A DNA stretch of 49,839 bases from Chelatococcus sambhunathii (GTDB lineage: Bacteria; Pseudomonadota; Alphaproteobacteria; Rhizobiales; Methylopilaceae), in the NCBI GenBank assembly GCA_031316315.1, contig JADBEO010000030.1, positions 1 to 49,839 on the forward strand. Reading direction: 5' to 3'. Shown one piece after another: positions 1 to 49,839 of the stretch (its first letter is position 1; every line of letters begins with the position of its first letter). Position numbers and translations under genes: made by a program. A model generated the notes under the pieces. That model ran no database searches and was not told the origin of the DNA. It saw only the letters and a list, made by a program, of their open reading frames with translations.

Positions 1-10
1 CCCACCCTTA

Positions 11-33
11 CCCTCCCCTTTGCAAGGGGAGGG
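11..33. repeat. Palindromic intergenic repeat downstream of phoB
   Basis: A perfect 10-bp stem (CCCTCCCCTT / AAGGGGAGGG) with a 3-base loop, flanked by CCCACCCTTA. An inverted relative with the same flank lies at 49779-49811. It sits just beyond the end of phoB, so it could stop transcription, but there is no clear T-tract. Dispersed palindromes of this kind are common in alphaproteobacterial intergenic DNA. Confidence 0.6.
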
Positions 34-75
34 ATAAGATCGCTGTCGCGCTTGAAACGGCAAAGGCTCGCAGCC

Positions 76-774
76 TCAGCTGCGGGCGAAGGTCTCGTCG
101 AAGGAGTAGCCGGAGCCGCGCACGGTGCGGATCGGGTCGGTCTTGCGGCCGCGGTTGATCGCCTTGCGCAGGCGCCCGACATGCACGTCGACGGTGCGCT
201 CGTCGATATAGACGTCGCGGCCCCAGACGCCGTCGAGCAGCTGCTCGCGGGTGAAGACGCGGCCCGAGGACTGCATCAGGAATTCGAGCAGCTTGAATTC
301 GGTCGGCCCGAGATGGATTTCGCGGGCGTTGCGGCGGACGCGGCGGTTCTCGCGATCGAGCTCGATGTCGCCCGCCTTCAGCGTGCGCGAGACGTGCTCC
401 GGCTTGGTGCGGCGGAGCAGGGCGCGCACGCGGGCGACCAGCTCCGGCACAGAGAACGGCTTCACGACGTAGTCGTCCGCGCCGGTGGCGAGGCCGCGGA
501 TGCGCTCGCCCTCCTCGCCGCGCGCGGTGAGCATGATGATCGGCAGGCGCTGCGTCTCGGGCTTGGCCCTGAGGCGCCGGCAGAGCTCGATGCCCGAGAC
601 CCCCGGCAGCATCCAGTCGAGCAGCACGAGATCCGGCGTCGCCTCCGCGAGCCTGATCTCGGCCTCGTCGCCGCGCGCGACGGAGTCGACCTCGTAGCCT
701 TCGGATTCGAGGTTGTAGCGGAGCAGCAGCGTCAGCGGCTCCTCGTCTTCGACGATCATGACCCGAGGGTTCAT
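76..774 (-). CDS. phoB: Phosphate regulon response regulator PhoB
   Basis: A 232-residue OmpR-type response regulator that activates phosphate-starvation genes by binding Pho boxes. The receiver domain (about residues 4-120) has the acidic pair near the N-terminus (VEDEEP), the phospho-acceptor Asp in LVLLDWMLPG and the conserved Lys in YVVKPFS. A winged-helix DNA-binding domain follows (about 130-228) with the typical GPTEFKLLEFL and RTVDVHVGRLRK segments. It is the last gene of the pst block, 13 bp after phoU, so it is probably co-transcribed with the transporter it controls. Length is normal for the family. Confidence 0.97.
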   Translation of the reverse strand: MNPRVMIVEDEEPLTLLLRYNLESEGYEVDSVARGDEAEIRLAEATPDLVLLDWMLPGVSGIELCRRLRAKPETQRLPIIMLTARGEEGERIRGLATGADDYVVKPFSVPELVARVRALLRRTKPEHVSRTLKAGDIELDRENRRVRRNAREIHLGPTEFKLLEFLMQSSGRVFTREQLLDGVWGRDVYIDERTVDVHVGRLRKAINRGRKTDPIRTVRGSGYSFDETFARS

Positions 775-787
775 GCGGGGCCTCCGG

Positions 788-1492
788 TCAGTCGCCGAGC
801 TCGGCGCTCATCAGGTCGGCTTTCGGGCGGTCGTCGGTCAGCGCGGCGCCGTTCACCACATAGTAGACCGTCTCGGCGATGTTGGTCGCGTGGTCGCCGA
901 TGCGCTCGATGTTCTTGGCGCAGAACAGAAGATGCGCGCAGAAGCCGATGTTGCGCGGATCCTCCATCATGTAGGTGAGGAGCTCGCGGAACAGCGAATT
1001 GTAGAGGGCGTCGATCTCGCCGTCCTTGTTCCAGACCTCCACGGCGCGCGTCTCGTCGCGGCGGGTGTAGGCGTCGAGCACCTCCTTCAGCTGCGCGAGC
1101 GTGAGGTCGGCGATATGCGCGACGCCGCCGGCGAGCTTCGGCGGCTGGAACTGGCCGTCGAGCGCGACGACGCGCTTGGCGATGTTCTTGGCGAGGTCGC
1201 CGATCCGCTCGAGGTCGTTCGCGATGCGCAGCGCCGCGATCACCTCGCGCAGGTCGATCGCCACCGGCGCCCGCCTCGCGATGGTGCGGATGCTCGATTC
1301 CTCGATCTCGTGCTGGAGCCGGTCGATGGACCGGTCCCATTCGATGACCCGGCGGGCGAGAGGAATGTCGCGCTTGATCAGCGCCTCGACGGACTCGCCG
1401 ACGAGCTTCTCGCAGAGCCCGCCCATCTCGGCGAGCTTGTCCGACAGCGCGTTCAGGTCGTCGTCGAAGGACGAGACGATGTGTTCGGTCAT
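788..1492 (-). CDS. phoU: Phosphate transport regulator PhoU
   Basis: A 234-residue PhoU protein with two three-helix PhoU domains. Members bind metal clusters and link the Pst transporter to PhoR so that the regulon is silent when phosphate is plentiful. Visible hallmarks are ALIKRDIPLARRVIEWD in the first repeat and ERIGDLAKNIAKR and ERIGDHATNIAE in the metal-binding motifs. The frame is open upstream to 1585, but that start would overlap pstB by 44 bp. The family begins MTEHIVSSFDDDL, so I place the start at 1492, 49 bp after pstB. It lies between pstB and phoB, the usual place. Confidence 0.96.
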   Translation of the reverse strand: MTEHIVSSFDDDLNALSDKLAEMGGLCEKLVGESVEALIKRDIPLARRVIEWDRSIDRLQHEIEESSIRTIARRAPVAIDLREVIAALRIANDLERIGDLAKNIAKRVVALDGQFQPPKLAGGVAHIADLTLAQLKEVLDAYTRRDETRAVEVWNKDGEIDALYNSLFRELLTYMMEDPRNIGFCAHLLFCAKNIERIGDHATNIAETVYYVVNGAALTDDRPKADLMSAELGD

Positions 1493-1541
1493 AGACTTCG
1501 AGCTTTCGTCCGTGATGGTGAAGCCGGCACGCTTCAGCGCC

Positions 1542-2369
1542 TCAGCCGAAGCGGCCCGTGATGTAGTCTTGGGTTCGCTTGTCATGGGGGCTCTGGAAGA
1601 TCTGTTCGGTGCGGCCCGTCTCCACCAGAACGCCGAGATGGAAGAAGGCGACGCGCTGGGACACGCGCGCGGCCTGCTGCATCGAGTGGGTGACGATGAC
1701 GATGGTGTAGTTGCGGCGGATCTCTTCGATCAGCTCCTCGACGCGCGCGGTCGCGATCGGGTCGAGCGCGGAGCACGGCTCGTCCATCAGGATGATCTCG
1801 GGCGAGACCGCGATGGCGCGGGCGATGCAGAGGCGCTGCTGCTGGCCGCCGGACAGGCCCGTGCCGGTGTCGTTGAGGCGGTCCTTCACCTCGTTCCAGA
1901 GGCTCGCCTTCTTCAGCGAATCCTCGACGATCTGGTCGAGCTCCGCCTTGTTGCGAGAGAGCCCGTGGATGCGCGGGCCGTAGGCGACGTTCTCGTAGAT
2001 CGACTTCGGGAACGGGTTCGGCTTCTGGAACACCATGCCGACCCGGGCGCGCAGCTGCACGACGTCGAGCGAGGGGTCGTAGATGTCCTGGTCGTCGATC
2101 TGAATCAGTCCCGACACCTTGGCGCTGGCGACCGTGTCGTTCATCCGGTTGATGCAGCGCAGGAAGGTGGACTTGCCGCAGCCCGACGGGCCGATGAAGG
2201 CCATGACGGCCTTCTCGGGGATGTCGAGCGTGACGTTCTTGAGCGCGTGCTTGTCGCCGTAATGCACGTTGACGTCGCGCGCGATGATCTTCGGCGCGGC
2301 GTCCGGCTGGGTGGCGACGGGCGGCGGCGCGACGACCGGCTTCGGCGCGACGGCGGTGGTGGTTTCCAT
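1542..2369 (-). CDS. pstB: Phosphate ABC transporter ATP-binding protein PstB
   Basis: A 275-residue ATPase that powers phosphate import through PstC/PstA. It has the Walker [11 protein letters not shown], the Q-loop region [19 protein letters not shown] typical of PstB, the signature [16 protein letters not shown], Walker [14 protein letters not shown] and the switch His in IVIVTHSM. The first about 27 residues are a Pro/Ala-rich extension before the ABC domain. The start at 2369 has a purine-rich stretch (CGGAGA) upstream and lies 26 bp after pstA. Open frame continues further upstream only as an out-of-phase shadow of pstA. Confidence 0.97.
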
Positions 2370-2395
2370 GAGACGGTCTCCGTCGGGCTTGTCGT

Positions 2396-4243
2396 TCACC
2401 AGCGCCGCTCGAAGCGCTTGCGAAGGATGATGGCGAGCCCGTTCATGACGAACAGGAAGAACAGAAGCACCAGAATGGCCGCGGATGTCTTCGCCTGGAA
2501 GGCGACCTCCGGCAAGTCGGACCAGAGGTAGATCTGGACCGGCAGCGCCGTCGCGGCCGAGGTGAAGCCGCTCGGCACGTCGACGATGAAGGCGACCATG
2601 CCGATGAGCAGCAGCGGCGCGGTCTCGCCGAGCGCGTGGGCCATGCCGATGATGGTGCCGGTCATGACGCCGGGCATCGCGAGCGGCAGCACGTGGTGGA
2701 ACACCGCCTGCTGGTGCGAGGCGCCGACGCCGAGCGCGGCCTCGCGGATCGAGGGCGGCACCGCCTTCAGGGCGGCGCGGCTGGCGATGATGATCGTCGG
2801 AAGCACGAGCAGGGCGAGCACGAAGCCGCCGACCACCGCGGAAGAGCGCGGCATGCCGAAGAAGTTCAGGAACACGGCGAGGCCGAGCAGGCCGTAGACG
2901 ATGGAGGGCACCGCCGCGAGATTGTTGATGTTGATCTCGATGATGTCGGTCCAGCGGTTCTTCGGCGCGAACTCCTCGAGATAGATCGCGGCGCCGACGC
3001 CGACTGGCAGGCAGAAGGCGAGCGTCACGAACATCGTGAGGAGCGAGCCGACCAGGGCGCCGAGAATGCCGGCCTGCTCTGCTTCGCGGCTGTCGCCGCT
3101 CGTGAAGAAGCCGGTGTTGAAATCCGTCGAGACCGCGCCCTTGGCCTTCAGCTTCTCGAGCCAGGCGATCTCCTGATCGCCGACGCGGCGCTCGCTCTCG
3201 GGGGTTTCGAGGGTCAGCACCTTCCACTGGCCGGCCTGGGCGGCGTCCTGGCTCGTGAGGGGCGTCAGGGCGACGCCCTCGACGCGGTTGGCGGCGAGGC
3301 TGGTGACCTTCACCAGGCCGCCATTGATCTGGACGAGGCGGCTCGGGAGCTTCTCGTCCAGCGTCTCGGCGCCGGACGAGTCCTTGAACCGGTTCTCGAA
3401 ATCGGTCGCCTCGGCGCTCAGCGTGTCGATCTGCGCCTTCAGGCTCGAGGCGTCGCTGTCGATCTTGCCGAGCGCGGCGGTCGCGACGGAGATGCGGCCG
3501 GCGTCGCCCGTGCCCTGCGCCGCCTTGACCTCGGTCTCGGCGGCCGGACGGTCGGCGAGCACGCCGTCGAGGAGGCTCTGCAGGCGCGTCACGGTCGAGC
3601 GGCGCTCGCGCGCCTTGTCGGACAGGTCCGACTTGATCTTCTCGAGGTCCGACTGGAAGGCCGGGTTGGACGTCTCGATCACGACCTGCCCGGAGGTCGC
3701 GCTCGGCGTCGCGACGCCGGCGCCGTTCTCCTCGTCGACGTCTGTGACGGCGCCTTTCAGATAGAGGTCGGCGTCGTCCGAGAACTGGGCGCGGGTCTTG
3801 ATCTCCTGCCCGATCAGCTTCGGATCGGCGATGATCTGGTCGCGGAGCTCGTCGGCGGCGCCGCTCGACAGCAGGCCGTTGAGCTTGCGCCGCGCCGCGC
3901 GGTCCTTGACCTCGGGGAACTGCGCCTGGAAAGCGGCGCGCACCGACTTGCCGTGATCGCCTCGGGCCAGCGAAGCCGGAGACTTGGAGCCGTCCGGGTC
4001 GACGTCGGCCGCCTCCGGCGTCACGCTGATGGCGAGATGGGTCGCCGTGAAGGCGGGCCACGCCTTCGAGACGATGTCGGTCATCAGCACGACCAGGAAG
4101 ACGGCCGCGAAGGCGATCGCCGCGACGCCATAGGCCTTGAAGCGGGCCTCGGCGCGGTAGCGCTTGGCGACCCGGGCGTGGGCCTCGGGCGAGGCCTTGC
4201 GCGCCGCGAGCTCCGCCGCAGAGGATACGGTCAGGTCAGTCAT
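2396..4243 (-). CDS. pstA: Phosphate ABC transporter permease PstA, enlarged form
   Basis: A 615-residue permease half of the phosphate importer. After a cytosolic N-terminus there is one membrane segment (about 38-58), then a very large extracytoplasmic segment to about residue 380. The conserved PstA permease core follows (about 385-615), with the inner-membrane loop [31 protein letters not shown] split here as [14 protein letters not shown] and [14 protein letters not shown]. The large segment holds the DUF3333-type region found in alphaproteobacterial PstA plus a Lys/Glu/Ala-rich stretch (about 170-310) that reads as coiled coil. Enterobacterial PstA is about 296 residues and alphaproteobacterial forms about 430, so this one is unusually long. 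It overlaps pstC by 8 bp. Confidence 0.95.
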
Positions 4244-5618
4244 ACTGCTCTCGGTATCTCTGGACGATGCGCAGCGCGATGAAGTTCAGCGCCAGCGTGA
4301 AGAAGAACAGCACGAAGCCGAGCGCGAAGGCCGAGAGCGTCTTGGCGCTGTCGAACTCCTGGTCGCCGACCAGCAGGGTCTTGATCTGCACGGTGACGGT
4401 GGTGACGGCTTCGAGCGGGTTGAAGGTGAGGTTGCCGGCGAGGCCCGCCGCCATGACGACGATCATGGTCTCGCCGACCGCGCGGCTGATCGCCAGCATG
4501 AAGGCGGAGACGATGCCCGGCAGGGCCGCCGGCAGAACGACCCGCTTGATGGTCTCCGACTTGGTCGCGCCCATGCCGTAGGACCCGTCGCGCAGCGACT
4601 GCGGGACGGCGTTGATGACGTCGTCCGACAGCGACGAGACGAAGGGGATGATCATCACGCCCATGACGAGGCCCGCCGCGAGCGCGCTCTCGGAGGCGAC
4701 GTTGAAGCCGAAATACTCGCCGGTCGAGCGGATGAAGGGGGCGACGGTGAGCGCGGCGAAGAAGCCGAACACGACGGTCGGCACGCCGGCCAGAACCTCG
4801 AGCACAGGCTTTGCGATCGAGCGCACCCGGGGCGAGGCGTACTCGGCCATGTAGATCGCGGAGAACAGCCCGACGGGACCTGCGACCAGCATGGCGATCA
4901 GCATGATCAGCGTGGTGCCGGCGAACAGCGGCACCGCGCCGAACGCGCCGGAGGAGCCGACCTGGTCGGCGCGGATCGCCGTCTGCGGCGACCACTGCGT
5001 GCCGAACAGGAACTCGTACCACGGCACCTTGGAGAAGAAGCGCAGCGTCTCGAACAGCACCGAGAAGACGATGCCGACTGTGGTCAGGATCGCGACGCAG
5101 GCGCAGGCGACCAGCAGCACCTTGACCCAGCGCTCGACGCCGTTGCGGGCGCGGAACTCCGGCGACAGCTGGCGGCTCGCCCAGGCGAAGCCGAGCAGAG
5201 CGAGGGCGGCGCCGACGATCAGCAGCGCCCAGTCGGCGATGGTGCGCCACGTGTTCAGCGCCTCGCCGGCGGCGGCGATCCCGGGCTGCAGCTCCTCCAG
5301 CCGGACGCCGGCGGCGGCCTGGTTGATCTCGCGAAGGCGCGCCCCGTAGGTCAGGCCGTCGGTCGGCGCGAGGTTTGCCGGCAGGGCGGCGATCGCCTGG
5401 GCGTCGACCACGCGGTGGGCCGTCAGCAGCCAGAAGATCAGCCAGACCAGCATCGGGGCGACCGCGGCCAGGGCGACGTAGAAGCCGTGATAGCTCGGCA
5501 GCGAATGGAGCCGTGCGAGACCGCCGCCGGCGACGGCGAAGCTCGAGCTCTTCTGCCGGCCCGCGACATAGGCGCCCGCGGCGACGAGCAGCATGCCGAG
5601 GATGTAGATGAGGGTCAT
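4236..5618 (-). CDS. pstC: Phosphate ABC transporter permease PstC
   Basis: A 460-residue permease subunit paired with PstA. It starts with two hydrophobic segments (about 1-19 and 45-66), then a periplasmic part, a membrane segment (about 125-145) and the permease core from about 175. In the core the EAA-type loop VPQSLRDGSYGMGATKSETI and VVLPAALPGI are clear. The long N-terminal region is usual for alphaproteobacteria (about 450-490 residues versus about 320 in E. coli). Its stop overlaps the pstA start by 8 bp, so the two halves are translationally coupled. Confidence 0.96.
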   Translation of the reverse strand: MTLIYILGMLLVAAGAYVAGRQKSSSFAVAGGGLARLHSLPSYHGFYVALAAVAPMLVWLIFWLLTAHRVVDAQAIAALPANLAPTDGLTYGARLREINQAAAGVRLEELQPGIAAAGEALNTWRTIADWALLIVGAALALLGFAWASRQLSPEFRARNGVERWVKVLLVACACVAILTTVGIVFSVLFETLRFFSKVPWYEFLFGTQWSPQTAIRADQVGSSGAFGAVPLFAGTTLIMLIAMLVAGPVGLFSAIYMAEYASPRVRSIAKPVLEVLAGVPTVVFGFFAALTVAPFIRSTGEYFGFNVASESALAAGLVMGVMIIPFVSSLSDDVINAVPQSLRDGSYGMGATKSETIKRVVLPAALPGIVSAFMLAISRAVGETMIVVMAAGLAGNLTFNPLEAVTTVTVQIKTLLVGDQEFDSAKTLSAFALGFVLFFFTLALNFIALRIVQRYREQYD

Positions 5619-5657
5619 CTGGAAGAACGTCCCGAGCCGTGGACCAACGCTGCGGCC

Positions 5658-5755
5658 GTCATCCCGGGCTTGGCCCGGGATCCAGAACCACCACCGTCAG
5701 CCATGACTGGCGAGACGTGACGTATCTGGATTCCGGCCCTTCGGCCGGAATGACG
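5658..5755. repeat. Paired palindromic intergenic repeat (RIME/REP-like)
   Basis: Between pstS and pstC lie two palindromes in mirror arrangement: GTCATCCCGGG..CCCGGGATCCAG at 5658-5684 and CTGGATTCCGGCC..GGCCGGAATGAC at 5727-5755. The outer words GTCAT..CCAG and CTGG..ATGAC are inverted copies of each other. This layout is typical of short non-coding mobile repeats of alphaproteobacteria. It may form hairpins that separate abundant pstS mRNA from the transporter genes downstream. Confidence 0.7.
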
Positions 5756-5824
5756 GCGTAGCGGACAGACTGACCGTCGAGCGGGGCCGCCGGAACTGCG
5801 CGGCCCCGTCCGATCGGAAGCGCC

Positions 5825-6883
5825 TTACGAAGCCGGCGCCGAGATGGTCTTCAGCGACTTGGCGGCTTCCTCGGACGACTTGGCGGCTTCGGCCGGCAGC
5901 GGCACGAGACCCTTCTCGCCGAGATAGCCTTCCTCGCCCATCGCCTTGTCGGACGCGTATTCGGCCAGGAACTCCTTGAGGCCGGGGATGACGCCGATGT
6001 GCTGCTTCTTGAAGTACACGAACAGCGGACGGGAGACCTTGTAGCTGCCGTCGGCGATGCCCTCGAAGGTCGGGGCCTTGCCTTCGACCGTCGCGCCCTT
6101 GATCTGCGAGGCGTTCTCCTCGAGGAACGAATAGCCGAAGATGCCGACGGCCTTCGGGTTCGCCTCGAGCTTCTGGACGATCAGGTTGTCGTTCTCGCCT
6201 GCGTCGATATAGGCGCCGTCCTCGCGCAGGGTCTTCCAGATCTTGTCGAAGGCCTTGCTGTCGGACTTCTTCAGGCCGGCGATGCTCTCAACCTTCTCGG
6301 CGCCCTTCTCCATGACGAGCTCGAGGAAGGCGTCGCGGGTGCCTGAGGTCGGGGGCGGGCCGAGCACTTCGATCTTCTCGGCCGGAAGCGACGGATCGAT
6401 GTCGTTCCAGTTCTTGTAGGGGTTGGCCGCGAGCTTGCCGTCCTTGCCCGGCACTTCCTTGGCGAGCGCAAGGAACAGCTGCTGACGGGTGACCTTGAAG
6501 TCAGGGCCCTTCTTCGAGTTCGCGAGCACGATGCCGTCGAAGCCGATCTTGAGTTCGATGATCTCGGTCACGCCGTTCTTGGCGCAGTCGTCGAACTCGC
6601 TCTTCTTGATGGCGCGCGAGGCGTTCGCGGCGTCCGGGAAGTTCGCGCCGACGCCGCCGCAGAACAGCTTGAGGCCGCCGCCGGTGCCGGTCGACTCGAC
6701 GACCGGGGTCTTGAACTGGCCGCCCTTGCCGAAGTTCTCGGCGGCGGCGGTGGTGAACGGATACACGGTGGAGGAGCCGACGATGCGGATCTGGTCGCGC
6801 GACTGGGCCTCGGCCGCGCCGGAGGCGAGCAGCCCGACGCCGAGGGCGAGCGCGGCGGCCGCCGTGGTGCTGAGGAGTTTCAC
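5825..6883 (-). CDS. pstS: Periplasmic phosphate-binding protein PstS
   Basis: A 352-residue substrate-binding protein of the Pst importer. A Sec signal peptide (about residues 1-26, ending ASGAAEA-Q) is followed by the PBP fold. Phosphate-contact motifs are visible: RIVGSSTVYPF, STGTGGGLKLFC, the Asp/Ser-containing ASRAIKKSEFDDC and PPPTSGTRDAFLELV. It is the first gene after the Pho box and is separated from pstC by about 200 bp carrying palindromic repeats. The C-terminal Ala/Ser/Lys-rich tail is slightly longer than usual. Confidence 0.97.
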   Translation of the reverse strand: MKLLSTTAAAALALGVGLLASGAAEAQSRDQIRIVGSSTVYPFTTAAAENFGKGGQFKTPVVESTGTGGGLKLFCGGVGANFPDAANASRAIKKSEFDDCAKNGVTEIIELKIGFDGIVLANSKKGPDFKVTRQQLFLALAKEVPGKDGKLAANPYKNWNDIDPSLPAEKIEVLGPPPTSGTRDAFLELVMEKGAEKVESIAGLKKSDSKAFDKIWKTLREDGAYIDAGENDNLIVQKLEANPKAVGIFGYSFLEENASQIKGATVEGKAPTFEGIADGSYKVSRPLFVYFKKQHIGVIPGLKEFLAEYASDKAMGEEGYLGEKGLVPLPAEAAKSSEEAAKSLKTISAPAS

Positions 6884-7011
6884 TTGTCTCTCCTGTCTGA
6901 GACGACGTACGGGGCGCGCCGCCCGGTCATGAGGACGGCGCGAGAAACGGCCGGTCCGCTTTCTGAAGGGGCGGAGCCGCGGGGACCATATTGGTCCGAC
7001 GCCCCGTTTCT

Positions 7012-7040
7012 ATGACTGTTGCGCGACAGTTGGATGACAG
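7012..7040 (-). promoter_or_regulatory. Triple Pho box upstream of pstS
   Basis: On the minus strand the site reads CTGTCAT-CCAA-CTGTCGC-GCAA-CAGTCAT, three heptamers at an 11-bp period. This matches the PhoB consensus (CTGTCAT-N4-CTGTCAC). It lies about 130 bp before pstS and about 25 bp after the phoR stop, so PhoB would activate pstS and the genes behind it from here. Confidence 0.85.
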
Positions 7041-7065
7041 GCGAAAAGCCTACAGTCTCAGGCGG

Positions 7066-8370
7066 TCAGCTCGCGCGCTTGAGAAGCCGTTCACCCTCGC
7101 TCGACGAAGAGGCCGGCTGTAGCTCCGCGGTGAAGACGGCGCCGGCGCCGAGGGCGCTCTCGATCGTCAGCCTCCCGCCGTGCCGCTGCAGGATGTGCTT
7201 GACCAGCGCGAGGCCGAGCCCGGTGCCGCCCTTGTCCCTGCTGTCGGCGACGTCGGCGCGGTAGAAGCGTTCGGTCAGCCGTGGCAGATGCTCCGGCGCG
7301 ATCCCCGGCCCGAAATCGCGCACCACGAGGCTGGGCGCGGTCCCGTTCTCCCGGACCGAGACTTCGACGCGCTTGCCGGCCTGGCCGTACTTGATCGCGT
7401 TCTCGATCAGGTTCTCGGCGACGCGCGTCAGCTCGTCCCGGTCGCCGCGGACCATGACCGGCGTCGACGCGCCGGCGAGATCGAGCTCGACTCCCCGCTC
7501 GCGGGCGAGCGGAGCGAGCGAGTCCGCGACGCTGCGTGCGAGCGCCGCGAGATCGACTTCGTCGCGCGGCCGGACATGCGCCTTGAGCTCGATGCGGGTG
7601 AGCGACAGCAGGTCGTCGATCAGCCGGGACATGCGGTTCGCCTGCGAGCGCATGATCTCGAGAAACCTGTCGCGGGCCGCGGGGTCGTTGCGCGCCGGCC
7701 CCTGGAGCGTCTCGATGAAGCCGAGCAGCGAGGCGAGCGGCGTCCGGAGCTCATGGCTGGCGTTGGCGACGAAATCGCCGCGCATCCGTTCCGACCGGCG
7801 CTGCTCGGTGAGGTCGCGCAGGGAGACCACGATCGCGACGCCCGCGCCCTCGCCGAGCCGGGCCGCCGCGACATGGGCCTCGCGCCAGCGCTCGACCGGC
7901 ACGCGCTCGACATAGAGCACGGTCTGCGGCTCGCCCGAAACGCCGACGCCGCGCACCGCCTCCAGCACCTCGGGAATGCGCAGCGAAAAGGAGACCGGCT
8001 CGCCGATCCGGATCTCGCCGAGCGCCGCGAGCGCGTGCGCGTTGAACGCGGTGATCGTTCCGCGGCGATCAAGCACGAGGACCGGATCCGGCAGGCCCGA
8101 CAGGATGGCGCTGAGCTGGGCGGACAGCGCCTCTCCGGGCGCCCGCGGCTGGAGCGCTTCCCGCGCCTCGCGGCGCCGCGGCGCGAGCCAGGCGACGAGC
8201 GCGACCACCGCGACGGCGAGCGCGAACTCGCTCGGGCGAAGACGCCCCGCGGCGAAGAACCCCGCCAGCAGCGCGACCGTCGCGGCGGCCGTCCAGCGCG
8301 ACTCGAGCAGCGTGTCGAGGCGCTTCGGGACGGAACGTTCGCGGGTTTGGGGGGATTCAGCGTCGGGCAT
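7066..8370 (-). CDS. phoR: Phosphate regulon sensor histidine kinase PhoR
   Basis: A 434-residue membrane histidine kinase that phosphorylates PhoB under phosphate limitation. Two short hydrophobic segments lie near the N-terminus (about 30-60), then a PAS-type domain (about 95-190, LSGLPDPVLVLDRRGTITAFN), the HisKA motif FVANASHELRTPLASLLGF with the phospho-His, the N-box NLIENAIKYG and the G-boxes DFGPGIAPEHL and GGTGLGLALVKHI. The start at 8370 gives normal length; open frame upstream to 9468 is antisense to ppk2. It lies just before the Pho box and diverges from ppk2. Confidence 0.95.
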   Translation of the reverse strand: MPDAESPQTRERSVPKRLDTLLESRWTAAATVALLAGFFAAGRLRPSEFALAVAVVALVAWLAPRRREAREALQPRAPGEALSAQLSAILSGLPDPVLVLDRRGTITAFNAHALAALGEIRIGEPVSFSLRIPEVLEAVRGVGVSGEPQTVLYVERVPVERWREAHVAAARLGEGAGVAIVVSLRDLTEQRRSERMRGDFVANASHELRTPLASLLGFIETLQGPARNDPAARDRFLEIMRSQANRMSRLIDDLLSLTRIELKAHVRPRDEVDLAALARSVADSLAPLARERGVELDLAGASTPVMVRGDRDELTRVAENLIENAIKYGQAGKRVEVSVRENGTAPSLVVRDFGPGIAPEHLPRLTERFYRADVADSRDKGGTGLGLALVKHILQRHGGRLTIESALGAGAVFTAELQPASSSSEGERLLKRAS

Positions 8371-8460
8371 CGTGGGCTTCGAGGGACTCGGTCCGGACTT
8401 GGCGATCTCGACAGAAGAGACCGTCTCGACGACAACGCCGCGACACGGGAGACGAGCATT

Positions 8461-9429
8461 ATGTCGAAGAACGGAGAAACGGAGAAATCCGAGCACTCCA
8501 GACCGTCCGGCCCGCTTCGGGTCGACCCGACCGACGCCGTCGCGCCGGAAGGGATGGAGGACGCTCCGGCCGTCGTCATCGGCGGCGTGACGGTCGATCT
8601 CGACGAGCCGGAGCTCCCGGCGGAGCTCAAGGCGCGCGCGTTCCGAAGCGGCGGCTACCCCTATGACAAGCCGCTCGACGCCAAGCAGTACGACACGGAG
8701 CTCGTCGCGCTCCAGATCGAGCTCCTGAAGCTGCAGGCCTGGGTGAAGTCTTCCGGAGAGCGCGTGGTCATTGTCTTCGAGGGCCGCGACGGCGCCGGCA
8801 AGGGCGGCACCATCGACCGCATGACCGAGCACCTCAATCCGCGCACCGTCCATGTGATCGCGCTCGCCAAGCCGTCGCCGGCGGAGGCCGGGCAATGGTA
8901 CTTCCAGCGCTACGTCGCCAACCTGCCGAGCGCGGGCGAGATCACGCTGTTCGACCGCTCCTGGTACAATCGCGGGGTGGTGGAGCCCGTGATGGGCTTC
9001 GCCAGCGCCGACCAGGCGCAGAAGTTCCTGAGCGAGGCCCCGCGCTTCGAGGCGCTCCTGGTCGAAGACGGGATCCGGCTGTTCAAGTTCTGGCTCACGA
9101 TCGGCCGCGAGATGCAGATCACCCGGCTGCACGAGCGCCGGCACGATCCGCTGAAGCGCTGGAAGCTCTCGCCGATCGACTATGCCGGCCTCACCCTCTG
9201 GGACGCCTATTCCGACGCCGCCGAGCGGATGCTGCGGGCGACCCACACGGCCGACGCGCCGTGGACGGTGATCAAGGCCAACGACAAGCGGCGCCTGCGC
9301 CTGTCGGCGATCCGCAAGATCCTGCTGTCGATCCCCTACAAGGGCCGCGACCTCGGCGTGATCGGCGGCCTCGACGACCGGATCGTCATGGACGCCGCGG
9401 CCTTTCTCGCGGAGGGAGGTGAAAGCTGA
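8461..9429 (+). CDS. ppk2: Polyphosphate kinase 2 (PPK2 family)
   Basis: A 322-residue PPK2-family kinase that moves phosphate between polyphosphate and nucleoside di- or triphosphates. An N-terminal disordered part (about 1-75) precedes the P-loop kinase fold. Walker A is FEGRDGAGKGGTI, the lid region is QWYFQRYVANLPSAG and the Walker B-like stretch is EITLFDRSWYNRGVVEPVMGF. KFWLTIGREMQITRL and the conserved DPLKRWKLSPID follow. Length fits the class I single-domain enzymes. It is divergent from phoR with 90 bp between; I see no good Pho box there, so control by PhoB is only suggested by position. Confidence 0.94.
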   Translation: MSKNGETEKSEHSRPSGPLRVDPTDAVAPEGMEDAPAVVIGGVTVDLDEPELPAELKARAFRSGGYPYDKPLDAKQYDTELVALQIELLKLQAWVKSSGERVVIVFEGRDGAGKGGTIDRMTEHLNPRTVHVIALAKPSPAEAGQWYFQRYVANLPSAGEITLFDRSWYNRGVVEPVMGFASADQAQKFLSEAPRFEALLVEDGIRLFKFWLTIGREMQITRLHERRHDPLKRWKLSPIDYAGLTLWDAYSDAAERMLRATHTADAPWTVIKANDKRRLRLSAIRKILLSIPYKGRDLGVIGGLDDRIVMDAAAFLAEGGES

Positions 9430-9540
9430 CCGCGACGGCCGCGCCGGCGCCGCCTTCGGGCAGGACACCGGCTGGACACCTTCAGACCTTGCCCCTATAA
9501 GGCGGCGCGCCGCAGGCCTCGAGCCGGCGGACGCCCCTTC

Positions 9541-9616
<76 letters not shown>

Positions 9617-9625
9617 TTCCCATCT

Positions 9626-10765
9626 TCAAGCCTTTCTTTTCAATGGCTTAGGGGTTGATTTTGTCCCACCGGGCGCAATCAGCCCGGAAAGTGGGACACG
9701 TTTGTTCCCGGTTTCGGCCTCGACCAGCGCCATCGCACTCGCCGCGAGACGCTTGCGGTTCGCCGATTTGGTGTAGCGGGACACCTCCTTTGACGTCTGA
9801 TGGCCGGTGACGGCCATGATCTGGTGTTCGGTTGCGCCGAGGTCGGCGAGCCGGGCGGCGGCGGCTTTGCGCAGTCCATGGGCGGACAGGCCCTTCAGCC
9901 CGGCCTCGTCGCACCACTTGCGGAAGCGGTTGCCGAAGCCGTTGGCGGTGAAGGGGCGCCCGAACTCGGTGCGCAGGAAAGCGAGATCCCCGGTCGGGCC
10001 GGCGTCGATCGCTTCCTGAAGCGCGGAGACGATCGGGACTTCGACAGTGATCGGCTTGCGCCGGCGATTCTTCTGCTGCGTGAGGTAGATCGCCCCGTCT
10101 CGGACGTGCTGGCGCCCAATCAGGACGACGTCGGAGCGGCGCTGGCCCGTGTACAGCAGCAATGCGAGCGCGAGGCGGGCCGACGTGCCGAGCGGGTGCT
10201 TCGCTTCATAGGTCGCGACGTCGTCCAGGGTCCAAGCGCGATGCCCCTGCGATCCGGTGGACAGCAGCTTCACGCTACGCGCGGGATTGCTCGCGACGAG
10301 GCGCTTCTCCACCGCGAAGTCGAACAGGCCGCGGAGAGCCCGGACGATGGCGTTGGCGGCTTCCGGCCGATCGGCCCGATCGTCGCGGAAGTCGGCGACG
10401 TGGTGCGGCATCATCCGCCCGAGCGGCTTGTCGCCATGCTCGCGGCACAGCCCCTCGATCACGCCGCGGCGGACACGGACGGTCGACGGCTCAAGATCCT
10501 TCCGGGTCGCGAGGTGCCTGAAATACTCGATCGAGATGGCCCGCAGCGAACCCGGCGTCGCGACCGAGGGCTTGGCCGGGATCGGCACAGCGCCCGCAAG
10601 CGCCTTTCTGTAGGCGTCCATGAATTCGTCGGAACCGGGCGCTCCGCGCAGCCGGATCTTCGGATAGCCCTTGCGCCGGAAATACAGGCGAACGTTGCCG
10701 TGGCGATCGACGTCCTCGATCACGTACTTGAGCCGCACGCTGACCATGTCCGCGCTCCCGATCAC
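9626..10765 (-). CDS. Tyrosine-type site-specific integrase of a tRNA-Phe island
   Basis: A 379-residue tyrosine recombinase. The N-terminal part (about 1-160) holds the arm-binding and SAM-like core-binding domains. The catalytic domain (about 175-360) shows the first Arg in LLLYTGQRRSDVV, HGLRKAAAARLADLG (His-x-x-Arg), GHQTS and the nucleophile Tyr in VSRYTKSANRKRLA. The start is GTG at 10765, overlapping the excisionase stop as GTGA; an ATG six codons later (10747) is possible. It abuts the tRNA-Phe 3' end, the classic position for an integrase using that tRNA as attB. Confidence 0.94.
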   Translation of the reverse strand: MIGSADMVSVRLKYVIEDVDRHGNVRLYFRRKGYPKIRLRGAPGSDEFMDAYRKALAGAVPIPAKPSVATPGSLRAISIEYFRHLATRKDLEPSTVRVRRGVIEGLCREHGDKPLGRMMPHHVADFRDDRADRPEAANAIVRALRGLFDFAVEKRLVASNPARSVKLLSTGSQGHRAWTLDDVATYEAKHPLGTSARLALALLLYTGQRRSDVVLIGRQHVRDGAIYLTQQKNRRRKPITVEVPIVSALQEAIDAGPTGDLAFLRTEFGRPFTANGFGNRFRKWCDEAGLKGLSAHGLRKAAAARLADLGATEHQIMAVTGHQTSKEVSRYTKSANRKRLAASAMALVEAETGNKRVPLSGLIAPGGTKSTPKPLKRKA

Positions 10766-11004
10766 GCCCGCGCCTCCCGGTCCCAGGGGTTGCGGTCGTT
10801 CTCATCGGGCAAGGCCGCGAAAGCCGCGTCAACCGCAGGCCGGTGCCAGACATTGCGCGCGTTGATGCGCTTCGGCCGGGGCATCCGGCCGTCGCGCACC
10901 ATCTCGTCGAACAGGGTCGCGCCGACGCCCACATACTCGGCCGCCTGCTCCCGGGAGAGTCCGAGAGGTGGGAGGCTGGTAGGAAGGACGGAGACGCGCG
11001 CCAT
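10762..11004 (-). CDS. AlpA/MerR-like excisionase (DNA-binding)
   Basis: An 80-residue protein with a short helix-turn-helix reading LSREQAAEYVGVGATLFDEMVRDGRMPRPKRI split as LSREQAAEYVGVG and TLFDEMVRDGRMP. This is the pattern of AlpA/Xis-type proteins that bend att DNA and steer integrases towards excision. Its stop overlaps the integrase start (GTGA), so excisionase and integrase are coupled. ATG start at 11004. Confidence 0.82.
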   Translation of the reverse strand: MARVSVLPTSLPPLGLSREQAAEYVGVGATLFDEMVRDGRMPRPKRINARNVWHRPAVDAAFAALPDENDRNPWDREARA

Positions 11005-11010
11005 CGCTCG

Positions 11011-11283
11011 TCAAGCCTCCGTCGCTCGACGGAATTCGGCGCGGAGAGCTTCCGCGATGTGCTCGGCGTCGTCGCGGTCGCCACACGAGGCCAGCACGGC
11101 GAAGCCGTCCTGCCCCTCATGCTCGACCACTTCGACGTCGAACACCGTCGAGCCATCGTCGGACGTGTATGGCGCGACGACGACGCGCGAGCCCGCCGGC
11201 GGAGAGTAGGCACCAAAGGGGGGGCGGGGCCGCCAGGGGCGAGCGCTCGCCGACTTGCGGAAGGGGAGGACGGTCGCAGTCAA
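11011..11283 (-). CDS. Small hypothetical island protein
   Basis: A 90-residue unknown protein. The N-terminus is Arg/Pro-rich (about 1-32). The second half alternates hydrophobic and charged residues (SRVVVAPYTSDDGSTVFDVEV) and ends in a helix with AEHIAEALRAEFRRA, suggesting a small alpha/beta fold. The start appears to be TTG at 11283, overlapping the previous stop as TTGA; it ends 6 bp before the excisionase gene. Function unknown. Confidence 0.6.
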   Translation of the reverse strand: MTATVLPFRKSASARPWRPRPPFGAYSPPAGSRVVVAPYTSDDGSTVFDVEVVEHEGQDGFAVLASCGDRDDAEHIAEALRAEFRRATEA

Positions 11284-11561
11284 TGAGCCGCCCTCCCCAT
11301 GATGGCGTCCGCCGTCTTGTCGACGGCGGCGCGCCAGATCCGGGAAAGCGCCTCGGCTTCCGATCGGGTCGCCCCTACCGACTTCGCGTTGCGCTCAAGC
11401 TCGGCCGCGCATTCGGAAATGATCCGCTCGAGGCCAGCGCGAACGACGGGGTCCGCCGATTTCCAGAGCCGATCGGCGACAGCTGGGGCGGCGACTACAA
11501 AATCCCGCCCGCCAGCTGCTGCGGCGGCGACAGCGACGTCGTATTCGAAGCGCAACCCCAT
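11280..11561 (-). CDS. Small helical hypothetical island protein
   Basis: A 93-residue, Ala-rich and largely helical protein of unknown function. I place the start at the ATG at 11561 (MGLRFEYDVAVAA), only 1 bp beyond the stop of the preceding small gene; the frame is open upstream to 11621 but would overlap that gene. Its end overlaps the next gene by 4 bp. The tight packing supports a real gene. Confidence 0.6.
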   Translation of the reverse strand: MGLRFEYDVAVAAAAAGGRDFVVAAPAVADRLWKSADPVVRAGLERIISECAAELERNAKSVGATRSEAEALSRIWRAAVDKTADAIMGRAAH

Positions 11562-11562
11562 T

Positions 11563-11751
11563 TCAGCGGCCTCCGATATGCAGGGGGCCGATGCCAGCAA
11601 GCTCCGCGACCGTCGCGGCATGGGCGAGCGTGATGCGCTTGCGGGCTGCGATCAGATGCACCGCGAGCGACGTCGGATCGGCCGGCCATGACGCCGAGCA
11701 CGACGTCGCGTTTCCGTTGGAATTGGCGGGAGAATGATATAGGTTGGGCAT
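11563..11751 (-). CDS. Small hypothetical island protein
   Basis: A 62-residue protein. The N-terminal third is Ser/Asn-rich. The C-terminal part (LAVHLIAARKRITLAHAATVAELAGIG) is a helical segment of a type I associate with small proteins in rhizobial islands and prophages, from memory only. It starts at ATG 11751 and is followed 1 bp later by the next gene. Function unknown. Confidence 0.6.
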   Translation of the reverse strand: MPNLYHSPANSNGNATSCSASWPADPTSLAVHLIAARKRITLAHAATVAELAGIGPLHIGGR

Positions 11752-11913
11752 TACCGAAGACCCTTCAGCCGGTTCCGAGGTTCCGCTCGGTTGCTCCTGC
11801 CAGAGCGCCGGGCTTTCTCGTTTGCGCAGGATGCGCGTCGCAATGATGCGCCCGGCTTCGGACTGATGCCCGTAGATTAACTAGCCAGTAAATCGACGAG
11901 CAATATCAACGGC

Positions 11914-12702
11914 TTATCGTGGCTTTGGCGCTGCCTCCCTCATGGCGTCCCTGAACATGCTGGCTCGCTTTTCCTTGATCCGGACGTCCGCTTGCTCGCC
12001 CCATCGGCTTAACGGCATGTGATGTCGCTTGAGCCATTCGCGAACTGACGCCTCGATCTTCTCTAGGCTTTCGCTCCGGGCACCGATATCGCGGGCCTTC
12101 GCAAGGTCGCCGGGGCGCTGTTCTTTGAACTCGCGCTCCCAAGTGCCAACGGTCTCTTTTGTGATCGCCCCGTAAGCGCTATTCGCCATCGTAATGTCAG
12201 CAGCCTTCTGGCGAGCGACCCCGGCATCAAGACCGAAGCCCTGAAAGGCCATTGCCGCCCGCGCCGTGATTATCCGGAGTTCAAGCGTAGCTCTTGACGG
12301 CGGCGGCCTGTTCGCTGAACGCCGCTTCCAAAGATCCAGTAAGGGACGCGGGTGGCCGCCCTCAATGGCTTCGCCAAGCTCTTTGAAGCGCACGCCCATC
12401 GCGACGAACGCCTCGCGCCCTGCGGCTGCGCCGTCCAGCTCCATCAGGTCCGCCATTGCGGCGAGCGCGATCAGCATTTCTTCCGCGAACGCGTCCAGGG
12501 CGCTCATGGCGTCGAGCTCGCGGAGCGCGAGCGATATGCTTGTGACCGGCCCCAACATCCCCGGTCCAACTTCCCATGCCGACACTCGAAAGAAAGGGCG
12601 CTTCTCGATCTTGGCAGGGGCCGCCTTTGCTGCGGCCTTCGCGTTGTGTGGCGAGCGCCGGATGCCGCGTCGCTGCAGCGAGCCGCGAGACTTCTTCGTC
12701 AT
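11914..12702 (-). CDS. Hypothetical island protein
   Basis: A 262-residue soluble protein. The first about 35 residues are basic (KKSRGSLQRRGIRRS). The middle (60-130) is hydrophobic/acidic helix, and the C-terminal third has WEREFKEQRPGD and SVREWLKRHHMPLSRWGEQAD. No enzyme motif or membrane segment is evident. The basic N-terminus and Trp-containing helices would fit a nucleic-acid-binding or phage-type protein, but I do not recognise the family. It overlaps the XRE gene upstream by 4 bp (ATGA), so the two are probably made together. Confidence 0.7.
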   Translation of the reverse strand: MTKKSRGSLQRRGIRRSPHNAKAAAKAAPAKIEKRPFFRVSAWEVGPGMLGPVTSISLALRELDAMSALDAFAEEMLIALAAMADLMELDGAAAGREAFVAMGVRFKELGEAIEGGHPRPLLDLWKRRSANRPPPSRATLELRIITARAAMAFQGFGLDAGVARQKAADITMANSAYGAITKETVGTWEREFKEQRPGDLAKARDIGARSESLEKIEASVREWLKRHHMPLSRWGEQADVRIKEKRASMFRDAMREAAPKPR

Positions 12703-12932
12703 CGTCCGGCCCCCTGAAGGCGCACGCCCTGCCCTTCCGTGAACACGACGCCGGCGGCCTCGAGCGCGCCTTGCACGGCTCCCGTCGTGGCGTAGCGACC
12801 GGGCGCAGCAGCCTCGGCGACTTCTATCCGCTCGACCGTCTTGCGCGAGACGTTCGCGCGCTCGGCCAGATCGGCGCGGCTTAGATTGAGCATCGCGCGG
12901 GCGGCTCGAAATTGTGCGGGGGTGACTGTCAT
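12699..12932 (-). CDS. XRE-family helix-turn-helix regulator
   Basis: A 77-residue DNA-binding protein made almost entirely of a Cro/C1-type helix-turn-helix: FRAARAMLNLSRADLAERANV and SRKTVERIEVAE. A short C-terminal segment follows (ALEAAGVVFTEGQGVRLQ), a common ending of single-domain XRE regulators in rhizobia. I use the ATG at 12932 because the helix-turn-helix starts right after it. The frame stays open upstream to 13253, so a longer form cannot be excluded. It ends with a 4-bp overlap into the 262-residue gene. A TATACT hexamer about 50 bp upstream may be its -10 box. Confidence 0.85.
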   Translation of the reverse strand: MTVTPAQFRAARAMLNLSRADLAERANVSRKTVERIEVAEAAAPGRYATTGAVQGALEAAGVVFTEGQGVRLQGAGR

Positions 12933-13253
12933 CGCCGGTATTCCGTCTCCGGGCCCCAAAGCGGTGGGGTGTCTCTCTGGGGCCAGTATAGAGGAAAATG
13001 TTCGCTGTTTGATCCTTCGTCCATAGCTATCCACGGCTAGGGACGGGGCCGCGCCCCCGACCGCCAAAGCGGGCTTCCGGGAAGGCCGGCCGGTGACGAG
13101 CGGGAGCGCCCGCAGGCCGGCGACGTCGTGGAGGACCAGCAGCTGGCCGCCCTCCATCAACAGGCGCTCGGCTCCGCGGACGTGCTCGATGCGTCGGAGG
13201 GTGTGCCAGAGTGCAACGCCGGCGCGGATCAGCTCGGCGAGACCAGGACGCAA
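12933..13253 (-). other. Open reading frame of unclear status upstream of the XRE gene
   Basis: This 320-bp stretch separates the XRE gene from the twin-arginine gene. Its only notable content is an open frame in phase with the XRE gene, starting at a TTG 3 bp after the preceding stop. It reads sensibly for about 50 residues (LAELIRAGVALWHTLRRIEH) and then becomes low in information. It may be a decayed small gene or an N-terminal extension of the regulator. Confidence 0.35.
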
Positions 13254-13256
13254 TGG

Positions 13257-13877
13257 TCAGGCCCCCGATGCGATCAGGGCTTCCGTCTGCTCGTCGGACA
13301 GTCCGTCGCGCAGGATTTCAGCCGTTCGCAGGTAGGCCGCGCGTGCGCGAACCTCCTCGATCGTCTCGCATCGGTAGGAGCACAGCGCCAAGGCGGCCGC
13401 CTTTTCGGCATCGTCGGCCGCCGTCACCAGACGTTCCAGCGGAGCAAGCCCGAACGCCTCCCGCTCGGCTTCGTCGTCGTCGAACTGGCGGCGCGCCGCC
13501 TCGAGGTTTTCGGCCTCTTTCGCGTCGAGCAAGGCGCGGATCTGCTCGGCCATCGCAGGCGATAGGCGTGCGAGGTACTTCGTGCTTCCCCGCCGGGCGT
13601 CGTAGCCGGCCGAGATGTTGGACAGGCAGAAGTCGAGCCCTTGGCGTCGCTGATAGCCTGCGCCGAGGAAGCTATTTGCTAGGCGACTGTTCCAGTCTGG
13701 GAACGCCTCGCGATAGGCCTCCTCGCACTCGTTTCGTCGACCGACAACCTCGTTAAAGGCGCGAGCTGCGGCCTTGTGGTTCTCGATCAGCGTCAGAATC
13801 TCCGGAGACAGCGCGTATGCGCTGCCTGCGGCGATTGGGGCGACTGCGGCGCCCGCGATGAAACCGCGCCGGTTCAC
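13257..13877 (-). CDS. Twin-arginine-signal hypothetical protein A
   Basis: A 206-residue protein starting at GTG 13877 with a Tat-like signal (NRRGFIAGAAVAPIAAGSAYA), so it is probably exported folded. The mature part is helical and highly charged (LIENHKAAARAFNEVVGRRNE; EAENLEAARRQFDDDEAEREA) with no recognised catalytic motif. GTG overlaps the previous stop as GTGA. Its neighbour upstream has the same design (Tat signal, then an Ala/Glu-rich helical body), suggesting distant paralogy. The frame is open upstream to 13955, but that region belongs to the neighbour. Confidence 0.72.
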   Translation of the reverse strand: MNRRGFIAGAAVAPIAAGSAYALSPEILTLIENHKAAARAFNEVVGRRNECEEAYREAFPDWNSRLANSFLGAGYQRRQGLDFCLSNISAGYDARRGSTKYLARLSPAMAEQIRALLDAKEAENLEAARRQFDDDEAEREAFGLAPLERLVTAADDAEKAAALALCSYRCETIEEVRARAAYLRTAEILRDGLSDEQTEALIASGA

Positions 13878-14548
13878 GCTGCGCCTCCCGTCAGTCGCGC
13901 CACGTCCTCGGCCAGCGCCAGGCCGTGCCGGACGCTGATTATGTGGGGTGCGCACTCATCGGAGTGGCCGCCGGCGAGGAAGGCGCGCGCCTTGATCCCG
14001 ACGTCCGCCATCGTCTCGGCCGGCATGTCGAATACCTCTATGGCGAGGCTCATCAGGGCGAGAGCCGCACGGAAACGCGCACTCTCGGCGGCGTTGTAAC
14101 CGGACGTCTCGCGAGCGTGGTCCATCGCGTCTTCATAAGCCTGCGCAATCGGGAGACGTCGTCGCGCCTCCCGGCCAGTTTTCGTGCGAGGGCCGTAATC
14201 CTGAACTTCGATCAAGAGGTGGTGAACCGTCGAGATGTGCCGGATCGGCTTCGCCGTCTTGTAGTCGGGCGTCAGCTCGTGTTCGCCGCAAAATCTGCGG
14301 TCGTCGTCGCTCACTAAGAGGTCATCGGGAGCCTTGGCCGGGGCCATTGCGAACAAGCGCCCGCGAGCCTGCGCGTGCTCAGCTTCGGCCTTGCGATAGG
14401 CGGCCTCGGCTTCGTCGAAGCGCAGGGCGAACGCCGCAAAGGCCGGACTGGCCTGCGCCACCGTCGGGAGAGCGACGAGGCCGGCGGTAACGGCCGCCAC
14501 AGGCGCAGTAGCCGCCAGAAAGCCGCGTCGGGAGAGCTTCCCGCTCAT
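13874..14548 (-). CDS. Twin-arginine-signal hypothetical protein B
   Basis: A 224-residue protein with a clear Tat signal (SRRGFLAATAPVAAVTAGLVA, cleavage likely after AQA). The mature region begins with a helix of paired charges (FDEAEAAYRKAEAEHAQARGR), then has RRFCGEHELTPDY, STVHHLLIEVQDYG and a His-containing C-terminal helix. I do not know the family. The start is ATG 14548, overlapping the upstream stop as ATGA, and its own stop overlaps protein A. The pair looks like a coupled, exported two-protein unit. Confidence 0.75.
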   Translation of the reverse strand: MSGKLSRRGFLAATAPVAAVTAGLVALPTVAQASPAFAAFALRFDEAEAAYRKAEAEHAQARGRLFAMAPAKAPDDLLVSDDDRRFCGEHELTPDYKTAKPIRHISTVHHLLIEVQDYGPRTKTGREARRRLPIAQAYEDAMDHARETSGYNAAESARFRAALALMSLAIEVFDMPAETMADVGIKARAFLAGGHSDECAPHIISVRHGLALAEDVARLTGGAA

Positions 14549-15159
14549 GCTCGCGCCCTCCCCTCGCCAGCGATAGCGACGACGTCGGCGAGCCTGCCGC
14601 GCGAGTAGGTCGCGAGCATGCCTACGGTGACGCCAGAGAACAGGCGCTCGTCGTCGGCCGCCTGCAGTGCGTCGTGCTGCCATCCGCGACCGTAGGTTTC
14701 CGGCTCGGACAACGCGTGATCGTCCGCCGGGCAATCCTCGCCGCGGTCCAGCACGTCGCCTTCGTCGTCCGGCTCACGGCCGTCGTGCTCAGCCTCGAGG
14801 TCGGCGCACGGGGCGAAGCACGGCCGAAGGCCCTTGGCGGCTTCCGTCGCCGTCCATCCGAGCGAGGGCTCGGCGTTGCCTTCGTCGGCTTCGTCATGCG
14901 GCTCGTCGGCGACGTCGAGATCCAGATCCGGATCGACGACTGCTCCGCCGGGCCCGTGCTGCCCCTCAAGCTCGGCGTCACCATCGAAATCGTCGAGCCC
15001 GGCAATAAGGCGCTCGATCAGCGCCTCGACATCGCGGCGGCAGCGCGCGTGCTCGACGAGTTCGCGCTCGACGTCGGCTCGCATGCCATCCAGAGAGCGG
15101 GTGACAGTGTGAAGAAGGGTGCGAGCAACGTCGCTCGCGGTCGGCAGCCAGGGTGCCAT
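14545..15159 (-). CDS. Acidic hypothetical island protein
   Basis: A 204-residue, strongly acidic protein. After an N-terminal helix (about 1-50) it is dominated by Asp/Glu-rich linkers (DPDLDLDVADEPHDEADEGN, DGREPDDEGDVLDRGEDC) around EPSLGWT. Similar EPSLG-containing acidic proteins occur, to my recollection, in islands and prophages of rhizobia and methylobacteria with no known role. I choose ATG 15159; a TTG two codons upstream is possible. The start codon shares a CATG with an oppositely directed mini-gene. It heads the coupled minus-strand series that ends with the integrase. Confidence 0.75.
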   Translation of the reverse strand: MAPWLPTASDVARTLLHTVTRSLDGMRADVERELVEHARCRRDVEALIERLIAGLDDFDGDAELEGQHGPGGAVVDPDLDLDVADEPHDEADEGNAEPSLGWTATEAAKGLRPCFAPCADLEAEHDGREPDDEGDVLDRGEDCPADDHALSEPETYGRGWQHDALQAADDERLFSGVTVGMLATYSRGRLADVVAIAGEGRARA

Positions 15160-15271
15160 GAACAAGACGACCGACTCTAGCGCGACTAGCCCCCAGGACG
15201 TCGGAGCGCAGCAGAAGGGCGAAAAGACCGCTGCCGAGGGCGGCGGCGATCGTCCGGGCGCCCGAAAATAG
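15158..15271 (+). CDS. Mini-gene homologous to the YjbE-like protein core
   Basis: A 37-residue frame from ATG 15158. Its sequence, GAMN before SATSPQDV, then QQKG and TAAEGGGDRPGA, matches residues about 52-90 of the secreted protein at 22843-23190 with a single-residue gap. The shared GAMN begins two codons before the ATG, and a stop lies 15 codons further upstream, so this is the conserved core without a signal peptide. A plus-strand terminator follows at 15367. It overlaps the start of the acidic gene head-to-head. It could be a small expressed gene or a remnant of a duplication. Confidence 0.45.
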   Translation: MNKTTDSSATSPQDVGAQQKGEKTAAEGGGDRPGARK

Positions 15272-15366
15272 ACGAAAAGCAGGTCTCGCCGAGAACGGTA
15301 GGCGCTGCTCCCAGGGCCGGCGGAAGGGCGGACGCCAAGTAATGCGTTAGCGTCACCTGCGCTGAA

Positions 15367-15406
15367 GGGGCGGTCTCAGGCTACAACCTCGAGGCCGTCC
15401 CTTTTT
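15367..15406 (+). terminator. Rho-independent terminator, plus strand
   Basis: An 11-bp stem, GGGGCGGTCTC (15367-15377) with GAGGCCGTCCC (15391-15401) including two G-U pairs, followed by TTTTT. It would end a transcript from the mini-gene at 15158 or an unrecognised RNA in 15272-15366. Confidence 0.65.
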
Positions 15407-15437
15407 CTGGCCTTGTGCAACGACGCAGCAATTTGCG

Positions 15438-15743
15438 CTAACGCCAGCCGAGAGATCCCTTCGTCAACGATGGAAGATCGCCGGTCGCCGTAATCTGAGC
15501 GATGGAGCCGGAGGGCGCGGCTCTCGGGTTTGAGAGCGCCAAGCTGATCCTGTGGCCATCGCTGGTCACGAAGTCGATCGCCTTGCGGTGCTTGAACTCG
15601 GCGATCGTAGAGCTTGGGGCCTCGATTTCGCCTGAGGCGATGATCATCCCGCCATTCTGCTGATAGCATTCGATCTCGATCGTGCTCGGCGCCGCTGCGC
15701 CGCCGAGCGTCCCGTCTCTTGTTATCACGCCAAGATATTTCAT
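15438..15743 (-). CDS. Small hypothetical protein
   Basis: A 101-residue soluble protein beginning MKYLGVITRDG. AGGAG seven bases before ATG 15743 fixes the start. The body reads as beta strands (STIEIECYQQNGGMIIASGEI split by polar turns), followed by FKHRKAIDFVTSDGHRISLAL and a Ser/Thr/Gly-rich tail. No known motif; function unknown. The base composition is a little less GC-rich than neighbouring core genes, as expected for accessory DNA. Confidence 0.7.
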   Translation of the reverse strand: MKYLGVITRDGTLGGAAAPSTIEIECYQQNGGMIIASGEIEAPSSTIAEFKHRKAIDFVTSDGHRISLALSNPRAAPSGSIAQITATGDLPSLTKGSLGWR

Positions 15744-15824
15744 TTTGTCTCCTGTTTGGTTGAACGTCAGCCGCCAGATGATCGATCTGACCATGCCTTT
15801 TGCTTGACGTCGTTTTCGGACGCG

Positions 15825-15905
15825 TTAGGGCTGGACGCTGGAATTGATCCACCCCGCGAGGCAGAACATTGCGGCGATGACCGCCAGAACGATCAGCGGG
15901 ATCAT
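15825..15905 (-). CDS. Tiny single-span membrane protein with AGWIN motif
   Basis: A 26-residue frame reading MIPLIVLAVIAAMFCLAGWI then NSSVQP: one hydrophobic helix followed by a short polar tail. GAGGGACAGG precedes the ATG at 15905. The ending AGWIN-S matches AGWIN-N at the end of the 39-residue membrane protein at 22123-22242, which suggests both are real members of one small family. Function unknown. Confidence 0.5.
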   Translation of the reverse strand: MIPLIVLAVIAAMFCLAGWINSSVQP

Positions 15906-15949
15906 CCTGTCCCTCAGCCATGACGCGCCGGCTCTTGCGAATGGCGGGG

Positions 15950-16222
15950 TCACAGCGCGGCCGCGGCCTTCCGGTCCGCCTCGAGCGCGGCCTCGAGATC
16001 CGCGCGATCGACCAGATGCGATTGCACCGGCCCGCCGCGGGCGGACAGCGCTGGCGTCTGCAGCATCGTGGCCACGCGGCGATAGGCCAGGAACGAGATC
16101 CCCAAAATCTCGTCCTCGTCGATGATCAGGCGATAAACGCCGGGCGGCTGGCGCTCTTCGATCGCCGTCAGGTCGAACGAGCGTTGGAACGTCACCGTGG
16201 TTTCGATCGTGCGTATGGCCAC
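15950..16222 (-). CDS. Conserved hypothetical protein of rhizobial type
   Basis: A 90-residue protein: AIRTIETTVTFQRSFDLTAIE, then a Pro-rich turn, YRLIIDEDEILGISFLAYRR and a helix. I recognise this as a small beta-rich family widespread in Hyphomicrobiales, with no assigned function. ATG start at 16222. It lies 10 bp after the small basic gene upstream and may share its transcript. Confidence 0.75.
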   Translation of the reverse strand: MAIRTIETTVTFQRSFDLTAIEERQPPGVYRLIIDEDEILGISFLAYRRVATMLQTPALSARGGPVQSHLVDRADLEAALEADRKAAAAL

Positions 16223-16232
16223 GATTCGGCCC

Positions 16233-16370
16233 TCAGGATTTCTTGGTCTTGGGCGCCGTGGCTGCGGCCGCGAGGCCGCCGCGCGTCAATGCGGCGGGAG
16301 CCGCGACCGGTTCTCTGATTTTCTTTGGCTTCTTGGCTTCCTTGTTGCCGCGTCTCTGCGCCTTGGCCAT
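16233..16370 (-). CDS. Small basic protein
   Basis: A 45-residue protein rich in Lys, Arg and Ala: AKAQRRGNKEAKKPKKIREP followed by an Ala-rich segment and a Lys-Thr-Lys-Lys-Ser end. The N-terminal pattern (MAK..RRGNKEAKKPKK) is common in small uncharacterised rhizobial proteins and would suit nucleic-acid binding. GGAGAG precedes ATG 16370. It is 10 bp upstream of the 90-residue gene, so the two probably form an operon. Confidence 0.7.
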   Translation of the reverse strand: MAKAQRRGNKEAKKPKKIREPVAAPAALTRGGLAAAATAPKTKKS

Positions 16371-16415
16371 GCGCCTCTCTCCTGGGTTGGCCGGCCTCCA
16401 AGCGTGAGGCCGGAG

Positions 16416-16448
16416 AAAAAAACCCCGCCGCCTCGGAAGGCGACGGGG
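16416..16448 (-). terminator. Strong Rho-independent terminator after cspA
   Basis: On the minus strand CCCCGTCGCCT pairs with AGGCGGCGGGG around a TCCG loop and is followed by seven Ts. It lies about 125 bp beyond the cold-shock gene and would end its transcript. Confidence 0.88.
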
Positions 16449-16574
16449 CTCAGGCGCTCAAGCGCCCCTTCTGATCTGACGCAGCAGCGCCGTTAACGAG
16501 GTTCGCCAGTACATCCGTGGTCGACCTCGCTCATCGGCGCTGCGATCATCCTCCGGGCCCGGAGGACGACGCTA

Positions 16575-16787
16575 TCAAACCTGAACTTGCAGGCGGTCAG
16601 CCGACATCTTGCCGCTTTTGCGATCGGCGACGAGTTCGTACTCGACCTTCTGGCCTTCCCGGAGATCATAGATCCCGGCGCGCTCGAGGGCGCTGACATG
16701 CACGAATGCGTCTACGCCGCCATCGTCAGGCGAGATGAAGCCAAAGCCCTTCTGGGCGTTGAACCATTTAACCGTTCCCGTGGACAT
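16575..16787 (-). CDS. Cold-shock protein, CspA family
   Basis: A 70-residue single cold-shock domain that binds single-stranded RNA/DNA and loosens mRNA structure. The RNP1 motif [15 protein letters not shown] and RNP2 VDAFVHVSA are intact. ATG 16787 gives the standard length; the open frame upstream is leader. The AT-rich region just upstream (16800-16920) is unlike the surrounding DNA and would fit a structured cold-shock leader, which I infer but cannot prove. A strong terminator follows at 16416. Confidence 0.95.
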
Positions 16788-17018
16788 GGGACTTCCTTTG
16801 GAAAATAAAACTGCGCGACGGCCTCTGTGCCGACGCGGTCGCAATCTCAATTGAGAAAATAAAATCTGAGGCACGATTTAAATCTGCGCGCGCCTAGGAA
16901 GTTTATTCTTTTTAACGACGACTTGATATGCGCGTTTCTGCGATCTTTTACAAGGACGCAGACGGCTTATTTTTGCAGAATGAGAGGCCGCGTCGCGCGA
17001 GCCTGTCGATATCGAAGA

Positions 17019-17339
17019 ATGGAAAACGTCTTGGACGTCATAGTGAAACCGCTTGCAGGCCAGAACGCGTGGCTGCTGACCGATCTGCTCGGCCGATCGA
17101 TGGGCGTGATCCGCGCGAACGACCAGACGTTCGCCGTCGTCCCCGAAGGCAAGGCTCGCGAGACGATGCAGGGAATGCGATGCGGCCCGTTCGGGTCGCT
17201 GGACGAAGCATTGGCCGCGATCGAGACGCATACGCGGGGCGTGTGCCGTCGGGAGCGCGAAGGGGCTCAGCCGGACGGAACGGAGCCGACTGACACCTCG
17301 ACCGTCATCGCCGAGAACGCGTCCACGGATCCGACGTAG
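17019..17339 (+). CDS. Conserved hypothetical protein with antisense-derived tail
   Basis: A 106-residue protein. The first about 78 residues (VLDVIVKPLAGQNAWLLTDLL, then GRSMGVI, FAVVPEGKARETM, GPFGSLDEALAAIETHTRGVC) match a small family I associate with Hyphomicrobiales, which usually ends soon after the HTRGxCRR motif. Here the frame runs about 25 residues further, through sequence antisense to the end of the transglutaminase gene (73-bp tail-to-tail overlap), so the tail is probably accidental. Function unknown. I take ATG 17019 as the start. Confidence 0.75.
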   Translation: MENVLDVIVKPLAGQNAWLLTDLLGRSMGVIRANDQTFAVVPEGKARETMQGMRCGPFGSLDEALAAIETHTRGVCRREREGAQPDGTEPTDTSTVIAENASTDPT

Positions 17340-18142
17340 CTGCCGGACACCGGCATAATCTGTTTCACGTCGCGCGCTACGGCGACCGGTATGAGGTTGG
17401 CGCCCCCGACGCTCTGGTTGGTCGGATCGAACGTGATCCATCCTGCGCCCGGCACATAGACTTCGGCCCAGGCGTGGGTCGAGCCGGGACCGGCCGACCC
17501 CTCCAGTCCGAGCCCCGGATCATGCAGGTAGCCGGAAACTACCCGCGCGCCGAAACCGAGGCTTCGCACCGTTTCGGCGAAGAGCGTCGCGAAATCCCTG
17601 CAGGAGCCGCGCTTTCGGTCGAGCGTCTCCAATGGCGACTGCGTGCCCTCGTCCTCGCGGATCTCATAGGCCACCCCGCTCCAGACACCGGCGTTGACGT
17701 CCTTCAGAAGCGACAGCGTGTCCGTGGGCCAGCTATAGACGAACCCTCTCGCCCAATCCCGCAAGCGCCCTTGAGGATCGAGATGCTGATTGAGCGTCGA
17801 GGATCCGAGGTCGGCCCGCTCGTCGTCTGAATAGGCGAACGGATACAAGATTGCAGACGCCGCGATGTCGAAGACCGGCCATGCTGGAGCGTCGAGTTCG
17901 ATGTCCGCGACGCTTTCGATCATGAGCGCGTTAGTCGGATCCCGAAACGTCGCCGTGGCGACGGCGTTGCCGGAGACGTCGTAGGACCACGCAAGCGACG
18001 CCGCGGGCGTGATCCGGATGTCGAAGGCGACAAGCCTCAGTTCCCGGCTTTCCCGTGGCCGCATGACCAGGCGATGGGGCTGAAGGCTGACCGGACGGCG
18101 GTATCGGTACGCCGTGCGGTGCCGGATCCTGAGGGCGTCCAG
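17267..18142 (-). CDS. Transglutaminase-like family protein, probable CTG start
   Basis: A protein of about 291 residues with an N-terminal beta domain and a transglutaminase/protease-like core. The Cys is in LDRKRGSCRDFATLFAE, the His in GSTHAWAEVYVPGAGW and the Asp in ITFDPTNQSVGG. The first ATG is at 18064 (MRPRESRELRL). However, the conserved family N-terminus (LRIRHRTAYRYRRPVSLQPH) is encoded in frame upstream of it and contains no ATG, GTG or TTG. The only plausible start is CTG at 18142, three codons after the in-frame TAG of the preceding gene. Members often act on peptides or cell-envelope material; the substrate is unknown. Confidence 0.85.
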   Translation of the reverse strand: MDALRIRHRTAYRYRRPVSLQPHRLVMRPRESRELRLVAFDIRITPAASLAWSYDVSGNAVATATFRDPTNALMIESVADIELDAPAWPVFDIAASAILYPFAYSDDERADLGSSTLNQHLDPQGRLRDWARGFVYSWPTDTLSLLKDVNAGVWSGVAYEIREDEGTQSPLETLDRKRGSCRDFATLFAETVRSLGFGARVVSGYLHDPGLGLEGSAGPGSTHAWAEVYVPGAGWITFDPTNQSVGGANLIPVAVARDVKQIMPVSGSYVGSVDAFSAMTVEVSVGSVPSG

Positions 18143-18151
18143 CTTGGCGCC

Positions 18152-18340
18152 CTAACTGTCGTCTTCGGCCGCGCGCAGCTTGGCGGCGACCGTCAGTGTG
18201 GACTCAGAGGAATTCACCAAGGCTCCGCCCTCCATGACGATGACGGTCGAGCCGGTCGGCGAAGTCTGGACGGCGATCACGCGATCGGGGCGAACGAAGT
18301 TCGTGCCGCCGAGACTTTTGACTTCAACCAGTTTGGCCAA
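18152..18340 (-). CDS. Small FlbD-like hypothetical protein
   Basis: A 62-residue protein: KLVEVKSLGGTNFVRPDRVI, then AVQTS, TVIVMEGGALVNSSEST and AAKLRAAEDDS. The arrangement (hydroxylated beta strands, VRPDRVIAV, then a second strand pair ending near SxES) resembles the small FlbD-like proteins of rhizobia, although no flagellar genes are near. Its TAG stop is in the same frame as the transglutaminase gene, which begins 9 bases later, so the two are coupled or even read through. Confidence 0.72.
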   Translation of the reverse strand: MAKLVEVKSLGGTNFVRPDRVIAVQTSPTGSTVIVMEGGALVNSSESTLTVAAKLRAAEDDS

Positions 18341-18550
18341 TGGATCTCCAAGAGTGAGCTTTGATGAGCGTTTTGGCGCGCACGACGGATTGAAGCCTCG
18401 CTGCTCGGACTGATATTGGGAAAGCGAATCGGAAATGCGACTGCCTTCAGAACGCGCAGCGCCAATGACTTCTTCTATCGCCGGTCTTAGCGCCAGCGTT
18501 TTGTTTGAGATAAAGAGAGGCGAGGCACCGGCTAGATCGCGACGCCTCAG

Positions 18551-18770
18551 CTACCCCGAACGCAAGTCCCTAAGCCGACGATTTTCGCGGCTGGCAAACC
18601 GCATCATCTCCAACGATGCGTCTGTACCGGCAGGATCGACGAAACTGCCGCCGGCGCGTCCGTTGAATAATGCATGGCCTGCGCCTTCCACTAGCCACAG
18701 CTCGGTGACGGTCTCGCTGGCCCAATCCGCTACGACCAGACACGGTGCCGAGCGGCGCTGACAAAGTCTG
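18551..18770 (-). pseudogene. Fragment of a PHB-depolymerase-like esterase (C-terminus)
   Basis: In the minus strand between the FlbD-like gene and the receiver gene there is a frame reading LWLVEGAGHALFNGRAGGSF and VDPAGTDASLEMMRF. This is the catalytic-His end of PHB-depolymerase/LpqC-type esterases (family pattern V-x-G-x-GHAW-S-G-G...TDP-G-PDAS). There is no start codon or N-terminal half, so only the tail remains. The rest of 18341-18842 shows nothing I can support. Confidence 0.55.
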
Positions 18771-18842
18771 GCCAGGGTTCATCCTCGCGCCGCACGGTTT
18801 TCCGCCTCTGGCGTTGAGCACCTCCTAGCGCCGGCGGGCCGG

Positions 18843-19217
18843 TCAGGTCCGCGGCATGATCGAGAGCAGCTTGTCGGCGACAAGCTCGGGCCGAGTTGGC
18901 TTCTGACAGCTGGGCGCCTCGGTAAACGGCTGGGGAAGCATCCCCGCATCGTATCCCGTCACAAACACGAAGGGGATGCGCCGCTGGAGCAGGGCTTGAG
19001 CGATGGGAAGCGAAGACTCTCCCCGAAGATCGACGTCAAGCACCGCCCCGTCCAGCGGCTCAGTCTTCGCGATCTGCAGAGCCGCTTGAAGCCTGGCGGC
19101 CGGCCCTGCGATCTCCGCGCCCTCTCCCCGGAAGTAGGACACCATGTTGGTCACGATGAAGTAGTCGTCCTCAGCGAAGAGGATGCGCCGTCCCTGCAGA
19201 CGCGAGAGCTCCGGCAT
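18843..19217 (-). CDS. Single-domain response regulator (receiver)
   Basis: A 124-residue stand-alone receiver domain. The acidic pair is in ILFAEDDYF, the phospho-acceptor Asp in GAVLDVDLRGE and the Thr/Lys switch positions in PFVFVTGYDAG and CQKPTRPEL. There is no output domain. It starts 2 bp after the stop of the HWE kinase gene, so it is very likely that kinase's partner, acting by phosphotransfer or protein binding. Confidence 0.9.
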   Translation of the reverse strand: MPELSRLQGRRILFAEDDYFIVTNMVSYFRGEGAEIAGPAARLQAALQIAKTEPLDGAVLDVDLRGESSLPIAQALLQRRIPFVFVTGYDAGMLPQPFTEAPSCQKPTRPELVADKLLSIMPRT

Positions 19218-19219
19218 CG

Positions 19220-21121
19220 CTAGGTTCCCGCCCGCGGGGGATCCTCGAGGGGCAGTTCGATCAGGCAGCGCAATCCATGAGCCTCCAGCTCGAATTTGGT
19301 TCGAGCATCGAGGGCGTAAGGCAAGGCGTCCTCGATCAGCTCCCTCCCATAACCGCGGCGCTCTGGTTTTGATCCCGGAATTCTTTCCGGGCCGCGTTCA
19401 AGCCACTCGATTCTGACGATCCTGTGGGGCGCGGGGGCATCGCCCTCTTCGACCGCCCACTTGACGCTGAGCGTCCCTTCATCGCTGGCCAGGGCGCCGT
19501 GCTTGCGCGCGTTGGTCGCAAGTTCATGCAGCGCGAGCGCGAGCGTCTGGACGGCGGCGGCGGGAAGAGGCGTTTCAGGCCCGCCGACTTCGACACGGCC
19601 ATGGAGGATGTCCGGCCCGAGGGCGCGCAGTTCAAGATCGACAAGCCTGCCCAGCGATACAGGCGTGTCCTCCGACGTCGAAAGAAGGCCCTGCGCGCGC
19701 GAGAGGGCGGAGATGCGGCTGTTGAACCGCGCTTCGAAGTTCGGCACGGAGCTCGCCGTGGCGGCGGTCTGGGCGGCGACGGAGCTCACGACTCCGAGCA
19801 GGTTCCGCGTACGATGCTGCAGTTCGCGCACAAGAACCTGTTGAACGTCCTGGAGCCTCCGCAGATCGTGGATGTCGGTGAAGGTCCCGAGCCATTCCCG
19901 ACTGGTCTCGCCGCTGACGGCCGCGACGGGCGAGGCTCGCATGGCGAACCACCGGTAAGACCCGTCTCCGGCCCGGCGAATCCGACATTCCATCTCCAGC
20001 GAGCTTCGCGCGCCCGTTCCGCGCCATGCGGCACGCACCTGCGCCCGGTCCTCAGGATGGACGGCTTCAATCCATCCCAGTCCCTCGCTGTCGCCTTCGG
20101 AGAGCCCGGTGAAGGCGCTCCACTGCCGGCTAGACCAAAGCCACTCGCCGTCGTCTGACGCCCGCCAGACGAGCTGGGGGATGCCTTCGACGAGGGCCTG
20201 CAGACGCGCACGGCCCCGCTCCAGCGCCCGCTCTCCCTCGTGGCGACCCGTGACGTCCTGCCCGATCTTGAAAAAGCCCTGCAGCTCGCCGCTCGTCCCC
20301 CGCAGCGCGATGGTGCTGCCGTGGATGAAGGCGCGCGAGCCTCCTTTGCGGACGTGCCAGCGCACGTCCGGAGCTGAGCCCTGCGTCCTGGCAGTTTCTA
20401 GCTCCTTTACGTCATCTCCCGCCGCAAGGTCTTCCGGGGTGAACATGACGCTGGCCGGCAACCCGCGCGCCTCTTCCTCGCTCCAGCCGAAGACCGCCTC
20501 GGCGCCTCGGAACCAGTGGGTGATCAGGCCATCCGGGTCGGTGACGAAGATCGCGTAGTCCCGCGCGTTCTCCACGATCAGCTTGAAGACCTCACGGGTC
20601 TCCCGAAGGGAGGCGACCTTCTGAAGCCGATCGATTACGGGACCAAGGAGCGTCGAATAGGTCCGCAGACATTCGGCGTCTTCATCGCCGAACTCCCGCG
20701 GCTCCATGCTGGCCACCTGCAGGAGTCCAAAGGCCCTGTCTCCGGGCAGGAAGATCGGGACGTTGACGAGGGCGACGACGCCGGCTTCCTTCATGAACGC
20801 CGGCACGTCGAAGCGGTCATCCTCGCGGATGTCTCTCGCGAACACCGGTCGCCTTTCCGCGATCGAGAAGGACTCGGAGGAATGATCGCGCATCGAGAGC
20901 CGAACGACGCCGACCACATCCGGCCCCCAACCGACGCCGGCCCGCACAAGGAGATCGTCGCCCTGTATTTCGAGGATCTTCGCGCGCTCCACGCCAAGCG
21001 CCTCCGCAACAAGGCGGCAGGCCTCCTCAAGCACCTGGTCGAGATCTTCGCTTTGCAGCGCGAAGGCGCCGAACCGGCCCAGCAGTCGCTGGCGCCTGAC
21101 CATCTGTTCGTAGCTTGGCAT
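19220..21121 (-). CDS. GAF-PAS-PAS HWE-family sensor histidine kinase
   Basis: A 633-residue soluble kinase with no membrane segment. The order is GAF (about 10-165), PAS (about 175-295, FKLIVENARDYAIFVTDPDG), PAS with PAC (about 310-430, RLQALVEGIPQLVWRASDDG) and an HWE-type kinase core (about 440-625). The core has LVRELQHRTRNLLGVVSSVA with the phospho-His, LALALHELATNARKHGAL as N-box and RGYGRELIEDALPYAL as the degenerate G region. In alphaproteobacteria HWE kinases often signal to single receivers or the general stress response. The downstream receiver gene is 2 bp away. Confidence 0.93.
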   Translation of the reverse strand: MPSYEQMVRRQRLLGRFGAFALQSEDLDQVLEEACRLVAEALGVERAKILEIQGDDLLVRAGVGWGPDVVGVVRLSMRDHSSESFSIAERRPVFARDIREDDRFDVPAFMKEAGVVALVNVPIFLPGDRAFGLLQVASMEPREFGDEDAECLRTYSTLLGPVIDRLQKVASLRETREVFKLIVENARDYAIFVTDPDGLITHWFRGAEAVFGWSEEEARGLPASVMFTPEDLAAGDDVKELETARTQGSAPDVRWHVRKGGSRAFIHGSTIALRGTSGELQGFFKIGQDVTGRHEGERALERGRARLQALVEGIPQLVWRASDDGEWLWSSRQWSAFTGLSEGDSEGLGWIEAVHPEDRAQVRAAWRGTGARSSLEMECRIRRAGDGSYRWFAMRASPVAAVSGETSREWLGTFTDIHDLRRLQDVQQVLVRELQHRTRNLLGVVSSVAAQTAATASSVPNFEARFNSRISALSRAQGLLSTSEDTPVSLGRLVDLELRALGPDILHGRVEVGGPETPLPAAAVQTLALALHELATNARKHGALASDEGTLSVKWAVEEGDAPAPHRIVRIEWLERGPERIPGSKPERRGYGRELIEDALPYALDARTKFELEAHGLRCLIELPLEDPPRAGT

Positions 21122-21214
21122 TGCGACTCCCGAAGGTCTCGCTTTCGCAGAATTCAGAAGGCGCGGTGCGCGGCGCTGGTCGAATTCACTTCATCCAGCC
21201 CACGCGGGACGAGG

Positions 21215-21604
21215 TTAGCCAGCCGTGCTGCGGATGCCTTCGAGCAACGCGAGATGCGCACGGATGCCCGGCACGGCGACGATGGAGGCGCCTTGCGCCG
21301 TCGGATCTGAGCCCTGCCTGGCGTAGCGCTGGCGCAGCCTGCGTCGCCGTTAATTCCGCGGCTCCGCGAAGCGCGCCAAACGCCTCCGCCACCGCCACCG
21401 CCACCGCCGCCTGCTCTTCGATCTCGAGCTTGGGGAAGCCCGCCACCGCGCTCGATCCACGACGCAGCGCCAGCTTGCTGGTCATGATGGCGAAGTCGCC
21501 GCCTGAGAGGATCTGGAGCTTCTGTCCGCGCCAGCTTGCGCAATCGCGCCGGAACTCAGTCCGAGCAAGGCCGGCGCCGCGAGCGCGGCTCGCGATATTA
21601 TCAT
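21215..21604 (-). pseudogene. DUF4142-type periplasmic protein, broken by two frameshifts
   Basis: Three pieces in three minus-strand frames rebuild one protein. A signal peptide (IISRAALAAPALLGLSSGAI) starts at 21604. The family core (LSGGDFAIMTSKLALRRGSS and AGFPKLEIEEQAAVA) comes next in another frame. The ending (QGSDPTAQGASIVAVPGIRA, HLALLEGI) stops at 21215 in the third frame. This matches DUF4142-like secreted proteins. The middle is a GGTGGC-rich run (21390-21410) where slippage could have occurred. No single frame encodes the whole protein. Confidence 0.7.
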
Positions 21605-21674
21605 CGTCGATCCATTTCCGCCTCCTCGTCGAGTAGAGTGGAAAGGCCGGGGCACCACGGATGTTCCTGCTCTC

Positions 21675-21938
21675 CTGGGAAAGTATAAAGAGTTTGAGGT
21701 CGTCGGCTTCGATCCCAAAGGTCAGATGGGCCTGCGCCCGATCCAGATCGCGCGTCGTAAGGGCCGGAAGCTCGAGCCAGCCGGCTCGGTCGGCTCCGGC
21801 CTGACCGCGACGAGCTCGCGCGAGATCAGGGCTGCGTTGGACGCCGGGCGTAAGGTGATCGTCGAGGTGGAGCATCGCGGCGCCACCCCGAGCGGCAGCG
21901 TGCGCCACGGCGCGCTCAAGAACGTACGGGTGGCGTAG
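21675..21938 (+). pseudogene. C-terminal fragment of an ATP-dependent DNA-ligase-like protein, copy 1
   Basis: The frame reads LGKYKEFEVVGFDPKGQMGL, RPIQIARRKG, then GSVGSGLTATSSREIRAALD and VIVEVEHRGATPSGSVRHGA. This resembles the OB-fold end of ATP-dependent DNA ligases (GxVGSGLT..., then VEVEHRG-x-T-x-SG). A start at ATG 21726 would give 70 residues. The adenylation domain is absent: upstream sequence is antisense to the DUF4142 remnant. A second copy of the last about 50 codons lies at 30976-31139. It may be a remnant or a small domain expressed alone. Confidence 0.5.
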
Positions 21939-22122
21939 ACCCGCTCCCGCGATACGAAGCTTTAGGCCCGCGCTGATCAACTTCCCCCTCAGGGACCGCG
22001 GGGGCACGCGCGGGGGAGGTGGCCAGGGGCGCGGCTAGCGGGCCGTTTTCGGTGCGCGAGCGTCAAAGCTGCAGGCAGACGCTCCGGCAGGCGGCGCCGT
22101 TTCCGAGCGGCGAGAGCCGGAT

Positions 22123-22242
22123 CTAAGGCATATTATTTATCCACCCGGCAAATACAAGAAGCGCGCAGACGGTCAGAAATACAAATATTAGCGTCTTTTC
22201 ATTGTTGATTTTATTAAGCACAGCGGCTGTGACCCGGTTCAT
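22123..22242 (-). CDS. Small single-span membrane protein with AGWIN motif
   Basis: A 39-residue protein: NRVTAAVLNKINNEKTL as a short polar N-terminus, then a membrane helix (IFVFLTVCALLVFAGWI) and the end NNMP. Its ATG is 1 bp after the stop of the gene upstream, indicating an operon. The AGWIN ending is shared with the 26-residue membrane protein at 15825. The DNA is much more AT-rich than its surroundings, suggesting recent transfer. Function unknown. Confidence 0.6.
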   Translation of the reverse strand: MNRVTAAVLNKINNEKTLIFVFLTVCALLVFAGWINNMP

Positions 22243-22243
22243 T

Positions 22244-22552
22244 TTAATTATCGTTCGTCGGTACCGCAGCGCCTGCCGAACTATCAGGCCTTGCATGTAC
22301 CTCGTCTAATATGACGGCATCTGTCGCCTTCTGCTTTGCTTCCTGCACGACCAACCAGTCGTGAACTTGAGCAGCCGCCTCGTCCTTTGACATGCCCGTG
22401 CGATCGCGAACCACAAAAGCGAGCTGTCCCTCCGTTCGAATGCTCGCAAAATCAAACGGAGTAAGAAAAGGCCACGCCTTCTTAGCTGATATTCTATTCA
22501 GCTTCCCACGTTCTTCGTCTGCACGATTACTTGGATTATTCAGGCTAAACAT
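22244..22552 (-). CDS. Small soluble hypothetical protein, CsbD-like pattern
   Basis: A 102-residue protein starting MFSLNNPSNRADEERGK at ATG 22552, preceded by AGGGATGG (an upstream ATG at 22576 is possible). The core (WPFLTPFDFASIRTEGQLAF then VVRDRTGMSKDEAAAQVHDW) resembles the small helical unit of CsbD-like stress proteins (W-x2-LT-x2-D-x-I-x-G...EA-x-x-QV-x-DW). The C-terminus is Ala/Asp-rich. The gene and its downstream partner form an AT-rich island within GC-rich DNA. Confidence 0.68.
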   Translation of the reverse strand: MFSLNNPSNRADEERGKLNRISAKKAWPFLTPFDFASIRTEGQLAFVVRDRTGMSKDEAAAQVHDWLVVQEAKQKATDAVILDEVHARPDSSAGAAVPTNDN

Positions 22553-22772
22553 TGTTTCCATCCCTAATTCATGCAAATATCAACCCTACAAAGATAGGGC
22601 TGCGCCCGATGAAATACAATGCAATTAATGAGACTTTAGAGGCCGGCCGTCCTCTTTTTGTTCTGAATTGAGGCATAAATACTACACGGAAATTTGCTGA
22701 TGGTCTCCACGTACTTATTCCGAGACCCTTCCGCAGAGAACACAGGAGCATCGTCGCTCCCTCCGGCAAAGC

Positions 22773-22808
22773 AAAAAGCGCCCCGCCGGCCGAAGCCGGG
22801 CGGGGCGC
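22773..22808 (-). terminator. Rho-independent terminator after the YjbE-like gene
   Basis: On the minus strand GCGCCCCGCC..GGCGGGGCGC forms a stem of at least 10 bp around a TTCG-type loop region and is followed by TTTTT. It lies about 35 bp after the YjbE-like gene. The rest of 22553-22772 shows no gene, only a short plus-strand AGAGG/CCTCT hairpin with a T-run near 22640. Confidence 0.85.
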
Positions 22809-22842
22809 CCGCGAATAGAAGTTGAGTTAGGACTCTCGGTCT

Positions 22843-23190
22843 TTATTTTGCTTCAACGTTGCCGGTCGCGCCGGGCGCGGCTCCGGTCGTTTTGGGCGAG
22901 GTCTTCGAGATGTCCTGATGTGGCGCGCCGGGCCTGTCGCCGCCGCCTTCGGCCGCCGTGTTCTTGCCTTCCTGCTGGTTCTTGACGTCCTGCGGGCTCG
23001 TCGCGACAGAGCCGCCAACCACGTTGTTCATGGCGCCGGTTGTCTTCGGGGCCTGTGTCTTGTCCCCGGCATGCGGAGCGGCGCCCTGATCCACGCCGGA
23101 AGGCGTCTGCGGCTTCTGATCTTCGGCCGAACTCGGGGCTGCGCCAAACGCGAGGGTCGCTATGGCTGCTGCTGCAAACTGAAGTTTCAT
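22843..23190 (-). CDS. YjbE-like small secreted protein
   Basis: A 115-residue exported protein: Sec signal peptide (KLQFAAAAIATLAFGAAPSS, cleaved near SSA-E), then a Pro/Gly/Thr/Gln-rich disordered body. The conserved core is GAMNNVVGGSVATSPQDV, QQEG and TAAEGGGDRPGA. This pattern resembles small rhizobial proteins annotated as YjbE (exopolysaccharide-related), though that name rests on annotation transfer. GGAGG precedes ATG 23190. A shorter relative of the core is at 15158. Confidence 0.75.
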   Translation of the reverse strand: MKLQFAAAAIATLAFGAAPSSAEDQKPQTPSGVDQGAAPHAGDKTQAPKTTGAMNNVVGGSVATSPQDVKNQQEGKNTAAEGGGDRPGAPHQDISKTSPKTTGAAPGATGNVEAK

Positions 23191-23321
23191 GGGAGACCTC
23201 CATCAGGTGTTGCACCAGGAAGTGTCTCGGAACCAGTTCGTTCCACGGCTCGGCGCCGCGCGGCGAAGGCCGGGCTCCGGTCCGATACGGTCCCCGCAAC
23301 CGGCGACATAGGCCGGGCGAA

Positions 23322-23346
23322 GGAACAATCGGATTCGGGAGGTGTT
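23322..23346 (+). promoter_or_regulatory. EcfG-type promoter candidate before the coiled-coil gene
   Basis: GGAAC at 23322-23326, 16 bases, then TGTT at 23343-23346, close to the alphaproteobacterial general-stress sigma EcfG pattern (GGAAC-N16/17-CGTT). The next ATG is only 9 bases away, so the message would be nearly leaderless. Confidence 0.4.
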
Positions 23347-23354
23347 GGGCCCGC

Positions 23355-23603
23355 ATGGGGCAGCTCGACAAGGAAAGCCTGGATAAGGCTCGCACGCGTT
23401 TTGCCGAAGGCCAGCAGCGGGTTAGCAGGTTCGAAGACCTGATAAGTCAGGCAAGGACGCGCGACGAGGATACGCTCAAGCTCGAAGAGGCGAAGCGAGA
23501 GATCGAGGAGATCGTCGCCGACTGGCGGGTGCTGGTCGATGATCTGGAGCGCGCATTGCCCTTGGAAGGCCGCCGCCAGCCTAGCTCGGATCGCGCGCGA
23601 TAA
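23355..23603 (+). CDS. Small coiled-coil hypothetical protein
   Basis: An 82-residue, highly charged helical protein: LDKESLDKARTRFAEGQQRV, then LISQARTRDEDTLKLEEAKR and EIEEIVADWRVLVDDLERAL. Heptad-like spacing suggests a coiled coil. I use ATG 23355; the frame is open upstream but antisense to the YjbE-like leader. No known family. Position between stress-type genes and a nearby EcfG-like promoter hint at a stress role. Confidence 0.62.
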   Translation: MGQLDKESLDKARTRFAEGQQRVSRFEDLISQARTRDEDTLKLEEAKREIEEIVADWRVLVDDLERALPLEGRRQPSSDRAR

Positions 23604-23675
23604 CACGGCGGAAGGCGCGCGCCGTTAGTCCGCCGGTACGCCTAAACAGGGATGCTCGGCGCCTGGCCGGGCCAG

Positions 23676-23700
23676 GGAACGTAACTGGATTGCCGCTGTT
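23676..23700 (+). promoter_or_regulatory. EcfG-type promoter candidate before the small acidic gene
   Basis: GGAAC at 23676-23680, a 16-base spacer, then TGTT at 23697-23700, 29 bp before ATG 23730. It has the same spacing and -10 variant as the site at 23322. Confidence 0.5.
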
Positions 23701-23729
23701 GCGCTCGAACAGCAATAGCGGAGATCAGA

Positions 23730-23933
23730 ATGCAGGACCATGAGGATCGGCCTTCGACTGGAAAGGACGCCACGGCGAAGCCGCCGGTTGGACAGAACGT
23801 CAAGGACATCGATACGCCACGAGACGACGCCGCCGAGGAAGCGGATGCGGAAGAGGGCGCGGCTCCTGCGGGAGCGAAGTCCGCCGACGAGATCGAAGAT
23901 GAAGGATCATTCTCGGGCCGCGCCGACGACTAG
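23730..23933 (+). CDS. Small acidic disordered protein
   Basis: A 67-residue, very acidic protein rich in Asp, Glu, Ala and Pro (DDAAEEADAEEGAAPAGAKS), with no hydrophobic core. It is probably disordered. GGAG precedes ATG 23730, and an EcfG-type promoter candidate lies 29 bp upstream. Such small hydrophilic proteins are often stress-induced in this group, but no function can be read from the sequence. Confidence 0.65.
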   Translation: MQDHEDRPSTGKDATAKPPVGQNVKDIDTPRDDAAEEADAEEGAAPAGAKSADEIEDEGSFSGRADD

Positions 23934-24118
23934 GAGTTTCGGCCGGTTGCAGGCTTAACTTCCAGCGCCGCCATGGCGCCGGCGCAGGCTTCGGTTGTTG
24001 GGTCAGTCGACAGGTACAGCGCACATGAACGGGGGCTGCACATATTGATTAGAACGAGTTCAGGGTACTCAGGCTAGGATCAGGATGCTGCGGCTGACCC
24101 CCGTCCGGATAAGGCGCT

Positions 24119-24198
24119 GGGCTGGATACCCGCCCCTCTTCAGTCCAGACAGCCAAAAGCAGGTCCGATCGTTTGGGGTGCGGTCGGACCGTTTTGCT
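24119..24198 (+). ncRNA. Predicted two-hairpin small RNA, copy 1
   Basis: Hairpin 1 is GGGCTGG / TCAGTCC (7 bp, three G-U pairs) around the loop ATACCCGCCCCTCT. A linker ending AAAAGCA leads to hairpin 2, GGTCCGATCG / CGGTCGGACC (10 bp, one G-U) around TTTGGGGTG, then GTTTTGCT as a terminator-like tail. No protein frame fits. Similarity to copy 2 starts about 30 bases before hairpin 1, with a conserved CCGTC at 24101. The C-rich loop could pair with ribosome binding sites or with the GGGG of loop 2. Architecture recalls alphaproteobacterial sRNAs with exposed C-rich loops; the family assignment is open. Confidence 0.65.
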
Positions 24199-24297
24199 AA
24201 GAAATTCGTAAGAATGCGCGCTCTCGGCTCTTGCCGCCGGGGCCGGCGCACCTAAAACGACCACAGCTTCGCGCTGCGCCCCGTCACCGAAACGACG

Positions 24298-24384
24298 CCA
24301 ACCGGATACCCGCCCCTCTCCGGTTGGAACTGCGAAGAAGCAAGACCGCAGCCAATGGGGACAGGCTGCGGTCGCCTTCTTTTT
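24298..24384 (+). ncRNA. Predicted two-hairpin small RNA, copy 2
   Basis: This copy sits exactly 180 bp after copy 1 (loop to loop). Hairpin 1 is CCAACCGG / CCGGTTGG (8 perfect pairs) around the identical loop ATACCCGCCCCTCT. The linker ends AGAAGCA; hairpin 2 is GACCGCAGCC / GGCTGCGGTC (10 perfect pairs) around AATGGGGACA, followed by GCCTTCTTTTT. Stem sequences differ from copy 1 but pairing is kept in both hairpins, which is covariation. The second hairpin with its T-run is a good intrinsic terminator for a plus-strand RNA. Confidence 0.7.
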
Positions 24385-24386
24385 CA

Positions 24387-24423
24387 GGCCGCCCTGTCGC
24401 GGGCTGGTTGCGACAGGGCGGCC
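24387..24423. repeat. Perfect 14-bp inverted repeat after the tandem RNAs
   Basis: GGCCGCCCTGTCGC and GCGACAGGGCGGCC enclose a 9-base loop. It begins 2 bases after the T-run of copy 2. A partial third box, CCGCCCCTCT, follows at 24437-24446, flanked by only a 5-bp CGAGA/TCTCG stem; it may be a decayed third copy. From 24447 to about 24735 I see no gene, only a CTGGTG/CACCAG hairpin near 24645. Confidence 0.6.
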
Positions 24424-24734
24424 GAGAACGGCCGCGCCGCCCCTCTCGCTCTTCAAGAGCGCACATGCGGCTTCCCGTTCCCGTTGAGAAACTTACGCCA
24501 TCCGAGAACGTTGCGCGCGAGCTAAAACTACGTACTCGCGGCGGGCCTCTCCATGGAGAGCGTCTTCTAACTGCCTTCGAGCAGCGTAGCGGCACGCTTG
24601 CGCATCAGATGTCCGACGACAGTCGCACAGCCCGTCAAAACTGGTGGCTAACTCACCAGCATCGCCGCCGCGGGGCGTTTCGGTTGTAGCAGGCGACCAG
24701 GACAGCGTCGTTCAACAGCTCTCGCCCTAGCCAC

Positions 24735-25030
24735 CAGATCGTCCGAGGCACCGGGCCTGTCCTGATGATCGATCAGCGGATGGCCGAGCTCTACGGTCGC
24801 CTTCACTGCGCGATGGGCTCGCGTGCCGCTAGCACCTTCGCGACGCCCGCGTGAGTAAGGCTGTGGCCGGCTGCGACGATAACCGCCGCGATCGAGCGTA
24901 GGCTTTCGCCTTCAGCACGCATCCGGCGCATTTCGCGTATGGCGCCCTGTTCCTCGGCGTGCTCGACAAGCTCACCATCCCCGCCGAGGCGAAATCCGAA
25001 GGGAACCGAGCCGCCGAGGTAGCGCTTGCG
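24735..25030. repeat. Direct repeat: resolvase 3' end plus downstream flank, copy 1
   Basis: The end of the resolvase gene and about 65 bases beyond it (CCTGATGATCGATCA, ATGGCC-AGCTCTACGG) recur at 36690-36990 in the same orientation. The copy here is attached to an intact gene. Confidence 0.6.
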
Positions 25031-25474
25031 AGCCCTCTGGTCGCGTTTCACGTCCCGGATACGCTCGCGGATGCGGTCGCGCTCGGCCTCGGCGACTGCG
25101 GACAGGATCGTGAAGACGAGCCTGGAAATCCCATTCCCGGTAACGTCGCCGCCTAGGTCGATCATGTGAAGGGCGATGCCGGCCGCCTTGAAGCGCGCGC
25201 CGACATTGAGCGCGTCGACCGCCGAGCGGAACATGCGATCGAGCTTCGCAGTAATGATGACGTCGCAGGGGTTCACAGCCTGGAGGAGCTTGGCGCCTTC
25301 TGGCCGGTCGGCGAGGGGCTTCGATCCGGACACGCCGCGCTCGACGAACACGCGGTCGACGGCGAGACCGTGCATCATCGCGTAACCAGCAATGGCGCGC
25401 TCCTGCTGGCCGAGGCTCTCGCCTTCGTCGGCCTGTCGGTCGGTCGAGACGCGGACGTAAGCGAAAACGGCCAT
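24803..25474 (-). CDS. Serine recombinase (resolvase/invertase family)
   Basis: A 223-residue site-specific recombinase. The catalytic Ser is in VFAYVRVSTDRQADEGESLG, with the conserved Arg/Asp pattern in DRPEGAKLLQAVNPCDVIIT and KLDRMFRSAVDAL, and the long E helix includes AVAEAERDRIRERIRDVKRD. A C-terminal helix-turn-helix (about 165-215, AIREMRRMRAEGESLRSIAA) binds the site. Length fits the resolvase/invertase class rather than large serine integrases. Three GTAAACGT repeats start 15 bp before the ATG. A frameshifted partial copy is at 36759. Confidence 0.9.
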   Translation of the reverse strand: MAVFAYVRVSTDRQADEGESLGQQERAIAGYAMMHGLAVDRVFVERGVSGSKPLADRPEGAKLLQAVNPCDVIITAKLDRMFRSAVDALNVGARFKAAGIALHMIDLGGDVTGNGISRLVFTILSAVAEAERDRIRERIRDVKRDQRARKRYLGGSVPFGFRLGGDGELVEHAEEQGAIREMRRMRAEGESLRSIAAVIVAAGHSLTHAGVAKVLAAREPIAQ

Positions 25475-25488
25475 CGAGGCGACGCCTT

Positions 25489-25568
25489 GTAAACGTGTAA
25501 ACGTGTAAACGTGCGACCTGACGCTCGCCCATCCTAGCGCCTACGTCAACGTGCTACAGCACGTTTAC
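25489..25568. repeat. GTAAACGT repeats upstream of the resolvase
   Basis: Three head-to-tail copies of GTAAACGT at 25489-25512 and one exact inverted copy (ACGTTTAC) at 25561-25568. They lie just before the resolvase start, as expected for a res site or an operator for autoregulation. The inverted copy falls in the end of the ion-channel gene. Confidence 0.6.
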
Positions 25569-26348
25569 GAAAATAGTTCTCTTGCGCGCTAGCACGCCTG
25601 TTGCCTGGCGCTGCAACGCGCCTCCTGAACAGGGCCGCGCCGGCGCGATACGTCGGAGGGCTGCTAGACGCCTGTCGAGATTCGAACGATGGTGCCCGCC
25701 AGTTGGCGAGGCGGACCAGGATGGCCAAGGACGACACTTCGACCGCTGGCGACAAGGCCCGTCGCTCGCTTCGCCCTGCGGCATGAGGCGCGCCAGCATG
25801 ACGGCGGCATCTCCGGTTCCGTCCGTCATCAGATGGATCGTCAGCGCCAACGTGTTGCGCTCACGCAGCGCGGAATAGACCTGAACGAGGTAGCTCAGCA
25901 CGAGTGACAGCACGGACGCGCCGATCAGCGAATTGATCAGAAAGAGGATGCGGGTCCCGGCCGTGTGGGGCGAGTAGTCGCCGCCGCCGACGATCGACAG
26001 GCTATTGCCGGCGACGAGGAGCGCGGTGACGAAGTCGGTCGGCGTGCCGCCGTTGCTGGGACGGATCGCTCCGCCGAGGTCGGGCCGGATGATGAGGGCC
26101 GCGCCGACCGTCAGTCCGAGCGCCCAGAACCCGATCAGCGACACGACGATCAGCGGGCCCGCGAACGACAGAACGGCTCCACGGCGACGGCCGAACAGGC
26201 CGGCGACGCCGTGGATCACCGCCCAGACTGCTCGTGTCCAATGAGGAGCGAGCAGACCTGTCCCCGCCCGCGCGTAGAGCACAGTCAGGAAGATGTCCGC
26301 CAGGAAGGCCAACGTCACGGCCACGCCGGCGAGCTGTTCGAGCGTCAT
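25554..26348 (-). CDS. Ion-channel-like membrane protein with altered C-terminus
   Basis: A 264-residue protein with hydrophobic segments at about 5-27, 60-85 and 138-160. Between the last two is a pore-like loop SIVGGGDYSP, which sits where potassium channels have a TVGYGD-type filter; here the Tyr is Gly. After about residue 190 (LARLMPQGEAS) the sequence turns Arg/Pro/Ser-rich, unlike the helical ending of related two-TM channel proteins, so the 3' end looks frameshifted or replaced. That end contains one of the GTAAACGT repeats, hinting that the resolvase element inserted there. Confidence 0.7.
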   Translation of the reverse strand: MTLEQLAGVAVTLAFLADIFLTVLYARAGTGLLAPHWTRAVWAVIHGVAGLFGRRRGAVLSFAGPLIVVSLIGFWALGLTVGAALIIRPDLGGAIRPSNGGTPTDFVTALLVAGNSLSIVGGGDYSPHTAGTRILFLINSLIGASVLSLVLSYLVQVYSALRERNTLALTIHLMTDGTGDAAVMLARLMPQGEASDGPCRQRSKCRPWPSWSASPTGGHHRSNLDRRLAALRRIAPARPCSGGALQRQATGVLARKRTIFVNVL

Positions 26349-26376
26349 CGGCGCCGACCTGCTTTGAATTGAAGTC

Positions 26377-26970
26377 TCAGGATGACGGGGCCGCAGGAAG
26401 CGCCGCCGCGACCGTGCCTTCCGCGCGATAGTCCGGCGGGATCTTGAAATCCTTGCGGGCGAGGCCGCGGGACTCCTGAAGCCCTTTCGGAAGCCCGCCG
26501 CGATCCGAATAGTCGCGACCGCCGGCGTGCGGTTCGCGGCGGTGCGCCGTCGTCACGCCTGCATAGGCGACGAGGTCGAGCAGGGTCACCCCTAGCACCA
26601 GCGCGGTCGCAACGGCGGCGTTGCCCCGTTTCGGATTGCCGGGATGCAGCGCCGTCGCAAGCGTGAGCAGGTCCAGGACATCGCCGCCGAGCCGCGCTGC
26701 GAGGCCCGCGGACTTGTCGACCGACAGCGTGGGCACTGCGCTTGCCAGCTCGCGCGCGCCATAGGCTCGGATCAGCCCCTCCCTGTGCTCGAGCCCGAGG
26801 CCGCGGGCGATGCGGCCCGGCGCCACGAGCTCGATGACCCCGAGCCCGATCGAGAACCAGCCGAGCGCGCGCGCCAGGCGGTCGGCGTCGGTCATCGAGC
26901 TCGGTCCCTTGTGTCGGACGCGGGGGTCGCCCTCGGAGCGGGCGATTCCTGTGAGGTTGGTGAGCGGCAT
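26377..26970 (-). CDS. Membrane protein of the 'cyclase/dehydrase' annotation group
   Basis: A 197-residue protein. The conserved part (ADRLARALGWFSIGLGVIEL, then VAPGRIARGLGLE and RAYGARELASAVPTL) belongs to a group often labelled cyclase/dehydrase in rhizobia, on weak grounds. Hydrophobic stretches lie at about 36-52 and 118-140. The C-terminus is polar (GGRDYSDRGGLPKGLQESRG). GGAGG precedes the ATG at 26970; a second ATG (26895) lies at the start of the conserved part. It is 13 bp after the alcohol dehydrogenase gene, so the two are co-transcribed. Confidence 0.7.
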   Translation of the reverse strand: MPLTNLTGIARSEGDPRVRHKGPSSMTDADRLARALGWFSIGLGVIELVAPGRIARGLGLEHREGLIRAYGARELASAVPTLSVDKSAGLAARLGGDVLDLLTLATALHPGNPKRGNAAVATALVLGVTLLDLVAYAGVTTAHRREPHAGGRDYSDRGGLPKGLQESRGLARKDFKIPPDYRAEGTVAAALPAAPSS

Positions 26971-26983
26971 TGACGCGCCTCCT

Positions 26984-28159
26984 TCAGGGCTGGAGCATGA
27001 CCTTGATGCAGCCGTCCGCCTTGTCGCGGAACTTCGCGTACATCGCTGGGCCGTCGGAGAGACTGGCCTTATGGGTGATCACGAATGACGGATCGATTTG
27101 GCCTTGCTCGATCCGGCGGAGGAGGTCGCCGGTCCAGCGTGGGACATGCGCCTGCGCCATGCGGAAGGTCAGGCCCTTGTTCATCGCCTGGCCCATCGGA
27201 ATCTTGTCCACCAGGCCGAGATAGACGCCGATGATCGAGATCACGCCTGCCGGGCGGCAGACGTAGATCATCTCGCGCAGCACGTGGGGCCGGTCGCTCT
27301 CCAGCATGATCATCTGCTTGGCGCGATCGAGAAGGGTGTCCGGCTGCCCGAGCGACACGTGGGCTTCCGTGCCGACCGCGTCGATGCATTTGTGCGGCCC
27401 CTCGCCGCCGGTCAGCTCGTTCAACCGCTCGACGACGCTTTCCTCATCGAAGTCGATGGTGATCGCGCCGGCGGCGGCGGCCATCGAAAGGCGCTCGGGA
27501 AGATGATCGATCGCCACCACCTGCTCCGCTCCGAGCAGGATCGCCGATCGGATCGCCATTTGGCCGACCGGCCCGCAGCCCCACACCGCGACGGTGTCGC
27601 CGGGCTGGATGTCGCACTGCACCGCAGCTTGCCAGCCCGTCGGCAGGATGTCTGAGAGGAACAGCAGCTTCTCGTCCTCGATGCCGTCCGGCACCTTGAC
27701 GTGGGTGGTGTCCGCAAACGGAACGCGGAGATACTCAGCCTGGCCGCCCGGATAGCCGCCGGTCAGGTGCGTGTACCCGAACAGCCCGCCGGTCCTATGG
27801 CCGAAAGCCTTATCGCCCAGCTCGCCCTTCCGGTTGCTCTTGCGACAGAGCGAGAAGTTGCCCCGGCGGCATTGCTCGCATTCGCCGCACTGGATGGTGA
27901 AGGGAATGACGACGCGATCGCCCTTCTTGAGCTTGCCCTTCGCGTCGCTGCCGACCTCGACCACCTCTCCCATAGTCTCGTGGCCCATGATGTCGCCGGG
28001 CAGCATCGCGGGAACGAGGTTGTGGAAGAGATGAAGATCCGAGCCGCAGATCGCGCAGCTCGTCACCTTGATGATGGCGTCACGGGCATCTTCGATCGCC
28101 GGATCGGACACACGGTCGCATCGGATATCCTCCTTGCCGTGCCAGACGAGCGCTTTCAT
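26984..28159 (-). CDS. Zinc-dependent alcohol dehydrogenase family protein
   Basis: A 391-residue medium-chain dehydrogenase/reductase. The catalytic zinc ligands are in SCAICGSDLHLFH and MGHETMGEV, the structural zinc Cys cluster is CGECEQCRRGNFSLC, and the NAD-binding turn is VAVWGCGPVGQMAIRSA. The extra loop and overall sequence place it near glutathione-independent formaldehyde dehydrogenase-like proteins; the substrate cannot be decided here. GAGGAG precedes ATG 28159, and the family N-terminus (MKALVWHG) fits. It leads a two-gene unit with the membrane protein downstream. Confidence 0.92.
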   Translation of the reverse strand: MKALVWHGKEDIRCDRVSDPAIEDARDAIIKVTSCAICGSDLHLFHNLVPAMLPGDIMGHETMGEVVEVGSDAKGKLKKGDRVVIPFTIQCGECEQCRRGNFSLCRKSNRKGELGDKAFGHRTGGLFGYTHLTGGYPGGQAEYLRVPFADTTHVKVPDGIEDEKLLFLSDILPTGWQAAVQCDIQPGDTVAVWGCGPVGQMAIRSAILLGAEQVVAIDHLPERLSMAAAAGAITIDFDEESVVERLNELTGGEGPHKCIDAVGTEAHVSLGQPDTLLDRAKQMIMLESDRPHVLREMIYVCRPAGVISIIGVYLGLVDKIPMGQAMNKGLTFRMAQAHVPRWTGDLLRRIEQGQIDPSFVITHKASLSDGPAMYAKFRDKADGCIKVMLQP

Positions 28160-28230
28160 GCGGGGTCTCCTCGATCGTGATGACCGTTGAACTCCGCTCC
28201 ACAGCTTTGGGACCCCCGGACGGTTCCTAG

Positions 28231-28255
28231 GGAACATCCCGAGGGTCTGGAGGTT
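28231..28255 (+). promoter_or_regulatory. EcfG-type promoter candidate before the PAS-receiver-LuxR gene
   Basis: GGAAC at 28231-28235, a 16-base spacer, then GGTT at 28252-28255, 32 bp before ATG 28287. GTTCC just upstream (28223-28227) makes an inverted -35 pair, but I see no matching -10 for the opposite gene. Confidence 0.45.
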
Positions 28256-28286
28256 GGTTGCTCGGCTCACGTGAGGGACCGCCGCC

Positions 28287-30125
28287 ATGTCGGACAGCCG
28301 GTCGACGGCGGAGACGCTGCGAGAAGGCCGCAAGCCGTCCGCAACGGACGCGCAGCGGGCTCGCTTCCTCGAAGCGATGTTCTCTGCGATCCCGGATTTC
28401 GTCTACGCGTTCGATCGGGAGCGACGCTTCGTCTACGCCAACCCCGCCATGCTGGCGCTCTTCGGCCTGTCCGCGGGCGACATGGTCGGCAAGACCTTCG
28501 CCGATCTGGACTATCCGCCCGACCTCGCGAGCCTCCTCAACAAGCATATCGATCGGATCCTGGCGGACGGCGTGACTGTCGAAGACGAGGTCTTCTTTCG
28601 CAGTCCGTCCGGCCGCGCCGCCTATTTCGCCCATCTCTGGGCGCCGATCCGCGGCGAGGATGGCTCAGTCGAGATGGTGGTCGGCGTCGCCCGCGACACG
28701 AGCGAGCGCCGCATGTTCGAGGATGCGTTGAGGAAAAACGAGGCCCGGCTGCGCGCCGCGAGCGAGCTCGTCGGCCTCGGCGTCTATTCTTGGGACCCGG
28801 TCAGCGGCGCGCTCGAATGGGACGACCGACTGCGCGCGATGTGGGGGCTGCCCGTCGGTGCTGTGATGGACATGGACGTCCTGGAGGCGGGGATCCACTG
28901 CGACGACCTCGCCCGAGTTCGCGAGGCGATAGCCTCTTGCGTGTCTCCAGCGGGAGATGGGCGCTACAACATCGAACATCGCTTAAAAAGGCGCGGCGAC
29001 GGCGCGTTGAGGCGCGTCGCTGCCGCGGGGCGGGCGACCTTCAAGCGGGGGCGCGCCGTCGGCGTCATCGGGGCCGCGATCGACGTGACGGCGCAACGCG
29101 CCGCCGAAGCCGCCACACGGGCAAGCGAAGCGCAGTTCCGCAGCTTTGCGGACCACAGCCGGAATATGATCTGGATCGGCGATCCAGTCGCGGAAACGAT
29201 CCTCTATCGGAGCGCGGCCTACGAGCGGATGTGGGGCCTGCCCTGCGGAGAAGGGCCGACCGGTCTCACCGAGTGGATGAAGGCGGTCCATCCGGACGAC
29301 CGTCCGCACGTCGAACACGCTCTCGGCTCCGTGCGAAACGGAGAGGTTGTCACGTACGAGTACCGGATCATCCGGCCCGCGGATGGAGCCCTACGTTGGC
29401 TGCGCGATACGAGCTTCCCGATACCCGATCATGAAGGCGCGATCACCCGGTTCGGCGGGATTACGGAAGATCTAAGCCCCGAGGACTTGCGCCGAGTCTA
29501 CATTGTTAGCGCGAGCGCTCGCGAGACGCGCATGCTGAGACGTCTTCTCCAAACGCTCGGCTATCGCGCGCGCGGCTTCGAGACGGCGTCGGCCTTTCTC
29601 TCCATCGCCGCGGTGCTCGCGCCGGGCTGCGTATTGATCGACCTGCGCAGCGCGAATACCGAAGGCCTTTTTATTCTACGCGAGCTCAAGGCGCGATCGT
29701 CGGCGCTGCCGACGATCGCACTCGACGGGTCGGGGGGCGGCGCAGCGGCGGCCGTCGCCGCGATGAAAGCGGGGGCGATCGATTATCTTATCGTAGAGGA
29801 CGAGGCGTCTCTGGAGAAAAAGCTCGCGAACGCTTTGGCTGAGTGTCAGGCTCCATCGCCCTTGGCGACTCCGGAGGAGAGCGCCAGCGCCCGTCTCGCC
29901 AGATTGACGTCGCGCGAGCGGGAGGTGCTGGTCGGACTGGTGAATGGGGGAACCAACAAGATCATCGGCCAGACGCTCGGCATCAGCCCGCGCACCGTCG
30001 AAATGCACCGCGCACAGGTCATGAACCGCCTCGACGCGAGCAATCTGTCCGAACTTCTGAAGATCGCGTTCGCCGCTGGACTCACTCCGGCGCGCGGCGG
30101 CGCTTCTAGGCGGCAAAAGCCATGA
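28287..30125 (+). CDS. PAS-PAS-PAS-receiver-LuxR fusion regulator
   Basis: A 612-residue soluble regulator. PAS 1 spans about 30-145 (FLEAMFSAIPDFVYAFDRER), PAS 2 about 150-265 (WDPVSGALEWDDRLRAMWGL) and PAS 3 about 275-395 (FADHSRNMIWIGDPVAETIL with a PAC tail). A FixJ-like receiver follows (about 405-520, phospho-acceptor in CVLIDLRSANTEGL), then a LuxR helix-turn-helix (about 540-605, LTSREREVLVGLVNGGTNKI). There is no kinase domain between the PAS sensors and the receiver, so sensing may reach DNA binding within one chain. An EcfG-type promoter candidate precedes it. Confidence 0.9.
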   Translation: MSDSRSTAETLREGRKPSATDAQRARFLEAMFSAIPDFVYAFDRERRFVYANPAMLALFGLSAGDMVGKTFADLDYPPDLASLLNKHIDRILADGVTVEDEVFFRSPSGRAAYFAHLWAPIRGEDGSVEMVVGVARDTSERRMFEDALRKNEARLRAASELVGLGVYSWDPVSGALEWDDRLRAMWGLPVGAVMDMDVLEAGIHCDDLARVREAIASCVSPAGDGRYNIEHRLKRRGDGALRRVAAAGRATFKRGRAVGVIGAAIDVTAQRAAEAATRASEAQFRSFADHSRNMIWIGDPVAETILYRSAAYERMWGLPCGEGPTGLTEWMKAVHPDDRPHVEHALGSVRNGEVVTYEYRIIRPADGALRWLRDTSFPIPDHEGAITRFGGITEDLSPEDLRRVYIVSASARETRMLRRLLQTLGYRARGFETASAFLSIAAVLAPGCVLIDLRSANTEGLFILRELKARSSALPTIALDGSGGGAAAAVAAMKAGAIDYLIVEDEASLEKKLANALAECQAPSPLATPEESASARLARLTSREREVLVGLVNGGTNKIIGQTLGISPRTVEMHRAQVMNRLDASNLSELLKIAFAAGLTPARGGASRRQKP

Positions 30126-30368
30126 AATGAGCGCCTTTCGGCAGGCATCGCTGCCAGCCACAGTGCCCGCGCTGCACACAATGCGAGCCGATAGGCGCAG
30201 ACGGGCGATGCGACCGCGACTGCTCCATCAGTCTTTTCTCCGCGCGCCACGACCGCAAGCTGCTCGTCCCCGGCATCGGCTCGTCGGGCGCCGCCAACAG
30301 CACACAAATTTAAGCGACCTCGCTCAGGCTCGATCGCATGGCCAAGCCTCCGCGTCGCCCTTGGGAGA

Positions 30369-30821
30369 TCAAGCGGGCCGAACGACCGACGACATGAAGC
30401 CTCCGGTGATCAACATCGCCAGGCCGAAGACGAAGAAGATGCCCGCACCGGTCAGCGCATTTGCGGCGAACCGACTTAGCCGCCTAGACCTTCGAGGCGG
30501 GCGAACTTCCTTCTGTCCCCAGAGCATGTGGCGCGCTGAGTTCCAACTCAACAACATCGACAGTCCGCAGAGCGTGATAGAAACGAGCAAACATGCCCAT
30601 GCTGTTAACAGCACGTACTTATACGATGGTGGAGAATTCTGTATACCGCCGAGTTTATCAGAAAAATTTATAGAGAATAAAAGGATCCCACTAAAAATTC
30701 CGATGGACTGTTTCGCTAACTCCATTGGCTCACGATAGTTGTAGTTCAAAAATTCCTCGCGCTCCGTACGTTCTTCTTTTTCGTTCTCGTGGTCTCGATC
30801 ATTGTCCGTGAAATCTGACAT
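30369..30821 (-). CDS. Hypothetical three-span membrane protein
   Basis: A 150-residue protein. A charged N-terminus (NDRDHENEKEERTEREEF) is followed by membrane segments at about 38-56, 68-92 and 122-145 (TGAGIFFVFGLAMLITGGFM). A basic loop lies before the last span (KEVRPPRRSRRLSRF). I do not recognise it. The DNA is AT-richer than around, so it is probably acquired. Start ATG 30821. The 243 bp between it and the PAS-LuxR gene show no supported gene. Confidence 0.65.
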   Translation of the reverse strand: MSDFTDNDRDHENEKEERTEREEFLNYNYREPMELAKQSIGIFSGILLFSINFSDKLGGIQNSPPSYKYVLLTAWACLLVSITLCGLSMLLSWNSARHMLWGQKEVRPPRRSRRLSRFAANALTGAGIFFVFGLAMLITGGFMSSVVRPA

Positions 30822-30872
30822 CGCGCACTCCGCCCCGGTCGGTCGGTCGGTCGGCTCAGCCGCGCCGCCGGG

Positions 30873-31139
30873 ATGATCACAATCAAGGTCCACTTCGGCG
30901 CCGCCATCCCAAACCCTACTCTGCCGCGTTCAGCTTTCGCGCGCGAGTCGAGGGGCGTTGTCGTTGAGCCCGGCCTCGATCGCGCGTCGGTCGGCTCGGG
31001 CCTGACCGCGGCGAACTCGCGGGAGATCAGGGCTGCGCTGGACGCCGGGCGGAAGATCTTCGTCGAAGTCGAACATCGCGGGAGAACGCCGAGCGGCGGC
31101 GTCCGGCATGGCGCGATCAAGAACATTCGGATCGTCTAA
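30873..31139 (+). pseudogene. DNA-ligase-like C-terminal fragment, copy 2
   Basis: An 88-residue frame whose last about 50 residues (SVGSGLTAANSREIRAALDA, then FVEVEHRGRTPSGGVRHGAI) are closely similar to copy 1 at 21675-21938. The first about 38 residues are unrelated. At DNA level the shared part (30976-31139) is mostly identical. As in copy 1, the catalytic part of a ligase is missing. A short expressed protein from ATG 30873 is possible. Confidence 0.45.
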
Positions 31140-31149
31140 CGGCTGGAGA

Positions 31150-31299
31150 TCAGGATTGCCGGCGGCAGATCACAGCCAGCAGCTGGTCTAACGTCGGATC
31201 GAATCCGAACAAGAAGAAACCCCAGGTGGGCGCGGTCGCTATGATCAGGCCCAGGCCGAGAAAGGCCCAGGGCAGTATGCGGCCGGCTGGAGCCATCAT
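31150..31299 (-). CDS. Small membrane protein downstream of DUF2243
   Basis: A 49-residue protein: MAPAGRILPWAFLGLGLIIA, then TAPTWGFFLFGFDPTLDQLL and a basic end. It has one membrane helix and a second short hydrophobic segment. The ATG at 31299 overlaps the DUF2243 stop (ATGA), so the two are translated together and may form a complex. Function unknown. Confidence 0.65.
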   Translation of the reverse strand: MMAPAGRILPWAFLGLGLIIATAPTWGFFLFGFDPTLDQLLAVICRRQS

Positions 31300-31790
31300 C
31301 GGGAACTGGGCGTCTCTCGCTTGCCGTGTCGGACGAGCACCCATCCGGCGGCCACCATGGCGGCTCCCCAGGCTATGAAGCCAGCATCCCAGATCCAGCG
31401 ATAGCTCGCGTCAACCCGTTCATTCACGTGGTGAACTCCGAGAATCTGATGATCGACGACACCTTCCACCACGTTGAAGATCCCAAACCCTAGGAGAAGG
31501 GTTCCGGCCAACAGCTTGGTGGACCAGACGAGATGGCGGCGATGCGCAAATCGCCAGAGGATGAAAAGTCCGAAGACCACGAACACATATGTGGTGCTGT
31601 GGAAAATGCCGTCCCACAGGGTGTTCAACTCGAGGTTCTCTATGGAGTTGACGGGGTACCAGCTGCTCAGCATGTGGTGCCATTGCAGCACCTGGTGCAG
31701 CACGATCCCGTCGAAAAAGCCGCCTAGCCCCAGGCCGAAAAGGATGCCGGCGGAATTGGGGAAGCCGCCGGGTGCATGATCGACAGCCAT
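31296..31790 (-). CDS. DUF2243 family membrane protein
   Basis: A 164-residue protein with four membrane spans. Family hallmarks are visible: GGFFDGIVLHQVLQWHHMLS with its His cluster, LWDGIFHSTTYVFVVFGLF, FNVVEGVVDHQILGVHHVNE and a final span AAMVAAGWVLV. The conserved His and Asp residues in the membrane suggest metal or heme binding, but the function is unknown. GGAGGGG precedes ATG 31790. That ribosome binding site contains GAGGGG, complementary to CCCCTC in the loops of the predicted RNAs at 24.1-24.4 kb. Confidence 0.9.
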   Translation of the reverse strand: MAVDHAPGGFPNSAGILFGLGLGGFFDGIVLHQVLQWHHMLSSWYPVNSIENLELNTLWDGIFHSTTYVFVVFGLFILWRFAHRRHLVWSTKLLAGTLLLGFGIFNVVEGVVDHQILGVHHVNERVDASYRWIWDAGFIAWGAAMVAAGWVLVRHGKRETPSSR

Positions 31791-31925
31791 GATCCCCTCC
31801 ACGCCGCCGGTTGCTTCCCGACGCCTCGCCAACCTCAGCGTCACAAGATCGATGGAAGTCCGCCGAGCGGCAATTTGGTGCGGACGAACGGGCAGCAGTG
31901 TGCGCTTATGACCTCACGACGCGGC

Positions 31926-32447
31926 TCACCGGTCCGCCTTTTCGCCTCGCGACGCACGATCGAGGTACGTCAGCGTTAGAGCTGGGATGCGCGTCTCGAT
32001 CCATGCAGCCATCGCCAGTTCCTCTTCAAGGCTTTGCTTCAAGGGATCGAGGGCGGAGCCGAAGCCGCCGGCTTCTGCCATGGCGATCAGGGACCTGTAG
32101 CTGGCCGCTTCGAAATTCTCGAAAGCAAAATTGGCGAATGTGTTCTTCAGGATCTCGTCGCCCGCCACGGTATGGCCGAGCGCCGCGAGGTTTCCCGTCA
32201 GCGATAGGCCGAGGTCCTTCAGCGACGAAGGGCTCTCGTCGAGAGACGCTAAAATCTCTTCGAGACGACGCGTCTGAGATTCGGTCTCCCCGCGATGCAG
32301 GCGCAGCTGTTCCGCGACGGCATCATAGTTCTTCAATCTGTCCAGCTGGCGGTCGATCAGAGCCAGCGCCTGGTGCTCAACCGCATGCGCGTCGCGAAGA
32401 CCCACGACGAAGTTTGAACGGACGGTGTCCGCGTTCAAAGCGACCAT
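31926..32447 (-). CDS. DUF892 / YciF-type ferritin-like protein
   Basis: A 173-residue four-helix protein of the ferritin-like group. Visible are VVGLRDAHAVEHQALALIDR, RLHRGETESQTRRLEEILAS, FANFAFENFEAASYRSLIAM and LKQSLEEELAMAAWIETRIP, with Glu/His residues spaced as in di-iron helices. YciF-type proteins are induced by stress in other bacteria. Start ATG 32447. Confidence 0.88.
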   Translation of the reverse strand: MVALNADTVRSNFVVGLRDAHAVEHQALALIDRQLDRLKNYDAVAEQLRLHRGETESQTRRLEEILASLDESPSSLKDLGLSLTGNLAALGHTVAGDEILKNTFANFAFENFEAASYRSLIAMAEAGGFGSALDPLKQSLEEELAMAAWIETRIPALTLTYLDRASRGEKADR

Positions 32448-32704
32448 AGTGTGCGCGTCTCCTGGATCGGTGCGATGCCTCAATAAGCGCGTCGGCGGTC
32501 CATTGTTCCGACAGATAGGAGGACCGCCAGCGGCGGCTCACTCGGCCGCTTCGCTCTTGCCGGCTTTGATCACACCGAGGGCCCTCATGCTCGGCGGCGC
32601 ATCCGGCGGGGACGGAGAACCTTCGAGATCCGGGAACGTCGCCAGGCAATGGCGCTGCTGGAGGCGGATGCGCGGGCGTGCAACGACAAAGAAGCCTCAA
32701 ACGC
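32448..32704. other. Gene-poor stretch
   Basis: Between the DUF892 gene and the RTX terminator I find no frame I can support. GTTCC at 32505-32509 is a possible minus-strand EcfG -35 box, but the -10 match (GCTT) is poor. Confidence 0.4.
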
Positions 32705-32741
32705 AAAACAGTCCCGTCCGGTCCGCCGGGCGGGACTGTTT
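32705..32741 (-). terminator. Rho-independent terminator after the RTX gene
   Basis: On the minus strand AAACAGTCCCG pairs with CGGGACTGTTT around a loop holding a small inner CCGG/CCGG stem; TTG and more Ts follow. It lies 20 bp beyond the stop of the RTX gene. Confidence 0.85.
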
Positions 32742-32761
32742 CGCGGCCGCGCTTTCAACCG

Positions 32762-34150
32762 TCAAACGATCCTGAAATCCGAGGCGTCGAGGTCGGCGTG
32801 GTTGCCGATCAGCGCGAACAGCTTGGCCGCCTCTCCGCCCTTGCCGTCGGCGTCGTAGAACAGGCGGCCGGTGTCCTGGTCGTAAAGGATCTTGTCGTTG
32901 GCGTCCTGACGGCCGAGATCGAGGTTCTTGAAGACGTCGTCCGGGAGGTCGCCGGCCGATAACTGCGAGAAGATCGTGCTATCGAGCCGGATCGTGTCGG
33001 TGGAGTCGAAGTCGACGATGCGGTCGACATTGCCGGCCCCGAGCGCGGTCGAGAAGGCGAACGTGTCGTCGCCGCCCTTGCCGTAGAGCACGTCCAAGCC
33101 GCCCTTGCCGTCGATAACGTTCGCCTTCGCGCTGCCGGTGATCACGTTGGCGAGGGCGTTGCCCGTGCCGTCGATGGCGTTGGAGATCAGCGTCAGGTTC
33201 TCGACATTGTCGGTCAGCGTGTAGTTGACCGCCGCCTCGACGCGGTCGGTGCCTTGGCCTTCCGCCTCCACCACTGACGCCCGCACGTCGCGCACGATAT
33301 ATGTGTCGGCGCCGTCGCCGCCGGCCAGCGTGTCAGCTCCCGCGTAGCCGTAGAGGCGGTTTGCCCCAGCGTCGCCCGTCAGGCTGTCGGCGTAGCGGCT
33401 GCCGGTAAGGTTTTCGACGTTGAGTATGTAATCGCCACCGTCGTCGCCTGAGCGGCCGGTTCCGAAGCCGGTCGCGAGACTGACGATGACGCCAGCGCCA
33501 GAGTGCTCGTAGCTTACCGTGTCGTTGCCGCCGCGGCCGTCGATGTTATCGGCGCCGGCTCCGCCCTCGAAAACGTTCGCTGCGGCATTTCCATAGAGGT
33601 AGTCCTTGATGGACGTTCCGACAATGTTCTGGACGTTGGCGATCGCGTCGTCGAGTGACCTTCCCCAGTTGTAGGCGAAGCCGTCGGCAAGGTCGACGAC
33701 GACGCCGTAAGCGAGTCTTGGATTGGTGATGCCGACGTTCGCGTAAGACAGGGTGTTGGCGCCGGAGCCGCCGTCGATCCGGTTGGCTCCCAGCCCACCC
33801 TCGATCGTGTCGTTGCCGGAGCCGCCGTTCAGCGCGTCATTGCCCGAGCCGCCGCGCAGCACGTCGCCGAGATCCCCGCCGATCAGCGTGACGGATGCGA
33901 CGTTGTCCGAGAAATCGGCAAAGATCGAATGGGTGTGAGCGCTTATGAAGTTCAAATCATTGTCGGTCAGCTGCTCCGCCGATGCCGTCGAGTGGTTCTC
34001 AAAATAAAATACGTCATCTCCATCGAACGGAGTTGCGCCAACGCTGTATGAATCGTTGGGTCCAGTATAAATGTACGAAGATGCGCCGCTGTCGGTGAAG
34101 CTGATGTTCGGGTTGTAAGTCACGCTCGCCGAAAATCTGATCGATGCCAT
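32762..34150 (-). CDS. RTX-type calcium-binding protein (likely type I secreted)
   Basis: A 462-residue protein made mainly of glycine/aspartate nonapeptide repeats (GGSGNDALNGGSGNDTIEGG, GGAGADNIDGRGGNDTVSYE, GDGADTYIV) that wrap calcium as parallel beta rolls. The last about 100 residues (FAFSTALGAGNVDRIVDFDS to ADLDASDFRIV) are the usual M10-type end that acts as a C-terminal type I secretion signal. There is no N-terminal signal peptide and no enzymatic domain; residues 1-95 are a unique head. No type I exporter genes are close. Start ATG 34150. Confidence 0.9.
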   Translation of the reverse strand: MASIRFSASVTYNPNISFTDSGASSYIYTGPNDSYSVGATPFDGDDVFYFENHSTASAEQLTDNDLNFISAHTHSIFADFSDNVASVTLIGGDLGDVLRGGSGNDALNGGSGNDTIEGGLGANRIDGGSGANTLSYANVGITNPRLAYGVVVDLADGFAYNWGRSLDDAIANVQNIVGTSIKDYLYGNAAANVFEGGAGADNIDGRGGNDTVSYEHSGAGVIVSLATGFGTGRSGDDGGDYILNVENLTGSRYADSLTGDAGANRLYGYAGADTLAGGDGADTYIVRDVRASVVEAEGQGTDRVEAAVNYTLTDNVENLTLISNAIDGTGNALANVITGSAKANVIDGKGGLDVLYGKGGDDTFAFSTALGAGNVDRIVDFDSTDTIRLDSTIFSQLSAGDLPDDVFKNLDLGRQDANDKILYDQDTGRLFYDADGKGGEAAKLFALIGNHADLDASDFRIV

Positions 34151-34309
34151 GTTATGCGTTCCCTGCCTGGCGTCGCATGCGCCGCCGGCGGCCGCGCTAG
34201 TCGCGGGCACGAAATTACCGCCCCGCCCGCAGGCCCGCATTGGCGAGGCGTCCCAATCCATCGACAGGGCGTCCCAAACTGGGGCAGGCCTGCGGGGCAT
34301 GACCGGCGC

Positions 34310-35569
34310 TCAGCGCGGCTGCGCGATCCTCGCTGCGCAGAGGACGAGGCCGACCGTCGCCGCGGCGCAAATCCCGGCGAGCAGCGAGAGGTGGACGCCC
34401 CCTGCGCCGAACGCGTGGTCGGTGAGAAAACCAACGACCGGCGGGCCGAGGCCGAAACCGATCAGCGTGACGCAGCAGAGGAACAGCGCGCTCGCCCGGG
34501 CGCGCATCCGGCGTGGCGTCATGGTCTGCATCCCGCTGAAGCCTGCAGGCGTCGCCGGACCGAGCGCATAGGTCAGCGCCAACAGGCCTGTGAGGGCCAT
34601 CGGCATCGACGAGGCCAGGCAGAACAGCGCCGCCGCCGGCAGCGTTACGGCGAAGCTGGCGGCCAATACGACATGCGGCGCGCGGTGGCGGAATTTTCCA
34701 CGCAAGCGGTCGAGCAGCCAGTCGCCGGTGAGGTGTCCGGCCGGGGCCGCGAGCAGCACCACGACGCCGAACACCACGCCGGCCTCGGCGATCGAAAGCC
34801 CGTCGCGGCGCACCAGCACCGTCGTCGTCCAGGCGGTCGCGGACTGGATGATGAAGGTCGCAGCGCCCGCCGCCGCGATGTGCAGGGCGTAACACCCCGC
34901 ATGGCGCCGCAGCCAGCCGAGCCAGGGCGCCGGCTTCGCCGCGCGCGGCGCGGGCGGCTCGTTAAGCATCAGCAGCGCGACGATCAGCACGACGTTCGGC
35001 AGCGTCGCGAGCGCAAGCGCGAAGCGCCAGTGCGGGACGCCTGGTCCGAACGGATCGTGAGTCGCGAGCAGCCCAAGCAGCGCCCCGCCGCCGAGCAGCG
35101 CGGCGGAGCGGCCGAGCGTCGAGCCCGAGGTGTAGATCGAGACCGCCCGCCCGATGCTCCTGCGCGGCGCGACGGCGCCGATCAGCGACAGCGCGGCGGG
35201 CGATAGCGCAGCCTGCGCGAGACCCAGCGCAAGGCGGGCGGCGAACATCTGGCCGAAGTTCGCAGCGAAGGCGAAAGCGAGCGCGGCAAGGCTCCAGAGC
35301 AAAGCGCTCAGCGCCACGATCGCGACGCGCCTCCCCCGGTCGGCGACGACGCCGAAGACCAGCGTGCCGGCCGCATAGACCAGCACGAAGGCCGAGCCCT
35401 GCAGCAGGCCGATTTCGAAATCGCTGAGGCCGAGATCAGTCCTGAGCGCGGGCGCGACCAGCGCCGGCAGGTAGCGGTCGGTGAAGGCCGACAGATGCGC
35501 GAAGGCGAGGACGACGACAGCGCCCCAACCCGCGCGCGCCGCGGGTTTCGGAGGCGAGACGGACGTCAC
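34310..35569 (-). CDS. Major facilitator superfamily transporter
   Basis: A 419-residue inner-membrane transporter with about 12 spans. The signature loop between spans 2 and 3 is GVVADRGRRVAIVALSALLW, the start is LSAFTDRYLPALVAPALRTD and the central loop lies at about 205-225. The motif order resembles Spinster-like MFS members; the substrate is unknown. It begins 19 bp after an AraC regulator, which likely controls it. Confidence 0.92.
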   Translation of the reverse strand: MTSVSPPKPAARAGWGAVVVLAFAHLSAFTDRYLPALVAPALRTDLGLSDFEIGLLQGSAFVLVYAAGTLVFGVVADRGRRVAIVALSALLWSLAALAFAFAANFGQMFAARLALGLAQAALSPAALSLIGAVAPRRSIGRAVSIYTSGSTLGRSAALLGGGALLGLLATHDPFGPGVPHWRFALALATLPNVVLIVALLMLNEPPAPRAAKPAPWLGWLRRHAGCYALHIAAAGAATFIIQSATAWTTTVLVRRDGLSIAEAGVVFGVVVLLAAPAGHLTGDWLLDRLRGKFRHRAPHVVLAASFAVTLPAAALFCLASSMPMALTGLLALTYALGPATPAGFSGMQTMTPRRMRARASALFLCCVTLIGFGLGPPVVGFLTDHAFGAGGVHLSLLAGICAAATVGLVLCAARIAQPR

Positions 35570-35588
35570 GACGGAACCGACGCGCCCG

Positions 35589-36581
35589 TCAGCGCAGGCC
35601 GTTCCACCAGCGCTCGAAACTCGGCGCGCCCGGCTCGGGCGCGACCGGCGCCGCGAGCCGCCGTCCGGCGCGGAACTCGCCCGGCGTCACGTCATAGGCG
35701 GCGCGGAAGGCGCGGATGGCGTCGCTGTCGCTGGCGAAGCCCGCCTCGTGGGAGAGCTCAGCCAGCTTGCGGAGCTCGCCGGGCCGCGACAGCAACCCGC
35801 GCAGCCGCACGAGGCGCCGCGAGCGGATGAAGCGGGCTACGCCCCCGCTCGCCTTGAAGGCGCGGTAGAGCGCCGAGCGTGACCGTCCGAGCGCCCGGGC
35901 GACCTCGTCGGGGCCGGCCGACAGGTTTGCGTCGATGAAGGCGCGCGCGCGACGACGGCAGACGGCGTCGGACGCATCGTCACCAAGAGCGCGCTCGTCC
36001 GAAAAGCGCCCGGCCATCGAGAGCCGAAGCAACTCGAGCACGACCGTGGCGATCCGGCCTTCGTCAGCGACGCCGTATGCGCCCGAATTGCGCAGCGCAG
36101 AGGCGAGGAAATCCGTTAGCAGCGCCGCCCGTTCGCGCGGGAGCACCACGCCGTGCAGCCCGTCAGCCCCGCCCGCGGCCTCCTCGACGGCCCTGCGCGG
36201 GGTCGAGAGGGTCAACACGCGGGCGCTCCGCGCCTCGGTCGCCATCGGGCGGCTCATGTCGATGAGTGCGGCCTCGCCGGGGCCTGCGCGCTTGCCTCCA
36301 TTGTCGGTCGAGACCAGCAGTTCGCCGGAGAGCGGGATCTGCACGGTGAAATGGTCGAAGCCGTTGCGCATGACCCGCTTTTCGGATCGGACATGGCGAA
36401 CGGCACGCATGCTGCGGTCAAACAGCAGCAGTTCGTTCAGCCGGCGTCCCTCGACCTCGACGGCGAACGACCGGTCAAGCCGCTCGGCGTCGGCGACCGT
36501 CGCATAGAGATCGTGATAGGCCCCGAAGCCGTCATCGTCGGCGAGAGCAGGCGCATCGCTCGAAAAACGCAGTCTGTCCAT
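35589..36581 (-). CDS. AraC-family transcriptional regulator
   Basis: A 330-residue regulator with an AraC-binding-like N-terminal part (about 40-170, HFTVQIPLSGELLVSTDNGG) and two helix-turn-helix units at the C-terminus (about 215-315): DEVARALGRSRSALYRAFKA and LSHEAGFASDSDAIRAFRAA ending in YDVTPGEFRAGRR. It is 19 bp upstream of the MFS gene on the same strand, so it probably regulates that transporter and itself. Start ATG 36581. Confidence 0.92.
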   Translation of the reverse strand: MDRLRFSSDAPALADDDGFGAYHDLYATVADAERLDRSFAVEVEGRRLNELLLFDRSMRAVRHVRSEKRVMRNGFDHFTVQIPLSGELLVSTDNGGKRAGPGEAALIDMSRPMATEARSARVLTLSTPRRAVEEAAGGADGLHGVVLPRERAALLTDFLASALRNSGAYGVADEGRIATVVLELLRLSMAGRFSDERALGDDASDAVCRRRARAFIDANLSAGPDEVARALGRSRSALYRAFKASGGVARFIRSRRLVRLRGLLSRPGELRKLAELSHEAGFASDSDAIRAFRAAYDVTPGEFRAGRRLAAPVAPEPGAPSFERWWNGLR

Positions 36582-36689
36582 ACCGCTAATGCCATGCGCC
36601 GAGCTGATGCGATGCGCACGGCGACTATTGACGCATCTGTGTTGGAACGCCAGCGAAAAGCGGTCAACAGAGCTGCGCTAGACACCAAA

Positions 36690-36990
36690 TGGTCCGAGGC
36701 GCGCGGCTTGAGCGCGTCCTGATGATCGACCACCGAATGGCCAAGCTCTACGGCGCCTTTATTGTGCGACGGCCTCGTGCGCCGCTAGCACCTTCGCGAC
36801 GCCCCGCGTGGGTGAGCTTGTGACCGAAGCCGACGACTTGAGCGGAAATCGCTCGCAGACTCTCGCCCTGCCAGCGGAGACGCCGCATTGCGACGATGGC
36901 GCCCTGTTCATCGGCGTGCTTAACAAGCTCGCCATCCTCGCCCCGGCGATAGCCGACCGGGACAGAGCCGCCGAGGTCGGCCCAGTCCTC
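36690..36990 (-). pseudogene. Truncated, frameshifted copy of the serine resolvase
   Basis: Minus-strand sequence from about 36990 encodes the C-terminal third of the resolvase at 24803 (LGGSVPVGYRRGEDGELVKH, EQGAIVAMRRL, ITHAG region). A GGGG run replaces GGG near 36810, shifting the frame just before GVAKVLAAHEAVAQ. No catalytic N-terminus is present. Homology continues about 65 bases beyond the stop, so a whole DNA segment was duplicated. It forms a direct repeat with 24735-25030. The rest of 36582-37091 shows nothing I can support. Confidence 0.75.
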
Positions 36991-37091
36991 GCGCCTCTAG
37001 GTGCTTGTACGGACTTGGGGATCCGTCCGGAGCGCCCATAATGCCCTGCCGGGACGGAGCCCGACGCGCGCCGGCTTCGGGGGTCTTGATC

Positions 37092-37403
37092 ATGCGGATT
37101 CTGCGGATCATCGCCTGCGCGGCCGGCATCGGTCTCGCTTTCGTCGCCACGGCGTCGGCGAACGAGATGATGGGGCCTCCTCCGGGAACGCCGCCCGCGC
37201 GGCAGCTCGGCGGCGCGACGCCGCAGGCGACCAACCCTTCGCCCCGGCTGGAGCCGCCGAGCCCCAAGCGCCCGGAGGGTCAAGGCTTTCCGAGCGGGAC
37301 GCAGACCCAGGTGATCGTCGGCGGCGGCTGCCCTTCGCTCGGATTGACGACGCCGTACTTGATGGCCGCGCCGGCGGCCTCGCATTCCTGGCGGCCCGGA
37401 TAG
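37092..37403 (+). CDS. Possible secreted Pro-rich protein
   Basis: A 103-residue frame with a good signal peptide (RILRIIACAAGIGLAFVATA, cleaved near ASA-N), then a Pro/Gly-rich region (MMGPPPGTPPARQLGGATPQ). The last about 40 residues are antisense to the secreted protein on the other strand (124-bp tail overlap) and look artificial. The N-terminal half may be a real exported protein whose stop was lost. Confidence 0.45.
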   Translation: MRILRIIACAAGIGLAFVATASANEMMGPPPGTPPARQLGGATPQATNPSPRLEPPSPKRPEGQGFPSGTQTQVIVGGGCPSLGLTTPYLMAAPAASHSWRPG

Positions 37404-37564
37404 ATGCCGGTCGCGCTCATGGCTACGCCCTCGCGCCTGCTGCTGTCGCTGAGGCCGCCCGCCACGACGAGCAGGGTGTATTTGACGCTCTGCTGAAGCT
37501 GCTGGGCGAACGCCGCAGATCCGGCCGTGGCGGTTAAGGCGAGCAGAACGAGCGCGATACGCAT
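37280..37564 (-). CDS. Small secreted hypothetical protein
   Basis: A 94-residue protein with a signal peptide (RIALVLLALTATAGSAAFAQ). The mature part is about 74 residues with two Cys (RQECEAAGAAIK and TITWVCVPLGKP) that may form a disulfide. Small periplasmic proteins with this C...WxCVP layout are common in rhizobia; function unknown. Start ATG 37564. Confidence 0.68.
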   Translation of the reverse strand: MRIALVLLALTATAGSAAFAQQLQQSVKYTLLVVAGGLSDSSRREGVAMSATGIYPGRQECEAAGAAIKYGVVNPSEGQPPPTITWVCVPLGKP

Positions 37565-37704
37565 GGCCGCTTCCCGACGAGACGAAGCAGCTTATCGCTG
37601 TCGGCCGCTGTCCGAAACCGGCTTGTGGACGAACGAGGACCCGATTTGGACGGATGCGGGCCGGCGCGCGCGGCGCCGGGCCCGCAATGGCGTGACGATC
37701 CCCG

Positions 37705-39882
37705 TCAGCGCGACGACAGCCTGGCGGGGGACGCCGAGCCGCCGACGCTCATGCCCTCGGGCGTCCGCTGCGGAGCGAGCGCCGCGGGGTCGAACAGCGT
37801 CGGCGCCGGGGCGTCCGGACCGGCGTCCGTCGACTGGGTCAACAGCTGCTCGACCTGAAACGCCTGCCCGCCGTCGGCCGGCACGAAGGCCGCCGTCATC
37901 AGCGAGCCCGTCGCGAAGGTCGCGTCGTTGACGTTGCAGACGAGGCTCCCGTTCAGGAAGAAGCTGTGCGACGAGCCGTTGCTGACGATCTTCACCGTGT
38001 TGAGCCCGTTTTGTTTCACCTTCGACTGCTTTGAGCACATCAGCGTCGCGCTGCCGGAATTGGCGGCGAGGTTGAAGCTGTGGACCACCCAGAACACCGC
38101 TTGGCCGATCGGATCCTCCTCGTCGCCGGTGCACTGGCCGTCGTCGTTGGTGCGGCACTTGTTGTAGGCGGCCCAGTAGCCGGAAATGGTCTTGTTCGCC
38201 TGGTTGATGGTCGCCTTGAACATCAGGCCGCTGTTCGAGTGGAACGCTGTCCCGCCGTCGACCCGCGTCATCGGAGCGGTCGCGCGGAACGAGCGCGAAC
38301 AGTTTGCGACGTAGGAGCCGATCCAGCCGTTCTTGCGGGGCGTCTGCTTGTAGCGGCCGTCGACGATCCTCCAGTCGCCCAGCAGCGGCGACCAGTCGAG
38401 CTCCTCCTTGACGCTCTTGAACAGCCAGTCGCGCGTGTTGTTGGGCGGCGACCTTAGCCACGCATAGGCCCCAAGCACGTCGATGCGGGGCTTCTGCGGC
38501 TCGAGCTCGAAGTCGCCGATCGGATCGTCGCGCCGATGCGCCGTCTTGCCGCTGCACTGGAGCGCCGTAACGATGTCGTCGATGCTGGCGGTCGGCTTTG
38601 CGTCCCTGAGCAGCGCGAAGGCGCCCGCGACATGCGGCGTCGCCATCGAGGTGCCGGTCTTCTCCTCGTATTTCTTCGGCGGCACGGCGGCCTTTATGTC
38701 CGATCCCGGCGCCATCAGCTTGACCAGATCGGAGTGGTTCGAGCTTTGCGCGACGAGGTCGGTCTTGGTGGTGTTGCCGACGGCGATCGCCGACGAGATG
38801 CAGCCGGGACTGCTGATGAAGCCGGTGAAGCCGTCATTGCCGGAGGCGATGAGCGTGGCGATGTCAGCCGTGCGCAGATTGTCGATCGCGGTCTTCAACG
38901 CGGCGTTTGACGAGTCGCACGCCGCGGCGAACTTGCCGCCGCCGAGGCTCATGTTGACGGCGTCGATGCTGAATTTGTCGCTGAGGAAGAAGACGCGCTC
39001 GAGGCCCTTGATCTGGTCGGTCGAGAAGCTCTTGGCGCAGGTCGACCCGCCGGCGCAGTCGGTGAACTTGGAGAACACCTGGATCGCGACCACGTCGGCG
39101 AGCCGGGCGACGCCGTCGAGCTTATCGGAATTGCCGACGGCGATCGAGGCCACGTGGGTGCCGTGGTCACAGCCGGCGACCGAAAGCGGGCAGTTTCTCG
39201 CCGCGTTCTCGCCGGTGTCGGACGCCGCCTCGCCCTTGCAGACGGAGGTCGCGTTCGACGCCTCGTCGGTGGTCGAGTAGCACGCCTCCGAGACGACCTT
39301 GTCCTTGAGCATCGGGTGCTTCGCGGCGACGCCCGTGTCGAGCACCGCGACGGCGTGCTTGGCGCCCTCGACGTCCTTCTTCCAGAGGTCGGTGGCGTGG
39401 ATCAGCTTGGCGCTGTCCTTGAGCAGCGGCTCGACGGGAACGTCCTCCTGCACGCTCACGACCTCGCCGTCCGCCAGCAGACGATCGAGCGCCTCGGCGT
39501 CCACGAACAGCGAGACGTACGGAATGTAGTCGAACCGCACGACGCCCGCGCCCGCGGGCGATCCGAGAGCGCGGCCGACGACCCGATCCTGCGTCGCCCG
39601 GAGCGTGGAGCGCTGCGCTGCGGCGGCTGCCGCGGAGATCGCCCGCTCCGAACGCATCGTCATCGCGAGCCCGACAATGACGCGAATCTTGCCTTTCTCG
39701 CGCGCCCTCTGGCGGAGCTGATCGGCCTGGGCGGCGGTCTGCGCCACGCCCCTGTCCCCGGTGAAGACGGTGCGCGAGGGCTCGAGCGGCTCGTCGCGGG
39801 CGGCCATAGCGGCGACGGACGATGCTGCGACCAACGCGACGGTCAAGGCCGCCGCCGACCTTTTCTCTTTGTTATACGGCAT
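37705..39882 (-). CDS. S8 (subtilisin-like) serine protease with C-terminal domain
   Basis: A 725-residue exported protease. A signal segment (about 8-28) and a propeptide region precede the peptidase. The catalytic triad is intact: Asp in HAVAVLDTGVAAKHP, His in GCDHGTHVASIAVG and Ser in GTSMATPHVAGAFALL; the oxyanion Asn is in LIASGNDGF. After about residue 480 a beta-rich domain of about 180 residues (GDWRIVDGRYKQT, SGYWAAYNKCRT, SHSFFLNGSLVCNVNDATFA) may bind substrate or surface, and a disordered tail follows. GGGGG before ATG 39882 favours that start over one 11 codons upstream. Confidence 0.93.
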   Translation of the reverse strand: MPYNKEKRSAAALTVALVAASSVAAMAARDEPLEPSRTVFTGDRGVAQTAAQADQLRQRAREKGKIRVIVGLAMTMRSERAISAAAAAAQRSTLRATQDRVVGRALGSPAGAGVVRFDYIPYVSLFVDAEALDRLLADGEVVSVQEDVPVEPLLKDSAKLIHATDLWKKDVEGAKHAVAVLDTGVAAKHPMLKDKVVSEACYSTTDEASNATSVCKGEAASDTGENAARNCPLSVAGCDHGTHVASIAVGNSDKLDGVARLADVVAIQVFSKFTDCAGGSTCAKSFSTDQIKGLERVFFLSDKFSIDAVNMSLGGGKFAAACDSSNAALKTAIDNLRTADIATLIASGNDGFTGFISSPGCISSAIAVGNTTKTDLVAQSSNHSDLVKLMAPGSDIKAAVPPKKYEEKTGTSMATPHVAGAFALLRDAKPTASIDDIVTALQCSGKTAHRRDDPIGDFELEPQKPRIDVLGAYAWLRSPPNNTRDWLFKSVKEELDWSPLLGDWRIVDGRYKQTPRKNGWIGSYVANCSRSFRATAPMTRVDGGTAFHSNSGLMFKATINQANKTISGYWAAYNKCRTNDDGQCTGDEEDPIGQAVFWVVHSFNLAANSGSATLMCSKQSKVKQNGLNTVKIVSNGSSHSFFLNGSLVCNVNDATFATGSLMTAAFVPADGGQAFQVEQLLTQSTDAGPDAPAPTLFDPAALAPQRTPEGMSVGGSASPARLSSR

Positions 39883-40103
39883 CTTAATCCCCCTTATTCC
39901 GCCAGTCTTCGGCATGAGGGCGACGGAAACGCCTAATCATAACCCCTGTTCAAAAACAGGAGAATTGAACCTTTTACTTGTCGCCATCAAATATTCAGAC
40001 GGATCAGTAGATATACTTACATGCAGTTCTGGCGTAGGGCGACGCCAAAACAGGTCCAATATTGTTTGGTATCCTGATACTGGAGGTGAGCGGCAGATGA
40101 AAA

Positions 40104-40760
40104 TCAGGGCCGCGTCACCCGCCGCAGCGTCAGGTTGATCCGGCCACCGTTCGGCAAGAGCGCGGACGTGCCGGGCAGGATGCGGTCGACGCCGTGAAAG
40201 GCGAGCCGGCTCTCCCCTGCGAGCGCCATCGCGTCGCCGGAGGCGAGGCGGAAGGAGCGCGTCGGGTCGGACCGCTTCAGTCCGCCGATCCGGAACAGCG
40301 CCGTGTCGCCGAGCGAAAGCGATACGACGGGGGCGTCGAAGTCCTGTTCGTCCCGGTCCTGGTGCAATCCCATGCGCGTCCCCTGCGCATACCAGTTCAC
40401 GAGGCAGGCTTCGGGCGGATGCGGGTAGCCGCCGATCTCGCTCCACGCGCGCAAAAGAACTTCGGGCATCGCCGGCCACGGACGGCCAGTCTCGGGATGG
40501 GTCGCCTGATAGCGATAGCCGCCGTCACGGTCGGAGACCCAGCCGAGCGGGCCGAGATTGCTCATCCGGACCGAGAACGGCTTGCCGGTGCGCGGCATGG
40601 TCGGCGTGAAGAGCGGGGCGTCGGCGAGGGCGGCGCGGAGCGCGTCGAGCAACGCGGCCTGGGCCGTCGCGTCGAGATAGCCGGGCCGGAGCAGGAGCCC
40701 GCCCGTCGCCGCGTTCCTCACGCCTGCGTCATCGCCCGACTTGCGGCCTGAAATCGCCAT
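40104..40760 (-). CDS. alkB: AlkB-type 2-oxoglutarate/Fe(II) dioxygenase
   Basis: A 218-residue dioxygenase that removes alkyl groups from damaged bases. Iron ligands are in [20 protein letters not shown] (His-x-Asp) and LAFHGVDRI, with the 2-oxoglutarate Arg in [23 protein letters not shown] and PWPAMPEVL are also typical. The length matches E. coli AlkB. Its start lies inside the promoter region of dnaK, with which it is divergent. Confidence 0.92.
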
Positions 40761-40771
40761 CCTTATATACC
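40740..40771 (+). promoter_or_regulatory. Heat-shock (RpoH-type) promoter of dnaK
   Basis: CTTG at 40740-40743, 18 bases, then CTTATATACC at 40762-40771. This fits the alphaproteobacterial RpoH pattern (CTTG-N17/18-CYTATNT). It overlaps the alkB start codon and leaves a leader of about 120 bases before dnaK. Confidence 0.65.
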
Positions 40772-40896
40772 CGCCGACCCCGCGAAACCCGCGGAAACAT
40801 CAAGGGACCCAAGGGTTACGGAGCGCCGAGGCGGCGCTTCCGGAAGGCCGCTTCGGGGCCAATCCGGTCCGCTTAGAGAAGGTGAGGTTTGAAGAT

Positions 40897-42816
<1,920 letters not shown>

Positions 42817-42834
42817 CAGGGCCGACCCGAGTTC

Positions 42835-42865
42835 GGCCCGCGGTCAGCGTCCTGATCCGCGGGCC
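42835..42865 (+). promoter_or_regulatory. dnaK-dnaJ intercistronic hairpin
   Basis: GGCCCGCGGTCAG pairs with CTGATCCGCGGGCC (13 pairs, one bulged T) around a 4-base loop, with a smaller GGGCCGA..TCGGCCC hairpin just before it. Without a T-run it is more likely an RNA-stability or attenuation element than a full terminator, and could lower dnaJ relative to dnaK. Confidence 0.5.
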
Positions 42866-42922
42866 GTTCCGCATTCTACCGCGCCCCTCGGGGCCTGACA
42901 GCCCAGACCACCTTCCGGACCG

Positions 42923-44062
42923 ATGGCCAGAACCTGCTTCTACGAAACGCTCGAAGTCGACCGCTCGGCGAGCGACGGCGAGCTCAAGTCCGCCTATCGC
43001 AAGGCCGCGATGCGCTGGCATCCGGACCGCAATCCGGGCGACCACGAAGCCGAGGCGAAGTTCAAGGAGCTGAACGCCGCCTATGACTGCCTCAAGGATC
43101 CGCAGAAGCGCGCCGCCTATGACCGCTTCGGGCATGCCGCCTTCGAGAACGGCGGTTTCGGCGGGCGCCCGGGCGCCGGCGCCGGGCCGGACATGTCGGA
43201 CTTCATGTCCGACATCTTCGAGAGCTTCTTCGGCGACGGCCGCGGCCGTCCGAACGGCGGGCGGAGCTCGTCCGGCCGCGAGCGCGGCGCGGACCTGCGC
43301 TACAACATGGAGATCAGCCTCGAGGACGCCTATGCGGGCAAGACGGCGCAGATCCGCATCCCGACGAGCGTCTCCTGCGAGGCCTGTTCCGGCACCGGCG
43401 CCAAGACCGGATCGAAGCCGCGCCAGTGCCCGACCTGCGGCGGCGCCGGCAAGGTCCGTTCGAGCCAGGGCTTCTTCCTGATGGAGCGCACCTGCCCCGG
43501 CTGCCACGGCCGCGGCGAGATCATCGACGACCCGTGCAAGAGCTGCGCGGGCGCCGGACGCGTCACCAAGGAGCGCACTCTCGAGGTCGCGATCCCGGCC
43601 GGCGTCGAGGACGGCACCCGCATCCGCCTCGCGGGCGAGGGCGAGGCGGGCCTACGCGGCGGGCCGACGGGCGATCTCTACATCTTCCTGTCGCTGACCC
43701 CGCATGCGCTGTTCCAGCGCGACGGCGCCGACCTCTACTGCCGGGCGCCGATCCCGATGACGACGGCCGCGCTCGGCGGCTCGTTCGAGGCTCCCACGAT
43801 TGACGGCGGACGCACCCGCGTGAAGATCCCCGAGGGCACCCAGTCCGGCATGCAGTTCCGCCTGAAGGGCAAGGGCATGCCAATCCTGCGCTCGAAGGAG
43901 TTCGGCGACATGTACATACAGGCCACCGTCGAAATCCCACAGAAGCTGAGCGCGAGGCAGCGAGAGCTGCTCGAGCAGTTCGCGGCCGAGGCGTCCGAGG
44001 CGAACCATCCGGAGACGAACGGCTTCTTCGGCCGCGTTAAGGATTTCTTCGGCGGCGCCTGA
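42923..44062 (+). CDS. dnaJ: Chaperone DnaJ (Hsp40)
   Basis: A 379-residue type I DnaJ, the co-chaperone that stimulates DnaK. The J domain (about 5-70) has the HPD motif in [11 protein letters not shown], followed by a Gly/Phe-rich stretch. Four zinc-finger repeats are intact ([32 protein letters not shown]), then the C-terminal substrate domains. It lies 106 bp after dnaK, in the usual order. Confidence 0.97.
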
Positions 44063-44167
44063 CCGACCGTTAAGTCGCACGCGATTGTGGCTCCGGCGTC
44101 ATGGCCACTTCGCGAAAGCCGCGCTAAGTAACGCGCCGGTGAGTCTCGCAGCCGCTTTGGAGCTCAG

Positions 44168-44800
44168 ATGCTCGAGCCCGTACGCCGGAACGCACGGACG
44201 CTTCCCGGCCGCAAGCGCATCGATTTCGCGGACGAAGCGCGCTTCCTGAAATCCTGGCTCGACAAGCCGCTCGTGACCGGCGCGGTCAGCCCTTCGGGCA
44301 AAGCGCTCGCCAAGATGATGGCGCGCTATGTCGATCCCGCCATTCCCGGCTATGTGCTCGAGATCGGCCCCGGCACGGGTCCGGTCACCGAGGCGCTGAT
44401 CGAGCGCGGCGTCGCGCCGGAGCGGCTCGTGCTGATCGAATACAACGCCGAGTTCGTGCCGCTGCTGCAGAGCCGGTTTCCGGGCGTCACCGTCGTCCAG
44501 GGCGACGCCTATGCGGTCGCAGACGCGCTCGGCGGCAGGCTCGACACGCCGCTCGCCGCGACCGTGTGCAGCCTGCCTTTGCTGACCAAGCCGGTGCGCC
44601 AGCGCGTCCGGTTGCTCGACCAGTGCTTCGAGATGTCGAGGCCCGGCGCGCCCTTCATCCAGTTCACCTACGGGCTGGTTCCGCCGATACCACGCGAGGC
44701 GATCGGACTGACGAGCGCGGTCGGCTCGCCCCGCGTGTGGCTGAACCTGCCCCCGGCGCGGGTGTGGGTCTACAAGCGACCGATCCTGAAGGCGGTTTGA
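44168..44800 (+). CDS. pmtA: Phospholipid N-methyltransferase PmtA-like
   Basis: A 210-residue SAM-dependent methyltransferase that converts phosphatidylethanolamine to phosphatidylcholine. Visible are FLKSWLDKPLVTGAVSPSGK at the start, motif I VLEIGPGTGPVTEALI, EYNAEFVPLLQSRFPG, and CSLPLLTKPVR and IQFTYGLVPPIP, all typical of rhizobial PmtA. The position next to dnaJ is the conserved one in Hyphomicrobiales. Confidence 0.92.
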   Translation: MLEPVRRNARTLPGRKRIDFADEARFLKSWLDKPLVTGAVSPSGKALAKMMARYVDPAIPGYVLEIGPGTGPVTEALIERGVAPERLVLIEYNAEFVPLLQSRFPGVTVVQGDAYAVADALGGRLDTPLAATVCSLPLLTKPVRQRVRLLDQCFEMSRPGAPFIQFTYGLVPPIPREAIGLTSAVGSPRVWLNLPPARVWVYKRPILKAV

Positions 44801-44819
44801 CGCCCGGCGGCCGGAGGCG

Positions 44820-45410
44820 TCAGCCTTTCGCGCCGCCCATCTTGCCGATCATCGCCCGCATCTCGGCCATCTCGCGGCGCAGATCGTCGATGTCGTCCGT
44901 CGACTTGCCTTCCTTCGCCGGCGGCGTCTCGGCGGCGGGCTGGTCGCCGGCCTGTCCGGGGAACACGGTGAACATCCGGAACGCGCGCTCCATCATGGCG
45001 ACGTTGGCGCGCATCTGCTCCTCCACGGCGTTCTGAAACGGCGCCGCGCCCGCGCCGAACGCGCCCATGGCGTCGCGCATCTTGTGCTGGTCGCGGGTCA
45101 GCGCGCCCATCGACAGCTCGAGATACTTCGGCACGAAGCTCTGGATCGAGTCGCCGTAGAACCGGATGAGCTGCCGCAGGAAATTGATCGGCAGCAGGTT
45201 CTGGCCCTTGTTCTCCTGCTCGAAGATGATCTGCGTCAGCACCTGATGCGTGATGTCGTCGCCGCTCTTGGCGTCGACGACATGAAAGTCCTCGCCCTGC
45301 TTGACCATGGCGGCCAGATCTTCGAGCGTGACGTAGGTGCTTGTGCCCGTATTGTAGAGCCGGCGATTGGCGTACTTCTTGATCGTGATCGGATCGTTCG
45401 AGCTCGCCAT
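44820..45410 (-). CDS. phaR: Polyhydroxyalkanoate synthesis repressor PhaR
   Basis: A 196-residue regulator. The N-terminal PHB/PHA accumulation DNA-binding domain reads ITIKKYANRRLYNTGTSTYV, TLEDLAAMVKQGEDF and VLTQIIFEQENKGQNLLP; a PHB-binding helical region follows and then a disordered acidic end. PhaR senses PHB granules and represses phasin and its own gene. Start ATG 45410 gives the family N-terminus. It is divergent from the secreted protein and near phaA-phaB. Confidence 0.95.
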   Translation of the reverse strand: MASSNDPITIKKYANRRLYNTGTSTYVTLEDLAAMVKQGEDFHVVDAKSGDDITHQVLTQIIFEQENKGQNLLPINFLRQLIRFYGDSIQSFVPKYLELSMGALTRDQHKMRDAMGAFGAGAAPFQNAVEEQMRANVAMMERAFRMFTVFPGQAGDQPAAETPPAKEGKSTDDIDDLRREMAEMRAMIGKMGGAKG

Positions 45411-45511
45411 GTCGCGCCGTTCTCCGTGCACGCGGGTCGGACGGTTTCTGGCATGCAAGCCCGCCCAAGCGTTGAAACGATAGGGCGAATCCGGGAATGC
45501 GGCCACATTTT

Positions 45512-45523
45512 TGTGCAGTGCAG
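45512..45523. promoter_or_regulatory. Possible PhaR operator
   Basis: TGTGCAGTGCAG in the divergent region between phaR and the secreted protein gene. PhaR of related bacteria binds TGC-rich sites, so this could serve autoregulation. Only one short match is visible. Confidence 0.3.
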
Positions 45524-45590
45524 GCTAAAACCTTCGGACGACGCTGCGAGACCGAAACGCACGCGTCCGCGCATGCTGGGAACGAGTGAG

Positions 45591-46115
45591 ATGCGCTTGA
45601 ACCTCTTGGCCGTCGTGGGCGCGATGCTCTGGCTGGCCTCTGCTGCGGGCGCGTCGGCGGATCCGCGGAGCACTTACACGGAGCACCGCTACGCGACGTG
45701 TCCGGAGGGCAAGTCGCCGGAGCCGGGTATCGTCGAGGTGCGCCGGTGCAGCGGTCCGGGCGGCCTCGCCGTGACCTGGATGGGCGACGCCGACTCCGCG
45801 GTGATCACCTTCGGACGGTCGCCGCTGACCGAGAGCGTCGACCTCGCGGAATTCTACGAGCCGACGAACCGGATCGAATGGCGCGGCGCCTCCGCGGCCG
45901 ACCCGGCGCCCGTGTCCGCCATCGTGCGCTACCGGGTCGGCAGGTCGGTCGGCGCCCTGAAGGAGACGCGGCTCGTCGTCTACCGCATCGAGCCCTCGGG
46001 ACGCTCCTGCGTGATGGCGGTGCTGCGCGAGCCCGGCGCCAACCAGCGCGCCCGCGACGTCGTGGACGCCAAGGCCGCGACGTTCCGCTGCGGCTCCAGG
46101 CGCATCATCGAGTGA
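45591..46115 (+). CDS. Secreted hypothetical protein
   Basis: A 174-residue exported protein with a signal peptide (RLNLLAVVGAMLWLASAAGA, cleaved near ASA-D). The mature part has Cys at YATCPEG, VRRCSG, SCVMAV and FRCGS (possible disulfides) and reads as a small beta protein (LAVTWMGDADSAVITFG). No known family. I use ATG 45591 after GAGTGAG; ATG 45573 is an alternative. Confidence 0.75.
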   Translation: MRLNLLAVVGAMLWLASAAGASADPRSTYTEHRYATCPEGKSPEPGIVEVRRCSGPGGLAVTWMGDADSAVITFGRSPLTESVDLAEFYEPTNRIEWRGASAADPAPVSAIVRYRVGRSVGALKETRLVVYRIEPSGRSCVMAVLREPGANQRARDVVDAKAATFRCGSRRIIE

Positions 46116-46242
46116 CGGCCGCCGCTCAACATCGACCTAAGGCCGTCTTGACGCTCTCGGGGCGGACTCCCCAATAAGCGGGGACACCCCTCGCCGGGCG
46201 AACGACGCCCGACGCACGGACTTCCCCGAGAGGAGCATCTCC

Positions 46243-47421
<1,179 letters not shown>

Positions 47422-47522
47422 AGCCTGGAAAGATATCGGCGCGCGGAGCTTCTCGCTCCGCGCGACCCGGCTACGGGCGGCCACAAGCCCGACGCTGAAC
47501 GACATCATGGGAGGACTTGCGA

Positions 47523-48245
47523 ATGGCGCGCGTGGCGCTCGTCTCGGGCGGAACCCGGGGCATCGGCGAGGCGATCTCGATCGCCCTCAAAAAGGCCGGC
47601 TACACAGTCGCCGCCAATTACGGCGGCAATGACGAGAAGGCGAACGCCTTCAAGGCGGAGCACGGCATCGCCGTGTTCAAGTGGGACGTCGGCGACCCGC
47701 AAGCCTGCGCGGAAGGCATCGCCAAGGTCGAGGCCGAGCTTGGTCCGATCGACATCCTCGTGAACAACGCCGGCATCACCCGCGACGGCATGTTCCACAA
47801 GGCGACCTTCGAGCAGTGGCGGGAGGTCATGTCGACCAACCTCGACTCGATGTTCACCATGACCAAGCCGGTGATCGACGGCATGCGCGAGCGCGGCTTC
47901 GGCCGCATCATCAACATCACCTCGATCAACGGCCAGAAGGGCCAGATGGGCCAGGCGAACTACTCCGCCGCCAAGGCCGGCGTGATCGGCTTCACCAAGG
48001 CGCTGGCGCAGGAGAACGCCAAGAAGGGGATTACGGTGAACGCCATCGCCCCCGGCTACATCGCGACCGAGATGGTGATGGCGGTGCCGGAGAAGGTGCG
48101 CGAGAGCATTATCTCCACGATCCCGGTCGGCCGCCTCGGCGAGGCCGACGAGATCGCGGAGGCCGTGGTCTATCTCGCCAGCGACAAGGCCGGCTTCGTG
48201 ACCGGCTCGACGCTGACCATCAACGGCGGCCAGTACATCACCTGA
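47523..48245 (+). CDS. phaB: Acetoacetyl-CoA reductase
   Basis: A 240-residue short-chain dehydrogenase that reduces acetoacetyl-CoA with NADPH to (R)-3-hydroxybutyryl-CoA for PHB. The cofactor motif is LVSGGTRGIGEAIS, then DILVNNAGITRDGMFHKATF, the catalytic Ser/Tyr/Lys in NITSINGQKGQMGQ and ANYSAAKAGVIGFTKAL, and the end GSTLTINGGQYI. GGGAGG lies before ATG 47523. No PHA synthase gene (phaC) is in the window. Confidence 0.96.
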   Translation: MARVALVSGGTRGIGEAISIALKKAGYTVAANYGGNDEKANAFKAEHGIAVFKWDVGDPQACAEGIAKVEAELGPIDILVNNAGITRDGMFHKATFEQWREVMSTNLDSMFTMTKPVIDGMRERGFGRIINITSINGQKGQMGQANYSAAKAGVIGFTKALAQENAKKGITVNAIAPGYIATEMVMAVPEKVRESIISTIPVGRLGEADEIAEAVVYLASDKAGFVTGSTLTINGGQYIT

Positions 48246-48314
48246 GGTCGTCGCCGCGCCCTGCGGCGCAACGCCTCTTGTAACCGGGGCGCGGTCGGCT
48301 CCGTAATCGGAGCC

Positions 48315-48860
48315 ATGCCGCGCCCTTCGCTTTTCAGCTTCTGCTTCGGTCCCGTCGGGAAATGGCGCGTCGCCTCGATGCAGGCGGTCGTCGGACCCGC
48401 CCTGCCGCCGGCGGAGCGTCTCGCCGTGCGCGAAGGCGCTTTCGGCGACCACGCCGGCCTCGTCCTGCGCGGCGTGACCAGCAACGCCCGCTATTCGAAG
48501 CGCTCCGAACTCGACGCCCTCGCGGCGAAACAGGAAGGCCTCGGCCGGCTCGGCGCGACCTGCGCGGCGCTCATTCCGATCCGCAAGTCCGAGGCGTGGT
48601 GGGCGCTGGCGCAGGACGAGCGCCGCGCGATCATGGAGGAGCGCTCGCGCCACATCGCGATCGGGCTCGAATACCTGCCCGGCGTCGCGCGGCGCCTGCA
48701 CCATTGCCGCGAGCTCGGCGAAGCGTTCGATTTCCTGACCTGGTTCGAATATCCGCCGGAGCACGCGGAGGCGTTCGACGACCTTGTCCGGCGCCTACGC
48801 GCCACGGAGGAATGGGCCCATGTCGAGCACGAGGTCGACATCCGCCTGAGCCGCGCGTGA
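48315..48860 (+). CDS. Chlorite-dismutase-family protein
   Basis: A 181-residue protein of the chlorite dismutase-like (Cld/HemQ) superfamily. The second half matches best: AWWALAQDERRAIMEERSRH, IAIGLEYLPGVARRLHHCRE, FDFLTWFEYPPEHAEAFDDL and a final beta strand. True chlorite dismutase uses heme with a distal Arg; whether this member binds heme or has that activity cannot be told here. It stands alone after phaB, with an EamA transporter downstream. Confidence 0.8.
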   Translation: MPRPSLFSFCFGPVGKWRVASMQAVVGPALPPAERLAVREGAFGDHAGLVLRGVTSNARYSKRSELDALAAKQEGLGRLGATCAALIPIRKSEAWWALAQDERRAIMEERSRHIAIGLEYLPGVARRLHHCRELGEAFDFLTWFEYPPEHAEAFDDLVRRLRATEEWAHVEHEVDIRLSRA

Positions 48861-48892
48861 CTTGGCCGCCGCCATAGTCTAGCGACCCTTGC

Positions 48893-49804
48893 ATGCTCGG
48901 CCTGCCCCAATCCTCACGCGCGACCGCCATGGGGTTCGTCGCCATCCTGATGTGGTCGGCGCTCGCGCTGCTGACCGCCTCCACCGGCTCCACGCCGCCC
49001 TTCCTGCTGACCGCCCTCACCTTCGCGGTAGGGGGATGCCTGGGGCTGGCCGTGACGGCGACGCGTTCCGGAGGCCTCGCGGCGCTCAGGCAGCCCTGGC
49101 CGGTCTGGCTGCATGGGCTCGGCGGGCTGTTCGGCTATCACCTGCTCTACTTCTCGGCGCTCAAGCTCGCGCCGCCGGCCGAGGCCGGATCGATCTGCTA
49201 TCTCTGGCCGCTGCTGATCGTGCTGTTCTCGGCCGCGCTGCCCGGCGGCGGCCTGTCTCCGCGCCATCTCCTGGGCGCGACGCTCGGCCTCGTCGGCACG
49301 GCGCTCATCATCATGGGACGGTCGGGCGGCCTCTCCTTCGAATGGGCCTATGCGCCGGGCTACGTCGCAGCCCTGGCAGCCGCGGCCGTCTGGGCGGCCT
49401 ATTCGGTCGGCGCGCGCTGGTTCCAGTCGGTGCCGACGGAGGCGGTGACGGGCTTCTGCCTTGTCACGGCGGCGCTCGCCGCGTTGTGCCATATCGCCTT
49501 CGAGCCCTCCGTCTGGCCGGAAAGCTGGGGGGAATGGGCGGCGATCATCGCGCTCGGCGCGGGGCCGGTGGGCGCGGCGTTCTTCGCCTGGGACGTCGGC
49601 ATGAAGCGCGGCGACGTGAGGCTGCTCGGCGTCGCGGCCTACGCCTGCCCGATGCTCTCGGTGCTGCTGCTGGTCGCCGCCGGCTACGCGCAGGCGAACG
49701 CCGCCCTCATCGGAGGGTGTGCGCTGATCGTCGTCGGGGCGCTAATCGCGACGCTAAAGCGAGGTGCGGTCGCCGCCTCCCTCCCCTCGTCGAGGGGAGG
49801 GTAA
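48893..49804 (+). CDS. EamA-family (DMT) transporter
   Basis: A 303-residue membrane protein with ten hydrophobic segments in two EamA repeats (about 12-140 and 155-290). Visible are GFVAILMWSALALL, LLYFSALKLAPPAEAGSICY, LWPLLIVLFSAALPGGG and AYACPMLSVLLLVAAGYA. Members export metabolites or amino acids; the substrate is unknown. The last residues (LPSSRGG) are encoded by an intergenic-type palindromic repeat that has entered the 3' end. Confidence 0.92.
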   Translation: MLGLPQSSRATAMGFVAILMWSALALLTASTGSTPPFLLTALTFAVGGCLGLAVTATRSGGLAALRQPWPVWLHGLGGLFGYHLLYFSALKLAPPAEAGSICYLWPLLIVLFSAALPGGGLSPRHLLGATLGLVGTALIIMGRSGGLSFEWAYAPGYVAALAAAAVWAAYSVGARWFQSVPTEAVTGFCLVTAALAALCHIAFEPSVWPESWGEWAAIIALGAGPVGAAFFAWDVGMKRGDVRLLGVAAYACPMLSVLLLVAAGYAQANAALIGGCALIVVGALIATLKRGAVAASLPSSRGG

Positions 49805-49811
49805 GGGTGGG
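49779..49811. repeat. Palindromic repeat, inverted relative of the one at 11-33
   Basis: CCCTCCCCTC / GAGGGGAGGG around a GTC loop, followed by TAAGGGTGGG, the reverse complement of the flank at position 1. It overlaps the end of the EamA gene and supplies its stop codon. Confidence 0.6.
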
Positions 49812-49839
49812 GAGCGCTGGGCGTGGAGCTCTACGCCGC

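Follow-up and report, generated by a model that had tools for sequence, protein, structure and literature searches.

Described small RNAs with C-rich loops

Tandem small RNAs (sRNAs) under an OmpR-type regulator are known, OmrA and OmrB being an example. The described systems closest to the elements reported here are, as far as the available parts of the sources go, the following. LhrC1-5 of Listeria, five copies under one two-component system, is induced by envelope stress and uses CU-rich loop motifs against mRNAs (PMC4132741). NfeR1 (alpha-r14) of Sinorhizobium has CCUCCUCCC in all three hairpins, an invariant C-rich motif on freely varying stems (PMC10746234). The sX13 RNA of Xanthomonas has 115 nt and three stem-loops, and its 4C/5C loops act on G-rich translation-start sites independently of Hfq (PMC3771888). 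GsrN, an alphaproteobacterial stress sRNA from Caulobacter with an exposed C-rich loop, is described as one gene with a sigma-T (GGAAC/CGTT) promoter, and its homologues typically lie near the general-stress locus (PMC5869019). ChvR is an sRNA controlled by an OmpR-type regulator (PMC9731502).

The DNA analysed here (the window) is a stretch of 49,839 nt from Chelatococcus sambhunathii (GTDB family Methylopilaceae, order Rhizobiales; contig JADBEO010000030.1 of assembly GCA_031316315.1). Two units in this window belong to an sRNA family that is apparently undescribed so far. Searched with the 4227 models of Rfam release 15 at the gathering threshold, the window gave only a tRNA, and a permissive search of positions 24000-24500 (E up to 5) gave only four weak, unrelated matches; the Rfam comparison proposed in the initial annotation of this DNA thus returned no matching family. 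In the openly licensed literature we found no description for Hansschlegelia combined with small RNA, nor for the TGAAC box (see below) and related terms; among the titles listed for Methylopila or Methylobacterium with sRNA terms there was no such family, and Methylopila was not named there.

Two tandem units in the window

Both units are on the + strand, at 24090-24195 (copy 1; E 2.4e-15, with a predicted 5' end) and 24270-24377 (copy 2; E 1.2e-6 and E 1.1e-9), the boundaries being those of the covariance models. The 14-mer ATACCCGCCCCTCT is found at 24126-24139 and again at 24306-24319, an offset of exactly 180 bp; in the ViennaRNA folds its outer A and T pair with each other, leaving 12 nt unpaired. 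Each unit consists of three hairpins: a small 5' hairpin (H0), a hairpin with the C-rich loop (H1) and a terminator-like hairpin with a TGGGG loop (H2). H0 lies at 24102-24116 in copy 1 (CGTC/GGCG, from the comparative alignment) and at 24282-24297 in copy 2 (CGTC/GACG, compensatory to CGCC/GGCG). H1, supported by folding and covariation in both copies, spans 24117-24148 (loop TACCCGCCCCTC at 24127-24138) and 24298-24327 (loop at 24307-24318). Its closing stems differ yet pair: CTGGGCTGGA/TTCAGTCCAG in copy 1 and CCAACCGGA/TCCGGTTGG in copy 2. H2 with its T tail spans 24162-24195 in copy 1 (fold and covariation) and 24344-24384 in copy 2, where the loop is AATGGGGACA (fold).

These features agree with the initial annotation in the identical 14-base loops and their spacing, in the different but pairing closing stems, and in the second hairpin with its TGGGG loop and T-rich tail. 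Its description of a two-hairpin unit was correct for the hairpins it named, both of which fold, but missed H0; nor did it notice the box upstream of copy 1 or the third occurrence of CGCCCCTCT, which lies at 24438-24446.

Compared with dinucleotide shuffles, the two units have ViennaRNA z-scores of -2.34 (copy 1) and -4.90 (copy 2). With longer flanks copy 1 folds differently at minimum free energy (z -0.31), and the z-score of copy 2 weakens to -2.09; the fold depends on the chosen boundaries, so single-sequence folding alone is no proof of structure. The pattern of loop, 25 to 55 nt and TGGGG has two matches in the window, against 0.00 expected from 100 shuffles. The exact word ATACCCGCCCCTCT occurs four times in the window's own genome (the reversed control has no occurrence), and it is found in seven out of 13 genomes of the genus and in none of 28 other genomes compared.

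Another element is conserved after copy 2, at 24387-24470 (+ strand; defined from four sequences only): a strong hairpin, then the invariant CGCGCCGCCCCTCTCGC. It contains the third CGCCCCTCT, and with CGCGCCGCCCCTCTCGC the core of the sRNA loop recurs in a third C-rich segment. The element is also seen downstream of the RNA in L072, L076 and L112, with compensatory stem differences (CCTGTCGC/GCGACAGG versus CCCGTCGC/GCGACGGG). Further downstream, a serine-recombinase-type gene (resolvase N-terminal domain; 24803-25474, - strand) adjoins the tandem pair.

Selection on structure and on the loop

We collected 51 members at E <= 1e-5 into one alignment (A5), in which standard pairs fill 95.5% of the 1180 pair cells, as compared to 31-43% for slid structures. 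Double changes are found at 23 out of 24 pairs. They occupy 144 cells versus 36.0 in shuffles, and none of 500 shuffles reached 144. As A5 was aligned by fitting to the model, it is biased in the model's favour, and sequences related by descent can score above shuffles of this kind. In a MAFFT alignment of 13 members, made without such fitting and without structure, 11 of the 17 predicted pairs still show double changes.

All 51 members have the same unpaired core, GCCCCU, and the C before it and the C after it are each kept in 50. The G loop of H2 is less strictly conserved (variants GGAGA, GCGGA, AGGGA and GGGAA), and H0 has the consensus CGYC-loop-GRCG. The distance from the C-rich core to the G loop, available for 49 of the 51 members, falls into the three reading frames 18, 16 and 15 times; this spread argues against a translated frame, which the initial annotation had named as a finding that would speak against its reading. 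That reading, selection on structure and loop sequence and not on protein, is strongly supported by the covarying pairs, the invariant core and the lack of frame bias. A T-rich tail is present in 23 out of 51 members under a loose rule and is no family trait, and termination at hairpin 2 may thus not be universal.

Members and taxonomic range

The sRNA family is restricted to one genus at the sensitivity used. A covariance model built from seven members (R1) gave good matches in all 13 genomes of the genus, i.e. homologues with preserved pairing, as the initial annotation had proposed to look for among alphaproteobacteria. None of five other genomes of the same family was matched by R1, and 43 other genomes of the order gave only two weak matches (E 0.12 and 0.585). 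In a sample of 384 genomes of the order outside the genus there was no convincing member (two matches, E 0.0019 and 0.0071), and in a sample of 384 other genomes of the class there was no match at E <= 0.001 (R2); the two samples overlap partly and were searched with stricter filters, about 10 candidates being scored per genome. One of the five family genomes outside the genus (G014) has a weak match (L128; E 0.081, 26.8 bits when rescored). Overall, weak matches outside the genus within the family and the order are few and score 26.8-35.2 bits. Inspected by eye, the non-genus matches L054, L055, L125 and L126 look like plain G/C-rich terminator hairpins lacking the C-rich loop, and they were discarded. 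A pattern scan of genome contigs returned 26 stretches, seven of them from Hansschlegelia, Chenggangzhangella or Methylopila records; the other 19, from other taxa, were taken as chance.

The A5 members number six in the window's own genome and two to ten in each of the other 12. Matches above E 1e-5 were left out (L071, L083, L104 and L105, as well as L129-L132, which score 28.8-30.6 bits and come from the same genus); some of these may be real divergent members, and L104 has the box. Two copies within about 0.2-0.5 kb of each other are found in five genomes: the window's own and those of L080, L101, L110 and L118.

By their flanking sequences the members fall into no more than 18 site groups; one of these is present in all 13 genomes, and most are lineage-specific. 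Eighteen is an upper bound, as L074 forms a group by itself although the start of its neighbour resembles that of the LemA-type neighbour of L118. One group, for example, consists of L072, L099, L112 and L115. The site in the window is private: it is present in one genome only and clusters with none of the sites in the other genomes of the comparison, and the stress-type neighbours from which the initial annotation drew added interest consequently carry little weight.

A shared upstream box and its putative regulator

An upstream box, TGAAY-N6-TGAAY-N16-RTTCAG, precedes 40 of the 51 members. In 28 of them, copy 1 of the window included, the box is 26-33 nt before the model start (two mismatches at most); in 12 more it is 145-216 nt before the start (one mismatch at most), with a short membrane-type ORF in between. 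The box of copy 1 (TGAAC-N6-TGCAC-N16-GTTCAG; 24026-24063, + strand) has one mismatch to the consensus, which was derived from the upstream sequences, and is followed by a -10-like CTAGGAT at 24074-24080 (+ strand), together a putative promoter. Copy 2 and ten other members have no nearby box of their own at up to two mismatches. Upstream of copy 2 (24198-24258, + strand) there is instead a TAAGAAATT-type element, which by eye resembles the sequence upstream of L072, L076 and L112; it reads TAAGAAATTCGTAAGAA at 24198-24214, and a -10-like TAAAAC is at 24253-24258. A -10-like [CT]TANNNT is found within 45 nt upstream of 22 members (out of 51), the pattern being loose and counted without a chance control.

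We searched 25 genomes with the box pattern lacking its last G. The 13 genomes of the genus have 73 sites, and the box is also present in nine of the 12 other genomes (22 out of 25 in total); the reversed pattern has no site in any of the 25. Of the 73 strict sites in the genus, 36 belong to the sRNA family. Among the other sites, those inspected lie upstream of genes for small proteins that look signal-peptide-like by eye, three of which have no Pfam match; one other box gene encodes an Hpt-domain protein (E 1.4e-9). The TGAAC box may mark an undescribed envelope regulon. Box sites are seen in several families of the order (e.g. L163, L164, L166, L168, L178 and L179), and the one in L179 precedes what by eye is a curlin-like repeat protein.

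Direct repeats of 11 bp are typical of OmpR/PhoB-type response regulators, and the spacing of the box suggests a regulator of this type as its binder. We considered ChvI and rejected it, since the box differs from both motifs published for it, TTGC-N3-GCAA and GCC-N8-GCC.

The common locus beside coaD

The site group shared by all 13 genomes of the genus lies beside coaD. When the model was run on the fetched coaD flanks, the RNA was found at 13 out of 13 genus loci; among 12 coaD loci from outside the genus, none had the RNA at E below 0.5. The gene on the other side is gyrA in ten of the 13 genus loci (it was not seen in L087, L088 and L095), and gyrA is within the fetched flank of seven of the 12 non-genus loci. 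Pfam supports the identity of these genes in one gyrA and one coaD.

All but one of the 13 genomes have, between the box and the RNA, a short ORF that encodes a strongly hydrophobic segment (best 19-residue Kyte-Doolittle mean 2.1-2.7). In eight of these 12 genomes its stop codon ends no more than 8 nt into the modelled RNA; in the other four, among them the window's own genome, the frame continues for 21-69 nt into the RNA. The own genome (L075) and L111 lack the usual stop codon and have a 75-codon frame that extends 58 nt into the RNA. The remaining genome, G003, has no ORF at this locus, and its box is 32-33 nt from the RNA. In a sister genus (G013), this slot is occupied by a near-box and a 61-codon frame, and the RNA is lacking.

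This layout of ORF, box and RNA, together with the slot in G013, points to an origin of the RNA in the 3' region of the ORF but is no proof of it. We hold tentatively, at somewhat less than even chances, that the family began within the 3' UTR of a short membrane-protein gene next to coaD that was controlled by the box, gained independence when RNA and promoter were copied together to other sites, and accounts for about half of the regulator's strict sites in the genus today. Some of the promoter-plus-RNA copies would then have been duplicated in tandem, as in the window. With all 13 genomes sharing the locus, and the slot in G013 keeping a near-box and a short ORF but lacking the RNA, the origin of new sRNAs from 3' UTRs and their multiplication can be studied at this very site. 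If this origin is correct, the birth of an sRNA, its escape from a 3' UTR and its amplification within one envelope regulon could be traced in a single case, and the almost fixed 8-nt loop core would be the most conserved part of an sRNA family that was born and spread in this way.

Proposed function and alternative explanations

We consider it likely that the family is a genus-confined, multicopy set of trans-acting three-hairpin sRNAs under one shared activator, which silence mRNAs through the C-rich loop. The two units in the window would be paralogous copies of one such RNA. A shared activator, probably a two-component response regulator of the OmpR/PhoB type and of the envelope-stress kind, would bind TGAAC-N6-TGAAC...GTTCAG and switch on most members together; the H1 loop of each RNA would expose the core CGCCCCUC, which would base-pair with G-rich sites near mRNA starts and block translation. 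The variable stems would serve only to keep the loop open, and hairpin 2 would end and protect the RNA. Action in trans via the loop is most likely. C-rich loops act in this way in sX13, NfeR1 and LhrC, as far as these are described in the available parts of the sources.

A search for targets gave no support for long pairing at start codons. The exact 9-nt complement GAGGGGCGG is found 2-16 nt before an ATG 193 times in the 13 genomes, versus 206 times for the permuted word GGCGGGGAG. Both are commoner than their backwards-read controls (48 for GAGGGGCGG and 55 for GGCGGGGAG), as G-rich words before ATG would be. Among 46 of the 193 match contexts, inspected by eye (at least one of them twice), no gene start was conserved between species. 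The anti-Shine-Dalgarno role that the initial annotation suggested for the loop is still plausible, but lacks this enrichment, and pairing may use shorter seeds. One candidate target encodes a signal-peptide-like protein, and its leader contains GAGGGGCGGC (L257 and L258); the word is kept in two out of 20 related loci, for some of which the wrong frame was chosen (e.g. L261 and L264), and this leader is only a lead. In L257 and L258, GAGGGGCGGC is complementary to the core of the C-rich sRNA loop. By eye, leaders of small secreted-type proteins often carry a hairpin-like GCCGC-GANGG-GCGGC motif about 10-50 nt before the start codon (seen among L257, L258, L262, L267-L270 and L273-L276).

The invariance of one loop and the variability of the other bear on two alternatives that give the G loop a role of its own. 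An intramolecular kissing or pseudoknot contact between CCCC in loop 1 and GGGG in loop 2, which had also been proposed in the initial annotation and would make each RNA one folded receptor or switch, would fit the complementary CCCC and GGGG-type loops that nearly all members have. However, the changes in loop 2 (to GGAGA, GCGGA, GGGAA or AGGGA) have no matching change in loop 1; such a contact finds no support in covariation, and we regard it as rather improbable. It is unlikely, if slightly less so, that the RNAs are CsrB/RsmZ-like and sequester a regulator bound to a TGGGGA loop. Nearly all members have a GGGGA-type loop, and the family is multicopy and probably regulator-controlled, but the strongest constraint is on the C-rich loop and not on the G loop. 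CsrA (PF02599) itself was rejected as the partner, being found in none of the 13 genomes of the genus, with a control positive in three out of 14 genomes; some RNA-binding protein other than CsrA could still take this part.

Two other explanations would do without an RNA that acts in trans. Several dispersed copies per genome at up to 18 mostly lineage-specific sites, as well as the resolvase-family gene near the pair in the window, are what a REP- or MITE-like short mobile or palindromic DNA repeat without RNA function would lead one to expect. A DNA palindrome should behave in the reverse of what is seen, i.e. stems that diverge with compensation around a fixed unpaired loop; moreover, 40 of the 51 copies lie in one orientation behind the same promoter box, all 13 genomes have kept one locus, and positions 24060-24390 of the window have no match in plasmid and phage collections at E 1e-5, all of which makes a DNA repeat very unlikely. 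As hairpin 2 resembles a terminator and some copies are close to a gene, the elements could also be cis-acting leaders or attenuators of a downstream gene, yet the neighbouring genes differ between site groups and several are on the other strand (22 loci inspected), and at the common locus the RNA is downstream of the short ORF; we give this explanation hardly any credence.

Comparison with known systems

The trans-acting sRNA reading adds an apparently undescribed, well-supported family to the methylotroph-related alphaproteobacteria, and links it to a promoter box that is spread over several families of the order and seemingly controls small envelope proteins. A nearly fixed loop on free stems would allow simple target prediction and loop-swap tests.

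The comparisons that follow hold as far as the known systems are described in the available parts of the sources. Like LhrC, the family consists of paralogous copies (two to ten per genome) that share one promoter element, the box behind 40 of 51 members; unlike LhrC, which belongs to an unrelated bacterium and has UCCC motifs at three sites per RNA, its members have one CGCCCCUC loop and a conserved G-loop hairpin. Xanthomonas, the host of sX13, is a gammaproteobacterium. The family shares three stem-loops and a C-rich loop with sX13, but sX13 has one described locus and the C-rich motif in all three loops, whereas here there are many copies with one C-rich loop each. ChvR differs in that the ChvI motif is not the TGAAC box.

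Sinorhizobium belongs to the same bacterial order as the window's genome. Three hairpins, an invariant C-rich motif and varying stems are common to the family and alpha-r14/NfeR1; the differences are that CGCCCCUC is confined to one loop, that another loop has TGGGG, that the promoter is a different one and that Rfam gives no match. Membership of alpha-r14 was therefore rejected, as one CGCCCCUC loop and one TGGGG loop take the place of CCUCCUCCC in three hairpins. A GsrN-type sigma-T/EcfG promoter (GGAAC-N15-17-CGTT) is found within 120 nt upstream of none of the 51 members, which have the TGAAC box instead. The initial annotation had likened the units to GsrN and the alpha-r sRNAs but equated them with neither. 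In our best reading, the family would work like LhrC, alpha-r14/NfeR1 and sX13 while belonging to none of them.
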